Shown here piece after piece: positions 1-64,000 of a DNA stretch of 64,000 nt (position 1 is the stretch's first letter; every line of letters starts with the position of its first letter). The stretch is from Streptococcus canis (GTDB taxonomy: Bacteria; Bacillota; Bacilli; Lactobacillales; Streptococcaceae). The stretch lies in assembly GCF_900636575.1 (NCBI RefSeq), contig NZ_LR134293.1, positions 1,179,501 to 1,243,500 of the forward strand, in the 5' to 3' direction. Below the pieces are notes generated by a model. It was given only the letters and a program-made list of their open reading frames with translations. It had not been told where the DNA came from and did not search any database. Position numbers and translations under genes: made by a program.

Positions 1-1
1 G

Positions 2-1738
2 AAGCGTTATCCCCTGCTGGTCCAGTTGATTTCTTATGTCTTTGTGATAGTAATTGCCCTCATTACCACACTTGGTTTGCTTTACTACCAGACTAGTTCT
101 CGTAATATTAGGCAATTGATTGAGCGTGATACCCGGCAGAGCATTCGGCAAAGTTCCCAATTTATTGACGCTTACATCAAGCCACTCAAAGAAACGACTT
201 CGGTGCTAGCGAAACATTCAGCGATTCAATCCTTTGCTAGTCAGGCGTATCAAAAAAATGACGAACAGGTTCTTCAGCTCATGAAAATGGTTCTAGCAAC
301 CAATTCTGACTTGCAGGCCGCCGTTCTCGTGACCAAAGATGGGCGAACCGTGTCCACCAATCCTCAGTTGACCATGAAAACCTCTAGTGATATGATGGCA
401 GAAACTTGGTACAAATCAGCTATTGACCGTCAGGCTATGCCAGTCTTGACTTCAGCCCGTCAGTCATCTCTTTCCTCTAAAAAAGAATGGGTAGTTTCTG
501 TGACCCAAGAGGTGGTGGATACTGCTGGTCATAATTTAGGGGTGCTAAGACTTGATATTGCTTATCCGACTATTAAAGCGTCTTTAGACCAGCTTCAGCT
601 AGGTCATCAAGGCTTTGCCTTTATTGTGAATGATAAGCATGAATTTGTTTATCATCCCCAAAAGAGTGTTTACAGTTCCTCTAGAGAAATGGCTGCGATG
701 AAACCTTATTTGGCAATAAAAAATGGCTACGCCAAGGACAAATCATCCTTTGTTTATCAAAGGGTTATTCCCAACAGTCAATGGACCTTGGTTGGAGTCG
801 CTTCATTGGATCAACTACACCGCGTACAGCGTCAGATTTTTTGGTCCTTTCTTGGGATAGGTTTGCTGGCCTGTCTGATTTGTGGCTTTGCGACTGTTTT
901 AGTCTTACGGAAGTGGATTCGTCCGATTCGACAATTGCAACAGGTTATTCTTGCTATTCAAAAAGGAGACCGTCAGTTGCGCGCCCAAGAAACAGGTTCC
1001 CCAGAATTGACAGACCTTGCCCAACAATTTAATGCTCTCTTGGATCAAATTGATCATCTTATGATTGCCGTTGCGGATAAGGAAAAGGCGATTGGTCAGT
1101 ACCGATTACAAGCTTTGGCTAGTCAGATTAACCCACATTTTCTCTATAATACCTTGGACACTATTATTTGGATGGCTGAATTTAACGACAGTAAGCGTGT
1201 GGTGGAAGTGACCAAGTCTCTCGCTAAGTATTTTCGTTTGGCCCTTAATCAGGGGAATGAATACATTCGTTTGGCAGATGAATTGGATCATGTTAGCCAA
1301 TACCTTTTTATTCAAAAACAGCGCTACGGAGATAAGTTAACTTATGAAGTGCAGGGCTTGGAGGCCTATTCAGACCTCCTTATTCCTAAGCTTATCTTGC
1401 AACCCTTAGTGGAAAATGCTATCTACCACGGTATTAAAGAAGTTGATCGCAAGGGAATGATCAAGGTAGTTGTCTCTGAAACGGCTCAAGATTTAATGCT
1501 AAGTGTCTGGGATAATGGTAAAGGCATTGAAGATCCTTCACTGACCAATAGTCAGAGTTTGCTGGCTAGGGGAGGGGTGGGCCTTAAGAATGTTGATCAG
1601 CGGTTGAAGCTTCACTATGGTGAAGGCTATCACATGACTATTAATAGCCGACCAAACCAGTTCACAGAGATTGGTCTGCTTATTCCAAAAAGTAAGGACT
1701 TAAGAGCAGATGCTAGACCAGAAAGAATGTCGACATAA
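2..1738 (+). CDS. Sensor histidine kinase, YesM/LytS type (5' end outside window)
   Basis: The frame is already open at base 2, so the true start lies upstream; the first in-window start-like codon is TTG at 26. Reading from 26, the protein has a membrane segment at about residues 1-16, an extracellular Cache-like sensor region to about 250, a second membrane segment near 270-292 and a HAMP-like linker. A His_kinase domain follows, with the phospho-accepting histidine in QINPHFLYNTLD at about residue 371. An HATPase domain follows with N box LVENAIYHG, G1 DNGKGI and G2 GGVGLKN. This architecture is typical of kinases paired with AraC-type response regulators, whose gene is presumably just upstream. 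The ligand cannot be read from the sequence. Family assignment is firm. Confidence 0.9.
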   Translation, partial: KRYPLLVQLISYVFVIVIALITTLGLLYYQTSSRNIRQLIERDTRQSIRQSSQFIDAYIKPLKETTSVLAKHSAIQSFASQAYQKNDEQVLQLMKMVLATNSDLQAAVLVTKDGRTVSTNPQLTMKTSSDMMAETWYKSAIDRQAMPVLTSARQSSLSSKKEWVVSVTQEVVDTAGHNLGVLRLDIAYPTIKASLDQLQLGHQGFAFIVNDKHEFVYHPQKSVYSSSREMAAMKPYLAIKNGYAKDKSSFVYQRVIPNSQWTLVGVASLDQLHRVQRQIFWSFLGIGLLACLICGFATVLVLRKWIRPIRQLQQVILAIQKGDRQLRAQETGSPELTDLAQQFNALLDQIDHLMIAVADKEKAIGQYRLQALASQINPHFLYNTLDTIIWMAEFNDSKRVVEVTKSLAKYFRLALNQGNEYIRLADELDHVSQYLFIQKQRYGDKLTYEVQGLEAYSDLLIPKLILQPLVENAIYHGIKEVDRKGMIKVVVSETAQDLMLSVWDNGKGIEDPSLTNSQSLLARGGVGLKNVDQRLKLHYGEGYHMTINSRPNQFTEIGLLIPKSKDLRADARPERMST

Positions 1739-1803
1739 AATGAGTAACTGAAAGCCGTTAGTCTATTAGTTAGTGAGGATAAGCATAAGCGAGAAAGGAT
1801 AAG

Positions 1804-2901
1804 ATGAGTTTAGCTTCTGAATATTTTAGCCAGCAAGTTCCCCTAGTGGATAAGCTTTTGGATTATGGTTTTGAGAAACAAGGCGGCCATTACTTCTATA
1901 AAGAATGTTTTATGGAAGGAGAATTTGAGGCACAAATTTGGATTGATGAGGCTGGTAACATCTGGGACCGAGTTATTGATTGTGATTTGAATGATGATTA
2001 CCTCCCTTTACAGCAGGCGAGCAGGCACAGCACTTATACTGGACAAGTTAGGGCTGCCTATCTGGAACTGTTGGCGTGTTTATCAACCTTCTGCTTTGAG
2101 GCCAGTCCTTTCCAATCAGCTCAGGCTAATAGTCTGGCGGAGAGGATTAACAAGGAATGGTCAGATCCAATGGACTATCCTTTTGATGGTTATCCTGACT
2201 TTGCAACTTATCGAGTGGCAGGCAAATGGTATGTGATGATTTTTCCACTCTTGGCTGATAAATTAGACCAGGTTCCAGAACAGGTAAAGGGAAAAATGGT
2301 GAATGTGATCAATGTGAAAGTTAATCCCAAAGCCCTGCCAAATTTAATGGAGCAAGAAGGAATTTTCCCAGCATACCACATGTCAAAGAACAACTGGATT
2401 AGTATTATCTTGGATGACAAGGTCACTGATGACAAGCTTTGGGCGTTAGTCAGTCAAAGTCGTCAGCTGGTTAATCCCAATGGTCTTTCTAATCCTAATG
2501 GCCCTGATTATTGGGTAATTCCAGCCAATCTCAAGTATTATGACATTGATGTGGAATTTGCCGCTAATGATGAGATTTTATGGACTCAAAAAGCTGGTAT
2601 TGCTTCTGGAGATTTTGTTTTCATATACATTACAGCTCCAGTCAAATCCATTCGTTACGCCTGTCAGGTTTTAGAGGCTGACATTCCTAACCAGGGTTAT
2701 CGTAAAAATCCTAAGATAGATAAATTAATGCGATTGCGCAAATGTAACCAGTATAAAGATGGTCTGTTGTCATTTGATGTGATGAAGGCATACGGGATTG
2801 CTGCAGTGAGAGGACCAAGACGATTAAGCCCTCAATTAATTGCATTTTTAAAGGAAAAAGAGTATCTTAAAGGAAACAATAAAGGAACCAAAGGAGAATA
2901 A
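1804..2901 (+). CDS. MmcQ/YjbR-like family protein
   Basis: A 365-residue soluble protein with start ATG at 1804 preceded by a GAAAGGAT ribosome-binding site. The middle part (about residues 90-220), with YPFDGYPDFATYRVAGKWY, resembles the MmcQ/YjbR fold, a small DNA-binding-like double-wing domain. The last part (GDFVFIYITAPVKSIRYACQVLEADIPN) looks like an EVE/PUA-type domain that may bind modified bases or RNA. The next gene starts three bases after the stop, so the two are probably co-transcribed. No catalytic residues are evident and the biological role is unknown. Confidence 0.65.
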   Translation: MSLASEYFSQQVPLVDKLLDYGFEKQGGHYFYKECFMEGEFEAQIWIDEAGNIWDRVIDCDLNDDYLPLQQASRHSTYTGQVRAAYLELLACLSTFCFEASPFQSAQANSLAERINKEWSDPMDYPFDGYPDFATYRVAGKWYVMIFPLLADKLDQVPEQVKGKMVNVINVKVNPKALPNLMEQEGIFPAYHMSKNNWISIILDDKVTDDKLWALVSQSRQLVNPNGLSNPNGPDYWVIPANLKYYDIDVEFAANDEILWTQKAGIASGDFVFIYITAPVKSIRYACQVLEADIPNQGYRKNPKIDKLMRLRKCNQYKDGLLSFDVMKAYGIAAVRGPRRLSPQLIAFLKEKEYLKGNNKGTKGE

Positions 2902-2904
2902 GAG

Positions 2905-3609
2905 ATGGTTCAATTTATAGCAGATCAAACGTTTTGGGAACTTTTTCCTGATGCCAAACTAGGTGTGGTTCTATTGAAGGATTATCAAAACCAGAGTGAA
3001 TCACCAGAAACTATTAAACAGCTCTTAGCTGATAGCCATGTTGCAGCAAAAGCTTATTTAACAGCGGATAACTTTAGCGATAATGACGTGGTTCAAGTTT
3101 ACCGTAGAGCCTATCAACGGTTTAAAACGAAAAAAGGGGCGCGCTCTAGCATTGAAGCTCTTCTCAAACGAGTGGCCAACGGTCGAACCATTCCATCTAT
3201 AAATCCGCTAGTGGATATCTATAATGCTGCTAGCCTACGTTTTGGCCTGCCAGTAGGAGCAGAAGATAGTGATCGTTTTGTTGGGGATTTGCGTCTTACT
3301 GTTACAGATGGCGGAGATGATTTTTTACTAATTGGCGATGAGAAAAATAACCCAACCTTACCAAATGAACTTTGTTATAAAGATGACATTGGAGCAGTTT
3401 GCCGTTGCCTCAACTGGCGAGATGGCGAACGGACCATGGTGACGGAGCACACCAAAAATGCCTTTTTAATTATCGAAGCCTTAGACCCAGAAGGTCAAAA
3501 GCGCTTACAAGAAGCCCTTGCGTTTATTGAGGGCAGTGCGAAAATGTACCTTGGTGCGATTACTTCAGTTCAGATATTGGATAAAGAAACCCCTCATATA
3601 ACCTTGTAA
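2905..3609 (+). CDS. B3/B4 (PheRS beta-like) domain protein
   Basis: A 234-residue protein starting at ATG 2905 after the site AAAGGAG. It resembles the stand-alone B3/B4 domain family also found inside the phenylalanyl-tRNA synthetase beta subunit. Recognisable stretches are GARSSIEALLKRV, the central NPLVDIYNAASLRFGLPVGAED and the C-terminal half around GAVCRCLNWRDGERTMV. Family members are suspected of binding or editing tRNA or amino-acid adducts, but no function is firmly established. It forms a two-gene unit with the preceding MmcQ-like gene and is followed by a GC-rich stem-loop. Confidence 0.75.
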   Translation: MVQFIADQTFWELFPDAKLGVVLLKDYQNQSESPETIKQLLADSHVAAKAYLTADNFSDNDVVQVYRRAYQRFKTKKGARSSIEALLKRVANGRTIPSINPLVDIYNAASLRFGLPVGAEDSDRFVGDLRLTVTDGGDDFLLIGDEKNNPTLPNELCYKDDIGAVCRCLNWRDGERTMVTEHTKNAFLIIEALDPEGQKRLQEALAFIEGSAKMYLGAITSVQILDKETPHITL

Positions 3610-3622
3610 CAATATGAAAAGC

Positions 3623-3646
3623 CCCCGCTTGTTTAAGGAAGCGGGG
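3623..3646 (+). terminator. GC-rich stem-loop after B3/B4 gene
   Basis: A perfect 8-bp stem CCCCGCTT/AAGCGGGG encloses an 8-base loop, 13 bases after the stop codon. The tract after it (TTAAGTGTCGTCTTTT) is only partly T-rich, so termination may be partial. Confidence 0.6.
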
Positions 3647-3857
3647 TTAAGTGTCGTCTTTTGAATTTGTCAAGAAAACAGATGACTCTCCTTAGAGAAA
3701 GTAGATACTGATTGAAGACGTCAAAAAAGGCTGGGACAAAGAAGTCCACAACCTTTAGGGTGGCTTGGTAATCTCATGCCTACCAATAGTGGTTGACAGG
3801 AGTTGAAAGCCCTAATTTCTGAAAAGCTGGACGCTACAAGCTTATAACAGGTGCGTC
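3647..3857. other. Intergenic region without a recognised gene
   Basis: It lies between convergent transcription units. It contains AAAAAGGCTGGGACAAA at about 3724, a motif I associate with short non-coding repeats or element ends in lactic acid bacteria. No ORF with a ribosome-binding site was found. Confidence 0.4.
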
Positions 3858-4331
3858 TTATTTATTACTAAAGAAGAATGGCGGTGTATAATGGCTAAGG
3901 GTCTCGTAGCAAGCTTTAGCCTGCTCATTATCTTCACAGACAATCAAGCAAGTGTCGTCTCCGCAAACGGTCGCCACGATTTCTGGAATTTGCATGGCAT
4001 CTAAAATGGAACCAAAGGATTGGGCTAGTCCTGGCAAGGTTTTTAAAATAATCTGGTGTTGAACGACTTTTAACATGACCAGGGCATCTTCCATATAAAA
4101 GCGTAGGCGATGTTCCCAACGAGTTTGTGAAATGGCCAAGGCTTCGTAATGCGTGTCGTTTCCGGATGTCACTTTGACTAGATTTAATTCTTTCATGTCA
4201 CGCGACAAGGTAGCCTGTGTGATTGTAATCCCATTTTTCTGCAAACGCTCTTGCAGTTCCTGCTGAGTATGTATGGTTGTCTCAGAGATGAGGGAACGTA
4301 TCAGTTGATGGCGCGTCTCTTTCTTATTCAT
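3858..4331 (-). CDS. argR: ArgR/AhrC-family arginine repressor
   Basis: A 157-residue transcription regulator. Residues 1-70 form a winged helix with the recognition segment [20 protein letters not shown], containing the family SRD. Residues 80-150 form the trimerisation and arginine-binding domain with [10 protein letters not shown], the GDDT arginine-contact motif. It is transcribed away from the adjacent Crp/Fnr-type gene and faces the arc operon across it. Streptococci carry several ArgR paralogues; the one next to arcA is known in relatives to be required for arginine-dependent arc expression. The link here is by position and family, not by a defined binding site. Confidence 0.88.
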
Positions 4332-4414
4332 TTTTTGTAATATTCCTTTAACGTAATTTCTAACAAATCGAGTATAACAAAAAGAAGATAAGGTGTAAAG
4401 TTTTTAATGAACCG

Positions 4415-4444
4415 CTTACACAAATGACTATTTTGTGGTAAAAT
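4415..4444 (+). promoter_or_regulatory. Promoter with inverted repeat for the Crp/Fnr-type gene
   Basis: A -35-like CTTACA at 4415-4420 and TAAAAT at 4439-4444 are separated by 18 bases. The spacer holds CACAAA-7-TTTGTG (4419-4437), perfect 6-bp arms that could be an autoregulatory Crp/Fnr-family operator. Assignment of the binding protein is inference. Confidence 0.5.
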
Positions 4445-4473
4445 GTAGATGATGTTTAGAAAAGGAGACTTAC

Positions 4474-5154
4474 GTGATTCGAAGAGAAGATTATCAATAC
4501 CTTAGAAAACTAAAAGATTTTCGTCACTTTTCTATTGAACAATTTGACAAGATTGTCGGACAGATGGAATTCCGAAAAGCCAAGAAAGATCATATTCTTT
4601 TTTTTGAGGGGGACAAAAGGGACAAGCTTTTCTTAGTGACGTCGGGTCATTTTAAGGTCGAGCAGTCTGATCAGTCAGGAACTTTTATCTATACTGATTT
4701 TATTAGGCATGGTACGATTTTTCCCTATGGTGGCTTGTTTACAGACGACTATTACCATTTTTCAGTGGTTGCGATGACAGACGTCACCTATTTTTACCTA
4801 CCTGTTGAGCTGTTTGAGGAATATTCCCTCCAAAATCGTCAGCAGATGAAACACCTCTATGGTAAAATGTCTAAACTTTTGGAATTACATGAGTTGAAGG
4901 TCCGAAATTTGATTACTTCAAGTGCCAGCTCACGAGTGATTCAATCTTTAGCCATTTTGCTGGTTGAAATGGGTAAAGACAGTGATACCTTACCTTTTCA
5001 ATTAACCACGACGGATATTGCTCAGATGAGTGGTACTACAAGAGAAACAGTTAGTCATGTTCTCAGGGATTTGAAAAAGCAACAATTGATTACCATGAAA
5101 GGTAAGTACTTGACTTATCTTGACAAGGCTTATTTTTTACAATATACAAATTGA
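4474..5154 (+). CDS. Crp/Fnr-family transcription regulator (ArcR-like)
   Basis: A 226-residue protein starting at GTG 4474, spaced correctly from AAAAGGAG. Residues about 25-130 form a cyclic-nucleotide-binding-like beta barrel (HILFFEGDKRDKLFLVTSGHF). About 140-225 is a winged HTH with TTTDIAQMSGTTRETVSHVL as the recognition unit. There is no Fnr-like cluster of N-terminal cysteines, so oxygen sensing by an Fe-S cluster is unlikely. Its position immediately upstream of arcA matches the Crp/Fnr regulators (ArcR/Flp type) that activate arginine deiminase operons in other Firmicutes. The effector is unknown. Confidence 0.85.
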   Translation: MIRREDYQYLRKLKDFRHFSIEQFDKIVGQMEFRKAKKDHILFFEGDKRDKLFLVTSGHFKVEQSDQSGTFIYTDFIRHGTIFPYGGLFTDDYYHFSVVAMTDVTYFYLPVELFEEYSLQNRQQMKHLYGKMSKLLELHELKVRNLITSSASSRVIQSLAILLVEMGKDSDTLPFQLTTTDIAQMSGTTRETVSHVLRDLKKQQLITMKGKYLTYLDKAYFLQYTN

Positions 5155-5280
5155 ACTAAGGGTCAGAAAAACTTATTTTAAAAGTTTTTTTGACTTTTTT
5201 TAATTTATAACTATAAGTTTTTGCGTCAAAATGTAAAAAACATACAAGTAAACGGATACAAATTTATAAAAACATATTTT

Positions 5281-5306
5281 TTGACAAAAAACTGTAAACG
5301 ATTACA
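5281..5306 (+). promoter_or_regulatory. arcA upstream region: -35 box and catabolite-responsive (cre) site
   Basis: TTGACA at 5281-5286 is a consensus -35 box. TGTAAACGATTACA at 5293-5306 matches the CcpA cre consensus TGNAARCGNWWWCA at every position and lies between the -35 and the expected -10. The -10 itself is weak. This placement predicts repression of arcA by preferred sugars, as reported for arc operons of other streptococci. Confidence 0.72.
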
Positions 5307-5427
5307 CAAGGTGAACGTGAGCAATATCCCATTTTTATCCTTGTTAAAGAGTACACTAGAGATGTAAGCAAGAGTTAAGAATCTTGACGGTGAATTCACA
5401 AAAACCAATTAGAAAGAGGTAATTCTT

Positions 5428-6663
5428 ATGACTGCTCAAACACCAATTCATGTTTATTCTGAAATTGGCAAATTGAAAAAAGTTTTGCTCCACAGGCCTG
5501 GCAAGGAAATTGAAAATCTCATGCCAGATTACTTGGAACGTTTGTTGTTTGACGACATTCCATTTTTGGAAGATGCCCAAAAAGAACACGATGCTTTTGC
5601 CCAAGCTTTACGTGATGAAGGCGTTGAAGTATTGTACCTTGAAACCTTAGCTGCTGAATCTCTTGTCACACCAGAAATTCGTGAAGCTTTCATCGATGAA
5701 TATTTAAGCGAAGCTAACATTCGTGGAAGAGCTACTAAAAAAGCTATCCGTGAATTGTTGATGTCTATCGAAGATAATCAAGAATTGATTGAAAAAACCA
5801 TGGCAGGGGTTCAAAAATCTGAACTTCCAGAAATTCCAGCTGCTGAAAAAGGCTTGACTGACTTGGTCGAATCCAATTATCCATTTGCCATTGACCCAAT
5901 GCCAAACCTTTATTTCACCCGTGACCCATTTGCGACTATTGGTACAGGAGTTTCTCTCAACCACATGTTCTCAGAAACTCGTAACCGTGAAACCCTTTAT
6001 GGTAAATACATTTTCACACATCACCCAATTTATGGTGGTGGCAAAGTGCCTATGGTTTATGACCGTAATGAAACCACTCGTATTGAAGGTGGGGATGAAC
6101 TCGTTCTTTCAAAAGATGTGCTTGCTGTTGGTATTTCTCAACGTACAGATGCTGCTTCTATTGAAAAATTGTTGGTTAACATCTTTAAACAAAACCTTGG
6201 TTTCAAGAAAGTGTTGGCCTTTGAGTTTGCAAACAACCGTAAATTCATGCACTTAGACACTGTCTTTACCATGGTTGACTATGACAAATTTACCATTCAC
6301 CCAGAAATTGAAGGCGATCTTCGCGTTTACTCTGTTACTTATGACAACGAAAAACTTCATATCGTTGAAGAAAAAGGTGATTTGGCAGAACTTCTTGCTG
6401 CTAATCTTGGTGTTGAAAAAGTTGACCTTATCCGTTGTGGTGGTGACAACTTAGTAGCAGCAGGTCGTGAACAATGGAACGATGGTTCTAATACCCTTAC
6501 TATCGCACCAGGTGTAGTTGTGGTTTACAATCGTAACACCATTACCAATGCCATTCTTGAATCTAAAGGATTGAAATTGATCAAGATTCACGGAAGTGAA
6601 TTGGTTCGCGGTCGTGGTGGACCTCGTTGTATGTCAATGCCATTTGAGCGTGAAGATATTTAA
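5428..6663 (+). CDS. arcA: Arginine deiminase
   Basis: A 411-residue cytosolic enzyme that hydrolyses L-arginine to citrulline and ammonia, the first step of the arginine deiminase pathway. It has the family motifs [10 protein letters not shown], the active-site stretch [10 protein letters not shown], and the C-terminal [14 protein letters not shown] with the nucleophilic cysteine at residue 401. Length and ends match the streptococcal enzyme. In group A streptococci the same protein is also known as streptococcal acid glycoprotein. The start at ATG 5428 has AAAGAGG upstream. It is the first gene of arcA-GNAT-small ORF-arcB-arcD and lies behind a cre site. Confidence 0.97.
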
Positions 6664-6669
6664 TAAGCT

Positions 6670-7104
6670 ATGGTAAAGGTGATTGTAGGCCAGGAGCCTT
6701 TTCAAAGGGCAGCTAGTCTTTATCTTCGCTTCTGTGTCTTTGTTCTTGAACGAAATATTGCTATGGCAGATGAATTTGATGCCAATGATGAAAAAGGGAC
6801 GGTCTATGCAGTCGTTTATGAAAAAGACCAACCTGTTTCTACAGGACGATTTTTAGCTGAAACGAAAACAGAAGCACGATTAACACGCATTGCAACCTTA
6901 AAAGACTATCGAGGGCGAGGCTACGGTGCTAAAGTGATTGAGGCACTGGAAGCCTATGCCAAAGATAAAGGCTTTCACCAACTAACCATTCACAGTGAAT
7001 TAACAGCACAAACCTTTTATGAAAGCCTAGGTTATCAAGCCTTTGGTTCCAAGTATTTAGAAGATGGTGAGTATTGTCAATCACTTGTAAAAACCATTGC
7101 TTAA
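6670..7104 (+). CDS. GNAT-family N-acetyltransferase
   Basis: A 144-residue acetyltransferase that begins six bases after arcA ends. The acetyl-CoA-binding segment is visible as [20 protein letters not shown] (the R/Q-x-x-G-x-G/A motif), with the C-terminal [18 protein letters not shown] typical of the ElaA/YjcF-like branch. The substrate is unknown. Its conserved place between arcA and arcB suggests a function tied to arginine, citrulline or cytoplasmic pH homeostasis, but that is inference. Confidence 0.85.
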
Positions 7105-7116
7105 TGGGAGAAGAAT

Positions 7117-7191
7117 ATGGACATAGCAATGCTAATTGCGATTGTTGGTGGTCTATTAGGCTGCTATCTCTATCTCACAAAAAATAATTAA
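7117..7191 (+). CDS. Small single-pass membrane peptide in the arc operon (24 aa)
   Basis: ATG at 7117 follows the site GGGAGAA at 7106-7112 and is read for 24 codons to TAA. The product starts MDIAMLIAIVGGLLGCYLYL and ends TKNN. It is one hydrophobic helix with a glycine pair and a short positively charged tail, so an N-out/C-in membrane peptide is likely. It lies between the GNAT gene and arcB in the same direction. It is too short for routine gene callers. Translation is inferred from the ribosome-binding site and the membrane-helix composition only. Confidence 0.55.
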   Translation: MDIAMLIAIVGGLLGCYLYLTKNN

Positions 7192-7230
7192 CCAAAACAG
7201 ATTACAGTTAACACTTGAAGGAGACAATAG

Positions 7231-8244
7231 ATGACACAAGTATTTCAAGGACGTAGCTTCCTAGCAGAAAAAGATTTTACACGCGCTGAATTAGAATATC
7301 TTATTGATTTTTCAGCTCATTTGAAAGATTTGAAAAAACGTGGTGTGCCTCATCACTACTTAGAAGGTAAAAATATTGCCCTCTTATTTGAAAAAACATC
7401 AACTCGTACGCGTGCAGCTTTTACAACAGCAGCCATTGACCTAGGTGCTCACCCAGAATACCTTGGTGCCAATGACATCCAACTTGGTAAAAAAGAATCA
7501 ACTGAAGACACTGCCAAAGTATTGGGTCGTATGTTTGATGGGATTGAATTCCGTGGCTTTAGCCAACGCATGGTTGAAGAATTGGCAGAATTCTCAGGTG
7601 TGCCAGTTTGGAATGGCTTGACTGATGAGTGGCACCCAACCCAAATGCTTGCTGACTATTTAACAGTGAAAGAAAACTTTGGTAAACTTGAAGGCCTTAC
7701 CCTTGTTTACTGTGGTGATGGACGTAACAATGTTGCCAATTCCCTTCTTGTGACTGGTGCTATCCTTGGTGTTAACGTTCATATCTTCTCACCAAAAGAA
7801 CTCTTCCCAGCAGAAGACATTGTAACATTGGCTGAAGGTTATGCTAAAGAAAGCGGCGCTCGTATCCTCATCACAGAAGACGCTGATGAAGCTGTTAAAG
7901 GCGCAGACGTGCTTTACACAGACGTTTGGGTATCAATGGGTGAAGAAGACAAATTCAAAGAACGTGTTGAATTGCTTCAACCATATCAAGTCAACATGGA
8001 TCTTGTTAAAAAAGCAGGAAATGACAACCTTATCTTCTTGCACTGCTTGCCAGCTTTCCATGACACAAACACCGTTTATGGTAAAGATGTTGCTGAAAAA
8101 TTCGGCGTCAAAGAAATGGAAGTCACTGACGAAGTCTTCCGCAGCAAATACGCTCGTCATTTTGACCAAGCTGAAAACCGTATGCACACCATCAAAGCGG
8201 TTATGGCAGCAACGCTTGGTAACCTCTTTATTCCAAAAGTGTAA
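7231..8244 (+). CDS. arcB: Ornithine carbamoyltransferase, catabolic
   Basis: A 337-residue enzyme that phosphorolyses citrulline to ornithine and carbamoyl phosphate in the arginine deiminase pathway. It carries the carbamoyl-phosphate-binding STRTR motif ([11 protein letters not shown]), the HPTQ motif ([12 protein letters not shown]) and the ornithine-loop HCLPAFHD. Length is normal for the family. The start at ATG 7231 follows GAAGGAGA. A stem-loop after the stop separates it from arcD. Confidence 0.96.
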
Positions 8245-8342
8245 TAAGGATTGGTACTCCTTAATATAATCCTTTCACATGTCAATGTGACCCCTTTAAT
8301 TTAACAATTTAACTACTTAAAAACGTACTTTAACTACATGAC

Positions 8343-8395
8343 AAGTCGTTCTGGTTCTCGTGTCCTTGACCGGAACTGGGACGGCTTATTTTTAT
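8343..8395 (+). terminator. Stem-loop with T-tract between arcB and arcD
   Basis: Bases 8345-8357 pair with 8373-8385 over 13 positions (several G-U), extended by two A-T pairs, with a 15-base loop and then TTATTTTTAT. It sits inside a same-strand cluster with no obvious strong promoter after it, so it may attenuate arcD relative to arcAB or act as an RNA processing site. Confidence 0.6.
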
Positions 8396-8417
8396 GAAAA
8401 GGTAAGAGGTAATCATT

Positions 8418-9911
8418 ATGACAGAAGAAAAAAAACGAGGGTTTAGAATCCCTTCTTCTTACACCGTTCTTTTTATCATTATTGCCATTATGGCAGTATT
8501 AACCTGGTTTATTCCAGCTGGTGCCTATGAAACTGCCAAAGACGGTAGCGTTATTTCAGGCACTTACAAAACGGTAGCATCTAATCCTCAAGGATTTTTT
8601 GATATTTTGATGGCTCCTGTTCGAGGCATGTTAGGTGTTGAAGGTACTGATGGCGCTATTCAAGTGTCTTTCTTTATCTTAATGGTTGGTGGCTTTTTAG
8701 GAGTTGTCAACAAAACAGGTGCCCTTGACACGGGGATTGCGTCAGTGGTTCGTAAAAATAAGGGCAGAGAAAAACTATTGATTGCTATTTTGATTCCTTT
8801 ATTTGCCCTAGGTGGAACTACCTATGGTATGGGGGAAGAAACCATGGCTTTCTACCCACTTTTAATTCCCGTGATGATTGCGGTTGGTTTTGATAGTATT
8901 GTTGCAGTGGCTATTATCTTGATTGGTTCTCAAATTGGGTGTTTGGCTTCTACTATTAACCCATTTGCAACTGGTGTAGCAGCCGATGCTGCTGGTGTCA
9001 GCATCGCAGACGGAATGATTTGGCGGATTATTCAATGGTTTATCCTTGTCGGCATGTCCATTTGGTTTGTTTATAATTACGCTAGTAAGATTGAAAAGGA
9101 TCCAAGTAAATCATTGGTCGCAGACAAGGCAGAAGAGCATAAGGAATTCTTCCAATTGCAAAACTCTGGAGAAGACTTAAACAAACGCCAACGAAACGTT
9201 TTGACCATTTTTGCCTTGACCTTTGTCATTATGATTCTTAGTTTGATTCCTTGGGAAGATTTTGGTATCAAACTCTTTACTAATATCAATACTTGGTTAA
9301 CCACAATGCCTATCTTAGGGGGAGCTATTGGGAAAACCATGGGAGCATTTGGTACTTGGTACTTCCCAGAAATCACCATGCTCTTTATCATGATGGGTGT
9401 CTTGGTTGCTATTGTTTATCGTATGAGTGAAGATGATTTCCTTAGTTCATTCTTGACTGGTGCAGGTGAATTCTTAGGTGTTGCCATGATCTGTGCTATT
9501 GCGCGTGGTATTCAAGTTATCATGAACGGTGGTATGATTACAGCAACTATTCTTCACTGGGGCGAAACTGGACTCTCAGGATTGTCTTCTCAAGTCTTTA
9601 TTATTCTTGCCTATATCTTCTACCTCCCAATGTCCTTTTTGATTCCATCAACGTCAGGACTTGCTGGGGCAACAATGGGTATTATGGCACCGCTCGGACA
9701 ATTCTCAAATGTTCCTGCCCACCTTGTTATCACTGCCTTCCAGTCAGCTTCTGGTATTTTGAACATGATTTCCCCAACCTCAGCAATCGTTATGGGAGCT
9801 CTTGCACTTGGTCGAGTTGACCTTGGTACTTGGTGGAAATTTATCGGTAAATTTATTGTAATGGTTATGCTTGTGAGCGTGCTATTACTTGTAGTTGCAA
9901 CATTCTTTTAA
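8418..9911 (+). CDS. arcD: Arginine/ornithine antiporter (YfcC-family transporter)
   Basis: A 497-residue polytopic membrane protein with about 12 hydrophobic segments. It belongs to the YfcC/AbgT-like superfamily (TYGMGEETMAFYPLLIPVM, SFLIPSTSGLAGATMGIMAP). In arc operons of pyogenic streptococci this protein is annotated ArcD and exchanges external arginine for internal ornithine without ATP cost. It differs in family from the APC-type ArcD of other bacteria. Its place between arcB and the M20 peptidase supports the role. Substrate specificity is inferred from context. Confidence 0.88.
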   Translation: MTEEKKRGFRIPSSYTVLFIIIAIMAVLTWFIPAGAYETAKDGSVISGTYKTVASNPQGFFDILMAPVRGMLGVEGTDGAIQVSFFILMVGGFLGVVNKTGALDTGIASVVRKNKGREKLLIAILIPLFALGGTTYGMGEETMAFYPLLIPVMIAVGFDSIVAVAIILIGSQIGCLASTINPFATGVAADAAGVSIADGMIWRIIQWFILVGMSIWFVYNYASKIEKDPSKSLVADKAEEHKEFFQLQNSGEDLNKRQRNVLTIFALTFVIMILSLIPWEDFGIKLFTNINTWLTTMPILGGAIGKTMGAFGTWYFPEITMLFIMMGVLVAIVYRMSEDDFLSSFLTGAGEFLGVAMICAIARGIQVIMNGGMITATILHWGETGLSGLSSQVFIILAYIFYLPMSFLIPSTSGLAGATMGIMAPLGQFSNVPAHLVITAFQSASGILNMISPTSAIVMGALALGRVDLGTWWKFIGKFIVMVMLVSVLLLVVATFF

Positions 9912-9927
9912 CGGATAGGAGGTTCCT

Positions 9928-11259
9928 ATGGAATCCTATATCAAACCTCAACATCAAGAGGCCTGTGTGGCAGCCATTAAAAAGATTGTTTCTTATCCTT
10001 CTGTTTGTCATGAAGGGGAAAACGGCACACCTTTTGGACAGGCTATTCAAGATGTCCTTGAAGCCACATTAGACTTATGTCAAGGTCTTGGCTTCCATAC
10101 TTATATCGATCCAAAAGGTTATTATGGTTACGCCGAATTAGGGGATCAAAAAGACATTTTAGCTGTTCTTTGCCATTTGGACGTTGTTCCAGAAGGAGAT
10201 CGCAAATTATGGCAGACAGATCCTTTTGACTGCGTTGAAGTAGACGGTTGTTTATTTGGTCGAGGTACTCAAGATGACAAAGGACCGACCATGATGGCAC
10301 TTTTTGCCACCAAAGCTTTGATAGATGCAGGTGTTACCTTTAATAAACGCATTCGCTTTATTTTCGGGACAGATGAAGAAACCTTGTGGCGATGTATGAA
10401 TCGCTACAATGACATAGAAGAAAAAGCGACCTTTGGTTTTGCTCCTGACTCAAGTTTCCCTTTGACTTATGCTGAAAAAGGTCTACTTCAGGCAAAATTA
10501 GTGGGTCAAGGTTCTGATAAGCTGTTACTTGAGATTGGACAAGCCTACAATGTTGTTCCTGCCAGAGCGTCTTATCAAGGAGACAAGCTAACCGCTTTGC
10601 AAAAAGAACTAGATAAGCTTGGCTTTGAGTACGTGGTTAAAGAGGGAGAGTTAACGGTTTATGGTCTCGCCCAACATGCTAAAGATGCTCCAGATGGGAT
10701 TAATGCCCTGATTAGACTTGCCAAAGCATTAGTGGTCCTTGAACCTAATACAACTCTTGATTTCCTTGCCAATGTCGTTGATGAAGATGGCAGAGCACTC
10801 AATATTTTTGGACCAATTGAAGATGAACCTTCTGGCAAATTGAGTTTTAACGCCGCAGGGCTTACCCTAACTAAAGACAAGGCAGAAATCCGCTTAGACA
10901 TTCGGATTCCAGTTTTGGCGGATAAGGAAAAATTAGTCCAACAATTAAGCCAAAAAGCACAAGAGTACGGTCTAACCTATGAAGAATTTGATTATTTGGC
11001 ACCTTTATATGTGCCATTAGATAGTGAATTGGTAAGGACCCTATTAGCAGTCTATCGGGAAAAAACAGGTGATCAACGGCCTGCCCAATCATCAGGTGGT
11101 GCCACTTTTGCTAGAACAATGGACAACTGTGTTGCCTTTGGAGCGCTTTTCCCTGATGCAGATCAAACGGAACACCAAGAAAATGAACATATTGTTTTAG
11201 CCGATGCTTACCGTGCTATGGATATTTATGCGGAAACTATTTACCGACTAACGCGATAA
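9928..11259 (+). CDS. M20-family metallopeptidase (Xaa-His dipeptidase-like)
   Basis: A 443-residue cytosolic zinc peptidase. Metal-binding motifs are VLCHLDVVPEGD, FGRGTQDDKGP with the bridging aspartate, and FGTDEETLW with the catalytic and ligand glutamates. It starts 16 bases after arcD with the site GGATAGGAGG. Within an arc operon it may release arginine from imported peptides; that is inference from position. Length agrees with the PepV/M20 group. Confidence 0.88.
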   Translation: MESYIKPQHQEACVAAIKKIVSYPSVCHEGENGTPFGQAIQDVLEATLDLCQGLGFHTYIDPKGYYGYAELGDQKDILAVLCHLDVVPEGDRKLWQTDPFDCVEVDGCLFGRGTQDDKGPTMMALFATKALIDAGVTFNKRIRFIFGTDEETLWRCMNRYNDIEEKATFGFAPDSSFPLTYAEKGLLQAKLVGQGSDKLLLEIGQAYNVVPARASYQGDKLTALQKELDKLGFEYVVKEGELTVYGLAQHAKDAPDGINALIRLAKALVVLEPNTTLDFLANVVDEDGRALNIFGPIEDEPSGKLSFNAAGLTLTKDKAEIRLDIRIPVLADKEKLVQQLSQKAQEYGLTYEEFDYLAPLYVPLDSELVRTLLAVYREKTGDQRPAQSSGGATFARTMDNCVAFGALFPDADQTEHQENEHIVLADAYRAMDIYAETIYRLTR

Positions 11260-11425
11260 CAACAGATGAGGAGACGTTTGAAAACATCAAAGTTAACTGA
11301 TTTATTGCTTACCCTAATGTCGAGCGTACTAAAGAGAGGTTTTGAAATCTGATTTTTGCCATTCAGCAACACAGAATCCATGTTGTTGTGCAAAACAAAC
11401 AGCGTCTTGAACAGACAGTGTGTTA
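11260..11425. other. Intergenic stretch with probable insertion-element debris
   Basis: No ORF or promoter is supported here. It follows the M20 peptidase gene and runs into the IS110-type remnant, so part of it is probably the element end. Boundaries cannot be fixed from this sequence. Confidence 0.4.
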
Positions 11426-11725
11426 TCAGAATTTCTGATTTCGGTCAGTCCCTGTCAAACAGGCTTGTAACAGTCTTGCTTTACAGAGAACTTGGTAACT
11501 AAAAACGAGTAATCTGCGACAGATAGCGATAATCGTTTTTCGGTGTCCACGTCGTTTCTTGAATTTGAGATACTTGTTTCTCAGTTCTGGGTGCTTGTTA
11601 GCCTTGACAACAGCGTTTGCGATTTGAACAAGGAATGGTAGGTATTGTCCTTCTTTAGGAATACGAGTAGAAAACGTTTCCCAGCGCTTTCATTGTGAGC
11701 AGGGATAAGTCCAAAGTTTTCCAAC
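11426..11725 (-). pseudogene. IS110-family transposase remnant (C-terminal part)
   Basis: The minus strand encodes LENFGLIPAHNESAGKRF, then a one-base frameshift, then RIPKEGQYLPFLVQIANAVV. A basic segment with LKFKKRRGHRKTIIAICRRL follows, and a stop (TCA on the plus strand) lies at 11426-11428. The RRGHRK...AIAIxR-like pattern is typical of the C-terminus of IS110/IS116/IS902 (transposase_20) transposases. The N-terminal DEDD catalytic domain is missing, so the copy is dead. It lies between the M20 peptidase gene and arcC and splits the arc cluster. Family call is by pattern recognition. Confidence 0.72.
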
Positions 11726-11937
11726 TGAAATAAAGACAGTTATATCACACCCAATGTCTGACGAGTTGTTTATTCAAGGATATGTTTATGTGCTCTTGGT
11801 CACAGTTAGTTGTGCTTGAGGAAATGGGCTACCCCTATAAATATGCGAGCTAGTGGCTCTGCCTCTCACTTACTCTTTTCCCCGTGATTTGTAGTAGTGA
11901 TAGGTCTTCTCATTTATATTATAGAACAAAAGAAAGA

Positions 11938-11966
11938 GCGCAACACTTTTTCATTCAGTGTTGTGC
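11938..11966 (+). promoter_or_regulatory. Hairpin in the arcC leader
   Basis: GCGCAACACT (11938-11947) pairs with AGTGTTGTGC (11957-11966), ten pairs with one G-U and a 9-base loop. No T-run follows. It stands 29 bases before the arcC start and could stabilise the transcript or be part of an old element end. An A/T-rich stretch before it (TATATTATAG near 11915-11924) could be a -10 box but lacks a good -35. Confidence 0.45.
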
Positions 11967-11995
11967 CTTGAGTAAAACGAAAGGAATGAATGATA

Positions 11996-12949
11996 ATGAT
12001 GACAAAACAAAAAATCGTAGTCGCACTTGGAGGAAATGCTATTCTTTCAACAGATGCATCAGCAAAAGCCCAACAAGAAGCCTTGGTTTCAACATCAAAA
12101 TCATTGGTTAAATTAATCAAAGAAGGTCATGAAGTTATCGTGACCCACGGAAATGGTCCACAAGTTGGTAATCTTTTATTACAACAGGCAGCAGCAGATT
12201 CTGAAAAAAATCCAGCTATGCCTTTAGACACTTGTGTTGCCATGACAGAAGGCAGTATCGGTTTTTGGTTAGTCAATGCTCTTGACAATGAATTGCAAGC
12301 CCAAGGCATTCAAAAAGAAGTGGCAGCTGTTGTCACTCAAGTGATCGTGGATGCCAAAGACCCGGCTTTTGAAAACCCAACAAAACCAATTGGGCCTTTC
12401 CTTACAGAAGAAGATGCTAAAAAACAAATGGCAGAGTCAAAAGCAAGCTTCAAAGAAGATGCCGGTCGCGGCTGGCGTAAGGTTGTGCCATCACCAAAAC
12501 CAGTTGGCATTAAAGAAGCTAATGTCATCAGAAGTCTCGTTGATTCTGGCGTTGTTGTGGTCAGTGCTGGTGGTGGTGGTGTGCCCGTTGTGGAAGATGC
12601 TACTAGCAAGACACTTACTGGTGTGGAAGCTGTTATTGACAAGGACTTTGCTAGCCAAACCCTTTCAGAATTGGTGGACGCAGACCTCTTTATCGTTTTG
12701 ACAGGAGTTGACAATGTTTACATCAATTTCAATAAACCTGACCAAACAAAATTGGAAGAAGTAACGGTTTCTCAAATGAAAGAGTACATTACACAAGATC
12801 AGTTTGCTCCAGGTAGTATGCTGCCTAAAGTGGAAGCTGCTATTGCTTTTGTGGAAAACAAACCAAATGCTAAAGCCATTATCACATCGCTAGAAAATAT
12901 TGACAATGTGCTATCAGCAAATGCTGGGACACAAATTATCGCAGGGTGA
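11996..12949 (+). CDS. arcC: Carbamate kinase
   Basis: About 317 residues. It transfers phosphate from carbamoyl phosphate to ADP, giving ATP, CO2 and ammonia, the energy-yielding last step of the arginine deiminase pathway. Family motifs are [33 protein letters not shown] and the C-terminal [13 protein letters not shown]. Three in-frame ATG codons occur at 11990, 11996 and 11999. The Shine-Dalgarno AAGGAA at 11981-11986 best suits 11996. It is separated from the rest of the arc genes by an IS remnant, so it may depend on its own promoter or on read-through. Confidence 0.95.
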
Positions 12950-13099
12950 ACAAGAGGATTTTCAGACAAGTCATTAACTAGCCAGACAATACAGTCGAAA
13001 ACGACGAATCATTTGTTCTTGATGATGTTACGACTTGATTCTTATAACGCTTTCAAATCTACTTGTTGCTTGGTTGATGAGAATCGCTACAAAATCATG
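12950..13099. other. Intergenic region after arcC
   Basis: No gene, clear terminator or promoter is recognised in these 150 bases. They abut the right-hand hairpins of the IS200/IS605-type element and may include part of an older insertion. Confidence 0.35.
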
Positions 13100-13850
13100 A
13101 CCACCTGTCTAACGGGTGGTTTGAACCGGGGCTATAAGCCCACATCACCAGCCAGCGCCTAAAGACGCTGGCTTTCACTTTGTTCAAGCCTCGCTGCTCT
13201 TGACTCGTCACTAGCCTCTTAAAGAGGCAGTTGTACTACTTGCCACTATCCCTAAAGGGATCCTCATATTCTTTCACACTCAACTTATCAAGTGCTATAT
13301 CATGTTTTTCCTGCTCTTGAATATATTTCTTTATGGTGGCTTCATTGAGACCAACTGTACTCACGTAATAGCCCTCTGCCCAAAAATGTCGATTCCCAAA
13401 TTTGTATTTTAAGTTGGCGTGTTTATCAAACATCATTAAAGCACTTTTACCTTTTAAATACCCCATGAAACTTGATACACTTATTCGTGGTGGAATGCTC
13501 ACTAACATATGAACATGGTCTGGCATCAGATGTCCTTCTATAATTTCCACTCCTTTGTAACTGCATCATCGGCGAAATATCTCGCCTAAACTGTTTCTAT
13601 ATTGATTATAAATAACTTTTCGTCTATACTTAGGTGTAAACACAATGTGATATTTACACATCCACTTTGTGTGTGATAAACTATGTGCCTTTTGTGCCAT
13701 ATTATTGTCTCCTTTCGCTTTACAGTTGGCTTGAACACCCTTATTGTATCGCGTTTGGAGATTTTTTGTATAACATCTGATGCGCACCCGCATAGCGGGT
13801 GGTTTATTTGTCTCGCACCTATCGGAGCGAGACGGGCTTAAAGCCACATA
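13100..13850 (-). mobile_element. IS200/IS605-family element (tnpA only)
   Basis: The element consists of one minus-strand TnpA gene flanked by subterminal hairpins, as in IS200-type single-strand transposons. On the tnpA 3' side, 13100-13120 forms a 9-bp stem with loop CTA, and AGCCAGCG/CGCTGGCT pair at 13150-13173. On the 5' side, CACCCGC-ATA-GCGGGTG is at 13785-13801 and GTCTCGC/GCGAGAC at 13810-13833. Both ends share a hairpin ending in GGGTGGTTT and a nearby GGGCT-TAAAGCC-like motif. A third stem GCCTC-TTAAA-GAGGC at 13215-13229 could end the tnpA transcript. Exact ends and the TnpA cleavage sites cannot be placed. No tnpB is present. Confidence 0.75.
13236..13700 (-). pseudogene. tnpA: TnpA (Y1/HUH transposase) with in-frame stop
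   Basis: ATG at 13700 follows AAAGGAG, and the product begins MAQKAHSLSHTKWMCKYHIV. The HUH histidine pair appears in EGHLMPDHVHMLVSIPP, and the C-terminal helix region (ATIKKYIQEQEKHD) carries the tyrosine nucleophile. Codon 45, in GEIFRR-stop-CSYKGVEII, is TGA (minus strand, 13566-13568). The reading frame is identical on both sides, so one base change (for example TTA to TGA) explains the break. Without the stop the protein would be about 154 residues, the normal TnpA length. A downstream restart at 13550 would keep the HUH motif but lose the N-terminal beta strand. Confidence 0.88.
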
Positions 13851-13888
13851 AAACAGAAAGAAAAGGCTAAATTTCAATGAAATTAGTC

Positions 13889-13918
13889 TTTTCTTTTACT
13901 TTTAATAAGTGTATAATA
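13889..13918 (+). promoter_or_regulatory. Possible asnA promoter
   Basis: TATAAT occurs at about 13912-13917, with a T-rich -35-like hexamer (TTTTCT) 17 bases earlier. About 120 bases of leader follow before the asnA start, with no clear attenuator or T-box. Confidence 0.4.
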
Positions 13919-14040
13919 ATCATGCTATTTTTTATTTTTCAAAAATAACAAGCAAAATAGGAATAGGCTAGCTACTAGTAAACAATAGAATTGCTAGGGC
14001 TATTAGATGCTATGAAATCACTAAAACAGAAGGAGGAGCT

Positions 14041-15033
14041 ATGAAGAAAAGTTTTATTTATCAACAAGAAGAGATTTCCTTTGTTAAAAATACATTTACA
14101 CAGTATTTGATTGCTAAACTTGATGTTGTTGAAGTGCAAGGCCCCATTTTAAGTCGGGTCGGGGACGGTATGCAGGATAATTTGTCTGGTATTGAAAATC
14201 CAGTATCTGTCAAAGTTTTGAACATTCCCCATGCAACTTTTGAAGTCGTGCATTCGTTAGCAAAATGGAAACGTCACACCTTGGCCCGTTTTGGCTTCAA
14301 TGAAGGCGAAGGTCTTGTTGTTAATATGAAGGCTCTCCGACCTGATGAGGATTCACTTGACCAAACGCATTCAGTCTATGTTGACCAGTGGGATTGGGAA
14401 AAAGTGATTCCTGATGGCAAGCGCAACCTAGCCTATCTCAAAGAAACAGTTGAAACCATTTACAAGGTTATTCGGCTAACCGAATTAGCTGTGGAAGCTC
14501 GTTATGATATTGAAGCTGTTTTACCAAAGAAAATTACCTTCATTCACACTGAAGAATTGGTAGCTAAATACCCCGATTTGACGCCCAAAGAACGCGAAAA
14601 TGCTATTACCAAAGAATTTGGTGCGGTCTTCTTGATTGGTATTGGTGGTGTTCTGTCAGACGGCAAGCCACATGATGGTCGGGCTCCTGACTACGATGAT
14701 TGGACAAGTGAATCTGAAAATGGCTATCATGGTCTCAATGGTGATATCTTGGTTTGGAATAACCAGCTTGAATCGGCCTTTGAATTATCCTCAATGGGGA
14801 TTCGTGTAGACGAGGAAGCTCTGAAACGTCAAGTAGAAATTACTGGTGACCAAGATCGTTTAGCCTTTGATTGGCACAAATCCTTGTTGAATGGTCTTTT
14901 TCCGCTCTCTATTGGTGGAGGGATTGGCCAATCACGCATGGCCATGTTTTTATTGCGCAAAAAACATATTGGAGAGGTTCAGACGTCTGTTTGGCCTCAA
15001 GAAGTTCGTGATAGCTACGATAATATCTTGTAA
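14041..15033 (+). CDS. asnA: Aspartate-ammonia ligase (asparagine synthetase A)
   Basis: A 330-residue cytosolic enzyme making asparagine from aspartate, ammonia and ATP through an aspartyl-adenylate. It has the class II synthetase-like fold. Recognisable motifs are [15 protein letters not shown] near the N-terminus, [32 protein letters not shown], and the C-terminal [16 protein letters not shown] (motif 3). The start at ATG 14041 follows GAAGGAGGAG. The gene is monocistronic. Its location next to ammonia-producing arc genes may be coincidental. Confidence 0.97.
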
Positions 15034-15209
15034 GCTAAGAGCAATCTCTCTTGGTTTAAAGTCATAGACCCGTTGGTATTTCTCTATTCTTAGTGGGGCT
15101 CATTTTTGACATTAGTAAAGGCTTGGGGTATTTGTCCTGGTCTTTTTTGACGTCAGGTGTTAAGAATTTTGAAAAAAGAGATTATTTTTAGGGTCTGCCC
15201 CTAGAAATT

Positions 15210-15218
15210 TGCTATAAT
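15210..15218 (+). promoter_or_regulatory. Extended -10 promoter abutting rsmD (leaderless)
   Basis: TGC-TATAAT at 15210-15218 is a textbook extended -10 element. Transcription would start near 15225-15226, which is the A of the ATG that begins the conserved RsmD sequence. No Shine-Dalgarno lies upstream, and the -35 region is poor, as is usual for extended -10 promoters. Confidence 0.6.
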
Positions 15219-15225
15219 GAATGGT

Positions 15226-15765
15226 ATGAGAATTGTATCAGGTGAATTTGGCGGGCGTCCCTTGAAGACGCTAGATGGAAAAACAACGCGCCCCACGTCA
15301 GATAAGGTTAGAGGGGCCATTTTTAACATGATTGGCCCTTACTTTGATGGTGGTCGTGTGTTAGACTTATTTGCAGGTTCAGGTGGATTGTCTATCGAGG
15401 CTATTTCTCGTGGCATGTCGGCTGCTGTTTTAGTGGAACGAGATCGCAGGGCGCAAGCCATTATTCAAGAAAATATTAAGATGACCAAATCTGAGGATCA
15501 GTTTGCCTTATTCAAAATGGAAGCTGACCGTGCCATCGCACAGTTGACTGGCCAATTTGACTTGGTCTTTTTAGACCCTCCTTATGCCAAGGAAACCATC
15601 GTGGCTACGATTGAAGCTTTAGTGGCCAATAACTTACTAAGTGAAGAGGTTATGGTTGTTTGTGAAACGGACAAAAGTGTTGTTTTACCCGAAGAAATTG
15701 GAAACCTTGGGATTTGGAAAGAAAAAACTTATGGAATTAGTAAGGTAACCGTGTATGTCAACTAA
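15226..15765 (+). CDS. rsmD: 16S rRNA (guanine(966)-N2)-methyltransferase
   Basis: A 179-residue SAM-dependent methyltransferase that modifies G966 of 16S rRNA on the 30S subunit. The N-terminus MRIVSGEFGGRPLKT matches family starts, which is why 15226 is chosen over the in-frame ATG at 15217 that overlaps the -10 box. The SAM-binding motif is VLDLFAGSGGLSIEA, and the catalytic FLDPPYAKE is the amino-methylase D/N-P-P-Y. It overlaps coaD by 11 bases, the common rsmD-coaD pairing of Firmicutes. Confidence 0.95.
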   Translation: MRIVSGEFGGRPLKTLDGKTTRPTSDKVRGAIFNMIGPYFDGGRVLDLFAGSGGLSIEAISRGMSAAVLVERDRRAQAIIQENIKMTKSEDQFALFKMEADRAIAQLTGQFDLVFLDPPYAKETIVATIEALVANNLLSEEVMVVCETDKSVVLPEEIGNLGIWKEKTYGISKVTVYVN

Positions 15766-16246
15766 AATAGGACTTTATACAGGATCCTTTGACCCTGTCA
15801 CAAACGGGCATTTGGATATTATTAAGCGAGCTAGCCACTTATGTGACCAGCTCTATGTTGGGATTTTTTATAATCCCACAAAAGAAGGCTTTTTTAAACC
15901 TGAAATTCGTCAGCTTATGCTGACTCAAGCCTTAGAAACTTTTTCTGATGTGACGGTGGTGATGGCAGAAAATCGCCTAGCTGTTGATGTGGCCAAAGAA
16001 TTGCAGGTAACTCACTTGATTAGAGGGTTACGAAATGCAGCTGACTTTGATTACGAAGCCAATTTGGAGTATTTTAATCATATGTTAGCCCCAACTCTTG
16101 AGACCGTTTATTTTATTTCAAAAAATGAATGGCAGCCGCTTAGTTCTAGTCGAGTAAGAGAATTGATCCATTTCCAGTCTTCCTTAGAAGGCTTGGTTCC
16201 TCAATCAGTTATCGCTCAAGTGGAGAAAATGAATGAAAATAATTAA
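15755..16246 (+). CDS. coaD: Phosphopantetheine adenylyltransferase
   Basis: A 163-residue nucleotidyltransferase for the penultimate step of coenzyme A synthesis (4'-phosphopantetheine plus ATP to dephospho-CoA). The N-terminal YTGSFDPVTNGHLDII contains the TGSFDP and T/HxGH ATP motif. The C-terminal SSSRVREL corresponds to the ISSTxxR motif. The start codon lies inside the end of rsmD, so translation is probably coupled, and the end overlaps the downstream protease gene by 14 bases. Confidence 0.96.
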   Translation: MSTKIGLYTGSFDPVTNGHLDIIKRASHLCDQLYVGIFYNPTKEGFFKPEIRQLMLTQALETFSDVTVVMAENRLAVDVAKELQVTHLIRGLRNAADFDYEANLEYFNHMLAPTLETVYFISKNEWQPLSSSRVRELIHFQSSLEGLVPQSVIAQVEKMNENN

Positions 16247-17270
16247 AAAAATCAAATGGTGGCTGGTTAGCCTTTTTGCTCTAGTAGCTTTGCTGATTAC
16301 CCTCTTTTTCCCTCTACCTTATTACGTTGAAATGCCTGGCGGCGCTTATGATATTCGCTCTGTTTTACAAGTTAATGGAAAAGAAGATAAAGGGAAGGGA
16401 TCTTATCAATTTGTAGCCGTTAGCCTTAGCCGCGCCAGTTTGGCACAGTTATTGTATGCTTGGTTAACCCCTTTTACCGAAATCAGTTCCGTTGAAGACA
16501 CTACGGGTGGTTACAGTGATGCTGATTATATCCGCATTAACCAATTCTACATGGAAACCTCGCAAAATGCAGCGATCTATCAGGCATTAACCTTGGCGAA
16601 CAAACCCGTTACGTTGGATTACAAAGGGGTTTACGTATTAGATGTTAGCAAAGACTCAACCTTCAAAGGTGCCTTGAATTTAGCAGATACTGTCACTGGT
16701 GTGAATGACAAGCAATTTAAGAGTTCGACAGAGCTTGTGGACTATGTTTCTCATTTAAAACTTGGGGATAAAGTAACTGTTCAGTTTATGAGTGATAGTC
16801 AGCCCAAGTCTGAGACAGGCCGTATTATTAAACTTAAAAACGGTAAAAATGGTATTGGGATTGCTCTTACAGACCATACTAAAGTTAGGTCAGAGGATAA
16901 GATCGCGTTTAGCACGCAAGGTGTTGGTGGTCCCAGTGCTGGTTTGATGTTTACCCTTGATATTTATGACCAAATTGTCAAGGAGGATCTTCGTAAAGGT
17001 CGTATCATCGCAGGTACAGGAACGATTGGCAAACATGGCGAAGTGGGAGATATTGGTGGCGCAGGCCTTAAAGTTGTGGCTGCCGCAGATGCTGGTGCTG
17101 AAATATTCTTTGTTCCTAACAATCCTGTGGACAAGGCCTTAAAAAAAACGCATCCCAAAGCCATCAGCAACTATGAAGAAGCTAAGCGAGCAGCTAAGCA
17201 ATTAAAAACTAAAATGAAGATTGTGCCTGTGACCAATGTTCAGGAAGCTTTGGCTTATCTTCGGAAATGA
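16233..17270 (+). CDS. SepM-like membrane-anchored PDZ/Lon-type serine protease
   Basis: A 345-residue protein with an N-terminal membrane anchor (about residues 10-28), a PDZ domain around 130-215 and a C-terminal Lon-type (S16) peptidase. The catalytic dyad is Ser235 in GGPSAGLMF and Lys280 in GAGLKVVAA. It belongs to the YlbL family. In Streptococcus mutans the homologue SepM trims the competence-stimulating peptide. Whether a pheromone is its substrate here is not known. It is the last gene of rsmD-coaD-protease. Confidence 0.9.
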   Translation: MKIIKKIKWWLVSLFALVALLITLFFPLPYYVEMPGGAYDIRSVLQVNGKEDKGKGSYQFVAVSLSRASLAQLLYAWLTPFTEISSVEDTTGGYSDADYIRINQFYMETSQNAAIYQALTLANKPVTLDYKGVYVLDVSKDSTFKGALNLADTVTGVNDKQFKSSTELVDYVSHLKLGDKVTVQFMSDSQPKSETGRIIKLKNGKNGIGIALTDHTKVRSEDKIAFSTQGVGGPSAGLMFTLDIYDQIVKEDLRKGRIIAGTGTIGKHGEVGDIGGAGLKVVAAADAGAEIFFVPNNPVDKALKKTHPKAISNYEEAKRAAKQLKTKMKIVPVTNVQEALAYLRK

Positions 17271-17336
17271 CAGTGTGATGAGAATCCGTAAAAGGAAACA
17301 GTAAAAATAAGTGAACCAGTTAGAGGAGTGCTAAAC

Positions 17337-17358
17337 GAATCTTTCGGGTTCTTTTTTA
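17337..17358 (+). terminator. Weak intrinsic terminator after the protease gene
   Basis: GAATC pairs with GGTTC (one G-U) around a 5-base loop, followed directly by TTTTTT. The rest of the gap up to 17497 shows no gene. Confidence 0.5.
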
Positions 17359-17497
17359 TGCTTGGAAGTTATAGGACATGAGGCAGGGGAGGACTAATCA
17401 AAGCATTTCTCATAAAAACCCATTTTCTTTATTAGGCACCTCGTCAAAAGGCTGATAGTTAGGGGTTAATTCTTTTTATTAAACTAATAGAAAATAG

Positions 17498-17526
17498 TTG
17501 ACAAGGAAAAAGAAAACGATTACAAT
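17498..17526 (+). promoter_or_regulatory. rbs operon promoter overlapped by a cre site
   Basis: TTGACA (17498-17503), a 17-base spacer and TACAAT (17521-17526) form a strong promoter. Bases 17509-17526 match the 18-bp cre consensus WWTGNAARCGNWWWCAWW except for one base (A for T). The site covers the spacer and -10, so CcpA bound there should block RNA polymerase when glucose is present. Confidence 0.75.
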
Positions 17527-17532
17527 AACTAG

Positions 17533-17550
17533 TGTGAGAACGGTTCCACA
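17533..17550 (+). promoter_or_regulatory. Probable RbsR operator
   Basis: TGTGAGAACGGTTCCACA is an 18-bp near-perfect palindrome with a central CG, the hallmark of LacI-family operators. It begins at the expected transcription start of the rbs promoter. Autoregulation by the adjacent rbsR product is the natural inference. Confidence 0.7.
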
Positions 17551-17574
17551 AAAGAGGATTAAGGAGGAAAGGCT

Positions 17575-18558
17575 GTGGCAACAATCAAACAAGTCGCTCA
17601 AGAAGCAGGGCTATCTAAGTCAACAGTTTCCAGATATATTTCTCAAAAGGGCTATGTTTCAGATGAGGCGAGGGATAAAATTAAGGCAGCCATAGCTAAG
17701 TTACATTATAGCCCAAACGTTTTGGCTCAGTCATTGAAAACCAAAAAAAACCAATTGGTTGGCCTACTCCTGCCAGACATCTCTAACCCCTTCTTTCCTC
17801 GTTTGGCAAGGGGGGCAGAAGAGTATTTAAAGGAAAAAGGCTACCGTGTCATGCTAGGAAATATTTCGGACAGCGAAGCCCTCGAAGAAGAATATGTCCA
17901 TGTCCTTCTTCAAAGCAATGCGGCCGGTATTATTACGACCCATGACTTTACCAAGCGTTATCCCGACTTGCCCATTCCAGTTGTTGTCGTTGACCGTGTT
18001 GATCAAGAAACCCAGTACGGTGTCTTTTCAGATAATAGGGCAGGTGGCTTATTGGCGGCTCAGACTGTCTGGCGGGCAGGGGCAAAAGAAGTTCTGCTAA
18101 TTAGAGGTCCGCTGGACAATGCTGAAAATATTAATGAGCGGTTTGAAGCTAGTCTTTCTTATCTTCAGAACAAAGAAGTGACCCTACGCATCTGTGACAG
18201 TCACAGTTTTGACTTTGAAAGCATTCAGTTGGAGGCTAACGGTAATCTCAATCGTTATCCAACGATTGATAGTATTATTGCACCATCAGATATTCATGCC
18301 ATTGCTTATATTCATGACCTGCATTCGCGTGGAAAAAGAATTCCTCAGGATGTTCAGGTGATGGGCTATGATGACATCTTGATGAGTCAATTTATTTACC
18401 CTTCCCTATCAACCATCCATCAATCTTCTTATTTGATGGGACATTATGCAGCTGAGTTAGTGTATCATATTGCTAATCAATTGCCAGTGGAAGCCAATCG
18501 CATAAAATTACCTGTTCACTATGTGGAACGTGAGACGATAAGGAGAAAAGATGAGTAA
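17575..18558 (+). CDS. rbsR: LacI-family ribose operon repressor
   Basis: A 327-residue regulator starting at GTG 17575 after AAGGAGG. The N-terminal HTH and hinge are ATIKQVAQEAGLSKSTVSRY and YSPNVLAQSL, followed by a periplasmic-binding-protein-like sensor domain (LLPDISNPFFPRLARGAEEY, IIAPSDIHAIAY). In this family ribose or a phosphorylated derivative releases the repressor from DNA. It is the first gene of rbsRKDACB and overlaps rbsK by 8 bases. The palindrome at 17533-17550 is its likely target. Confidence 0.92.
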   Translation: MATIKQVAQEAGLSKSTVSRYISQKGYVSDEARDKIKAAIAKLHYSPNVLAQSLKTKKNQLVGLLLPDISNPFFPRLARGAEEYLKEKGYRVMLGNISDSEALEEEYVHVLLQSNAAGIITTHDFTKRYPDLPIPVVVVDRVDQETQYGVFSDNRAGGLLAAQTVWRAGAKEVLLIRGPLDNAENINERFEASLSYLQNKEVTLRICDSHSFDFESIQLEANGNLNRYPTIDSIIAPSDIHAIAYIHDLHSRGKRIPQDVQVMGYDDILMSQFIYPSLSTIHQSSYLMGHYAAELVYHIANQLPVEANRIKLPVHYVERETIRRKDE

Positions 18559-19462
18559 TATTGTTATTGTTGGTAGTATCTCCATGGATCTTGTCATGAA
18601 GACCCATCGTATCGCCCAAGAAGGAGAGACGGTTTTTGGAGATAGTTTTGCCATGGTTCCTGGTGGAAAAGGAGCCAACCAAGCAGTTGCTGTGGGACGA
18701 TTAGCGTCAGAGCAAGATAAAATTACCATGTTAGGAGCTGTTGGTGAGGATTCCTTTGGCTCTCTCTTGTTAACCAATTTAACAGAAAATGGGGTTAACA
18801 CAAGCTTTGTGGAAACGGTACCATCTTCATCTGGTATTGCTCAAATCACCATTTTTAATCACGACAATCGCATCATCTACTGTCCTGGTGCGAACGGTCA
18901 AGTGGATACTACTCTTTGGGAAAAAGAGTGGGCGGTATTGGAAGCTGCTGATTTGGTGATTCTTCAAAATGAAATTCCTCATCAGGCTAATGTAGCCATA
19001 GCTCAATTTTGTCATGATAAAGACATCAAGGTGCTCTATAATCCAGCCCCTGCCAGAGAAACAGATAAAGAAATGCTAGATTTGGTAACCTATCTCACAC
19101 CCAACCAGCATGAAGTTCAAGAACTCTTCCCAGATAAAGAGTTGGATACTATTGTTGAGGCCTATCCAAACCGTCTCATTGTCACTTTGGGAACAAAAGG
19201 GTCAACTTATTTTGATGGGCAAGTGATTCAGTTAATTCCAGCTATTAGAACTGAAGCGGTTGACACAACAGGAGCAGGAGATACTTTTAATGGGGCCTTT
19301 GGATTTGCTATCACAAAAGGTTTAGAAATGCGTGAGGCTTTACAATTTGCGACCCTGGCATCACATTTATCTGTTCAACAATTTGGCGCTCAAGGTGGCA
19401 TGCCAAGCTTATCAGAAATGAAGGAGCATAAAGCTTATGAAAAAACATGGGATTTTAAATAG
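18551..19462 (+). CDS. rbsK: Ribokinase
   Basis: A 303-residue PfkB-family kinase that phosphorylates ribose at C5 with ATP. Family signatures are MVPGGKGANQAVAVGRL near residue 40 and the C-terminal DTTGAGDTFNGAFGFAI, whose aspartate is the catalytic base. Length and motif positions are normal. Start overlaps rbsR and end overlaps rbsD, so translation of the three is probably coupled. Confidence 0.95.
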   Translation: MSNIVIVGSISMDLVMKTHRIAQEGETVFGDSFAMVPGGKGANQAVAVGRLASEQDKITMLGAVGEDSFGSLLLTNLTENGVNTSFVETVPSSSGIAQITIFNHDNRIIYCPGANGQVDTTLWEKEWAVLEAADLVILQNEIPHQANVAIAQFCHDKDIKVLYNPAPARETDKEMLDLVTYLTPNQHEVQELFPDKELDTIVEAYPNRLIVTLGTKGSTYFDGQVIQLIPAIRTEAVDTTGAGDTFNGAFGFAITKGLEMREALQFATLASHLSVQQFGAQGGMPSLSEMKEHKAYEKTWDFK

Positions 19463-19835
19463 CAATCTGGCTAAATTAGCAGATGATTTAGGGCATACCG
19501 ACCGTGTCTGTGTTGGAGATTTAGGTCTTCCTGTTCCAGATGGGGTAGCTAAAATTGACTTAGCGCTTAAACCTGGTCAGCCTAATTTCCAAGAAGTTTT
19601 AGAGGTGTATCTGGAGCATATCTTGGTTGAAAAAATCATCTTGGCTGAGGAAATAAAAAGCCAAAACCCTGACCAACTCGAACAGTTGTTGGCAAAACTA
19701 GATGCTTCTGTCACCGTTGAATATGTCAGTCATGACGACTTAAAACAGCTAACAAAATCAGTGAAGGCTGTGGTTAGAACAGGTGAAAACACGCCGTATT
19801 CCAATGCCGTCTTACAGTCAGGGGTGATTATTTAG
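19437..19835 (+). CDS. rbsD: D-ribose pyranase (mutarotase)
   Basis: A 132-residue cytosolic enzyme that interconverts the pyran and furan forms of ribose, so that ribokinase receives its substrate. The N-terminal MKKHGILNSNLAKLADDLGH includes the catalytic histidine, followed by VGDLGLPVPDG. The C-terminal RTGENTPYSNAVLQSGVII is the conserved family end. The start ATG lies 26 bases inside rbsK. Confidence 0.95.
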   Translation: MKKHGILNSNLAKLADDLGHTDRVCVGDLGLPVPDGVAKIDLALKPGQPNFQEVLEVYLEHILVEKIILAEEIKSQNPDQLEQLLAKLDASVTVEYVSHDDLKQLTKSVKAVVRTGENTPYSNAVLQSGVII

Positions 19836-19850
19836 AAAGGAACCAATAGC

Positions 19851-21329
19851 ATGAAAATTGACATGAGAGGGATTTCCAAAACTTTTGGGACTAACAAAGT
19901 GTTAGAAAAAATTGACTTGGTTCTAACATCTGGAGAAGTCCATGCCCTAATGGGAGAGAATGGTGCAGGTAAGTCTACCTTGATGAACATTTTGACGGGT
20001 CTTTTTCCTGCAAGTTCTGGAAGCATTTTGATTGATGGTAAGGAAATGACCTTTGCTAATCCTCAAGAAGCAGAAGCCTTCGGTATTAGTTTTATTCATC
20101 AGGAAATGAATACCTGGCCAGATATGACTGTCTTAGAAAACTTGTTTTTGGGGCGGGAATTAAAAAAAGCTTTTGGCTTGTTAGATGACAAGGCCATGCG
20201 TGACAAAGCAAAGGCTGCCTTTAAACGTTTGGGAGTGTCTATTCCTCTGGACAAACGCATTGGAGACTTATCAGTTGGCCAACAACAAATGATTGAAATT
20301 GCTAAAAGCCTATTGTCAGAAGTCTCCTTACTGATTATGGATGAGCCAACAGCTGCTTTAACAGATCGTGAAACAGAGAATCTTTTTAAAATTATTCGGA
20401 GCTTAAAAGCAGAAGGTGTTGGTATTGTTTATATTTCGCACCGCATGGAAGAGATTTTTAAAATCACGGATGTGGTAACGGTTATGCGAGATGGCATTGT
20501 GGTTGACACGAAAGCTACTCAAACAACCAACCCAGAAGAACTGGTCAAAAAAATGGTCGGGCGTGACATTGAGGATTATTATCCAGAAAAGACGGCTACC
20601 CTTGGGGCGGTCGCTCTTGAGGTTAAGAATTTGTCCAGTCAGGCATTTGAAGGGGTTTCTTTCCAAGTTAGGCAGGGAGAGATACTTGGTTTTTCTGGCT
20701 TAATGGGATCTGGTCGCACAGAAATCATGCGAGCCATTTTTGGTTTAGATTCTAAACAGTCAGGACAAGTGATGATTGATGGTACCCCAGTAACCATTCA
20801 CAGCCCAGCCCAAGCCATTAAACAGGGAATCGGATTTTTAACTGAAGACCGAAAAGAAGAAGGCTTGATTCTTGATTTCAGCATCAAAGACAATATGACC
20901 TTACCAAGCACCAAGGATTTCAGTAAGAATGGTTTCTTCGATGACAAAACAAGTACAACCTTTGTTGACCAATTGATTAATCGCTTGCGCATTAAATCTG
21001 GGACACCAAGTTTACCGGTGGGAAATCTTTCTGGTGGTAACCAACAAAAGGTTGTTCTGGCAAAATGGATTGGCATTGCGCCAAAAGTTCTGATTTTAGA
21101 TGAGCCTACTAGAGGAGTGGATGTTGGTGCCAAACGTGAGATCTATCAATTAATGAATGAATTGGCAGAAAGAGGTGTGCCTATCATTATGGTTTCTTCA
21201 GACTTACCTGAAGTATTAGGTGTCAGTGATCGCATTATAGTCATGCATGAAGGCAAAATTGCTGGCCAGCTAAGCCGTGAAGAAGCTACTCAAGAAAAAG
21301 TCATGCAATTGGCAACAGGAGGAAATTAA
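19851..21329 (+). CDS. rbsA: Ribose ABC transporter, duplicated ATPase subunit
   Basis: A 492-residue protein with two ABC domains in tandem. Domain 1 has Walker A GENGAGKST, signature LSVGQQQ and Walker B LLIMDEPTAAL. Domain 2 has a degenerate Walker A (GLMGSGRTE), signature LSGGNQQK and Walker B LILDEPTRGVD. This asymmetry is normal for the CUT2 sugar importer class. It powers ribose uptake through RbsC with RbsB as the receptor. Confidence 0.95.
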   Translation: MKIDMRGISKTFGTNKVLEKIDLVLTSGEVHALMGENGAGKSTLMNILTGLFPASSGSILIDGKEMTFANPQEAEAFGISFIHQEMNTWPDMTVLENLFLGRELKKAFGLLDDKAMRDKAKAAFKRLGVSIPLDKRIGDLSVGQQQMIEIAKSLLSEVSLLIMDEPTAALTDRETENLFKIIRSLKAEGVGIVYISHRMEEIFKITDVVTVMRDGIVVDTKATQTTNPEELVKKMVGRDIEDYYPEKTATLGAVALEVKNLSSQAFEGVSFQVRQGEILGFSGLMGSGRTEIMRAIFGLDSKQSGQVMIDGTPVTIHSPAQAIKQGIGFLTEDRKEEGLILDFSIKDNMTLPSTKDFSKNGFFDDKTSTTFVDQLINRLRIKSGTPSLPVGNLSGGNQQKVVLAKWIGIAPKVLILDEPTRGVDVGAKREIYQLMNELAERGVPIIMVSSDLPEVLGVSDRIIVMHEGKIAGQLSREEATQEKVMQLATGGN

Positions 21330-21330
21330 G

Positions 21331-22272
21331 GTGAAACAGGTAATGAAATACATGTCAGAGTTAACCACTCTGGTCGCACTCGTTGGGTTAATGATTGTCA
21401 TCACGCTGATTAATCCTAACTTTTTAACCACAAACAATTTATTGAACTTGCTTTTGCAAGTTACTGCTAATGGCTTTATTGCTTTTGGGATGACCTTTGT
21501 CATTTTAACTGGTGGTATTGATTTATCAGTTGGATCGATTTTGGCTCTTTCCAGTGCGCTTTCGGCAGGGTTTATAGCCTCTGGTGTTCCCGTGCCATTA
21601 GCCATCTTACTGGCAATCCTTATGGGGGGGCTGTTTGGCATGCTAAATGGTTTCTTTATTTCCCATGGGAAACTAGCTCCTTTTATCGTGACCTTGGCGA
21701 CCATGACCATTTTCCGTGGGGCAACGCTTGTTTACACCAATGGGAATCCGATTACCAAGGGACTGTCTGATTCCTTCTTTTTCCAATTTTTAGGACAAGG
21801 TTACATTGTTGGCATTCCTTTCCCTGTTATTCTCATGTTTATCGTCTTTCTTATTTTGTATGTGCTTTTGCACAAAACAGCCTTTGGGAAATCCGTTTAC
21901 GCGCTAGGAGGCAATGAAAAAGCAGCCTATATCTCAGGTGTTAAACTCAATAAAGTCAAACTTATTATTTATACCATTTCAGGAATGATGGCTGCTATTT
22001 CTGGGCTAATCATTACCTCTCGTTTGAGCTCTGCTCAGCCAACGGCTGGTAGCAGTTATGAAATGGATGCTATTGCAGCAGTTGTTCTTGGAGGAACTTC
22101 TTTATCAGGAGGTAAAGGGCGTATCCTAGGAACATTGATTGGTGCCTTGATTATTGGGGTCCTTAATAACGGGTTAAACATTATTGGTGTATCAGCCTTT
22201 TGGCAACAAGTGGTAAAAGGGATTGTTATTTTGATTGCTGTGTTACTGGACCGCTTGAAAGTGGCAAAATAA
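21331..22272 (+). CDS. rbsC: Ribose ABC transporter permease
   Basis: A 313-residue CUT2-class permease with 8-10 membrane segments and the family stretch GGIDLSVGSILALSSAL plus LGGTSLSGGKGRILGT. The start is GTG 21331, eight bases after ACAGGAGG at the end of rbsA. The longer reading from 21277 would run 53 bases into rbsA and add non-homologous residues. It forms the membrane channel for ribose. Confidence 0.93.
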   Translation: MKQVMKYMSELTTLVALVGLMIVITLINPNFLTTNNLLNLLLQVTANGFIAFGMTFVILTGGIDLSVGSILALSSALSAGFIASGVPVPLAILLAILMGGLFGMLNGFFISHGKLAPFIVTLATMTIFRGATLVYTNGNPITKGLSDSFFFQFLGQGYIVGIPFPVILMFIVFLILYVLLHKTAFGKSVYALGGNEKAAYISGVKLNKVKLIIYTISGMMAAISGLIITSRLSSAQPTAGSSYEMDAIAAVVLGGTSLSGGKGRILGTLIGALIIGVLNNGLNIIGVSAFWQQVVKGIVILIAVLLDRLKVAK

Positions 22273-22347
22273 AGAAGGATTGTTATTGCTAGCATGCTTT
22301 GACATGCTCCGTCTTATATTAATCATTTTTCTTAAAAAGGAGACATC

Positions 22348-23313
22348 ATGAAATTTACAAAAAAACTTGGCTTTTTTGCCCTACTTATGTCAGTACTTCT
22401 TATTTTAGGAGCTTGTGGAAAAACTGGCTTGGGGAATTCTTCAGGAACAAATAAAGAAGTCACTAAAAAGTCAGCCAAAGACTTGAAACTAGGTGTGTCT
22501 ATCTCAACCACCAATAATCCTTATTTTGTCGCTATGAAAGATGGTTTGGACAAATATGCTGACAAAAAGGACGTCAACTTAAAAGTAGCTGATGCTCAAG
22601 ATGATGCTGCACGCCAAGCAGACGATGTGCAAAACTTTATCAGCCAAAATGTAGATGCCATTTTGATTAATCCAGTGGATTCAGATGCCATTGTGCCAGC
22701 TATTAAAGCTGCTAACAATGCCAATATTCCCGTTATTCTCATTGACCGTGGTAGCAACGGTGGTGATGTTCTCACAACAGTTGCTTCTGATAATGTTGAA
22801 GCAGGTAAGATGGCTGCTGACTATATTGTGAAAGAGCTTGGTGAAAAAGCAAAAGCCTTTGAATTGTCAGGCGTTCCAGGAGCTTCAGCAACTGTCGATC
22901 GTGGGAATGGTTTTAACAAAGTAGCCAAAGAAAAATTAGACGTTTTATCAAGTCAGTCAGCTAATTTTGATCGAGCTAAGGCTTTGAACACTGCCCAAAA
23001 CATGATTCAAGGAAACAAAGACGTTCAAGTTATTTTTGCTCAAAATGATGAAATGGCACTAGGAGCTGCTCAAGCTGTTAAATCAGCAGGCCTTCAAAAT
23101 GTTTTAATCATTGGTATTGATGGTCAGCCAGATGCCCACCAAGCTATTGAAAAAGGAGACATTACTGCAACAATTGCCCAACAACCAGCTAAGATGGGAG
23201 AAATTGCTATCCAAGCAGCTATTGATCACTACAATGGTAAAAAAGTGGATAAAGAAACCGTATCACCAATTTACCTTGTGACCAAAGAAAATGTTGACAA
23301 GTACAATTGGTAA
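22348..23313 (+). CDS. rbsB: Ribose-binding lipoprotein
   Basis: A 321-residue substrate-binding protein. The signal sequence ends in the lipobox LGAC, with lipidation predicted on the cysteine at about residue 23. The mature part is a type I periplasmic-binding-protein fold (GVSISTTNNPYFVAMKDGL, IDRGSNGGDVLTTVASDN, FAQNDEMALGAAQAV). It captures extracellular ribose for RbsA/RbsC. It comes last in the operon and is followed by a strong terminator. Confidence 0.94.
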   Translation: MKFTKKLGFFALLMSVLLILGACGKTGLGNSSGTNKEVTKKSAKDLKLGVSISTTNNPYFVAMKDGLDKYADKKDVNLKVADAQDDAARQADDVQNFISQNVDAILINPVDSDAIVPAIKAANNANIPVILIDRGSNGGDVLTTVASDNVEAGKMAADYIVKELGEKAKAFELSGVPGASATVDRGNGFNKVAKEKLDVLSSQSANFDRAKALNTAQNMIQGNKDVQVIFAQNDEMALGAAQAVKSAGLQNVLIIGIDGQPDAHQAIEKGDITATIAQQPAKMGEIAIQAAIDHYNGKKVDKETVSPIYLVTKENVDKYNW

Positions 23314-23327
23314 GTCATTTTCACGTT

Positions 23328-23357
23328 GCCCTTAAGCTTAGGTTTAAGGGCTTTTTT
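23328..23357 (+). terminator. Rho-independent terminator of the rbs operon
   Basis: GCCCTTAA/TTAAGGGC form a perfect 8-bp stem with an 8-base loop, followed by TTTTTT. Confidence 0.9.
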
Positions 23358-23456
23358 GGAGCAATGATTAGCCTAAAAACCAAAGATGATATAGTGGCGG
23401 TACATAGAAATCCTAAGGTCTACAGTTTAAGAATGAAGAAGTAAAGGAGAGACCAG

Positions 23457-23528
23457 ATGACCTATTTAGCCATTGTAACGCTACTGACTAGCAAGGTGGT
23501 GGCTTTTTCCTCTACTTACAAAAATTAA
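23457..23528 (+). CDS. Candidate small ORF (23 aa)
   Basis: ATG at 23457 lies six bases after AAAGGAGA and runs 23 codons. The product starts MTYLAIVTLLTSKVVAFSST and ends YKN; the first half is hydrophobic. There is no recognised homologue and no clear promoter of its own. It ends inside the promoter of the next operon. Only the ribosome-binding site and the hydrophobic pattern support it. Confidence 0.28.
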   Translation: MTYLAIVTLLTSKVVAFSSTYKN

Positions 23529-23543
23529 AAAATTGTGTATAAT
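23516..23543 (+). promoter_or_regulatory. Promoter of the yutD-rlmN operon
   Basis: TTACAA at 23516-23521, a 16-base spacer and TATAAT at 23538-23543. Transcription would start near 23550, giving an unusually long leader of about 150 bases. Confidence 0.6.
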
Positions 23544-23549
23544 AAAAGA

Positions 23550-23698
23550 GTTACGGGTAATATCGCTGATTTCCTGTAAGCTTGCTTAAATAGGGTTGAT
23601 GACTGGCATCATTAACTCTGGTGACAGTAGGAAGCAGCAGTTCCCACTAAGAGAGTGATTCATAACACACATAAATGGATTCTTAAGAAAGGAGTCGC
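23550..23698 (+). ncRNA. Structured 5' leader before yutD-rlmN (candidate cis-regulatory RNA)
   Basis: Two stable helices are visible. TTACGGG (23551-23557) pairs with CCTGTAA (23573-23579). AGGGTTGATGA (23592-23602) pairs with TCATTAACTCT (23609-23619) over 11 positions around a 6-base loop. A shorter GGAA/TTCC pairing follows near 23630-23643. No T-run follows, so control of translation or stability is more likely than termination. I do not recognise the class. RlmN modifies 23S rRNA and tRNA, so feedback by an RNA structure is conceivable. Confidence 0.45.
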
Positions 23699-24319
23699 AT
23701 GAAAAAAGACATTTCACCAGAAATGTATAACTACAATAAATTTCCTGGGCCAACATTTAGTCACTTTGACCAACAGGTTAAGGCAGAAGGGATTGACCTA
23801 GTACTACTTGAGAATGTTAAAAATGCCTTTGACACCACTAGTTTTGGTCAACGTTATACAGAGATTTTACTAAAGTACGATTACATTGTTGGAGATTGGG
23901 GCAATGAACAACTCCGTCTCAAGGGGTTTTACAAGGACAGCAACGATGTCAAGAAAACAAACCGCATTTCACGCTTAGAAGATTATATAAAAGAATTTTG
24001 CAATTTTGGCTGTGCCTATTTTGTTTTGGAAAATCCTAATCCCAAAGAAATCACCTTCGAAGTAGAGCGTCAGCCAAGGCGGAAGAAATCGTCTAAACCA
24101 AAATCAAATCGTCGCAAGCCAAACTCACCAAGCCAACAGACAGCCGCCTCAAAAGGTAAATCAAAGCGGCCACCAAAAGAAAAGCAGTCCGAAAGCCAAG
24201 CCTTTACTAGTAAGAAACGTCGGGAAATCAGCAAGGAGAAAAGCAAACCTAAACGCAGTCAGGCTAATCAGCTTAATGCTAAATCCGATCACTTTATCAT
24301 CAGAAAGAAGGATCATTAA
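23699..24319 (+). CDS. YutD-like family protein
   Basis: A 206-residue protein. The first 120 residues match the YutD family (YNKFPGPTFSHF, FDTTSFGQRYTEILLKYDYI, VGDWGNEQLRLKGFY, CNFGCAYFVLENP). The last 85 residues are a low-complexity tail rich in Lys, Arg, Ser, Pro and Gln (RRKKSSKPKSNRRKP), likely disordered and able to bind nucleic acid. The start ATG 23699 follows AAAGGAG. It is paired with rlmN three bases downstream, an arrangement common in streptococci. Its biochemical role is unknown. Confidence 0.82.
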   Translation: MKKDISPEMYNYNKFPGPTFSHFDQQVKAEGIDLVLLENVKNAFDTTSFGQRYTEILLKYDYIVGDWGNEQLRLKGFYKDSNDVKKTNRISRLEDYIKEFCNFGCAYFVLENPNPKEITFEVERQPRRKKSSKPKSNRRKPNSPSQQTAASKGKSKRPPKEKQSESQAFTSKKRREISKEKSKPKRSQANQLNAKSDHFIIRKKDH

Positions 24320-24322
24320 TCC

Positions 24323-25402
24323 ATGAAACCATCCATTTACAGCTTGACCCGTGACCAATTAATCGCCTGGGCGATTGAACACGGTCAAAAGAAATTTAGA
24401 GCTACTCAAATTTGGGACTGGCTTTATAAAAAACGTGTCCACTCGTTTGAGGAAATGACCAATATTTCCAAAGATTTTATTGCTATCTTAACAGAGAACT
24501 TTTGTGTCAATCCTTTGAAGCAACGTATCGTTCAAGAATCAGCTGATGGGACTGTCAAGTATTTATTTGAGCTACCAGATGGTATGCTGATTGAAACAGT
24601 TTTGATGCGTCAGCATTATGGGCATTCTGTTTGTGTAACAACTCAGGTGGGTTGTAACATTGGTTGCACCTTTTGCGCCAGCGGCTTAGTTAAAAAGCAG
24701 CGCGATTTAAATAGTGGAGAAATCACTGCTCAAATCATGTTGGTTCAAAAATATTTTGATGAACGTGGTCAAGACGAACGTGTCAGTCATGTGGTTGTTA
24801 TGGGGATTGGTGAACCTTTTGACAATTACCAAAATGTGATGACCTTCCTTCGTACCATTAATGATGACAACGGACTCGCTATTGGTGCCCGTCATATTAC
24901 AGTGTCAACATCAGGTTTGGCTCACAAGATTCGTGAGTTTGCCAATGAAGGGGTGCAAGTTAATTTAGCGGTCTCACTTCATGCACCAAATAATGATTTG
25001 CGGTCAAGTATTATGCGAATCAATCGTTCTTTCTCACTTGAGAAACTTTTTGCAGCCATTGAGTATTATATTGAAACAACTAATCGTCGTGTGACCTTTG
25101 AATACATTATGCTAAATGAGGTCAATGATGGTATTGAGCAGGCTCAAGAATTGGCAGATTTGACCAAGAATATCCGTAAGCTATCTTACGTCAACTTGAT
25201 TCCCTACAATCCTGTTTCAGAACATGACCAGTACAGCAGAAGTCCTAAAGAACGCGTTTCAGCCTTTTACGATGTGTTGAAGAAAAATGGTGTCAACTGC
25301 GTCGTCCGTCAGGAACATGGTACAGATATTGATGCGGCTTGTGGACAATTACGTTCCAATACCATGAAAAAAGACCGTCAAAAGGTCGCAGCCGTGAAAT
25401 AA
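24323..25402 (+). CDS. rlmN: Dual-specificity RNA methyltransferase RlmN
   Basis: A 359-residue radical-SAM enzyme that methylates C2 of A2503 in 23S rRNA and of A37 in some tRNAs. The cluster-binding [11 protein letters not shown] (CxxxCxxC) and the C-terminal CGQL cysteine region ([12 protein letters not shown]) are present. Other motifs are [12 protein letters not shown] and [10 protein letters not shown]. Length is normal. It is translated close behind yutD and followed after four bases by the VanZ-like gene. Confidence 0.96.
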
Positions 25403-25406
25403 AAGG

Positions 25407-25919
25407 ATGATGAGCCAAGTATTTGAACAGAATGAACTTGTCAAAGGAAACTGGCGACGGGTCTTGCTGTTAGCTTTATGGGGTTATGGTCTGGCAGTAA
25501 TGGTCATGTGTTTTATCCCGCAGCCGCACCTCTTTGGCAATATCCACACCCCAAATGTTATGGCTATTGGTCGTTTTCGTTTGCTGTTGATTCCTTTAAA
25601 TAGCCTGTGGTCTTTACCCCAATTAACAAGACCTCTAGCACTTATTTGGGTTATCGGGCAAAACATCATGAATGGTTTTTTGCTCTATCCATTAGTGTTT
25701 CTGATGCATTGCCTTTGGAAGAATTGGCAGAGCCCTAGAAAAAGTTTATGGTTAGGCTTTCGGCTTAGCTTAGCTATTGAGTTAACACAATTGTTCTTGG
25801 ACATGTTAATTGACGCCAATCGGGTATTTGAAGTGGATGATTTGTGGACAAATAGTCTGGGTGCCTTATTAGCGTTTTATAGTTATCGGTGGTTGAGTCA
25901 TCGGTTATGGTTAAAGTGA
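25407..25919 (+). CDS. VanZ-like membrane protein
   Basis: A 170-residue integral membrane protein with about four or five membrane segments and the VanZ-family features RFRLLLIPLNSLW, LYPLVFLMHCLW, SLAIELTQLF and RVFEVDDLWTNSLGALLAF. VanZ itself raises teicoplanin resistance; housekeeping homologues have no settled function. It is the third gene of yutD-rlmN-vanZ-like and is followed by a short terminator. Confidence 0.85.
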   Translation: MMSQVFEQNELVKGNWRRVLLLALWGYGLAVMVMCFIPQPHLFGNIHTPNVMAIGRFRLLLIPLNSLWSLPQLTRPLALIWVIGQNIMNGFLLYPLVFLMHCLWKNWQSPRKSLWLGFRLSLAIELTQLFLDMLIDANRVFEVDDLWTNSLGALLAFYSYRWLSHRLWLK

Positions 25920-25930
25920 TACAATGATTT

Positions 25931-25954
25931 TCTCTCCGCTGGAGAGACTTTTTG
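25931..25954 (+). terminator. Terminator after the VanZ-like gene
   Basis: TCTCTCC/GGAGAGA form a perfect 7-bp stem with loop GCT, followed by CTTTTTG. Confidence 0.8.
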
Positions 25955-26006
25955 TTAGCGATATAAGATTAGATTAAATGACATATTAATCTTGGAAGGA
26001 GGGAAA

Positions 26007-27755
26007 ATGTCGATAGTAAAAAACTTATGGTGGTTTTTTAAGCAAGAAAAGAAGCCCTATCTTATTGGTATTGTATCTTTAAGTTTGGTTGCTTTTTTGA
26101 ATTTAATACCACCCAAAATTATGGGGATTGTGATTGATAGGATTACTAGCCAGCAATTAACAAAAAGCCAGTTGCTCTGGTATTTGCTTTGGTTAATTTT
26201 GGCTGCGCTAGCTATGTATGGACTACGTTATGTGTGGCGTATTTGTATTTTTGGAACCTCTTATCATTTGGGACGCATTATGCGGTTTCACCTATTTGAA
26301 CATTTTACTAAGATGTCGCCGTCTTTTTACCAGCGGTATCGAACTGGAGATTTAATGGCGCATGCTACCAATGATATTAACTCGTTAACTCGGTTGGCAG
26401 GTGGAGGTGTCATGTCTGCCGTTGATGCGTCTATAACTGCTATTGTTACCCTACTAACCATGCTTTTGACAATTTCTTGGCAAATGACAGTCATTGCAGT
26501 TTTGCCTCTGCCGTTGATGGCTTATACCACTAGTCGTTTAGGGCGCAAAACCCACAAGGCTTTTGGAGACTCTCAGGCAGCTTTTTCTGAATTGAATAAC
26601 AAGGTTCAAGAAAGTGTCGCTGGTATTAAAGTGACCAAATCTTTCGGCTATCAGGCAGAAGAATTGGCTTCCTTTCAGGAAATCAATCAAATGACTTTTA
26701 AGAAAAACATGACTACTATGTTTTATGATGTCATGTTTGATCCCTTGGTTCTTTTGTTTATCGGTTTGTCTTATGTCTTAACTTTGCTGGTTGGAGCCTT
26801 TATGATCAAGGCTAGTCAGGTGTCAATCGGGAATTTAGTGACCTTTATGACCTATCTTGATATGCTTGTTTGGCCTCTAATGGCAGTCGGTTTTTTATTT
26901 AACATGGTTCAGCGTGGTAGTGTTTCTTATGAACGGATCAGTCAGTTGTTAGAGGAACATTCGGATGTTAAAGAGAGCAGGCATCCTCTAGCGACGATTG
27001 CCAATGGTCCCTTGACTTATGACCTCAATCATTTTTTTTACGCCAAGGAAGAAACCTTGACGGACATTCATTTTAGATTGGAAAAGGGACAAACCCTAGG
27101 ATTGGTTGGACAGACTGGATCTGGAAAGACAAGTCTTATAAAACTCTTGTTACGAGAATATGATGTGACTGATGGGGCTATTTGCTTGAATGGGCACAAT
27201 ATTAAAGACTATCGTCTCAAGGATTTACGTCATTTAATGGGCTATGTGCCTCAAGATCAATTTTTATTTGCAACCAGTATTTTAGAAAATGTTCGCTTTG
27301 GCAATCCTCAGCTATCATATGAAGATGTGAAAGAAGCGACACGGCTATCACAAGTTTATGATGATATTATGGATATGCCCCAAAGGTTTGACACAATGAT
27401 TGGTGAAAAAGGTGTTTCTCTTTCTGGTGGACAAAAACAGCGGATTGCCATGAGCCGTGCCATGATTTTAAATCCAGATATTTTGATTTTAGATGATTCC
27501 TTATCAGCTGTGGATGCTAAGACGGAGCATACTATTATTGAAAATCTGAAACAAACAAGGAAGGATAAGACAACCATTATCACAGCCCATCGTTTGAGCG
27601 CTGTTGTTCATGCCGATGTCATTTTGGTCTTGCAAGAGGGACGTGTTATTGAGCGTGGTCGCCATGAAGAGTTGGTAGTAGCAGGTGGTTGGTATGCCAA
27701 GACCTATGCCTCTCAACAGTTAGAAATGGAGGTGAAAGACCATGAGGACAACTAA
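26007..27755 (+). CDS. ABC exporter half-transporter 1 (degenerate ATP site)
   Basis: A 582-residue half-transporter with six membrane helices and an ATPase domain. The start ATG 26007 follows GGAAGGAGGG; the upstream in-frame TTG (25992) lies within the ribosome-binding site. Motifs are Walker A GQTGSGKTS, signature LSGGQKQR and Walker B ILILDDSLSA, where Asp replaces the usual catalytic Glu. It overlaps the second half-transporter by 14 bases. The pair resembles LmrCD/PatAB/SatAB-type heterodimeric multidrug exporters. Substrate unknown. Confidence 0.9.
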   Translation: MSIVKNLWWFFKQEKKPYLIGIVSLSLVAFLNLIPPKIMGIVIDRITSQQLTKSQLLWYLLWLILAALAMYGLRYVWRICIFGTSYHLGRIMRFHLFEHFTKMSPSFYQRYRTGDLMAHATNDINSLTRLAGGGVMSAVDASITAIVTLLTMLLTISWQMTVIAVLPLPLMAYTTSRLGRKTHKAFGDSQAAFSELNNKVQESVAGIKVTKSFGYQAEELASFQEINQMTFKKNMTTMFYDVMFDPLVLLFIGLSYVLTLLVGAFMIKASQVSIGNLVTFMTYLDMLVWPLMAVGFLFNMVQRGSVSYERISQLLEEHSDVKESRHPLATIANGPLTYDLNHFFYAKEETLTDIHFRLEKGQTLGLVGQTGSGKTSLIKLLLREYDVTDGAICLNGHNIKDYRLKDLRHLMGYVPQDQFLFATSILENVRFGNPQLSYEDVKEATRLSQVYDDIMDMPQRFDTMIGEKGVSLSGGQKQRIAMSRAMILNPDILILDDSLSAVDAKTEHTIIENLKQTRKDKTTIITAHRLSAVVHADVILVLQEGRVIERGRHEELVVAGGWYAKTYASQQLEMEVKDHEDN

Positions 27756-29478
27756 CCAGTGGCAAGTTTTCAAACGTCTCCTATCTTATTTGAAACCCTA
27801 CAAATGGTTGACTCTGTTTGCTCTAATGTTGTTATTGTTAGCTACCGTGGTTAGGAGCCTTATTCCCTTAATTGCTTCCCGCTTTATTGACAACTATTTG
27901 ACAGCCTTCAATCAGCCAGCTTTTTTACTTTTGCTAGGCTACTACGGCATGTATTTGGTTCAGAGTATGATGCAATACTTAGGAAATTTCTTTTTTGCTC
28001 GTGTTTCCTATAGCATTGTCAGAGATATTAGACGTGATGCCTTTGCTAAAATGGAAAACTTGGGCATGTCTTATTTTGATAAAACACCGGCTGGGTCCAT
28101 TGTTTCTCGAATCACTAACGATACCGAAGCTATCAGTGATATGTTTTCAGGGATTTTATCAAGCTTTATTTCAGCGATATTCATTTTTTCTGTAACCCTC
28201 TATACCATGTTGGTCCTAGATATTACCTTGACGACCTTGGTTGTGATCTTTCTCCCTTTTATTGTCATTTTGGTCAATCTCTATCGGAAACAATCCATGC
28301 AAGTTATTGATAAAACAAGAAGTTTACTTAGTGATATTAATAGTAAACTGGCGGAAAGCATAGAAGGTATTCGCATTATACAGGCCTTTGGACAAGAAGA
28401 GCGGTTGAAAGGTGAATTTGAAATTATCAATCAAGAACATGTGCGTTATGCCAATAAATCGGTGGCTTTAGACAGTATTTTCTTGCGTCCAGCCATGTCT
28501 CTTTTGAAATTATTAGCTTATGCTGTGTTGATGGCTTATTTTGGTTTCAAGGGCATGAATGATGTGATTACAACTGGAATGATGTATGCTTTTATCCAGT
28601 ACATTAACCGCTTATTTGATCCTTTAATTGAAGTTACTCAAAACTTTTCAACCTTGCAAACCTCAATGGTGTCAGCAGGTCGTGTTTTCAAATTGATTGA
28701 CGAAGAGGCCTATGAACCGAAGCAAGCTGATCAGTCACTTAAAGTCACCCAAGGAAATATTGCCTTTAAAAATGTGTCCTTCTCTTATGATGGCAAGCAA
28801 AAGGTTTTGGATAATATTTCCTTTGAGGTTAACAAAGGAGAGACCATTGCTTTTGTAGGAGCAACAGGTTCTGGCAAGTCTTCCATTATGAATGTTTTTA
28901 TGCGCTTTTATGACTTTCAAGCGGGACAAGTATTGCTTGATGGTCATGACATCCGTGATTATTCTCAAGAGGAATTGCGACAGTCTATCGGACTTGTTTT
29001 GCAGGATCCCTTCTTGTATCATGGAACAATTGCCTCCAATATTCGGATGTACCAAGACCTTAGTGATGAAGAGATTAAGGCGGCTGCTGAGTTTGTTGAT
29101 GCTGATCAGTTTATTCAAAAATTACCAGACCAGTATCAAGCACCTGTCAGCGAAAGAGGCTCCAGCTTTTCAACAGGTCAGCGTCAGTTATTGGCATTTG
29201 CAAGAACCGTAGCCAGCAAACCTAAAATTTTAATTCTCGATGAAGCAACTGCCAATATTGATTCTGAAACAGAAGCTATCGTGCAAAATTCCCTTGCTAA
29301 AATGCGAAAAGGGCGCACAACCATTGCCATTGCTCACCGTCTATCAACTATTCAAGATGCTAATTGCATCTATGTGCTTGATAAAGGAAAAATTATTGAG
29401 CATGGTCGTCACGAAGAACTGCTCAACCAAAAAGGCACCTATTATAAAATGTATCAATTACAAGCAGGTATGTTATAA
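27742..29478 (+). CDS. ABC exporter half-transporter 2
   Basis: A 578-residue half-transporter with six membrane helices and an ATPase domain. Motifs are Walker A GATGSGKSS, a non-canonical signature FSTGQRQL (Ser-Thr-Gly instead of Ser-Gly-Gly) and a canonical Walker B ILILDEATANID. Together with its partner, one ATP site would be degenerate (partner Walker B Asp plus this signature) and one active, the known pattern of heterodimeric exporters. It probably extrudes drugs or hydrophobic compounds. Confidence 0.9.
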   Translation: MRTTNQWQVFKRLLSYLKPYKWLTLFALMLLLLATVVRSLIPLIASRFIDNYLTAFNQPAFLLLLGYYGMYLVQSMMQYLGNFFFARVSYSIVRDIRRDAFAKMENLGMSYFDKTPAGSIVSRITNDTEAISDMFSGILSSFISAIFIFSVTLYTMLVLDITLTTLVVIFLPFIVILVNLYRKQSMQVIDKTRSLLSDINSKLAESIEGIRIIQAFGQEERLKGEFEIINQEHVRYANKSVALDSIFLRPAMSLLKLLAYAVLMAYFGFKGMNDVITTGMMYAFIQYINRLFDPLIEVTQNFSTLQTSMVSAGRVFKLIDEEAYEPKQADQSLKVTQGNIAFKNVSFSYDGKQKVLDNISFEVNKGETIAFVGATGSGKSSIMNVFMRFYDFQAGQVLLDGHDIRDYSQEELRQSIGLVLQDPFLYHGTIASNIRMYQDLSDEEIKAAAEFVDADQFIQKLPDQYQAPVSERGSSFSTGQRQLLAFARTVASKPKILILDEATANIDSETEAIVQNSLAKMRKGRTTIAIAHRLSTIQDANCIYVLDKGKIIEHGRHEELLNQKGTYYKMYQLQAGML

Positions 29479-29484
29479 CTCCTT

Positions 29485-29515
29485 AACCCTAGTCATTCTG
29501 GTGACTAGGGTTTTT
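29485..29515. terminator. Bidirectional terminator between the ABC exporter and comC
   Basis: AACCCTAGTCA/TGACTAGGGTT is a perfect 11-bp stem with a 6-base loop followed by TTTTT on the plus strand. It also overlaps the 3' end of the convergent peptidase gene. Confidence 0.9.
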
Positions 29516-30150
29516 CAGTAGATTAAGTAGCTTTCAAGAAAAATAATACAGAGTAAACCGAAGGTTAAGTAAGGTATAAAAGGAATACGTTTGACACCTA
29601 ATAGCAGACAAGCCAGAATACCTGCCAAGCAAGCCAGTTGAACTAGCCAAATGAGCGATATGAGCTTCAATACCAATCCTAAGCTAGCGAGATAAAGAAA
29701 ATCTCCTGAGCCAATTGAAAAAGGATAGAAATGCGCTACTAGACCAACTAACAGGAAAAAAAGGGACAAGTGATTCAGAGGATAAAATAGGAGTAAACTT
29801 CCAAAATGAAGGAGCCACAAAAGGAAAGGGTATTCCTGTGACCGCCAATCAAATAAGCTAAGTAATAGGGAAAAGAGTAGCAAGTAGCAGTGGATTGTAC
29901 TAATCCAACCCATCGTGGTTGCTATTAGGAGTCCACTTAAGCTTATTTCTAAACTAAAATAGAATCGATAGCTATCTTGTAAATGACTGGTCAATGATAA
30001 ATAACCTCGCTGCAACCTTCTTTTGTGGGTTTCTGAAAGGTTTGCTAGGCAAATCGTTTCCTCTTGGCTGGCATCAGGAAATAAATGGAGCAAGTAGCGC
30101 AATAACAGGCTTAATAAAAAGCCACAACAGATACTAAAAAAGACTTTCAT
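29515..30150 (-). CDS. comC: Prepilin peptidase of the competence pilus (A24 family)
   Basis: A 211-residue polytopic membrane protease that cleaves the leader of type IV-like prepilins such as ComGC. The two catalytic aspartates are in SLFDWRSQEYP and in the family motif GSGDFLYL. The N-terminal loop lacks the four zinc cysteines and methyltransferase motifs of PilD-type enzymes, as in many competence peptidases. No Shine-Dalgarno is visible before the ATG at 30150, which may mean weak or conditional translation. It stands alone, convergent with the ABC exporter. Confidence 0.85.
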   Translation of the reverse strand: MKVFFSICCGFLLSLLLRYLLHLFPDASQEETICLANLSETHKRRLQRGYLSLTSHLQDSYRFYFSLEISLSGLLIATTMGWISTIHCYLLLFSLLLSLFDWRSQEYPFLLWLLHFGSLLLFYPLNHLSLFFLLVGLVAHFYPFSIGSGDFLYLASLGLVLKLISLIWLVQLACLAGILACLLLGVKRIPFIPYLTFGLLCIIFLESYLIY

Positions 30151-30179
30151 ACTTATTTATTCGAAAATAAATTAAATGC

Positions 30180-30235
30180 TTGCAATCTTTTCTCAATCGT
30201 TGTAGAATATAGATATAAAACGAGAATGATTCTAA
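30180..30235 (+). promoter_or_regulatory. dpr promoter with Per box
   Basis: TTGCAA (30180-30185), 17 bases, TAGAAT (30203-30208). The 15-bp CGAGAATGATTCTAA at 30221-30235 fits the PerR box (consensus TTAGAATNATTCTAA in streptococci, two mismatches) just past the expected start site. Peroxide-responsive derepression by PerR is predicted. Confidence 0.72.
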
Positions 30236-30378
30236 TTAAGTATCTAATCACTCAATTTGGATTAATCCGTTATTGTCGAATAGGATTAGGTTCGTAACCC
30301 TTTCTTATGTTTATCAAGTTAGGGTTAGTTCCCCCTCCATTCTTGCCCTTTAAGCCGAAAAAGTAAGGAGATGTTATT

Positions 30379-30906
30379 ATGACAAACACACTCGTTGAAA
30401 ATATTTATGCTTCAGTAACTCACAATATTTCTAAAAAAGAAGCGTCAAAAAATGAAAAAACAAAAGCTGTTTTAAACCAAGCTGTCGCTGACTTATCTGT
30501 TGCAGCATCTATTGTGCACCAAGTTCACTGGTATATGCGTGGTCCAGGTTTCTTGTACCTTCACCCAAAAATGGATGAGTTACTGGACAGTTTGAACGCT
30601 AATTTAGATGAAATGAGCGAACGCTTGATTACCATTGGCGGAGCGCCTTATTCTACCTTAGCTGAGTTTTCTAAACACTCTAAATTGGACGAAACAACAG
30701 GTACTTACGATAAAACAGTTGCTCAACATTTAGCGAGATTGGTAGAAGTTTACCTTTACCTAAGTAGCCTTTACCAAGTTGGTTTGGATATTACTGATGA
30801 AGAAGGCGATGCAGGAACCAATGATTTGTTTACGGCAGCTAAAACAGATGCTGAAAAAACCATTTGGATGCTTCAAGCGGAGCGTGGACAAGGTCCAGCC
30901 CTTTAA
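30379..30906 (+). CDS. dpr: Dps-like peroxide resistance protein
   Basis: A 175-residue ferritin-like protein of the Dps/Dpr family, expected to form a 12-subunit shell that stores iron and protects DNA from Fenton chemistry. The ferroxidase segment [20 protein letters not shown], with histidines, and the following [17 protein letters not shown] are diagnostic. The start ATG 30379 follows TAAGGAG. The leader is about 160 bases and the promoter carries a Per box. The gene is monocistronic, with a terminator downstream. Confidence 0.94.
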
Positions 30907-30926
30907 TTAATGATGCCTTAGGACGG

Positions 30927-30960
30927 AAAGAAGCTGATTGTAAAGATTGGCTTCTTTTTT
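30927..30960 (+). terminator. Terminator after dpr
   Basis: AAAGAAGC pairs with GCTTCTTT with further pairs inside, followed by TTTTT. Confidence 0.8.
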
Positions 30961-31018
30961 GCTCCGAGAGAATACTCAGATCATTTTCAGGAACTTAGAA
31001 AGCGATTGCATGATTGCC

Positions 31019-31047
31019 TTGAAATCTGCCTTAGAATTTGCTAAAAT
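31019..31047 (+). promoter_or_regulatory. Promoter of yqgQ-glcK, start codon next to +1
   Basis: TTGAAA (31019-31024), exactly 17 bases, then TGC-TAAAAT (-10 at 31042-31047). Transcription should begin at about 31054-31055, two or three bases before the ATG at 31057. No Shine-Dalgarno is possible, so the transcript would be essentially leaderless. Confidence 0.65.
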
Positions 31048-31056
31048 CATACTTAT

Positions 31057-31290
31057 ATGAAAACACTATATGATGTGCAACAATTATTGAAAAATTTTGG
31101 CATTTTTATTTATCTGGGAAAACGCCTTTACGATATTGAGATGATGAAGATTGAACTTCAGCGTCTCTACGATAGTGGTTTGTTGGATAAGGATGACTAT
31201 TTCAATGCTGAATTAATTTTGCGACGCGAGCACAGATTAGAATTGGAAAAAGAAGGACAGGCAAATGAGTCAAAAATTATTGGGGATTGA
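31057..31290 (+). CDS. YqgQ-family protein
   Basis: A 77-residue protein of the YqgQ (DUF910) family (MKTLYDVQQLLKNFGIFIYL, DIEMMKIELQRLYDSGLL). It folds as a small helical domain in structures of homologues and may bind nucleic acid. It precedes glucokinase in Bacillus and streptococci. Here it overlaps glcK by 26 bases, implying coupled translation. The gene start coincides with the predicted transcription start. Confidence 0.85.
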   Translation: MKTLYDVQQLLKNFGIFIYLGKRLYDIEMMKIELQRLYDSGLLDKDDYFNAELILRREHRLELEKEGQANESKIIGD

Positions 31291-32236
31291 TTTAGGTGGG
31301 ACGACCATTAAATTTGGGATTTTAACAGCAGCAGGGGAAGTGCAAGAAAAATGGGCGATTGAGACTAATATATTAGAAGGGGGCAAACATATTGTTCCAG
31401 ATATTGTAGCCTCTATCAAACATCGCCTAGACTTGTACGGTCTAAGCAGTGCTGATTTCGTAGGTATTGGTATGGGGTCTCCAGGAGCTGTTAACCGTGA
31501 TACTAATACAGTAACTGGGGCATTCAACCTTAATTGGAAGGAAACTCAAGAAGTTGGTTCCGTTATTGAAAAAGAATTAGGTATTCCTTTTGCCATTGAC
31601 AATGATGCTAATGTTGCTGCTCTTGGTGAACGTTGGGTAGGTGCTGGTGAAAATAACCCAGATGTGGTCTTCATGACACTTGGAACAGGTGTCGGTGGAG
31701 GCATTATTGCTGATGGTAACCTGATTCATGGTGTTGCAGGAGCAGGTGGTGAAATCGGCCACATGATTGTTGAGCCAGAAAATGGTTTTGCCTGTACTTG
31801 TGGGTCACATGGTTGTCTAGAAACAGTGGCTTCAGCAACAGGAGTTGTCAAGGTGGCACGCTTATTGGCAGAAGCCTACGAAGGAGATTCAGCTATCAAA
31901 GCAGCCATTGACAATGGCGAAGGTGTTACCAGTAAAGATATTTTCATGGCAGCTGAAGCAGGGGATTCCTTTGCTGATTCTGTTGTGGAAAAGGTTGGTT
32001 ACTACCTTGGTCTTGCGTCAGCAAATATTTCCAATATCTTGAATCCAGATTCAGTGGTTATCGGTGGAGGTGTGTCAGCAGCAGGAGAATTTCTACGCTC
32101 ACGCATTGAAAAATACTTTGTGACCTTCACCTTCCCACAAGTGAAACATTCAACGAAAATTAAAATTGCAGAGCTTGGCAACGATGCTGGAATTATTGGT
32201 GCAGCTAGCCTTGCTCGACAATTTATCACAGAATAG
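31265..32236 (+). CDS. glcK: Glucokinase, ROK family
   Basis: A 323-residue ATP-dependent glucose kinase of the cytosol. The N-terminal phosphate motif is LGIDLGGTTIKFGIL. The sugar site includes FAIDNDANVAALGE and GGEIGHM. The zinc-binding CTCGSHGCLE is the ROK signature. It phosphorylates glucose not taken up by PTS, for example from disaccharides, and may add to carbon control. It is co-transcribed with yqgQ and a rhodanese-like gene. Confidence 0.95.
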   Translation: MSQKLLGIDLGGTTIKFGILTAAGEVQEKWAIETNILEGGKHIVPDIVASIKHRLDLYGLSSADFVGIGMGSPGAVNRDTNTVTGAFNLNWKETQEVGSVIEKELGIPFAIDNDANVAALGERWVGAGENNPDVVFMTLGTGVGGGIIADGNLIHGVAGAGGEIGHMIVEPENGFACTCGSHGCLETVASATGVVKVARLLAEAYEGDSAIKAAIDNGEGVTSKDIFMAAEAGDSFADSVVEKVGYYLGLASANISNILNPDSVVIGGGVSAAGEFLRSRIEKYFVTFTFPQVKHSTKIKIAELGNDAGIIGAASLARQFITE

Positions 32237-32245
32237 GAGGGGGAT

Positions 32246-32626
32246 ATGTCTCCAATCACACTTATCTTATGGTTACTCCTTGTAGGCATTATTGGTTACT
32301 ACACATGGAATTATTTCGCTTTTCGGAGAATGGCAAAGCAGGTCGATAATGATACCTTCAAAGACTTGATACGTCAAGGTCAATTGATTGACCTAAGAGA
32401 GCCTGCAGCCTTTAGAACGAAACATATTCTAGGAGCTAGGAATTTTCCAGCGCAACAATTTGATGCTGCTATTAAGGGCTTACGCAAGGACAAACCTGTT
32501 CTAATTTACGAAAACATGCGTCCCCAATACCGTGTGCGTGCGGTCAAAAAACTTAAAAAAGCTGGCTTTGAGGCTATCTATGTCTTGAAAGACGGTATTG
32601 ATTACTGGGATGGCAAAGTTAAATAA
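32246..32626 (+). CDS. Membrane-anchored rhodanese-like protein lacking the catalytic cysteine
   Basis: A 126-residue protein with an N-terminal membrane segment (about residues 5-24) and a rhodanese fold (GQLIDLREPAAFRTKHILGA). The active-site loop reads LIYENMRPQYR. The position normally held by the sulfur-carrying cysteine is Glu, so sulfurtransferase activity is not expected. Streptococcal homologues next to glcK share this, as far as I recall. It may act as a binding or scaffold domain at the membrane. It ends the yqgQ-glcK unit, ahead of a terminator. Confidence 0.82.
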   Translation: MSPITLILWLLLVGIIGYYTWNYFAFRRMAKQVDNDTFKDLIRQGQLIDLREPAAFRTKHILGARNFPAQQFDAAIKGLRKDKPVLIYENMRPQYRVRAVKKLKKAGFEAIYVLKDGIDYWDGKVK

Positions 32627-32649
32627 ACAACTGAGTTAATCATAAAGTG

Positions 32650-32701
32650 GAGTTAAGGGAAATAAAGGCAATCATTGTCTGGGGACCCTTAGCTCTTTTT
32701 T
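32650..32701 (+). terminator. Terminator after the rhodanese-like gene
   Basis: GAGTTAAGGG (32650-32659) pairs with CCCTTAGCTC (32686-32695) over ten positions, followed by TTTTTT. The loop is long (26 bases). Confidence 0.75.
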
Positions 32702-32815
32702 GGGATATAGGCACTTGCTGAAAGTCTGAAAACATTTACAATTGATTAAAACCAGTTTTTTAAAACATTTTGTGTTATACTTGTTTAGTTAAAATATATT
32801 TACTTAGAGGAACAA

Positions 32816-34657
32816 ATGACTAACTTAAGAAACGATATCCGTAACGTAGCGATTATTGCCCACGTTGACCATGGAAAAACAACACTTGTTGACGAATTAT
32901 TAAAACAATCTCATACTCTTGATGAGCGTAAAGAACTTCAAGAGCGTGCTATGGATTCCAATGACCTTGAAAAAGAACGCGGGATTACAATCCTTGCGAA
33001 AAATACGGCAGTAGCCTACAATGATGTTCGCATTAACATCATGGATACTCCGGGACACGCGGACTTCGGTGGCGAAGTTGAACGTATTATGAAGATGGTT
33101 GACGGGGTTGTTCTTGTTGTGGATGCCTACGAAGGAACCATGCCTCAGACACGTTTCGTATTGAAAAAGGCGCTTGAGCAAAACCTTATTCCGATCGTTG
33201 TTGTGAACAAGATTGACAAACCCTCAGCTCGTCCAGCAGAAGTTGTAGATGAAGTTCTTGAGTTGTTTATCGAACTTGGTGCCGATGATGAGCAGTTGGA
33301 ATTCCCAGTTGTTTACGCGTCAGCTATTAATGGCACGTCATCATTATCAGATGATCCTGCTGACCAAGAGCATACCATGGCACCTATCTTTGACACCATC
33401 ATTGATCATATTCCAGCCCCAGTTGATAATTCAGATGAGCCTTTACAGTTCCAAGTGTCTCTTCTTGATTACAATGACTTTGTTGGTCGTATTGGTATTG
33501 GACGTGTTTTCCGTGGTACTGTTAAAGTTGGTGACCAAGTTACCCTTTCAAAACTTGATGGTACCACTAAAAACTTCCGTGTGACAAAACTGTTTGGTTT
33601 CTTCGGTTTGGAACGTCGTGAAATCCAAGAAGCTAAAGCAGGTGACTTAATTGCTGTCTCAGGTATGGAAGACATCTTTGTCGGAGAAACCATTACGCCT
33701 ACTGACTGTGTGGAAGCTCTGCCAATTCTTCGTATTGACGAGCCAACGCTTCAGATGACTTTCTTGGTCAATAACTCTCCTTTTGCAGGACGCGAAGGCA
33801 AATGGATTACATCTCGTAAGGTTGAAGAACGCTTGTTGGCAGAATTGCAAACAGACGTTTCACTTCGTGTTGACCCAACGGATTCTCCAGATAAATGGAC
33901 TGTTTCAGGTCGTGGTGAATTGCACTTGTCTATCCTTATCGAAACCATGCGTCGTGAAGGCTATGAACTTCAAGTATCACGTCCAGAAGTTATCATCAAA
34001 GAAATTGATGGTGTCAAATGTGAACCCTTCGAACGTGTGCAAATTGATACACCAGAAGAATACCAAGGTGCAATCATCCAGTCTCTTTCAGAACGTAAAG
34101 GGGATATGCTTGATATGCAAATGGTCGGCAATGGCCAAACTCGCTTGATTTTCTTGATTCCTGCTCGTGGTTTGATTGGTTATTCAACAGAATTTCTATC
34201 AATGACACGTGGCTATGGTATCATGAACCATACTTTTGACCAATACATGCCTGTTGTTGCAGGTGAAATTGGTGGTCGTCACCGTGGAGCTCTTGTTTCT
34301 ATTGATAATGGTAAGGCAACGACGTATTCCATCATGCGTATTGAAGAACGTGGAACAATCTTTGTCAACCCAGGAACAGAAGTTTACGAGGGGATGATTG
34401 TTGGCGAAAATTCACGTGACAATGACCTTGGGGTTAACATTACAACGGCTAAACAAATGACAAACGTGCGTTCAGCAACCAAAGATCAAACGGCTGTGAT
34501 TAAAACACCTCGTATTCTGACGCTTGAAGAATCATTAGAGTTCTTGAATGATGACGAATACATGGAAGTAACACCAGAATCTATTCGTTTGCGTAAACAA
34601 ATCTTGAATAAGGCTGCGCGTGATAAAGCTAATAAAAAGAAAAAATCAGCCGAATAA
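32816..34657 (+). CDS. typA: Ribosome-associated GTPase TypA/BipA
   Basis: A 613-residue translational GTPase with G motifs [10 protein letters not shown] (G1), RGITI (G2), DTPGHADF (G3), NKIDKP (G4) and the EF-G-like domains III and V, plus the BipA-specific C-terminal domain ending in a lysine-rich tail. It binds the 70S ribosome and assists subunit assembly and stress adaptation. ATG 32816 follows TAGAGGAAC. An A/T-rich TTATACT at about 32774-32780 is the likely -10. Monocistronic. Confidence 0.97.
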
Positions 34658-34744
34658 ATAGTTAGTTAAACGAATTACCTTTTAAAAAGATGTTTAGAGA
34701 AGATGATTTTCTAAAGATCTTTTCGCGTCTAAAAGGAGATGCAG

Positions 34745-34996
34745 ATGTTTTATCTTATTATTGCTGTTTTAATCATTTCTTATTACTTATTTATGGCACC
34801 TAAAAGTGTCCGTAATACCCTTGCTATGATTGGTTTAGTTGGCTTGGTTGCTCTGCTTATTGTTTTAGCGGGCTTGAGTTTTATCAAAATCATGCAAACC
34901 CCACCTGAATTTTTTGTGGGGCTAGGCATGATAGTATTGGGATACTTCGCACTCAAAGACTTATTTAAAATGCCTGAAAAACCAAGAGTTAAATAA
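34745..34996 (+). CDS. DUF3165-like small membrane protein
   Basis: An 83-residue protein with three hydrophobic segments (MFYLIIAVLIISYYLF, LAMIGLVGLVALLIVLAGL, FFVGLGMIVLGYFAL) and a charged C-terminal tail. The ATG at 34745 is preferred over that at 34739 because AAAAGGAG ends directly before the latter. It resembles the streptococcal DUF3165 family found downstream of typA. Function unknown. Confidence 0.75.
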   Translation: MFYLIIAVLIISYYLFMAPKSVRNTLAMIGLVGLVALLIVLAGLSFIKIMQTPPEFFVGLGMIVLGYFALKDLFKMPEKPRVK

Positions 34997-35261
34997 GGTA
35001 ATCCAGACAGGCTTTGTTTCTTGTTGCTTTAAACAAGGAGAAAATCATCGGGTATCTTTAGTCGTTAGTCATTAACAAAATAAAAAGATTGTGCTCTGTC
35101 TAAAGTAGAACACAATCTTTTATTTTGTTTTCTTGGCGATTAGAGCTAGAACAAGAAGTGATGGAAACCTATTGAAGTTAAGAGATAAATTCTAATGTCA
35201 TTAAGATATTCTATCCGATACCTTTTAGTAGCATTATCAAAATGAGTTAGGCATGAAAAAA
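34997..35261. other. Intergenic region with one terminator
   Basis: The only structure I see is the terminator at 35077-35130. The stretch 35131-35261 shows no ORF with a ribosome-binding site. Confidence 0.5.
35077..35130 (+). terminator. Long-stem terminator after the DUF3165-like gene
   Basis: Bases 35077-35093 (AAAATAAAAAGATTGTG) pair with 35111-35126 (CACAATCTTTTATTTT) with one bulged A. The flanking A and T runs would let it work in both directions. Confidence 0.8.
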
Positions 35262-35290
35262 TTTACATTTTCTAAAAAAAGTAATATAAT
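35262..35290 (+). promoter_or_regulatory. Promoter of the secreted transglutaminase-like gene
   Basis: TTTACA (35262-35267), a 17-base A/T-rich spacer and a perfect TATAAT (35285-35290). Confidence 0.75.
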
Positions 35291-35328
35291 CCTATTGGGG
35301 ATGGATGACATAAAAAGGAGGGCTAGCT

Positions 35329-36978
35329 ATGAAAAAAATGCTATGTCAATTAGGGATAGTGGCACTATCAACTTGTTTTTTAGTGACACCACTAAATGTT
35401 AAAGCTGATACTAAGCCATTAAGTGCGGTATCTAGCGAATTGGATCGAAAAGATCAACGGTCGCAAACAGACCGTCTTGAAAAAGTAAGTGTTAGCACAG
35501 CACAAGTTGCCAAAGAGCTTGTTCAAGAAAGAGATGGCGACCAACTCACAGATTTAAATGCCTATGTGTTAGGAACAGGAGACTCTTTTCGAGTTTGGCC
35601 ATTTGAAATGGAACGAAACTTAACTGATTACTTGGGTCCAGATTATAGTTCACAATATGACTTTGTCAAAATCAATCATAAGTGGGTTAGTGGGGGAGAC
35701 ACGCTTTTATTAATAAAGAAAACAGGTTATGTTCTGAATAACTTAGAAGAATACAATGCACTTATTCGCAAAACTATTCAAGATTTTGATTTGACAGAGA
35801 AACTAGTGGTTGCTAGTTTTGCTTTAAACGAAAGTATTCCTTTAAAATTATTGTTAGCTAATGCAGGATTAGCCATTGGTCAGCAGTCACAACCTGTCAC
35901 TATCGGTTCTCAAACGCTTTACTCACGAGATATTCGCATGATGAATTATGTTGAAGGCGTTGGCAGTGGTGTTATTGGAGGCTATGAAAACGCAAATGCT
36001 GGTTTAGACCGCTACCTTGCGAATGATGAGAAAATCAAAGCCTTGATTGAAAAGTCGGGGGCAATGAGAGAGACCACTGAAAAAGAAAGGCTACGTAAAT
36101 GGTGTCTTTATGTCACAAATGCCTTTGATTATGATTTAGAAGGCAGTAGCTTGGATAATAAACAGGCTTATTACAGGGCCTCCGATATTTTTTCAGTGAC
36201 AGAACGTCAAAAAGCTGTTTGTGTTGGTTACAGTGCTGTTACCGCGAGAGCACTTAACCTGATGGGCATTAAAGCCTATGTCGTTGGAGGTGTCAATGAT
36301 AGAGGTATTCCTCACCAAGTAACGAGGGTTTATTACGATGGGGCTTGGCATTATCTTGATACAACGAGTGGTAATCACTCAGGAAAAAAGGTTAACATAA
36401 CCCATTTTGGAAGAAACTATAGGCCTGTGGACATGGCTGTTCGTGAGGCCAATGGTCTTAGAGAAATGGAATACAGTAAAGCTTTTGAAGACTGGATGAT
36501 GCGAAGCAACCCTAGCGAATGGCTCGTTTATGGTCGTAACCTTCAGGGAGAAAAAGCAAGTGCAACGACTTATTTAGACAACCAAGCTTTTGCGGAACTG
36601 TTTAAAAACCAATTGGCAAAGACGATTCATACACCAAAAGTAAGTAATGGCTATGACCAGCCAGTTGGAGCAGAATATGATGAAGAAGTGTCAGTAACCA
36701 ATCAAGGTACTGCTTTTAGCAGTCCAGCTACTTTTACTAGTGATGTGCCAGATGATAATAGATACAATAATTCAAAAAATGTTGTTCGTCAAGGAACTTG
36801 GTACCACAATGATCAAGGGCACTATCGTTATGCGGTTAATGGTTACTTTGTTCAAAATCAATGGGTAAAAGATAATGGTAACTATTTTTATTGCGGTAGC
36901 GATTGTAATGTGGTTACAGGCTGGCATTATATTGACGAGAAGTGGTACTTTTTTGATCAATTCGGACGTTTAACTTAA
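35329..36978 (+). CDS. Secreted transglutaminase-like protein with cell-wall-binding repeats
   Basis: A 549-residue exported protein. The signal peptide MKKMLCQLGIVALSTCFLVT precedes a likely cleavage after NVKA. A transglutaminase-like (papain-fold) domain occupies about residues 240-360, with a plausible triad Cys298 (AVCVGYS), His329 (GIPHQVTRVYY) and Asp344 (YLDTTSG). The C-terminal 65 residues hold aromatic-glycine repeats (GTWYHNDQGHYRYAVNGYFV, TGWHYIDEKWYFFDQFGRLT) of the cell-wall/choline-binding type. It may crosslink or cleave surface proteins or peptidoglycan stems. The gene is monocistronic with its own promoter and terminator. The domain call is solid; activity is inferred. Confidence 0.83.
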   Translation: MKKMLCQLGIVALSTCFLVTPLNVKADTKPLSAVSSELDRKDQRSQTDRLEKVSVSTAQVAKELVQERDGDQLTDLNAYVLGTGDSFRVWPFEMERNLTDYLGPDYSSQYDFVKINHKWVSGGDTLLLIKKTGYVLNNLEEYNALIRKTIQDFDLTEKLVVASFALNESIPLKLLLANAGLAIGQQSQPVTIGSQTLYSRDIRMMNYVEGVGSGVIGGYENANAGLDRYLANDEKIKALIEKSGAMRETTEKERLRKWCLYVTNAFDYDLEGSSLDNKQAYYRASDIFSVTERQKAVCVGYSAVTARALNLMGIKAYVVGGVNDRGIPHQVTRVYYDGAWHYLDTTSGNHSGKKVNITHFGRNYRPVDMAVREANGLREMEYSKAFEDWMMRSNPSEWLVYGRNLQGEKASATTYLDNQAFAELFKNQLAKTIHTPKVSNGYDQPVGAEYDEEVSVTNQGTAFSSPATFTSDVPDDNRYNNSKNVVRQGTWYHNDQGHYRYAVNGYFVQNQWVKDNGNYFYCGSDCNVVTGWHYIDEKWYFFDQFGRLT

Positions 36979-37046
36979 GCTATTAGGAAAATCTTGAGTG
37001 ATAACGTCCTCAATTTTAGGTTGGGAGACTTACTTTAGTTACGTAG

Positions 37047-37082
37047 AAAAGACAAATGTCCTCAGTGATGTTTGTCTTTTTT
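37047..37082 (+). terminator. Terminator after the transglutaminase-like gene
   Basis: AAAAGACAAA (37047-37056) pairs perfectly with TTTGTCTTTT (37071-37080) and is followed by T residues. Confidence 0.85.
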
Positions 37083-37225
37083 GATACCCTCAACGAAGCC
37101 CCATGTGATTGGTTTTTGTCAACTGATGCTAAACTAGAAACCATCAGGTCCTTTTTTAAAATCTTGAAAAAGCATTTAAATAAGGGTAAAATAGAAACCA
37201 AATAGAATGGATAGTGTGGGCTCAG

Positions 37226-38590
37226 ATGAAAGAAATCAGAGATTTTCAAAACAAAAAAGTATTAATATTGGGTTTAGCCAGATCTGGCGAGGCAGCAGCG
37301 AGACTTTTAGACAAACTTGGTGCTCTAGTTACGGTCAATGATGGGAAACCTTTTGAACAAAACCCAGCGGCACAAGCCTTGTTGGAAGAGGGAATTAAGG
37401 TGATTTGTGGTAGCCACCCAGTAGAATTATTAGATGAGGACTTTGAGTGTATGGTTAAAAATCCTGGGATTCCTTATGATAATCCTATGGTTAAGCGTGC
37501 CCTCGCAAAGAGAATTCCCATCTTGACTGAAGTGGAATTGGCTTATTTAGTATCTGAAGCCCCTATTATCGGGATTACAGGATCAAACGGGAAGACAACC
37601 ACAACGACAATGATTGCGGATGTTTTAAATGCTGGTGGGCAATCTGCTCTCTTATCTGGTAATATTGGTTACCCTGCTTCAGAAGTTGTTCAAAAAGCAA
37701 CTGCTGATGATACTTTGGTGATGGAATTGTCTTCTTTTCAATTAATGGGAGTAAATGCTTTTCACCCTCATATTGCTGTCATCACCAACTTAATGCCGAC
37801 TCATCTGGACTATCATGGAAGTTTTGAGGATTATGTTGCTGCTAAATGGATGATTCAAGCTCAGATGACAGAATCAGACTACCTTATTTTAAATACTAAT
37901 CAAGAAATCTCAGCAGCTCTAGCTAAGACCACCAAAGCAACAGTGATTCCTTTTTCAACTCAAAAAGTGGTTGATGGAGCTTATCTGAAAGATGGAATGC
38001 TCTATTTTAAAGAGCAAGCGATTATGGCTGCAACTGACTTAGGTGTCCCAGGTAGCCACAATATTGAAAATGCCTTAGCAACTATTGTAGTCGCCAAGCT
38101 ATCTGGTATTGCTGATGATATTATTGCCCAGACCCTTTCACATTTTGGAGGCGTTAAACATCGTTTGCAACGGGTTGGTCAAATCAAAGACATCACTTTC
38201 TACAATGACAGTAAGTCAACCAATATCTTAGCCACTCAAAAAGCCTTGTCAGGTTTTGATAACAGTCGCTTGATTTTGATTGCTGGTGGTCTAGATCGTG
38301 GCAATGAATTTGATGATTTGGTGCCAGACCTTTTAGAACTTAAACAGATGATTATTTTGGGAGAATCAGCAGAGCGAATGAAACGAGCAGCAGATAAGGC
38401 AAATGTCCCATACTTGGAAGCGACAGATGTTGCAGCTGCGACAAAATTGGCTTTCAAAAAAGCCCAAGCAGGAGACACTATTTTACTTAGCCCAGCCAAT
38501 GCTAGTTGGGATATGTACCCTAATTTTGAGGTTCGTGGAGATGAATTTTTGGCAACCTTTGAATGTTTAAAAGGAGATGCCAATGCCTAA
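37226..38590 (+). CDS. murD: UDP-N-acetylmuramoylalanine-D-glutamate ligase
   Basis: A 454-residue cytosolic ligase adding D-glutamate to UDP-MurNAc-L-Ala in peptidoglycan precursor synthesis. The N-terminal Rossmann segment is [17 protein letters not shown], the ATP loop [14 protein letters not shown], and further Mur motifs are [18 protein letters not shown] and NDSKSTN. ATG 37226 gives the family N-terminus; the GTG at 37214 would add four residues without a better ribosome-binding site. It is the first gene of murD-murG-divIB, and its stop overlaps murG. Confidence 0.96.
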
Positions 38591-39665
38591 GAAGATTTTA
38601 TTTACAGGTGGTGGAACTGTTGGTCATGTCACCTTAAACCTCATTCTCATACCAAAATTTATCAAGGACGGTTGGGAAGTTCATTATATTGGTGATAAAA
38701 ATGGCATTGAACATACAGAAATTGAAAAGTCGGGCCTTGACGTAACCTTTCATGGTATCGCAACAGGCAAGCTACGACGCTATTTTTCATGGCAAAATCT
38801 AGCTGATGTCTTTAAGGTTGCGCTTGGCCTCCTACAATCTCTCTTTATTATTGCCAAACTTCGCCCCCAAGCTCTTTTTTCAAAAGGTGGTTTTGTCTCA
38901 GTACCACCAGTTATGGCTGCTAAATTGCTTGGTAAACCAGTCTTTATTCATGAATCAGATCGGTCAATGGGACTAGCAAACAAGATTGCCTACAAATTTG
39001 CAACTACCATGTACACCACTTTTGATCAGGAAGACCAGTTGTCCAAAGCTAAGCACCTTGGAGCAGTGACAAAGGTTTCCAAAGAGGTCAACAAAATGCC
39101 TGAATCGACTCAATTAGAGGCGGTGAAAGAGTATTTTAGTAGAGACTTAAAAACTCTCTTGTTTATTGGCGGTTCGGCAGGGGCGCATGTGTTCAATCAG
39201 TTTATTAGTGACCATCCAGAATTGAAACAAGGTTACAACATTATCAATATTACAGGAGACCCTCACCTTAATGAACTAAGCCCTCATCTGTATCGAGTAG
39301 ATTATGTAAGCGATCTTTACCAACCTTTGATGGCAATGGCTGACCTTGTGGTGACAAGAGGGGGTTCCAATACGCTTTTTGAGTTACTGGCAATGGCTAA
39401 ACTGCACCTCATTGTTCCTCTTGGTAAAGAAGCTAGCCGTGGCGATCAGTTGGAAAATGCCACTTATTTTGAGAAGAGGGGCTATGCCAAACAATTACAG
39501 GAATCTGATTTAACTTTGGATAGTTTTGATCAGGCAATCGCTGATTTGTTTGAACATCAGGCTGATTATGAGGCTACTATGTTGGCAACTAAAGAGATTC
39601 AGTCACCCGACTTCTTTTATGACCTTTTGAGAGCCGATATTAGCTCCACGATTAAGGAGAAGTAA
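38583..39665 (+). CDS. murG: UDP-GlcNAc transferase MurG (lipid II synthesis)
   Basis: A 360-residue peripheral membrane glycosyltransferase that converts lipid I to lipid II. It has the N-terminal glycine-rich loop [15 protein letters not shown] and the C-terminal donor site [12 protein letters not shown] and [19 protein letters not shown] 38583 is preferred over 38577, because AAAAGGAG ends directly before the latter. It overlaps the murD stop by 8 bases. Streptococcal MurG is slightly divergent from the Gram-negative enzyme. Confidence 0.94.
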
Positions 39666-40820
39666 ATGGCAAAAGATAAAGAGAAAAAAAGTGATGACAA
39701 GCTTGTTTTGACGGAGTGGCAAAAGCGTAACATTGAATTTTTAAAGAAAAAGAAACAGCAAGCTGAGGAAGAAAAAAAACTCAAAGAGAAACTATTGAGT
39801 GATAAAAAAGCGCAGCAGCAAGCTCAAACCACTCCTGAAGCAATTGAGTTTAAAGCTGACGAGAAAACTGATAATCAGGAAACTGAGTCAGAAACGACGT
39901 CAAAACCTAAAAAATCTAAAAAGGTTAGACAACCCAAGGAAAAAAGTGCTACACAAATTGCTTTTCAAAAATCCTTGCCTGTTCTTTTGGTGACGCTCTT
40001 ACTCATGGTGGTGTCTATTTTTATGATCACTCCTTACAGTAAGCTCAAAGACTTTTCAGTAAAAGGCAATCACCGAACAAGCCTCGAGGAGCTGGTGAAG
40101 GCAAGTAAGGTTAAAGCATCTGATTATTGGCTGACGTTACTTGTTTCGCCTCAGCCCTATGAGCAAGCGATTCTTGCTACCAATCCGTGGGTCAAATCTG
40201 TAACCATGACTTATCACTTTCCAAATCATTTCCAGTTCAATGTGACCGAATTTGAGGTGATTGCTTACGCTCAGCTAGAGAATGGGTACCAGCCTATTTT
40301 GGAAAATGGGAAACGTGTTGAGACAGTCAATGCTTCTGAATTACCAAAATCTTTCTTAATTCTCAATTTGGAAGATGAACAGGCCGTTCAAGACTTGGTC
40401 AAACAATTAACTAGCCTGCCTAAAAAATTAGTCAGAAATATCAAGTCAGTTTCCTTGGCCAATTCTAAAACAACATCAGATTTATTAATCATTGAAATGC
40501 ACGATGGCAATTTGGTCAGGGTACCGCAATCACAGCTGACTCTAAAACTCCCCTACTATCAAAAATTGAAAAAAAATCTTGAAAGTGGTAGTATAGTAGA
40601 TATGGAAGTTGGGATTTATACAACAACAGCAGACATTGAAAATCAACCGGAAGTTCCTGTTGCTCCTGAACAAAATGCTGCTGATAAAGAAGGTGAAAAG
40701 CCTACTGAGCATCAGAATCAGACCGTAGAAGAGACACCTACCGAAGCAAGTCATGAACAAGCGACTAGCTCAACAGAGACAACAACAGAAAGTAGCACTA
40801 GCTCGTCTAGCGACTCCTAA
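39666..40820 (+). CDS. divIB: Cell division protein DivIB/FtsQ
   Basis: A 384-residue single-pass membrane protein. The cytoplasmic N-terminus (about 100 residues) is rich in Lys, Glu and Gln; one membrane helix (SLPVLLVTLLLMVVSIFMI) follows. An extracellular POTRA domain comes next (KDFSVKGNHRTSLEELVKAS), then a beta domain and a disordered Ser/Thr/Glu tail. It stabilises the septal complex with FtsL and DivIC. Last gene of the mur unit, ending at a strong terminator. Confidence 0.92.
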   Translation: MAKDKEKKSDDKLVLTEWQKRNIEFLKKKKQQAEEEKKLKEKLLSDKKAQQQAQTTPEAIEFKADEKTDNQETESETTSKPKKSKKVRQPKEKSATQIAFQKSLPVLLVTLLLMVVSIFMITPYSKLKDFSVKGNHRTSLEELVKASKVKASDYWLTLLVSPQPYEQAILATNPWVKSVTMTYHFPNHFQFNVTEFEVIAYAQLENGYQPILENGKRVETVNASELPKSFLILNLEDEQAVQDLVKQLTSLPKKLVRNIKSVSLANSKTTSDLLIIEMHDGNLVRVPQSQLTLKLPYYQKLKKNLESGSIVDMEVGIYTTTADIENQPEVPVAPEQNAADKEGEKPTEHQNQTVEETPTEASHEQATSSTETTTESSTSSSSDS

Positions 40821-40916
40821 AATAAGGCTGAAAAAGATTGTTAAAAGTCTTGAAAAAACCGATGAAATCAGTTCTTATTAAATTGACTAAAAAAATTAAG
40901 TTTATATAACAAAATG

Positions 40917-40945
40917 CGTAAAATGATAACATTTTACGTTTTTTT
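40917..40945 (+). terminator. Terminator between divIB and ftsA
   Basis: CGTAAAATG/CATTTTACG is a perfect 9-bp stem with loop ATAA and seven following T residues. Confidence 0.92.
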
Positions 40946-40946
40946 A

Positions 40947-40955
40947 TGTTATAAT
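40947..40955 (+). promoter_or_regulatory. Extended -10 promoter before ftsA
   Basis: TGT-TATAAT at 40947-40955 directly follows the divIB terminator, with a poor -35. Transcription of ftsA-ftsZ probably starts near 40962. Confidence 0.55.
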
Positions 40956-41028
40956 ATTCTCTGAATAATTCTGTTTTTTAGCAGTTTTTAGAATAGTAAA
41001 AGTTTGGAAAGTAAGTGAGGTCAAGTGA

Positions 41029-42393
41029 ATGGCTAGAAATGGCTTTTTTACTGGTTTGGACATTGGAACAAGCTCGATAAAAGTTTTAGTAGCAGAATTT
41101 ATTTCTGGGGAGATGAATGTCATTGGTGTGAGTAATGTTCCAAGTACCGGCGTAAAAGATGGCATAATAATTGATATTGAGGCAGCAGCGACTGCCATCA
41201 AAACTGCAGTAGACCAAGCAGAAGAAAAAGCAGGAATGACAATTGAAAAGGTGAACGTTGGCTTGCCAGCTAATCTCCTTCAAATCGAGCCAACACAAGG
41301 CATGATTCCTGTTCCCAGTGAATCAAAAGAAATCAAAGATGAAGACGTTGACAGTGTTGTTAAATCTGCCCTAACTAAGAGTATTACTCCAGAACGTGAA
41401 GTCATTTCTTTGGTTCCAGAAGAATTTATTGTTGATGGCTTCCAAGGTATTCGCGATCCACGTGGCATGATGGGTATTCGTTTAGAAATGCGTGGATTGA
41501 TTTACACTGGACCAAGCACCATCTTACACAATTTGCGCAAGACGGTTGAACGTGCAGGTATCAAGGTGGAAAACATTATCATTTCACCTTTAGCCATGGC
41601 TAAAACTGTTTTAAATGAAGGTGAACGTGAATTTGGAGCTACTGTTATTGATATGGGTGGTGGTCAAACAACTGTTGCCTCTATGAGAGCTCAAGAATTA
41701 CAATACACTAATATTTATGCTGAAGGTGGCGAATACATCACTAAAGATATTTCCAAAGTGTTAAAAACCTCCTTGTCTATCGCAGAAGCCTTGAAATATA
41801 ATTTTGGTCGAGCAGATGTCGCTGAAGCTAGCCTGACAGAAACCGTTAAGGTAGATGTTGTTGGTAGTGAAGAACCTGTCGAAGTGACTGAGCGCTACTT
41901 ATCTGAAATTATTTCAGCACGTATTCGTCATATTCTTGACCGTGTGAAACAAGATTTGGAGAGAGGACGTTTACTTGACCTACCTGGAGGTATCGTTCTG
42001 ATTGGTGGTGGCGCTATTATGCCTGGAGTGGTTGAGGTAGCACAAGAAATCTTTGGCACGACTGTTAAATTGCATGTTCCTAACCAAGTTGGAATCAGAA
42101 ATCCAATGTTTGCTAATGTGATTAGTTTAGTGGAGTATGTAGGCATGATGTCTGAAGTAGATGTTTTAGCACAAAATGCTGTTTCAGGTGAAGAACTCTT
42201 GAGACGTAAACCAATTGATTTTACGGGTCAGGAATCTTACTTGCCAGACTACAATGAGTTAAGAAGACCTGAGCCAACTGTCCGTTATGAGCAACAAGCA
42301 CCCCAAGCAACTTACGAGCCACAGGCACCTGCTGAGCCTAAACAAAAAATTTCAGAACGCGTCCGTGGCATCTTTGGAAGCATGTTTGACTAA
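41029..42393 (+). CDS. ftsA: Cell division protein FtsA
   Basis: A 454-residue actin-like ATPase that tethers FtsZ to the membrane. The phosphate 1 motif is GLDIGTSSIKVLV, with the SHS2-type insertion, phosphate 2 VIDMGGGQTTVAS and adenosine motif GIVLIGGGAIMPG. A proline/glutamine-rich linker (PTVRYEQQAPQATYEPQAPA) leads to the C-terminal amphipathic helix KISERVRGIFGSMF. It is followed by ftsZ after 23 bases. Confidence 0.97.
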   Translation: MARNGFFTGLDIGTSSIKVLVAEFISGEMNVIGVSNVPSTGVKDGIIIDIEAAATAIKTAVDQAEEKAGMTIEKVNVGLPANLLQIEPTQGMIPVPSESKEIKDEDVDSVVKSALTKSITPEREVISLVPEEFIVDGFQGIRDPRGMMGIRLEMRGLIYTGPSTILHNLRKTVERAGIKVENIIISPLAMAKTVLNEGEREFGATVIDMGGGQTTVASMRAQELQYTNIYAEGGEYITKDISKVLKTSLSIAEALKYNFGRADVAEASLTETVKVDVVGSEEPVEVTERYLSEIISARIRHILDRVKQDLERGRLLDLPGGIVLIGGGAIMPGVVEVAQEIFGTTVKLHVPNQVGIRNPMFANVISLVEYVGMMSEVDVLAQNAVSGEELLRRKPIDFTGQESYLPDYNELRRPEPTVRYEQQAPQATYEPQAPAEPKQKISERVRGIFGSMFD

Positions 42394-42407
42394 AAGTAAT
42401 AAAGTGA

Positions 42408-43736
<1,329 letters not shown>

Positions 43737-43738
43737 TA

Positions 43739-44410
43739 ATGGATTTACAAAAAAATAAAAGGATTGTTTTTGACAATGTCCGCTTAGCCACTGAGGCAGC
43801 TAATCGACCAGCAGACAGTGTTTCAGTCATAGCTGTGACAAAATATGTGGACAGTACAATTGCAGGTCAGCTTATTGATACCGGCATTGAGCATATTGCT
43901 GAAAATCGTGTGGATAAGTTTCTTGATAAATATGAGGCCTTAAAAGACAAGTCGGTGATATGGCACCTTATTGGGACCTTACAACGTCGTAAAGTAAAGG
44001 ATGTTATCAACCTTGTTGATTACTTTCATGCCTTGGATTCTGTGAGGTTGGCTTCAGAAATTGAAAAGAGAGCTGATCATCCTGTAAAGTGTTTTCTACA
44101 AGTTAATATTTCAGAAGAAGACAGTAAGCATGGCTTTAAGGTCTCTGAAATTGATGCAGCGATTGAGGAGATAGACAAGATGGAAAACATCCAACTGGTT
44201 GGTCTGATGACCATGGCACCAGCAAATGCTAGTCAAGAAAGCGTTGCAGAGATTTTCCGAGAAGCCAATCAATTGAGAAAAAACTTGCAGTCAAAAAAAA
44301 GAAAGAATATGCCTTTTACAGAATTGAGTATGGGCATGAGTAGTGATTATACAATTGCTATTCAGGAAGGTTCAACCTTTGTTCGTATTGGCACATCTTT
44401 CTTTCACTAA
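43739..44410 (+). CDS. YggS-family pyridoxal phosphate homeostasis protein
   Basis: A 223-residue single-domain PLP-binding protein related to alanine racemase N-terminal domains (YlmE/YggS/PROSC). PLP-lysine segment AVTKYVDS, then HLIGTLQRRKVKDV and the phosphate-binding C-terminus LSMGMSSDYTIAIQEGSTFV. ATG 43739 is preferred over TTG 43733, which lies inside ftsZ. It buffers free PLP and amino acid pools. Located in the ftsZ-sepF-yggT-ylmH-divIVA row typical of Gram-positives. Confidence 0.92.
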   Translation: MDLQKNKRIVFDNVRLATEAANRPADSVSVIAVTKYVDSTIAGQLIDTGIEHIAENRVDKFLDKYEALKDKSVIWHLIGTLQRRKVKDVINLVDYFHALDSVRLASEIEKRADHPVKCFLQVNISEEDSKHGFKVSEIDAAIEEIDKMENIQLVGLMTMAPANASQESVAEIFREANQLRKNLQSKKRKNMPFTELSMGMSSDYTIAIQEGSTFVRIGTSFFH

Positions 44411-44422
44411 AGGGAGAACAAG

Positions 44423-45088
44423 ATGGCAATTAAAGACACATTTAATAAGATGATTTCTTATTTTGATACTGATGGGGTTAATGAAGTAGAAGAAGAAGCA
44501 ACTGCTTCAACTGAGGAAACTACGCGCAGACCGCAGCAGACAGCTAAACCAAGTAGTCAGCCACAGCAAGCACCTAGAACGAGTCAGCCGCAACAGGCTC
44601 AACACAGGAGGCCTCAAGCGCAAGTTCAGGCAAGACCTCAGACTCAGACGCAATCAAGACAAAACCCTTCTGAGCGCCATTACCAGTCTCAAATGAGAGT
44701 TCCTCAAGAAGCAACTGAGAAAAGAACGAGTACAGCAGTGCCTACTGCTGCTAGTCGTCGCGAGCAATATCAACATTTAGCTCAATCGGATCAAACAACG
44801 ATTGCTTTGAAGTATCCTCGTAAATATGAAGATGCTCAAGAAATTGTTGATTTATTGATTGTTAACGAGTGTGTCTTGATTGATTTTCAGTACATGCTAG
44901 ATGCTCAAGCAAGACGTTGTTTGGACTTTATTGACGGTGCGAGCAAGGTTCTGTATGGAACTTTACAAAAAGTTGGGTCTTCGATGTATTTGTTGACCCC
45001 ATCAAATGTATCTGTTAATATTGAAGAGATGAATATCCCAACTAATGGCCAAGATATTGGTTTTGATTTTGATATGAAGAGACGGTAA
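44423..45088 (+). CDS. sepF: Cell division protein SepF
   Basis: A 221-residue protein. The N-terminal membrane-binding helix is followed by a low-complexity Gln/Pro/Arg linker at about residues 30-115 and the C-terminal DUF552 domain ([52 protein letters not shown]). It polymerises into rings and helps anchor FtsZ. Start ATG 44423 follows AAAGGGAG. The linker is longer than in Bacillus SepF. Confidence 0.95.
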
Positions 45089-45092
45089 ACAT

Positions 45093-45347
45093 ATGCTATT
45101 GATACTATCTATCCTTCTTCGACTAATCAGAGTTTACAGTTACTTACTAGTAGCTTACGCCCTATTATCATGGTTTCCTGGGGCATATAACTCTTGGTTT
45201 GGTCGCTTACTGAGTGGGATTGTTGAACCGGTCTTGAAACCCTTTAGAGCATTTAACTTACAATTTGCTGGCCTTGATTTTACCATTTTTATCATTATTA
45301 TTGGGTTAAACTTTTTAGCTCAAATTTTGGTTAGAGTATTTATTTAA
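45093..45347 (+). CDS. YggT-family membrane protein
   Basis: An 84-residue protein with two hydrophobic segments (LLILSILLRLIRVYSYLLVA and FTIFIIIIGLNFLAQILVRV) and the YggT motif SWFPGAYNSWFGRLL. Homologues (YlmG) affect septation and chromosome positioning. Start lies four bases after sepF; its stop shares the sequence TAATG with the next gene start, implying translational coupling. Confidence 0.9.
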   Translation: MLLILSILLRLIRVYSYLLVAYALLSWFPGAYNSWFGRLLSGIVEPVLKPFRAFNLQFAGLDFTIFIIIIGLNFLAQILVRVFI

Positions 45348-46137
45348 TGGTTAGTCATAAAGAACTTTATCAACATTTTCATCAGGAGGAATATCCCTTT
45401 ATTGAGAAGATGTCTGATATGATTAGCAGGGTGGATAGTCACTATCTTTTAGAAGTTACTGAGTTTTTAAATCCTAGAGAATAGCGATTCTAAAAAGTCT
45501 AGTGGCTTCAACTGATTTAAAGGTATTTGCCTCAACAGATTACTATCCGAGTGAGTATGGTCGTGTGATTATTGCACCAGAGTATTATGACTTGGATAAA
45601 AATGATTTTCAGATGGCTTTGGTAGAGGTTACTTATCAAGCAAAATTTAATCAGTTAACACACGGTCAAATTTTAGGAACCTTGATGAATGAGTTAGGAA
45701 TTAGGCGAAGCTTGCTTGGTGATATTTTTATTGAAACAGGCTACGCACAGCTCATGATTAGTCAGCAGTTATTAAGTTACGTTTTAGGAACGATTACTAA
45801 GATAGCGAGAGCTAGTGTGACGTTAAAGGAAATTCCTTTTGACAGGCTCATCAAGCCCCATGATGATGTGCAAACTGTGGATATCATGGTTTCTAGCCTT
45901 CGTTTGGATCGCTTGTTGGCGACTGTCTTAAAACAATCTCGTGCACAGGCTCTGAAATTAATTGAGGCTGATAGGGTTAAAGTAAACTATCGACTGGTGA
46001 ATAACGTCTCTGATAACTTAGCCATAGGAGATATGGTCAGTATCCGAGGTTACGGTCGATTTACCCTTCTAACAGATAATGGCTTGACCAAAAATGGGAA
46101 ATACAAATTAACGCTTAGTAAAATGATGCATAAATAA
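45347..46137 (+). pseudogene. YlmH-like S4-domain RNA-binding protein, single-base frameshift
   Basis: ATG 45347 (overlapping the yggT stop) begins MVSHKELYQHFHQEEYPFIE and runs to NPRE followed by TAG at 45482-45484. The other frame continues from there (IAILKSLVASTDLKVFAST) to the normal end. Codon phases of the two parts differ by one base, and restoring one A in AGAGAATAGCG joins them into a protein of about 263 residues, normal for YlmH. The C-terminal S4 domain (SSLRLDRLLATVLKQSRAQA) is intact and has a possible GTG restart at 45502. YlmH homologues bind RNA and rescue stalled ribosomes. It could be a true mutation or a sequencing error. Confidence 0.85.
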
Positions 46138-46146
46138 GGAGACATA

Positions 46147-46905
46147 ATGGCACTTACAGCACTAGAAATTAAAGATAAAACCTTTAAAACGAAATTTCGC
46201 GGATACAGTGAAGAGGAAGTCAATGAATTTCTCGATATTGTTGTTGATGATTACGAAGCTTTGGTTCGTAAAAATCGTGACAACGAAGCAAGAATTAAAG
46301 ATCTTGAAGAAAAGTTATCTTATTTCGATGAAATGAAAGAATCGCTTAGCCAATCTGTTATTTTGGCGCAAGAGACAGCCGAAAAGGTAAAAGCAACTGC
46401 TAACGCAGAAGCAACCAACTTGGTGAGCAAGGCAACTTATGATGCCCAACAGTTGCTTGATGAATCTAAAGCGAAAGCAAACCAAATGTTGCGTGATGCA
46501 ACTGATGAAGCTAAACGCGTTGCGATTGAGACAGAGGAATTGAAACGTCAAACACGTGTTTTCCATCAACGGTTGATTTCATCGATTGAGTCACAATTGA
46601 GCCTATCCAATTCACCTGAGTGGGATGAATTGTTACAGCCGACAGCAATTTACCTTCAAAATTCTGATGCAGCCTTCAAAGAAGTGGTCAAAACAGTTTT
46701 GAATGAAGATATTCCTGATTCAGATGATAGTGCTTCTTTTGATGCCACACGTCAATTCACTCCAGAAGAGTTGGAAGAGTTGCAACGTCGCGTTAATGAA
46801 AGCAACAAAGAATTAGAATCTCATCAGCTTGAGCACCACAATGAGCCTGTAGCTGAACCTGAAGTAAATCTCAGTGAGACACAAACCTTTAAATTGAATA
46901 TTTAA
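46147..46905 (+). CDS. divIVA: Cell division protein DivIVA
   Basis: A 252-residue coiled-coil protein that senses negative membrane curvature at the septum and poles. The N-terminal ALEIKDKTFKTKFRGYSEEE is the membrane-binding cap. Coiled-coil heptads run from about residue 30 to 150, and an acidic tail follows (QFTPEELEELQRRVNESNKE). Start ATG 46147 follows AAGGAG. It closes the ftsZ row, upstream of ileS. Confidence 0.96.
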   Translation: MALTALEIKDKTFKTKFRGYSEEEVNEFLDIVVDDYEALVRKNRDNEARIKDLEEKLSYFDEMKESLSQSVILAQETAEKVKATANAEATNLVSKATYDAQQLLDESKAKANQMLRDATDEAKRVAIETEELKRQTRVFHQRLISSIESQLSLSNSPEWDELLQPTAIYLQNSDAAFKEVVKTVLNEDIPDSDDSASFDATRQFTPEELEELQRRVNESNKELESHQLEHHNEPVAEPEVNLSETQTFKLNI

Positions 46906-46931
46906 GTCAAAGAAAAACACGATGGCTTGCT

Positions 46932-47134
46932 TATAATCACAGCAAGCGGGAGACGATGAGAGTCCCGCATTCCCTAAGCAGTAACATTATCATTTTCTGA
47001 CATTTTCACTGAACTTGAGTAAGTGGAAAGGTTGGCTCACCTTACGAGCAAAGAGGGAATGGTAATGATTTTTACTGTTCTAAACTAAGGTGGTACCACG
47101 AGCTTTCGTCCTTTCTGAGACGGGGCTTTTTTAT
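46932..47134 (+). promoter_or_regulatory. T-box riboswitch leader of ileS
   Basis: The T-box core AAGGTGGTACCACG at 47087-47100 is diagnostic. A terminator follows: 47101-47110 pairs with 47119-47127 and leads into TTTTTT. A TATAAT at 46932-46937 is the probable -10, with weak -35 support. Upstream are the stem GCGGGA/TCCCGC (46946-46951 with 46963-46968) and a long helix in which CAGTAA at 46979-46984 pairs with TTACTG near 47071. Uncharged tRNA-Ile should stabilise the antiterminator. I could not place the specifier codon with confidence. Confidence 0.9.
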
Positions 47135-47170
47135 TATAATTGTAATATTGTTTAAAAGGAGTTTGATACA

Positions 47171-49972
47171 ATGAAATTAAAAGAAACACTAAATTTAGGG
47201 AAAACAGCCTTTCCAATGCGTGCTGGGCTTCCTAATAAAGAGCCACAATGGCAAGCAGCTTGGGAGCAGGCAGAACTTTATAAAAAACGTCAAGAATTGA
47301 ATGCAGGTAAGCCCGCCTTTCATCTTCATGATGGCCCTCCATACGCTAACGGAAATATTCACGTTGGACATGCCCTTAATAAAATTTCAAAAGACATCAT
47401 TGTGCGTTCCAAGTCCATGTCTGGGTTTCAAGCTCCTTATGTTCCAGGTTGGGACACACATGGCCTTCCAATTGAACAAGTTTTGGCTAAACAAGGTGTC
47501 AAACGTAAGGAAATGGATTTGGCAGAATACCTTGAGATGTGTCGTCAATATGCTTTAAGCCAGGTTGATAAACAGCGAGATGATTTCAAACGGTTGGGTG
47601 TTTCGGCAGACTGGGAAAACCCTTATGTGACTTTGGACCCACAATTTGAAGCTGATCAAATTCGTGTTTTTGGAGCTATGGCTGACAAGGGGTATATCTA
47701 TCGTGGAGCCAAGCCAGTTTACTGGTCGTGGTCTTCAGAATCCGCTTTAGCAGAAGCTGAGATTGAATACCATGACATTGATTCAACCTCTTTATACTAT
47801 GCCAATAAAGTTAAAGATGGCAAGGGCATTCTTGACACCGATACTTATCTTGTTGTTTGGACCACAACACCATTTACTGTTACAGCATCACGTGGGTTGA
47901 CAGTTGGGCCTGATATGGATTACCTTGTGGTGAAACCTGCTGGTTCAGATCGTCACTATGTTGTAGCAGAAGGTCTTTTGGATAGCCTTGCTGGAAAATT
48001 TGGTTGGGAATCTTTTGAAACTTTAGCTAGCCATAAAGGAGCTGACCTAGAGTATATTGTGACAGAACACCCATGGGATACTGACGTAGAAGAATTGGTT
48101 ATCCTTGGTGACCATGTTACCCTTGAGTCAGGTACAGGGATTGTCCACACAGCGCCAGGTTTTGGTGAGGACGACTACAATGTTGGAACAAAATACAATT
48201 TGGAAGTTGCTGTGACAGTTGATGAACGTGGTTTAATGATGGAAAATGCAGGTCCAGATTTCCACGGACAATTTTATGACAAGGTAACGCCGATTGTTGT
48301 TGATAAACTTGGTGATCTCTTATTGGCACAAGAAGTGATCAATCACTCTTACCCATTTGATTGGCGTACTAAAAAACCAATTATCTGGCGTGCTGTACCT
48401 CAATGGTTTGCTTCTGTTTCTGATTTCCGTCAGGATATTTTAGATGAAATTGAAAAAACAACCTTCCAGCCATCATGGGGCAAAACACGTCTTTACAATA
48501 TGATTCGTGATCGTGGCGATTGGGTTATTTCTCGTCAACGTGCTTGGGGAGTTCCCCTTCCTATCTTCTATGCTGAAGATGGCACTGCTATCATGACTAA
48601 AGAAGTGACAGACCATGTGGCTGATTTATTCCAAGAAAATGGGTCAATCATCTGGTGGCAAAAAGAAGCTAAGGACTTATTGCCAGAAGGCTTTACTCAT
48701 CCAGGCTCACCAAATGGTGAATTTACAAAAGAGACTGATATCATGGACGTTTGGTTTGATTCAGGTTCTTCTTGGAATGGGGTCATGAATGCTAGAGAAA
48801 ATCTTTCCTACCCAGCAGATCTCTACTTAGAAGGCTCTGACCAGTACCGTGGTTGGTTCAATTCATCATTAATTACGTCTGTAGCTGTCAATGGTCATGC
48901 TCCTTATAAGGCTATCTTATCTCAAGGCTTTGTTCTTGATGGTAAGGGTGAAAAAATGTCTAAATCAAAAGGAAATATTATTTCTCCAAATGATGTGGCT
49001 AAACAATACGGTGCCGACATTCTCCGCCTTTGGGTGGCCTCTGTGGATACCGACAATGATGTCCGTGTTTCCATGGAGATTCTTGGTCAAGTCTCTGAAA
49101 CTTACCGTAAAATCCGTAACACCCTTCGTTTCTTGATCGCTAATACAGCTGATTTTAACCCTGCTACGGATGCAGTAGCCTATGCTGATCTTGGGGCTGT
49201 TGATAAGTACATGACAATTGTCTTTAATCAGTTGGTAGCAACCATTAATGACGCTTATGACCGTTATGATTTCATGACTATTTACAAAGCAGTTGTGAAC
49301 TTTGTTACGGTTGATTTATCAGCCTTCTACCTTGATTTTGCGAAAGACGTTGTTTATATTGAAGCAGCCAATAGCCTAGAACGTCGTCGCATGCAGACTG
49401 TTTTCTATGATATTTTGGTCAAGATTACGAAATTATTGACGCCAATCTTACCTCACACCACTGAAGAAATCTGGTCCTATTTAGAGCATGAACCAGAAGC
49501 ATTTGTTCAATTGGCAGAAATGCCATTGGCAGAAACTTTCTCAGGTCAAGAGGACATTTTGGAAGCTTGGTCAGCTTTCATGACCTTACGTACTCAAGCA
49601 CAAAAAGCTTTGGAAGAAGCACGTAATGCTAAGCTTATTGGTAAATCATTGGAAGCCCATTTGACTATCTACGCTAGCGAAGAAGTGAAAACCTTATTGA
49701 CTGCTTTGGACAGCGATATTGCCTTGCTTTTGATTGTGTCTCAATTAAGCATTGCTGATTTGGCAGATGCTCCTGCTGATGCGGTGACTTTTGAAGGTGT
49801 TGCCTTTACGGTTGAACATGCCGTAGGAGAAGTCTGTGAGCGTTCACGCCGCATTGATCCAACTACTCGCATGCGTTCTTATAATGCATTTGTCTGTGAT
49901 CACAGCGCAAAAATCATTGAAGAAAACTTCCCAGAAGCTGTTGCTGAAGGGTTTGAAGACAGTGGCAAATAA
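47171..49972 (+). CDS. ileS: Isoleucyl-tRNA synthetase
   Basis: A 933-residue class Ia synthetase. HIGH motif HVGHAL (in [16 protein letters not shown]), the editing CP1 domain ([32 protein letters not shown]), KMSKS in [10 protein letters not shown] and the WISRQRAWG segment are all present. The C-terminal zinc ribbon is abnormal: CERS (Cys889/Ser892) and CDHS (Cys909/Ser912) stand where CxxC pairs are normal in many bacterial IleRS. Expression is under T-box control. Start ATG 47171 follows AAAAGGAG. Confidence 0.97.
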
Positions 49973-50011
49973 GTCTAATCAGGACTTGAAGTGACACTGA
50001 GTAAGAAGAAA

Positions 50012-50042
50012 ACCATCGGGTCTTAGGACCTGATGGTTTTTT
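50012..50042 (+). terminator. Terminator of ileS
   Basis: ACCATCGGGTC/GACCTGATGGT, an 11-bp stem with one G-T pair and loop TTAG, followed by TTTTT. Confidence 0.92.
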
Positions 50043-50200
50043 GGAAGGAATGATTACCTCTATTAGTCAGTTTTAGCGAGAGACAAAGTAGTAGAACCTT
50101 CGAGTGCTTTTTTATCTCTTTTAAGAAAACTGCTGGCCTCATATAAGGAGATTTAAAATAAAGTTCACCTTTCGCTAATAAAAAAGAGGCTGGCTACTGT

Positions 50201-50503
50201 TTATACCGATGTTTGGAATGAAATTTCGATAAGATTGTTTGTGTGAAGGGTTTTTGATTTCCCAGGAATCACAATAGCAGGATCGATTTTACGTTTTAAG
50301 AAAAATTCACGGATGACGTCGAGTTCATCTTCTTTGATAGCACGGTATTTATTTGAAATGAGGAGTTCGTAATGTTTAGGTGCTTGTGTAAAGATGACAT
50401 CTGTATTTCCTGCTGAATAAACCTCCACTAAATGGGCATCTGTATTTTGCAGTTGATTTCTGACGAGTTCTGGGTGACTGCTTGTTGTGTTTATGAGTCT
50501 CAT
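50201..50503 (-). CDS. DUF1827-family protein
   Basis: A 100-residue soluble protein (MRLINTTSSHPELVRNQLQN) with an alternating beta/alpha pattern, matching the streptococcal DUF1827 family as I recognise it. ATG at 50503 follows a strong AAGGAGG on the minus strand. It is the last gene of the minus-strand group clpE-NUDIX-DUF1827. Function unknown. Confidence 0.7.
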   Translation of the reverse strand: MRLINTTSSHPELVRNQLQNTDAHLVEVYSAGNTDVIFTQAPKHYELLISNKYRAIKEDELDVIREFFLKRKIDPAIVIPGKSKTLHTNNLIEISFQTSV

Positions 50504-50553
50504 AAATGTCCTCCTTAGTACTCCTGTACTTATTATAGCACTATTTAAAAGAG

Positions 50554-51009
50554 TTAGTTAGTAGAATGATGCTTTTTTTGCCATTCCTTAACACCCCATT
50601 GATGGCTGCCTCGTTTCAATTTAGTAATAGCTTCGTCGGTAGGAAACCAAGCCAAGTTGTTAAAATCTTCTAAGGGCTTGGAAACGGCTTGAAACGCAGT
50701 TACTTCATAAAGATAGGCAGGGTGATAGAAGTGGGTATCACGATGGCGAGAGTAGAAATATTCATCAGCTTGACCATAATAAAAGCCAAGCTTAGCTGTA
50801 AAACCAAGTTCTTCCATTAATTCACGGGCTAAAGCTTGGCTGTGATCTTCGCCAGCTTCAATTTCACCACCAGGTAAAAACCAAGCACCATTAGGGGCTT
50901 GTACAAGAATGATTTTTGTGTTGTCGTGATTAGGGATGATGGCATAGACACCATAGCGTGCCACGTAGGTTTCATGCTCATTGTGATTACCGAATGTTGG
51001 AATTGTCAT
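50554..51009 (-). CDS. NUDIX hydrolase
   Basis: A 151-residue hydrolase for nucleoside-diphosphate-linked compounds. The NUDIX box GGEIEAGEDHSQALARELME continues ELGF, matching GX5EX7REUXEEXGU. ATG 51009 is chosen over longer readings because AAGGAGAGA precedes it and the family N-terminus starts here. The C-terminal half is rich in Trp/Lys/His (GSHQWGVKEWQKKHH). The substrate is not predictable from the motif alone. Confidence 0.9.
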   Translation of the reverse strand: MTIPTFGNHNEHETYVARYGVYAIIPNHDNTKIILVQAPNGAWFLPGGEIEAGEDHSQALARELMEELGFTAKLGFYYGQADEYFYSRHRDTHFYHPAYLYEVTAFQAVSKPLEDFNNLAWFPTDEAITKLKRGSHQWGVKEWQKKHHSTN

Positions 51010-51094
51010 CGTATCTCTCCTTTTTCTTATTATACTAAATTTTGAGTGATTATTCTTATAAAAATTGCTTCTTCTGTTAAAAAACTGACAAAGG

Positions 51095-51133
51095 GACAAA
51101 AAAGAGAGTTCCCTGATAGAAACTCTCTTTTAA
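51095..51133 (-). terminator. Terminator of clpE
   Basis: On the minus strand AAAAGAGAGTT pairs with AACTCTCTTTT around a loop of about 10 bases and runs into TTTTTT. It lies between clpE and the NUDIX gene. Confidence 0.85.
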
Positions 51134-51135
51134 GT

Positions 51136-53427
51136 TTAATGATTGTTGCCCTGTTCTTGGGTAGTAGGAACGGTTTCCCCTTTTTTAGCGGCTTTAATCA
51201 TAATGTTCCCATTGCTTGTCATAACGGCACGCAAGTCTTTTTCAGTTGGATGTTCTAAATAGTAGTCTGTAATAGCATCTTCAATGTAATCTTGAATGGT
51301 GCGACGAAGAGGTCGAGCGCCCATTTTAGGATCATAGCCTAGGTCAACTAATTTTTCTTTGACCTTTTGTGTCACATCTAGGTCGATATTATTGTAAGCT
51401 AAGCGTTGATTAACATCAGCTAACATTAAATCAACGATGTGTAGGAGGTTATCCTTGCTCAAGGCCTTAAATTCGATAATACCATCAAAACGGTTCATGA
51501 ATTCTGGGCTGAAGAAGTTGCTTAATTCACCTAGAACAGAATTTGTTCGTCCTTCTCTAGCCGCACCAAATCCGACAGAAGCTTCACTCTTGCCTGTTCC
51601 AGCATTGGAAGTCATGATAATAATGGTGTCCTTGAAGCTGACTGTTCGTCCTTGACCATCTGTTAAACGGCCATCATCAAGAACTTGCAAGAACATGTGC
51701 ATGACGTCAGGATGGGCTTTTTCCACCTCATCTAAGAGAATAAGGGAATACGGATTGCGACGAACTTGTTCGGTTAACTGTCCGGCTTCTTCATAACCGA
51801 CATAACCTGGAGGTGCTCCGACTAATTTGGCGACAGCGTGTTTTTCCATGTATTCGGACATGTCAAAGCGAATCATGTTGTCTGCCGAGCCAAAGAGTTC
51901 AATAGCCAGCTGTTTAGACAATTCCGTTTTACCGACCCCAGTCGGTCCAACAAAAAGGAAGGAACCGATTGGACGATTTGGCGTACCAAGTCCCACGCGG
52001 TTACGACGAATAGCCTTAGCAATTTTATCAACAGCATCGTCTTGTCCAATCACGTGTGCTTTTAGATCGTTGGCTAAATTTACAAGTTGAGACTGTTCTT
52101 TTTCTTTCAAGTCTCCAACTGGAATATTAGTTTTTTGCTCTACAATAGCTTCAATGTTTTTTTCAGTAATGATTGGAATATCTTGCTCATTGACTTTTTG
52201 AGCCTGCATTTCTTTGTATTTTGCAATTTGATCGCGGAAATAAGCGGCGCGTTCATAGTCTTCGTCTCGAGTAGCTTGGGCTTTGAGATTTTCTGCTTCA
52301 ATAAGGCGTTTGTCAATCTCTTTCGGATCAACAAAGTTGAGGGTTAAATTCATTTTGGAACCAGCTTCGTCCAAGAGGTCAATAGCCTTATCTGGAAGAA
52401 AACGGTCTTGAATATAGCGGTTGGATAAATGAGCGGCAGCTTCAATAGCAGCTGGGCTATATTTGACATGATGGTAGTCTTCGTATTTGGGTTGGATACC
52501 TTTTAAAATCGTAATGGTTTCTTCTACAGAAGGTTCGTCAACTTTCACCGGCTGCATGCGTCGTTCTAAGGCGGCATCTTTTTCAATAATACGGTATTCA
52601 TTTAAGGTGGTAGCACCGACGAGCTGTAATTCACCACGGGCTAAGGCTGGTTTTAAAATATTACCAGCATCCATATTGCCATCGCCAGCAGAACCGGCAC
52701 CGACAATCTCATGAATTTCATCAATGAAGAGAATGACATCCTTGCGATTGCGAATTTCTTCCATTAATTTCTGCATGCGCTCTTCAAATTGACCACGGAT
52801 ACCTGTTCCCTGAACAAGACTAACCACATCAAGACGGATAACTTGTTTGCCCTGCAATTTATGAGGAACAGTACCATCAACAATTTTTTGAGCCAAACCT
52901 TCTACAACAGCAGTTTTACCAACTCCTGGCTCACCAATAAGCACAGGATTATTTTTGGTTCGGCGATTGAGGATTTCAATCACACGGGTGATTTCCTCAT
53001 CACGGCCGATAACAGGGTCAATATCGCCATGCCTTGCAATATCGGTCACGTTAATGCCAAATTCTTCTAGTAGGCCTTTTGCTTGCTGATTTGGGGCTTG
53101 CGGCTGTGGTTGCCCTTGCCCATTATAATTGCCACCGTGACGTCCTCCTCCGTTGCCATTTTGGCCCGCTTGTGTAGGCGGTGTATTAGGAAGATTACCG
53201 AAGGCTCTAAAATTATTGAGGTCGCCGAAAAAGTCATCAAAGAAAGGATGTGAAGACCGATCTTGGGCTTTTTGTCCTCTGTTTAGGCCACCTAAAATAG
53301 GATTGGTTGGGTCTGTTTTCATGATTTGGTAACAGTTTTGACAAAGGTCAACCTGTCTTTGTTTTCCATTAACATTTGTGTAAAGATGAATGGTTGATTC
53401 GTTTAAATTACAATTTTGACAAAGCAT
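51136..53427 (-). CDS. clpE: Clp protease ATPase subunit ClpE
   Basis: A 763-residue HSP100 unfoldase that feeds ClpP and aids heat and stress recovery. The N-terminal zinc finger (CQNCNLNES and LCQNCYQIM, four cysteines) and the Gly/Asn/Gln-rich linker at about 60-115 distinguish ClpE from ClpC. Two AAA domains follow, with Walker [10 protein letters not shown] and GPTGVGKTE. Between them lies a UVR-type helix ([20 protein letters not shown]). CtsR sites lie before the gene. Confidence 0.96.
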
Positions 53428-53454
53428 AATATACCTCCGAGGGTTTATCTAAAA

Positions 53455-53525
53455 AGTCAAAGTCATTTAGTCAAAAATGGTCAAACTTTATACTCATATT
53501 ATAGCACCACGGCTTGGGAAATCAA
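53455..53525 (-). promoter_or_regulatory. clpE promoter with CtsR operators
   Basis: On the minus strand, TTGATT (53520-53525), 16 bases and TATAAT (53498-53503). The tandem heptads AGTCAAA-AAT-GGTCAAA at 53469-53485 (plus strand) match the CtsR box, and another AGTCAAA lies at 53455-53461. Both sit downstream of the start site, so CtsR should block early transcription until heat stress. Confidence 0.85.
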
Positions 53526-53727
53526 GTAAAAAGCTTATCATTTTAGCACTTTACTATGGAGAGTGATAAATTGGAGAATGCTCTGCCATTCTGCCAATAA
53601 GGTTAAGTGTCAGTGGTCACAAAAGGCGAAAAAACCGCAAAATGTTAAGAAAAATGCCACTTTTCTTGTTAGTTTCCCCTGATTTGTGTTAAAATAATAG
53701 GGATAAAAAACGAATAGGAGAAACGAA

Positions 53728-53958
53728 ATGGAATCACATTTGGTGAGAATCATCAATCGTTTGGAATTGATGGTAACAGATGGCGGTAATCTCAAGCGAA
53801 ATTTTGAACGTGATGGTGTTGTTGTTGCAGAAGTTGCCTTTTCAAATGACCCTGAAAATGGACCAGTTTTCACATTGCGTGATGTTGAAGCACGTGAGTC
53901 ATATTCCTTTGATAGTATTGACTTGATTGCAATGGAAATCTACGATTTATTATATTAA
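53728..53958 (+). CDS. YkuJ-like (DUF1797) protein
   Basis: A 76-residue soluble protein beginning MESHLVRIINRLELMVTDGG, with a conserved ending YSFDSIDLIAMEIYDLLY. It matches the YkuJ/DUF1797 family, a small dimeric alpha-beta protein of unknown role widespread in Firmicutes. ATG 53728 follows AGGAGAAAC. Monocistronic, ending at a hairpin with a T-run. Confidence 0.8.
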   Translation: MESHLVRIINRLELMVTDGGNLKRNFERDGVVVAEVAFSNDPENGPVFTLRDVEARESYSFDSIDLIAMEIYDLLY

Positions 53959-53976
53959 GCATGACATAGTAAAGAG

Positions 53977-54000
53977 ACTTGCCTGAGGCAGGTTTTTTTA
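53977..54000 (+). terminator. Terminator after the YkuJ-like gene
   Basis: ACTTGCC/GGCAGGT with loop TGA, one G-T pair, then seven T residues. Confidence 0.8.
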
Positions 54001-54013
54001 TTGTCAAAAAGTG

Positions 54014-54042
54014 TTGTATTAATATTCATCGAATGGTATAAT
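54014..54042 (+). promoter_or_regulatory. Promoter of the amino-acid ABC transporter
   Basis: TTGTAT (54014-54019), 17 bases, and TGG-TATAAT with an extended -10 (54037-54042). Confidence 0.7.
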
Positions 54043-54084
54043 TATCTTTATTATAATCAACCTAGGATTTATGAGGAGATATAG

Positions 54085-54771
54085 ATGGATTTGTCATTCT
54101 TGCCCAAATACTGGGCCTACTTTAACTACGGTGTACTTGTCACCGTTATGATTTCTGTCAGCATTGTCTTTTTTGGCACCCTTATTGGTGTTTTGGTCAC
54201 CTTGATTAAACGTAGTCAAGTGAAGCCGTTGACCTGGATCGCTAATCTTTACGTTTGGGTCTTTCGGGGAACACCTATGGTGGTTCAAATCATGATTGCC
54301 TTTGCTTGGATGCATTTTAACGATATGCCCACTATTAGTTTTGGGGTTTTGGACTTGGATTTTTCAAGACTCCTTCCTGGTATTATTATCATTTCATTGA
54401 ATAGTGGCGCTTATATTTCAGAAATTGTTAGAGCAGGTATTGAGGCTGTGCCAAAAGGGCAATTAGAAGCGGCTTATTCACTAGGGATTCGTCCTCGAAA
54501 TGCCATGCGTTATGTGATTTTGCCTCAGGCCTTTAAAAATATTTTGCCAGCCTTAGGAAATGAATTTATTACTATTATTAAGGATAGTGCTCTTTTACAA
54601 ACCATTGGGGTGATGGAACTTTGGAATGGTGCCCAATCGGTGGTAACGGCTACTTATTCTCCCATTTCCCCCTTACTGGTGGCTGCTTTTTACTACTTAA
54701 TGGTCACAACAGTGATGTCACAGTTATTGTCAGTATTAGAACGTCGCATGGCGCAAGGAGGTAATCATTAA
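54085..54771 (+). CDS. Polar amino-acid ABC transporter permease
   Basis: A 228-residue permease of the His/Glu/Gln/Arg class with five or so membrane segments and the EAA loop [20 protein letters not shown]. The stretch [13 protein letters not shown] is typical of the family. It overlaps the ATPase gene by one base (TAATG). No binding protein is encoded adjacent, so the receptor must be encoded elsewhere. The exact substrate cannot be read. Confidence 0.92.
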
Positions 54772-55505
54772 TGACTGAGGCTATTATTTCAATTAAAGAC
54801 TTGCACAAGTATTATGATCACAATGAAGTGCTTAAAGGAATTGATTTAGACATCATGCCAGGAGAGGTTGTGGTGATTATCGGACCTTCTGGTTCTGGGA
54901 AATCAACCTTGCTTCGAACCATGAATCTTTTGGAAGTACCGACCAAGGGACAGATTAGTTTTGAAGGGGTTGATATTACCGATAAGAAGAATGATATTTT
55001 TAGCATGCGCGAAAAAATGGGAATGGTTTTCCAGCAGTTTAACCTCTTTTCCAATATGACTGTTTTAGAAAATATCACCTTATCGCCAATCAAAACCAAG
55101 GGAATGGCTAAAGCAGAGGCTGACAAAACAGCCTTGAACTTGTTGGACAAAGTTGGATTATCAGAAAAAGCCAAGGCTTATCCTGCTAGCCTTTCTGGTG
55201 GGCAGCAGCAGCGGATTGCCATTGCGCGTGGACTAGCTATGGATCCAGATGTTTTACTCTTTGATGAACCAACTTCAGCCCTTGATCCTGAAATGGTGGG
55301 CGAGGTCTTAGCAGTTATGCAGGATTTGGCTAAATCTGGGATGACCATGGTTATTGTGACTCATGAAATGGGCTTTGCCAAGGAAGTGGCTGACCGAGTC
55401 ATCTTCATGGATGGTGGGGTTATTGTAGAAGAAGGCAACCCTAGCCAACTCTTTGACCAAACCAAAGAAGACCGGACCAAAGATTTTTTGAGCAAGGTTT
55501 TATAA
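54771..55505 (+). CDS. Polar amino-acid ABC transporter ATPase
   Basis: A 244-residue ATPase with Walker [10 protein letters not shown], signature [15 protein letters not shown] and Walker [13 protein letters not shown]. It is of the GlnQ/HisP type and pairs with the permease upstream. A terminator follows 15 bases after the stop codon. Confidence 0.94.
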
Positions 55506-55519
55506 GCGGCTTGATCTAG

Positions 55520-55547
55520 CTTGAGCATCCATTTGCTCAGGTTTTTT
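55520..55547 (+). terminator. Terminator after the amino-acid ABC genes
   Basis: CTTGAGCA/TGCTCAGG, 8 bp with one G-T pair and a 6-base loop, followed by TTTTTT. Confidence 0.85.
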
Positions 55548-55715
55548 GATTGCAACAAGACTGAACGACTGTTAGCAAGAAAGTTTCTGTGTCAGATTGC
55601 CATTTCTTTTTAGAGTTATTCTTATATGAGATTAAAAAGGCAAAAAACTTAAAGCGAGATATGTTAGAGACAAGTGAATGTGTTATAATTAACACTGTCG
55701 TTAAAAGGAGTACGT

Positions 55716-56195
55716 ATGATCAAATTATCTCATGCAAAAGTTGGAATAGCTTATCAGGTTGAGGGCATTGATTTGCCTCAGGGCCACCAGAAGCATCTGG
55801 CTCACCTTGGCATTACTAAAGGAAGTCAGGTGAAAGTGATGTCACAAACCAAACAGAGTGCGATTGTGATGGTCAAAACCAGTCGTCTAGCTTTTGATGA
55901 TAGTATTCTAGAAACTATTATGGTTAGTGAGGTGATAGGTAAGGAGCAAAGCCTGCCCTTGTCTGAACTAGCTGTTTTAGATGTGGCTATTATTGATGGC
56001 ATTTATGCTAGTAAAGAAACCAAGCGTCGTTTAATGGATATGGGGTTAATCAGAGGAACTCGTTTTCAGTTGCGTAAGCGGGCACCCCTAGGCGATCCCT
56101 TAGAAATTAGTCTGAGGGGTTATGGATTAAGCTTGTGCCAGTCTGAAGCCCAACTAATCTCTGGACGAAAGCTAGAAGATGAGGATACACTATGA
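55716..56195 (+). CDS. feoA: FeoA-domain protein (duplicated)
   Basis: A 159-residue protein made of two FeoA (SH3-like) domains, about residues 1-72 (GIDLPQGHQKHLAHLGITKG) and 80-155 (RRLMDMGLIRGTRFQLRKRA, DPLEISLRGYGLSL). FeoA helps the ferrous-iron permease FeoB. It starts at ATG 55716 after AAAAGGAG, and its stop overlaps the feoB start (ATGA). Because feoB is destroyed, this protein may now have no partner. Confidence 0.9.
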   Translation: MIKLSHAKVGIAYQVEGIDLPQGHQKHLAHLGITKGSQVKVMSQTKQSAIVMVKTSRLAFDDSILETIMVSEVIGKEQSLPLSELAVLDVAIIDGIYASKETKRRLMDMGLIRGTRFQLRKRAPLGDPLEISLRGYGLSLCQSEAQLISGRKLEDEDTL

Positions 56196-56450
56196 CAAAA
56201 ATAGCCTTGATTGGCAATCCCAATAGTGGAAAATCCAGCCTGTTTAATTTATTGACGAGAACCAACCGACCAACGGGTGGGAAATTGGCCCGAAGTTTAG
56301 TATTGTTGGGACAGCCAGTTACCCGATGGATTGTTTTGGCTGGAGGGTGTGTATTAGCACTGGTTTATGTTATTGTGGAAAGGTCAACCCTAGACCCTAG
56401 TCAAGTGATTACCAGATCTCATCTTGAACGTATTCGTCAGGAGGAAAAAG
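56192..56450 (+). pseudogene. feoB: feoB remnant: frameshift and large internal deletion
   Basis: The reading starts MTKIALIGNPNSGKSSLFNL, the G1 loop of the FeoB GTPase. After TNR the frame departs: CAACGGGTGGGAAATTGGCCC, which would encode QRVGNWP of the FeoB G2 region, sits one frame off because of a 4-base insertion in a near-repeat of ACCAACCG. About 20 bases later the sequence jumps to a hydrophobic segment (WIVLAGGCVLALVYVIV) that fits the extreme C-terminus. FeoB is normally about 650-720 residues; nearly all of it is gone. The C-terminal assignment is inference. The open frame continues to 56521 by chance over the next gene. Confidence 0.82.
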
Positions 56451-56453
56451 TTA

Positions 56454-56602
56454 ATGTCAACGCTTATTCTTGCAACCTTTATAGGAGTTTTAATCATTCT
56501 AAGTCTTACCCGTTACAATAACAAAAGGGATCTCGTGGGGATTGCAACTGTTCTTGTCCTGTGAGGGAAGATATGAAAAAGACCTATATGAATAAAACAT
56601 AG
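56454..56602 (+). pseudogene. FeoB-associated Cys-rich membrane peptide, frameshifted
   Basis: AGGAGG at 56439-56444 and ATG at 56454 begin MSTLILATFIGVLIILSLTR, a single membrane helix. In this frame it ends early at TGA 56562-56564. One extra A in the AAAA run near 56521-56524 would restore a frame reading KKGSRGDCNCSCPVREDMKK and YMNKT, stopping at 56600-56602. A membrane helix followed by a DCNCSCP cysteine cluster is the hallmark of the small peptides that follow feoB in Firmicutes. Confidence 0.75.
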
Positions 56603-56645
56603 TTCCTTAGAAAGGTTATGGAGATTGGGATCATTATTTTGCTTA

Positions 56646-56674
56646 GAGGCTGTTCTTGTGAACAGCCTCTTTTT
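56646..56674 (+). terminator. Terminator of the feo locus
   Basis: GAGGCTGTTC/GAACAGCCTC, a perfect 10-bp stem with loop TTGT followed by TTTTT. Confidence 0.92.
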
Positions 56675-56783
56675 GTATGTCAAAGAGTAGTTACTTGTCA
56701 GATAAAGGTTTAGGGGATAGAGCATCTTTGATAAAAAAAGAATCTCACTTACTCTGAAAATTTGTGATCTTTTTAACTTTTTA

Positions 56784-56829
56784 TTGCAATCGTTTTCATA
56801 ATGTATTATAATAGTTACCAAGGTAGCTA
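56784..56829 (+). promoter_or_regulatory. Promoter and 18-bp palindromic operator of the TrmB-TauE-OCD cassette
   Basis: TTGCAA (56784-56789), 17 bases, TATAAT (56807-56812). TAGTTACCAAGGTAGCTA at 56812-56829 is an imperfect 18-bp palindrome (TAGYTACC, AA, GGTARCTA) lying across the expected transcription start at about 56819. The adjacent TrmB-family gene product is the likely binder. The ascription is inference. Confidence 0.65.
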
Positions 56830-56851
56830 CTAAATCTAATAAGGAGATTCT

Positions 56852-57640
56852 ATGGAGTCATTGTTGCAAGCGATGAAGTATTTTGGATTTACTGAGATGG
56901 AAACCAAGGTTTATGTTTCGCTTTTAGAATTTGGACCCTCGACCGGATATGAAATTAGTAAGAAATCGGGTGTTCCCAGATCAAAAGTCTATAATATTTT
57001 GGAAAAATTAGTGAAAGAGGGAATTATTTTTGACAACCACGCTGATATAAAGCTCTACACTGCTCTGTCAGTGGAAGAAATGTTACTACGCATTGACAAT
57101 AAAACGGAGAAACAATTTCAACAGATAGAACATTATTTAAGCCGTATTACAGAAAAGCAAAAGAGTTATGAACTCTGGAAAGTAGATCATTTGCAAAGTG
57201 TCATTGAAAAAGTTCATTTTTTAATTAATCACGCTAATGAAAGTTTACTTATCCAAATTTGGGAGCCTGATTTGACAGAAGAGATAGTTCAACTGTTGCA
57301 AAAGGCTGAGGAGAGGTTAAACGTTTTTATTTTAATTTTATTCAGCGATAATCACCATTACGATTTACCCCTGAAACATTACTATAAGCATGGTTTTGAA
57401 CAAGCTAAAAGACATGATATGGGTGGTCGTTGGATTAATATTATTGCAGATGATGATTCGGTTCTTTTTGGAACCCTGGAGGATAACATCAATATTATTT
57501 GGACCCATCATCCAGCCATGCTATCACTGGCTAAAGAATACATTAAGCATGATGCTTATACCTTGAAAATTATTGAAGATCATCGAGAGATGCTTGAAAA
57601 AACTTATGGCCCTGATTTAGGTCAAATACGAGAAATCTAA
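56852..57640 (+). CDS. TrmB-family transcription regulator
   Basis: A 262-residue regulator with an N-terminal winged helix (ETKVYVSLLEFGPSTGYEIS, SGVPRSKVYNILEKLVKEGI) typical of the TrmB family. A coiled-coil linker is followed by a C-terminal effector domain (SVIEKVHFLINHANESLLIQ) of the PLD-like TrmB type. TrmB proteins are best known as sugar-sensing regulators in archaea, but the effector here is unknown. It is the first gene of a three-gene row with a TauE/SafE exporter and an OCD-family enzyme, and a palindrome overlies the promoter start. Confidence 0.88.
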   Translation: MESLLQAMKYFGFTEMETKVYVSLLEFGPSTGYEISKKSGVPRSKVYNILEKLVKEGIIFDNHADIKLYTALSVEEMLLRIDNKTEKQFQQIEHYLSRITEKQKSYELWKVDHLQSVIEKVHFLINHANESLLIQIWEPDLTEEIVQLLQKAEERLNVFILILFSDNHHYDLPLKHYYKHGFEQAKRHDMGGRWINIIADDDSVLFGTLEDNINIIWTHHPAMLSLAKEYIKHDAYTLKIIEDHREMLEKTYGPDLGQIREI

Positions 57641-57668
57641 TTATTGAAAATGAAGGAGTACTACTATC

Positions 57669-58526
57669 ATGTCCATTAAAAATATCTTATTGATTCTTGT
57701 TATTGCAGTGAATGCCTACTTTGCCTATATCCTAGTCAAGGATTTATTATCGCACAAGAAAGAAACAATGGCTGAAGCTGCACCAACAGCAGTTATGCCT
57801 TTTTCAAGTGCCATTATCTTTTTCTTATCAACTATTGGTATTTCGGACTTTGCCATCAGTACAAGTTTATACCCAAAATTAAACTGGACTAGTGTTAAAA
57901 AACTGCCAGGAACCTTGAATGCTCAGTGTACCATACCGGTCGCTGTGATGGCCTTGGCTTATATTCAGAGTATCAAAGTAGGCGTCTTAACCTTAGCGGT
58001 CTGCATTATCTGTCAAGTGATCGGATCTTATTTTGGTGCAAAATTTGCCATTAAATTGCCAGCAGAAAAAATTAAATATTACATCGGAGTTGGGATGATT
58101 ATTGCTGCAATAATCATTGTTGGTGGTTTATTAGGAATGTTACCAAAAGGTGGTAATGCAACAGAATTAACAGGTTTGAAATTAGTCGTTGCTGGTATTC
58201 TCTTGTTTATTTTTGGAGCATTAAATAATATCGGTATTGGTTCATACGCTTTAACGATGGTAACTGTTTATCTTCTTGGAATGAGTCCAGCAGTTTCCTT
58301 CCCAATTATGATGGGAGCCGCAACCTTCTCTGTTCCAGTTGGTAGCGTACAATTTGTTAAATCTGGAGAATACAGTCGAAAAATTACTCTTTTCACCTCT
58401 ACCTTTGGGGTGTTAGGTGTTTTAGCCGCCGTTCACTTTGTAACGTCATTAAATATTGATGCCTTGAAGTGGGTAGTAGCAGCTATTCTTATTTATAGTT
58501 CGTATGGTATGTTAAAAAAAGTTTAA
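57669..58526 (+). CDS. TauE/SafE-family membrane exporter
   Basis: A 285-residue membrane protein with about eight hydrophobic segments, including FSSAIIFFLSTIGISDFAIS and GALNNIGIGSYALTMVTVYL. It belongs to the TauE/SafE family, whose members export or import sulfite, sulfoacetate, organosulfonates or other small anions. A cytoplasmic KLNWTSVKKLPGTLN loop follows the first repeat. Start ATG 57669 follows AAGGAG. The transported anion cannot be inferred from the sequence alone. Confidence 0.85.
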   Translation: MSIKNILLILVIAVNAYFAYILVKDLLSHKKETMAEAAPTAVMPFSSAIIFFLSTIGISDFAISTSLYPKLNWTSVKKLPGTLNAQCTIPVAVMALAYIQSIKVGVLTLAVCIICQVIGSYFGAKFAIKLPAEKIKYYIGVGMIIAAIIIVGGLLGMLPKGGNATELTGLKLVVAGILLFIFGALNNIGIGSYALTMVTVYLLGMSPAVSFPIMMGAATFSVPVGSVQFVKSGEYSRKITLFTSTFGVLGVLAAVHFVTSLNIDALKWVVAAILIYSSYGMLKKV

Positions 58527-58543
58527 GTTAAAGGAGCATGACC

Positions 58544-59539
58544 ATGTTAGTATTAACAAAAGAAGATATTAAAGCCTGTTTTTCAATGTCAGACGCTATT
58601 AAGGCAAGTAAGGTCTCAGTCAAAGCATATTCTGCTGGGCAAGCAAAAGTTCCCTTACGTGTGAATTTACCAGTTAATCAGTTTAATGGCCAAAGTCTTT
58701 ATATGCCTGCAGCTGTTGAAGGTGATATTAATGCTGTTGGGGTTAAGGTTGTTTCAGTTTATCCAGACAATATTGATAGAGGTTTGCCATCGGTACCTGC
58801 TTCGATGGTTGTGGTAGATGCTGAGACTGGTGTGGTATCAGCAATCATGGATGGAACTTTTTTAACTCAACTAAGAACTGGAGCAGTACAGGGGGCAGCT
58901 ACTGATTTGTTAGCGCGAAAAGATGCTAAAATTGCTGCAATTATTGGTACAGGAGGCCAAGCCATTCAACAATCATTAGCGATGTTAACCGTCCGATCTA
59001 TTGAAGAATTGCGTGTTTATGACATTAATTTAGAGCGTGCTCAAGCTTTCGCTAAAGAACTTGATGACGAATTTGGTAAACTATTCAACACTAAATTTAT
59101 AGCAGTGTCGTCTCCAAAAGAAGCGGTTTCAGGTGCTGATATTATCACGTCAGTGACAACGTCAAAAAGACCGACATTCGACGCACAAGATATTAAACCA
59201 GGTACTCATGTTAATGGTGTGGGAGCATATACTTCAGAAATGATTGAACTTCCTGCAGAAATCTTTGCCAAGGCGGAAACCATTGTTTTTGATACTGTTG
59301 ACGGTGTGGTTAATGAGGCAGGCGATGTCATGAATGCTCTGAACACAAAGGCTATTCAAGAAACAGATATTACAGGTGAACTTGGACAGCTAGTGCTCGG
59401 AAGTATTACTGGTCGGCAAAGCAAACAAGGTATAACACTCTTTAAAACGGTAGGATCTGCTGTCTTAGATGTTGTTACAGCTCAACTGATTGTTAAAAAG
59501 GCTCTTGAAAAAGGAATTGGAACAATCATTGATTTGTAA
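58544..59539 (+). CDS. Ornithine cyclodeaminase/mu-crystallin family enzyme
   Basis: A 331-residue NAD(P)-dependent enzyme of the OCD/mu-crystallin family. Visible features are the Rossmann loop AIIGTGGQAIQQSLAML, VGVKVVSVYPDN with a substrate lysine, and GTHVNGVGAYTSEMIELPAE. Members include ornithine cyclodeaminase, alanine dehydrogenase, ketimine reductase and SbnB-like enzymes, so the substrate is open. ATG 58544 gives better spacing from AAGGAG than ATG 58538. It is the last gene of the cassette; a product of the arc pathway (ornithine) is a candidate substrate only by analogy. Confidence 0.88.
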   Translation: MLVLTKEDIKACFSMSDAIKASKVSVKAYSAGQAKVPLRVNLPVNQFNGQSLYMPAAVEGDINAVGVKVVSVYPDNIDRGLPSVPASMVVVDAETGVVSAIMDGTFLTQLRTGAVQGAATDLLARKDAKIAAIIGTGGQAIQQSLAMLTVRSIEELRVYDINLERAQAFAKELDDEFGKLFNTKFIAVSSPKEAVSGADIITSVTTSKRPTFDAQDIKPGTHVNGVGAYTSEMIELPAEIFAKAETIVFDTVDGVVNEAGDVMNALNTKAIQETDITGELGQLVLGSITGRQSKQGITLFKTVGSAVLDVVTAQLIVKKALEKGIGTIIDL

Positions 59540-59697
59540 TACCTTATGTTGAATTCAGGATAGGAATAAATGGATGTGATCTTTTGACGATAAGGCTGAA
59601 TTTTACCTCTATGAGAGGTCAATCAGATTGTTCAAAATCACTTGTCCTTTGCTTTATAGGGACTTATTGATTCGCCTAACTGTTAGTTGATTAAATT

Positions 59698-59743
59698 GAG
59701 CTTGTTAATGGTGTGACACTAGCATTATTAGCAAGCTCTTTTT
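59698..59743 (+). terminator. Terminator after the OCD gene
   Basis: GAGCTTG (59698-59704) pairs with CAAGCTC (59732-59738), with further A/T pairs inside, followed by TTTTT. It is 160 bases after the stop codon. Confidence 0.75.
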
Positions 59744-59992
59744 ATTTAGTCACTTTTATCAGTAAGCGATGAGATTAGATTGAGACGCTTTAGGGTATAA
59801 AAGCAAGAAAATCTAATTTACCTTATTCATAAAGTCTCCCCTTACCTATGTATGGTCTGTTATTAACCATGCTGCGCAAGGCTTTAGGTTTATCGGAAAG
59901 TAGGAATAAGCAATCGAAAAAGTGCGAACGGAAGAGGGAACGTCCTAGGTTGCAGAAAATCAATATTAAGATAGGTTAAGTTATAAAATAAG

Positions 59993-60021
59993 TTGACTTT
60001 ATAAATGTTATTTGTTACTAT
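59993..60021 (+). promoter_or_regulatory. Promoter of the phosphohexomutase gene
   Basis: TTGACT (59993-59998), 17 bases, TACTAT (60016-60021). Confidence 0.65.
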
Positions 60022-60101
60022 TCAGTTAGCTCCTTCAGGGGAAAAAATCTCTTGTCAGGAGAGTGATTTTTACCATTTGGTCTTAGAAGAGGATGAGTAA
60101 T

Positions 60102-61796
60102 ATGACTTACAAAGAGGTTTATCAAGAATGGCTACAAAATGATGCGCTTAGTGAAGACATTAAGGCAGATTTAGTGGCAATCAAGGATAATGAGACTGAG
60201 ATTCAAGATCGTTTTTACAAGACACTTGAATTTGGAACAGCAGGGCTAAGAGGCAAACTCGGTGCAGGAACCAATCGCATGAATACTTATATGGTTGGTA
60301 AAGCTGCGCAAGCTTTAGCCAATACTATCATTGATTATGGTCCTGAGGCAGTTGCAAGAGGCATTGCAGTTAGCTATGATGTGCGCTACCAATCCCAAAC
60401 ATTTGCAGAGTTAACGTGCTCTATCATGGCGGCGAATGGTATCAAGGCTTATATCTATAAGGGCATTAGACCGACACCGATGTGTTCTTATGCTATTCGT
60501 GCCTTAGGTTGTATCTCAGGTGTCATGATTACCGCTAGTCATAATCCTCAAGCTTATAACGGTTACAAGGCTTATTGGCAAGAAGGCTCTCAAATTCTAG
60601 ATGATATTGCAGACCAGATTTCAGACCACATGGCTGCCATCACTTGCTACGAAGACATTAAGCAGATACCTTTTGAGGAAGGCTTAGCTAGCGGTCTTAT
60701 CAGCTATATTGATGACAGTATCGAAGAGGCTTACAAGCAAGAAGTGCTTGGTTTAACCATTAACGACACAGCTATTGATAAGTCTGTTCGTGTGGTCTAT
60801 ACGCCTCTTAATGGCGTTGGGAATTTACCAGTGCGTGAGGTCTTGATGCGTCGTGGTTTTGACAATGTTTATGTGGTCCCTGAGCAAGAATTACCAGACC
60901 CTGATTTTACAACAGTTGGCTACCCTAATCCTGAAGTTCCTAAAGCTTTTGCCTACTCGGAAAAATTAGGTAGGGAAGTTGATGCGGACATTTTGATTGC
61001 AACTGACCCTGACTGTGACCGTGTAGCCTTAGAAGTTAAAAATCCAGTTGGGGAATATGTTTTTTTAAATGGTAATAAAATTGGAGCACTCTTGTCTTAT
61101 TACATTTTTTCACAGCGTGCAGCCTTAGGCAATTTGCCAGAGCGTCCTGTTTTGGTCAAGTCTATTGTGACAGGTGATTTGTCACGGGCTATTGCTAGCT
61201 ATTATGGTATTGAAACTGTTGAAACCTTGACTGGTTTTAAAAATATTTGTGGCAAGGCAAATGAATATGAGGTGACCAAAGCCAAAACCTACCTCTTTGG
61301 TTATGAAGAAAGTATTGGTTTTTGTTATGGGACTTTTGTTCGGGATAAAGATGCTGTCAGTGCGTCAATGATGATTGTTGAAATGGCTGCCTATTATAAA
61401 GAAAGAGGTCAAACCTTACTGGATGTTTTAGAAACCATCTACACTACTTTTGGTTATTATAACGAACGTCAAATTGCCTTAGAATTAGAAGGTGTCGAAG
61501 GGCAAGAACGTATTGCCAGAATCATGGACGATTTTCGTCAAAGCCCTCTAGAAGCAGTGGCAGAGATGGCTTTGAAAAAAACCATTGATTTCATAGATGG
61601 TTATCAAGAGTTTCCAAAACAAAACTGCCTCAAATATTATTTTGACGAGGGTTCTTGGTATGCACTTAGACCCTCTGGCACAGAACCCAAAATCAAACTT
61701 TACCTTTATACCATTGGCCAAACACAAGCTGATAGCCTTGCTAAATTAGATGCTATTGAGGCAGCTTGCCGATTAAAAATGGAACAGGTTGACTAG
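60102..61796 (+). CDS. pgm: Phosphoglucomutase/phosphomannomutase
   Basis: A 564-residue alpha-D-phosphohexomutase interconverting glucose-1-phosphate and glucose-6-phosphate for capsule and cell-wall sugar synthesis. The phosphoserine loop is TASHNPQAYNGYK, the metal loop DPDCDRVA, the sugar loop GYEESIGF and the phosphate-binding loop RPSGTEPKIK. ATG 60102 is preferred over 60093, which touches AGAGG. The last two codons and stop are duplicated downstream by a 103-bp tandem repeat. Confidence 0.94.
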   Translation: MTYKEVYQEWLQNDALSEDIKADLVAIKDNETEIQDRFYKTLEFGTAGLRGKLGAGTNRMNTYMVGKAAQALANTIIDYGPEAVARGIAVSYDVRYQSQTFAELTCSIMAANGIKAYIYKGIRPTPMCSYAIRALGCISGVMITASHNPQAYNGYKAYWQEGSQILDDIADQISDHMAAITCYEDIKQIPFEEGLASGLISYIDDSIEEAYKQEVLGLTINDTAIDKSVRVVYTPLNGVGNLPVREVLMRRGFDNVYVVPEQELPDPDFTTVGYPNPEVPKAFAYSEKLGREVDADILIATDPDCDRVALEVKNPVGEYVFLNGNKIGALLSYYIFSQRAALGNLPERPVLVKSIVTGDLSRAIASYYGIETVETLTGFKNICGKANEYEVTKAKTYLFGYEESIGFCYGTFVRDKDAVSASMMIVEMAAYYKERGQTLLDVLETIYTTFGYYNERQIALELEGVEGQERIARIMDDFRQSPLEAVAEMALKKTIDFIDGYQEFPKQNCLKYYFDEGSWYALRPSGTEPKIKLYLYTIGQTQADSLAKLDAIEAACRLKMEQVD

Positions 61797-61994
61797 CAAC
61801 TAAACTAAGAAAGAGGCAAAAAAGTTACTAAGAGCACTGAGGTTCTTAGCTAAAATGATTCACCTAGGGCTGCAGAAACCTTTCTGACAGCTTGACTAGC
61901 AACTAAACTAAGAAAGAGGCAAAAAAGTTACTAAGAGCACTGAGGTTCTTAGCTAAAATGATTCACCTAGGGCTGCAGAAACCTTTCTGACAGC
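61789..61994. repeat. Perfect 103-bp direct tandem duplication
   Basis: Bases 61789-61891 and 61892-61994 are identical over 103 positions. The unit runs from TTGACTAG (the end of pgm) through the terminator hairpin half to GACAGC. It therefore duplicates the pgm stop context and the terminator stem. Only the second copy is followed by the T-run. The complete identity suggests a recent event. A coding product from the second copy is not expected. Confidence 0.95.
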
Positions 61995-62003
61995 CTCTTT
62001 TTT
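61971..62003 (+). terminator. Terminator after pgm (second repeat copy)
   Basis: GGCTG (61971-61975) pairs with CAGCC (61991-61995) with inner AGAA/TTCT, followed by TCTTTTTT. The first copy has the same stem but leads into TTGACTAG, so it should not terminate. Confidence 0.75.
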
Positions 62004-62117
62004 GGTTTCCTGAAAAAGGCATACTAAGAGTAGGCAACCAGTAACAGTTTGCAAATAGAAGAGCAGATAATCAAATTTTTGATATAATAGAGAGATGAAA
62101 ATGAAGGGGGAATGTTG

Positions 62118-62972
62118 ATGACCGAGATAATCGATGGGAAGGCCCTAGCCCAAAAAATGCAAAGCGAACTAACGGCCAAGGTAAAACAATTAAAGCAAGA
62201 AAAGAATATTGTACCGGGTCTGGTTGTGATTCTTGTGGGGGATAATCCTGCCAGTCAAGTGTATGTGCGCAATAAAGAACGCGCAGCCCTTGCTGCTGGT
62301 TTCAAAAGTGAAACCGTTAGGTTGTCAGAATCTATTTGCCAAGAAGAATTGATTGCCGTCATTGAACGTTATAATGAAGATGAAACAATTCATGGTATCT
62401 TGGTCCAATTGCCCTTGCCAAATCACATCAATGATAAGAAAATTATCCTTGCTATCGATCCTAAAAAAGATGTGGATGGTTTTCACCCAATGAATACAGG
62501 TCACCTTTGGTCGGGTCGTTCCTTGATGGTTCCTTGTACGCCAGCAGGTATCATGGAAATATTGCGCGAATATGAGGTGGACCTTGAAGGGAAGCATGCG
62601 GTGATTATCGGAAGATCTAATATTGTAGGTAAACCAATGGCTCAGCTCTTGTTGGATAAAAATGCAACAGTAACCTTGACGCATTCTAAGACACGGCATT
62701 TAGAAGACGTTTGCCGTCATGCAGATGTCTTGATTGTGGCCATTGGACAAGGACATTTCGTCACCAAGAACTTTGTTAAAGAAGGAGCTATTGTCATTGA
62801 TGTCGGCATGAACCGTGATGACAATGGCAAGTTAATTGGAGATGTGGCCTTTGATGAGGTGGCAGAAGTTGCGGCGAAAATCACTCCTGTACCAGGAGGT
62901 GTTGGTCCCATGACGATTACCATGCTATTGGAACAAACCTATCAAGCCGCGCTACGGAGTGTTAGTCGATGA
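62118..62972 (+). CDS. folD: Methylenetetrahydrofolate dehydrogenase/cyclohydrolase
   Basis: A 284-residue bifunctional enzyme converting 5,10-methylene-THF to 10-formyl-THF with NADP. Catalytic motifs are [12 protein letters not shown] with the active lysine, [21 protein letters not shown], the NADP site [12 protein letters not shown] and the C-terminal [17 protein letters not shown] 62118 is preferred over 62112, because AAGGGGG ends one base before the latter. Its stop overlaps nnrD by 4 bases. Confidence 0.95.
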
Positions 62973-63817
62973 TTAGTGATTATAAATTGGCTAGAAAAGT
63001 AATTTTACCAAGGCAGAAAGAGACCCATAAAGGGTCCTATGGACGGCTATTGTTGATAGGTGGCTTAGCACCTTACGGTGGTGCTATCATTATGGCAGCT
63101 CTAGCTGCTTTAAAAAGTGGAGCAGGTTTAATCACTGTTGCGACTGACCAGACCAATATTTCAGCCTTGCACAGCCATTTACCAGAAGCGATGGCTTTTT
63201 CAGTAGATGATAAGCAACTCTTGCTGGCTCAACTTGAAGCAGCTGATCTTGTTTTAATCGGTCCAGGACTTTCTGAAAATAGCACAGCACACAGCTTATT
63301 TGAATTGGTCGTGTCTCACATCAAAGGTCATCAACTTTTGTTAGTTGATGGCTCTGCTTTAACAATTGCTGCCCAAAAAGAGTATTCCTTTCAACATTTG
63401 GCTGCGCCAGTGATATTGACCCCCCACCAGAAGGAGTGGGAACGTCTTTCGGGCTTGACAATTGAGCGACAGACCGTGACAAACAATCAAAAAGCACTGC
63501 AGCAATTTCCTCAAGGTACGATTTTGGTGGCTAAAAGTTCGGCAACAAAACTTTATCAAGATGAGCTGATTTATGAGTTAATTGTTGGAGGGCCTTATCA
63601 AGCAACTGGTGGTATGGGAGATACTTTGGCAGGTATGATTGCGGCAATGGCTGTTCAGTTTAAACAGGTTGATTTGTTTGATAGGGTAGCTTGTGCAACC
63701 TATCTTCACTCAGCCATTGCTGACCAATTAGCTCAAGAAGCTTATGTGGTTTTACCAACAGCCATTAGTGAAGAAATTCCGAAATGGATGAAGGCTATCA
63801 GTGAGGCTGATGAATAG
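62969..63817 (+). CDS. nnrD: ADP-dependent NAD(P)H-hydrate dehydratase
   Basis: A 282-residue protein of the ribokinase-like CARKD family that repairs hydrated NAD(P)H. It carries [34 protein letters not shown], the substrate region [15 protein letters not shown], and the C-terminal [20 protein letters not shown] with the catalytic aspartate. No N-terminal epimerase domain is fused, so a separate NnrE would be needed. It overlaps folD and is followed by a terminator. Confidence 0.93.
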
Positions 63818-63844
63818 GGCTGCAACAAGGCTAATAGGTGTTTA

Positions 63845-63871
63845 AAAGGGGAGCTCAGACGGCTCCTTTTT
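63845..63871 (+). terminator. Terminator after nnrD
   Basis: AAAGGGGAGC pairs with GCTCCTTTTT (two G-T) around a 7-base loop. Confidence 0.8.
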
Positions 63872-63903
63872 CTGGTTTTCTACTCACTATTTATTCTTAA
63901 AAA

Positions 63904-63912
63904 TGGTATAAT
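63904..63912 (+). promoter_or_regulatory. Extended -10 promoter before xseA
   Basis: TGG-TATAAT at 63904-63912, with a poor -35 upstream. Confidence 0.5.
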
Positions 63913-63966
63913 TGCATTAGTATGCAATGGGACTGAAACAGTTCTAAATAAGTGAAAGGTGGCTTG

Positions 63967-64000
63967 ATGGCAGATTATTTAACCGTCACTCATTTGACGA
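63967..64000 (+). CDS. xseA: Exodeoxyribonuclease VII large subunit (first 11 codons)
   Basis: ATG 63967 after GAAAGGTGG begins MADYLTVTHLT, the start of streptococcal XseA as I remember it. The window ends here, so nothing more can be checked. Placement after folD is the common order in streptococci. Confidence 0.75.
   Translation, partial: MADYLTVTHLT

Follow-up and report, generated by a model that had tools for sequence, protein, structure and literature searches.

A portable trmB-tauE-ocd gene row in Streptococcus canis with a conserved putative TrmB operator and a predicted imine reductase

The window considered here, a stretch of 64,000 nucleotides from Streptococcus canis (NZ_LR134293.1, positions 1,179,501 to 1,243,500), carries three neighbouring genes for a TrmB-type regulator, a TauE/SafE-family permease and a member of the OCD/mu-crystallin family. 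What compound would such a combination handle, and is the palindrome at its promoter the site through which the regulator acts? A literature search, mostly not of full texts, gave no description of the row, which agrees with the first-pass annotation of this locus. The features are as follows, all coordinates being those of the window.

56645..56670, plus strand: terminator-like hairpin 5' of the cassette (11-pair stem, 4-nt loop, T tract)
56762..56779, plus strand: candidate for a second regulator site, TTGTGATCTTTTTAACTT, only weakly matched here (10/14 matches to TTGTGAA-N4-TTCACAA)
56784..56812, plus strand: predicted promoter, TTGCAA-17-TATAAT (10/12 matches)
56809..56832, plus strand: putative TrmB operator, TAATAGTTACCAAGGTAGCTACTA, imperfect (9/12 pairs, hand count), overlapping the -10 box
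56852..57640, plus strand: trmB-type regulator gene (262 aa; a winged HTH and a PLD-like domain; PF01978)
57669..58526, plus strand: tauE, TauE/SafE-family permease (285 aa; PF01925)
58538..59539, likely start 58544, plus strand: ocd, predicted OCD/mu-crystallin-family NAD(H) imine reductase (OCD_Mu_crystall)
59698..59738, plus strand: terminator-like hairpin 3' of ocd (17-pair stem, T tract)

The row is compact, with gaps of 28 bp between trmB and tauE and 11 bp between tauE and ocd, and is flanked on both sides by terminator-like hairpins, of which five were found in the surrounding 5-kb stretch against 3.1 expected from shuffles; the co-directional, terminator-bounded unit first described is thus confirmed. 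All three Pfam assignments clear their cut-offs, at 72.9 bits for the TrmB HTH (cut-off 25.6), 49.2 for TauE (32.6) and 234 for OCD_Mu_crystall (24). Translation of ocd probably begins at 58544, which is preceded by AAAGGAG and is preferred because relatives start at that position. The promoter is among the two best matches of the 5-kb stretch, although by itself it is little proof, since 16 promoter-like sites were found there against 15.4 expected.

Within the genus, a close tauE homologue is present in 11 of 284 genomes and adjoins ocd in all 11, nine of which also carry trmB; a twelfth genome (G193) has an OCD match at 36% identity. The row reaches beyond Streptococcus, to other Lactobacillales, to Bacillus, Paenibacillus and Clostridium, to one Treponema and onto plasmids. 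By its sequence distribution, the cassette is therefore a portable, widespread module, carried by many Gram-positives and by a small number of other bacteria, and the earlier notion of a specifically streptococcal system has to be given up. Many of its bearers, judged by their names, are host-associated.

Among solved proteins, the OCD-family enzyme is nearest to the T. litoralis pyrroline-2-carboxylate reductase 6t3e, whose structure contains NADH and L-proline (43% identity, TM 0.91), followed by archaeal alanine dehydrogenase (33% identity, TM 0.89-0.91). SbnB, iminosuccinate reductase, mu-crystallin and ornithine cyclodeaminase share its fold (TM 0.81-0.90) but are more distant at 25-29% identity. 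These comparisons speak for the imino- or amino-acid enzyme that had been suggested. Residues R41, K70, R113 and D162 are invariant in all 29 aligned sequences. The near-invariant Tyr231 of the same alignment, in the motif GAYT, aligns with the Asp of the archaeal alanine dehydrogenase GADG motif, which we take to be the equivalent of Asp228 of ornithine cyclodeaminase. The latter residue acts on the alpha-amino group, according to two reports (PMC3497308, PMC3840593). In its common fold, its carboxylate-binding residues and the lack of an Asp at the alanine dehydrogenase position, the enzyme resembles 6t3e and the OCD-superfamily reductases described in PMC4113996, but differs from them in being paired with TauE and TrmB and, in streptococci, in having no partner of the proline racemase family. 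It falls under all NCBIfam equivalog cut-offs, scoring 229.2 bits against NF004793 (pyrroline/piperideine-2-carboxylate reductase; cut-off 322), 237.7 bits against TIGR02371 (archaeal alanine dehydrogenase; cut-off 409.15) and 411.2 bits against NF006379 (ornithine cyclodeaminase family protein, PRK08618), just under the cut-off of 417. The name of this last model denotes no tested function.

The permease has no solved relative detectable by sequence, and its genomic company is more telling. In L191, the first branch of the cassette clade, the order is tauE-ocd-proC, and in L114 tauE is followed by proC and a proline racemase family gene. The TauE lineages just outside the clade lie by MttB-type methyltransferase genes or in D-proline reductase (prd) operons, with D-proline-reductase-like genes 5' of tauE in 11 of 15 fetched regions outside the clade; these families were checked by profile in one region and are annotated as such in L. 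salivarius. The prd operon of L. salivarius pMP1046A, which ends in a TauE-family permease, thus shares with the cassette a related TauE lineage and proline chemistry. It differs in that prd operons hold PrdA/B/D and a proline racemase, whereas the proline racemase superfamily (PF05544) is found in none of the 11 cassette-bearing streptococcal genomes, so that the known source of pyrroline-2-carboxylate, the proline racemase/t3Hyp dehydratase family, is missing there. Neither ocd nor trmB was seen in the fetched prd operons. Neighbouring genes were named mostly by eye from their first residues, with profiles run on 10 of them, and in most cassette neighbourhoods no proline gene was recognised by eye.

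These observations favour, with somewhat better than even confidence, a self-contained operon in which a cyclic-imino-acid reductase and a transporter are placed under a TrmB-type repressor. The cyclic substrate is suggested because 6t3e is the nearest solved protein, because R41, K70, R113 and D162 do not vary, and because TauE relatives occur with proC, prd and proline racemase genes. The compound handled would be a cyclic imino acid resembling proline: Delta1-pyrroline-2-carboxylate, the homologue with a six-membered ring, or something closely related. From the palindrome, which covers the -10 box and the start site, the TrmB-type protein would block its own operon, and it would let go when its PLD-like domain takes up a small molecule, probably not a sugar but what the enzyme consumes or makes. 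The OCD enzyme would convert the cyclic imine into its amino acid by NADH-dependent reduction, and TauE would move the imine or the amino acid across the membrane. Computation gives the row, the operator and the way it goes with TrmB, the lack of a second strict site in the scanned genomes, the domains and the nearest solved enzyme; binding, repression, ligand, substrate and direction of transport we infer. Weighing against this reading are the missing proline racemase family in the 11 streptococci, the enzyme scores under every equivalog cut-off, the many neighbourhoods with no recognised proline gene and the site kept in S. suis beside a trmB with a stop.

As to direction, a special case of this operon, held to be a serious candidate though somewhat short of even odds, has TauE taking up a proline-like imino acid that the OCD enzyme converts to proline for scavenging. 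The family has been described for import or export in PMC3489775, the prd-linked TauE relatives sit in a proline-consuming pathway, and the host-associated names of many bearers would suit such a role. Direction is nevertheless beyond what sequence can give, the cassette is also found in Paenibacillus, Bacillus and Clostridium, and ProC is present in 11/11 cassette streptococci, so that the cassette is not needed for proline synthesis.

It is unlikely that the cyclic-imine operon should be replaced by a TrmB-controlled operon whose 2-imino or amino acid is acyclic (alanine-type, N-alkylated, or a reactive imine in need of scavenging), with TauE exporting the product. The rank of archaeal alanine dehydrogenase as second nearest solved protein and the TIGR02371 score lend this some support, as do the several imines on which OCD family members act (PMC4113996) and the missing streptococcal source of the cyclic imine. 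The Asp of alanine dehydrogenase is, however, replaced by Tyr231, the TIGR02371 score stays under its cut-off, and the metabolic neighbours identified by profile are proC, the proline racemase family and prd genes.

Less probable again, and rather improbable overall, is a sulfite or organosulfonate exporter, as the TauE family name would have it, working with an opine-type or sulfur-amino-acid dehydrogenase. By profile, the cassette permease matches the Pfam family of the TauE/SafE sulfite exporters, the characterised members of which are tied to sulfite and taurine metabolism (PMC3489775); tauropine dehydrogenase is placed within the OCD family (PMC4113996), and the family also includes thiomorpholine-carboxylate dehydrogenase. 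Against this, no sulfonate genes were seen by eye among the listed neighbours of the cassette, and the related TauE lineages belong to D-proline reductase and MttB-type methyltransferase loci. Two neighbourhoods depart from a wholly sulfur-free picture, L104 with an upstream DMSO-reductase-like cluster and L118 with SufS/SufE-like genes, also upstream. Of the initial interpretation, the regulated three-gene unit with an imino- or amino-acid enzyme and no prior description in the papers searched is retained, while organosulfonate handling, for which neither sequence nor neighbourhood gave a pointer, the streptococcal framing, and export or detoxification as the specific role are not.

Turning to the regulator of the favoured cyclic-imine operon, its AlphaFold2 model (pLDDT 92.6) has TrmBL2, TrmB and the TrmB sugar-binding domain as its best solved matches, with PLD-family proteins scoring equally for the second domain. 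With archaeal TrmB, TrmBL1 and TrmBL2 (P. furiosus, T. litoralis; PMC4158304) it shares the TrmB HTH, the conserved Tyr, the PLD-like domain and, by sequence, a palindromic promoter site. Of the DNA-binding pair of Pfu TrmB, Y50 and D51 (PMC4158304), the Tyr is kept as Tyr47, invariant in 35/35 aligned sequences, and the place of the Asp is taken by Asn48 in this protein; MalR likewise shows Tyr-Asn. Unlike archaeal TrmB, the regulator ends at residue 262 and thus has no C-terminal part with the sugar-binding Gly320 and Glu326, residues also missing in TrmBL2 and TrmBL3; PF11495 covers only residues 108-207, at 18.9 bits under a cut-off of 22.2. Furthermore, archaeal TrmB serves sugar transport genes, whereas the cassette regulator has a bacterial promoter, a single strict site in each genome that has one (scan described below), and a predicted imino-acid enzyme and permease downstream.

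The 18-bp palindrome first noticed, TAGTTACCAAGGTAGCTA, occupies 56812-56829; apart from the central AA, a single pair is mismatched (hand count). It lies at the centre of a longer site of 24/25 bp, TAGTAGTTAC-N4/5-GTAGCTACTA, that overlaps the -10 box. An imperfect palindrome of this length is weak evidence alone; the strong part is its conservation, the site being little changed wherever trmB is retained. In a named-genome scan of the best 80 of 88 relatives, 76 loci were scored, with L089 (short upstream region) and L125, L136 and L140 (no core by ORF calling) left out; tblastn on 21 of the 80 recovered ocd in L125 and L136 and gave no trmB hit in either. The operator is present at 17-20 of 20 matches in 41 of 44 TrmB-bearing loci, including L102, which scores 18 with a re-read start (11 with the start called too far upstream). 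Two others, both Alkalibacterium, score 16, equal to the best of 697 other upstream regions from the same loci, and the one without an operator is L119, where TrmB is a remnant; about half a site is left, by eye, beside the TrmB remnant of L110. All 32 loci without a TrmB hit lack it, none scoring above 13. Among controls, 1520 dinucleotide shuffles reached at most 15 (15 cases), and of the 697 upstream regions nine reached 15 and none 17. Streptococcus follows the same pattern, with the operator in 9/9 loci with TrmB and 0/2 without. When 395 Lactobacillales genomes were scanned with a strict DNA pattern, 20 sites appeared in 20 genomes, 19 of them ahead of trmB-tauE, and no genome had a second strict site. 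The palindrome is accordingly conserved before orthologous cassettes, a point on which the first-pass annotation had staked its reading. TA precedes 41 of 42 plus-strand operators, completing TATAGT or TATAAT, and lying across the -10 is what would be expected of a repressor site. Exact matches to the archaeal site TACT-N3-AGTA occur in 6/46 cassette operators and matches to the relaxed form TACY-N2/3-RGTA in 28/46, but the conserved arms, TAGTAG/CTACTA, reach further outward.

Because the site tracks TrmB across loci and precedes trmB-tauE, control of the operon by its own TrmB is very probable. That the palindrome instead serves another factor, acts as an RNA hairpin or arose by chance is very improbable: the operator call is made from sequence, and in S. 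suis the site is retained although trmB carries a stop, so that site and intact TrmB coincide imperfectly, but the contrast between 41/44 and 0/32 loci and the loss or halving of the site beside TrmB remnants argue otherwise, and only part of the palindrome would be transcribed, its arms overlapping the -10, which counts against a hairpin.

A bacterial TrmB regulator thereby gains a concrete and testable candidate operator and operon, and the data suggest that a member of the TrmB family, though it lacks the sugar-binding end, has kept a single site near-constant across several classes and in one Treponema. For a TauE lineage labelled sulfite exporter in databases, proline-type imino acids are a first substrate hypothesis, one that extends to the unnamed permease ending D-proline reductase operons. 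A bolder synthesis, at somewhat less than even odds, is that a bacterial TrmB branch lost sugar sensing and became a dedicated cyclic-imino-acid sensor within a portable three-gene cassette, its operator near-frozen across Bacillota and a Treponema, and that proline-type compounds are what this TauE/SafE lineage carries, in the cassette as well as at the ends of D-proline reductase operons.

Upstream of the operator, the second motif reaches at least 11/14 matches in 19 of 42 loci, compared with 1.2% of 2100 shuffles (mononucleotide shuffles being the only control), and its best match begins within one shared 5-base range in 18 of the 42.

The trmB-tauE-ocd cassette consists of three co-directional genes, separated by gaps of 28 and 11 bp and lying between two terminator-like hairpins, which encode a TrmB-type regulator of 262 aa, a TauE/SafE permease of 285 aa and an OCD/mu-crystallin enzyme of 333 aa. 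The ocd gene probably starts at 58544, since its relatives begin at that methionine. The principal features, read on the forward strand, are as follows:

56645-56670, forward strand, upstream terminator-like hairpin
Ending at 56812, forward strand, promoter TTGCAA-17-TATAAT
56809-56832, forward strand, imperfect 24-bp palindrome overlapping the -10 box (hereafter the operator)
56812-56829, forward strand, 18-bp palindrome of the first-pass annotation, the core of the longer one
59698-59738, forward strand, downstream terminator-like hairpin

A TauE at least 73% identical to that of the window was found in 11 of 284 Streptococcus genomes, the window's own included, and the same 11 carry an OCD at least 59% identical; a twelfth has an OCD match at only 36% identity. 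The tauE and ocd genes are adjacent in all 11 and preceded by trmB in nine. Eight of the other ten carriers are S. gallolyticus BI02, S. halichoeri, S. suis SSHP-D, S. didelphis, S. pacificus, S. ictaluri, S. gallinaceus and S. uberis CAIM 1894. An internal stop interrupts trmB in S. suis (G268, L042), a frameshift lies in tauE of S. uberis (G015, L047), and the tauE match of S. ictaluri (L046) begins only at residue 37. These may be signs that the cassette is being lost in some hosts while the operator persists. In S. gallolyticus BI02 (G088; L038 86-5500, reverse-complemented), trmB and the operator are both absent, and a 1804-aa ORF, which by eye ends in an LPSTGD-type wall anchor, lies immediately 5' of tauE.

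The row extends well beyond this genus. A scan of genome contigs with a TauE alignment was performed, and among the best 80 of 88 loci ocd adjoins tauE in 63 (61 by profile and two more by tblastn) and a TrmB match is present in 45, including loci of Enterococcus, Vagococcus, Carnobacterium, Lactobacillaceae, Paenibacillus, Bacillus, Clostridium, Faecalicoccus and Treponema parvum. A TauE relative also occurs on 15 plasmid records, and two of the three examined, from Carnobacterium viridans and a 747-kb E. faecalis record, hold the whole row, annotated as a TrmB-family or helix-turn-helix protein, a TauE/SafE exporter and an ornithine cyclodeaminase family protein, with the operator at 19 of 20 matches in both. 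This spread across taxa, together with whole rows on plasmid records, identifies the cassette as a portable module. The site that it occupies is variable, as a relative (G012; L222, compared with window 55506-59962) lacks both the feo genes and the cassette, leaving the flanking ABC gene and pgm about 280 bp apart. In the window, 55716-56521 holds FeoA and then a 109-aa ORF matching FeoB over residues 3-28 only; feoB, the gene of the iron transporter, thus seems to survive just 5' of the cassette as a remnant.

The first-pass annotation had placed a regulatory site at the promoter of a three-gene unit, and proposed that the palindrome be sought upstream of orthologous cassettes. That comparison was run and bears out the proposal more strongly than its author could know, revealing an operon of wide distribution whose conserved site accompanies its TrmB; no description of the row was found in the literature searched. 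The site spans the -10 box in all nine TrmB-bearing streptococcal loci and in neither of the two TrmB-less ones. At 76 of the 80 loci, the operator was scored as TAGTAGTTAC-N3..6-GTAGCTACTA (maximum 20) over a stretch running from 200 bases 5' of the leading gene of the cassette to 30 bases past its start. It reaches at least 15 in 43 of 44 loci with a TrmB match (L102 included), with 17-20 in 41 and 16 in two Alkalibacterium loci, and no score above 13 was found in the 32 without one. Among 1520 dinucleotide shuffles, 15 reached 15, the maximum; of 697 further upstream regions taken from these loci, nine scored at least 15, with a maximum of 16. At L119, TrmB is a 74-aa remnant and the operator is missing; at L110, where trmB is down to a 49-aa end, about half of the palindrome is left by eye. 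The S. suis locus, however, keeps its operator despite the interrupted trmB, which counts against a perfect tie. Searching 395 Lactobacillales genomes with a strict DNA pattern alone returned 20 genomes with one site apiece, 19 of them, the window's included, directly 5' of trmB-tauE (the exception being L161), and no second TrmB target; one with a more diverged site may exist. Given this co-occurrence and the position of the strict sites, the protein that recognises the operator is very probably TrmB. The placement of the operator over the -10 box and start site argues for repression by TrmB of its own operon.

Many loci carry another motif 5' of the operator, built as TTGTGAA-N4-TTCACAA like Rex or Crp-family sites; it has at least 11 of 14 matches in 19 of 42 loci, compared with 1.2% of simple shuffles. 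The window's palindrome-like copy (56762-56779) is weak, at 10 of 14. Redox control through this motif would fit an NADH-using enzyme, a connection offered only as a lead.

By both sequence and fold, the nearest solved relative of OCD is the T. litoralis pyrroline-2-carboxylate reductase (43% identity, TM 0.91), whose structure holds NADH and L-proline. Archaeal alanine dehydrogenase follows (33%, TM 0.89-0.91), although its aspartate is replaced by Tyr231 in OCD, while SbnB, iminosuccinate reductase, mu-crystallin and ornithine cyclodeaminase have the fold in common at 25-29% identity. No NCBIfam equivalog cut-off was reached by OCD, the closest being NF006379 at 411 against 417 bits. Arg41, Lys70, Arg113 and Asp162 are invariant across 29 aligned sequences, and an Asp that closes strand beta-2 points to NAD(H) as cofactor. 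Arg41, Lys70 and Arg113 would fit the carboxylate-binding residues of the family, as given in two reports (PMC3840593, PMC3497308). Zhao et al. (2014) showed by NADPH assays that OCD-superfamily members beside proline-racemase-family genes are pyrroline-2-carboxylate reductases (PMC4113996).

The best reading of the cassette's chemistry would pair a reductase of cyclic imino acids with a permease to match. No solved relative of TauE was found by sequence, and a proline-type substrate is favoured mainly because related TauE lineages adjoin D-proline reductase (prd), proC and proline racemase genes. Against this, no proline racemase family protein was found in the 11 cassette-bearing streptococci, and no proline gene was recognised in most cassette neighbourhoods; proC is present elsewhere in the genome in all 11. 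A scan of the phylum (398 genomes) added 16 TauE loci at 1e-50, spread over 13 genomes, and D-proline-reductase-like genes, mostly read by eye, precede TauE in 11 of the 15 fetched. Nine of these TauE genes directly follow a proline-racemase-like gene, a tenth is separated from one by a transposase-like gene, and the last follows a PrdB-like gene; two more of the 15 adjoin MttB-type methyltransferase genes. At L203, the prd locus checked by profile, PrdA scored above its cut-off, and the PrdB and proline racemase models were the best but below theirs. Annotation of an L. salivarius plasmid likewise puts TauE behind D-proline reductase genes. Further, L191 reads tauE-ocd-proC and L114 tauE-proC-proline racemase family, with both proC above cut-off. 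In a TauE tree with three distant TauE proteins of streptococci as the root, L191 is the first branch of the cassette clade; sequences linked to MttB-type corrinoid methyltransferase genes (L204, L205; one profiled, its best model below cut-off), and one other, fall just outside, and the prd-linked ones, with some unassigned clostridial sequences, further out (successive node support 0.90, 1.0 and 0.895).

D-proline reductase operons ending in a TauE/SafE-family permease were seen at L192-L197, L199-L203 and L225 (3953-4831), and this permease is a candidate proline or 5-aminovalerate transporter. Four Synergistaceae bins and one Sphaerochaetaceae bin (L132, L133, L137, L138, L139) have tauE-ocd without a TrmB match, followed by a gene for what by eye resembles a YheO/DauR-type regulator. 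By eye, a YkvI-like membrane protein, without an NCBIfam match in the second case, is encoded 3' of ocd in a Spirochaetaceae bin (L113, 7988-9097) and Treponema parvum (L118, 7957-9030).
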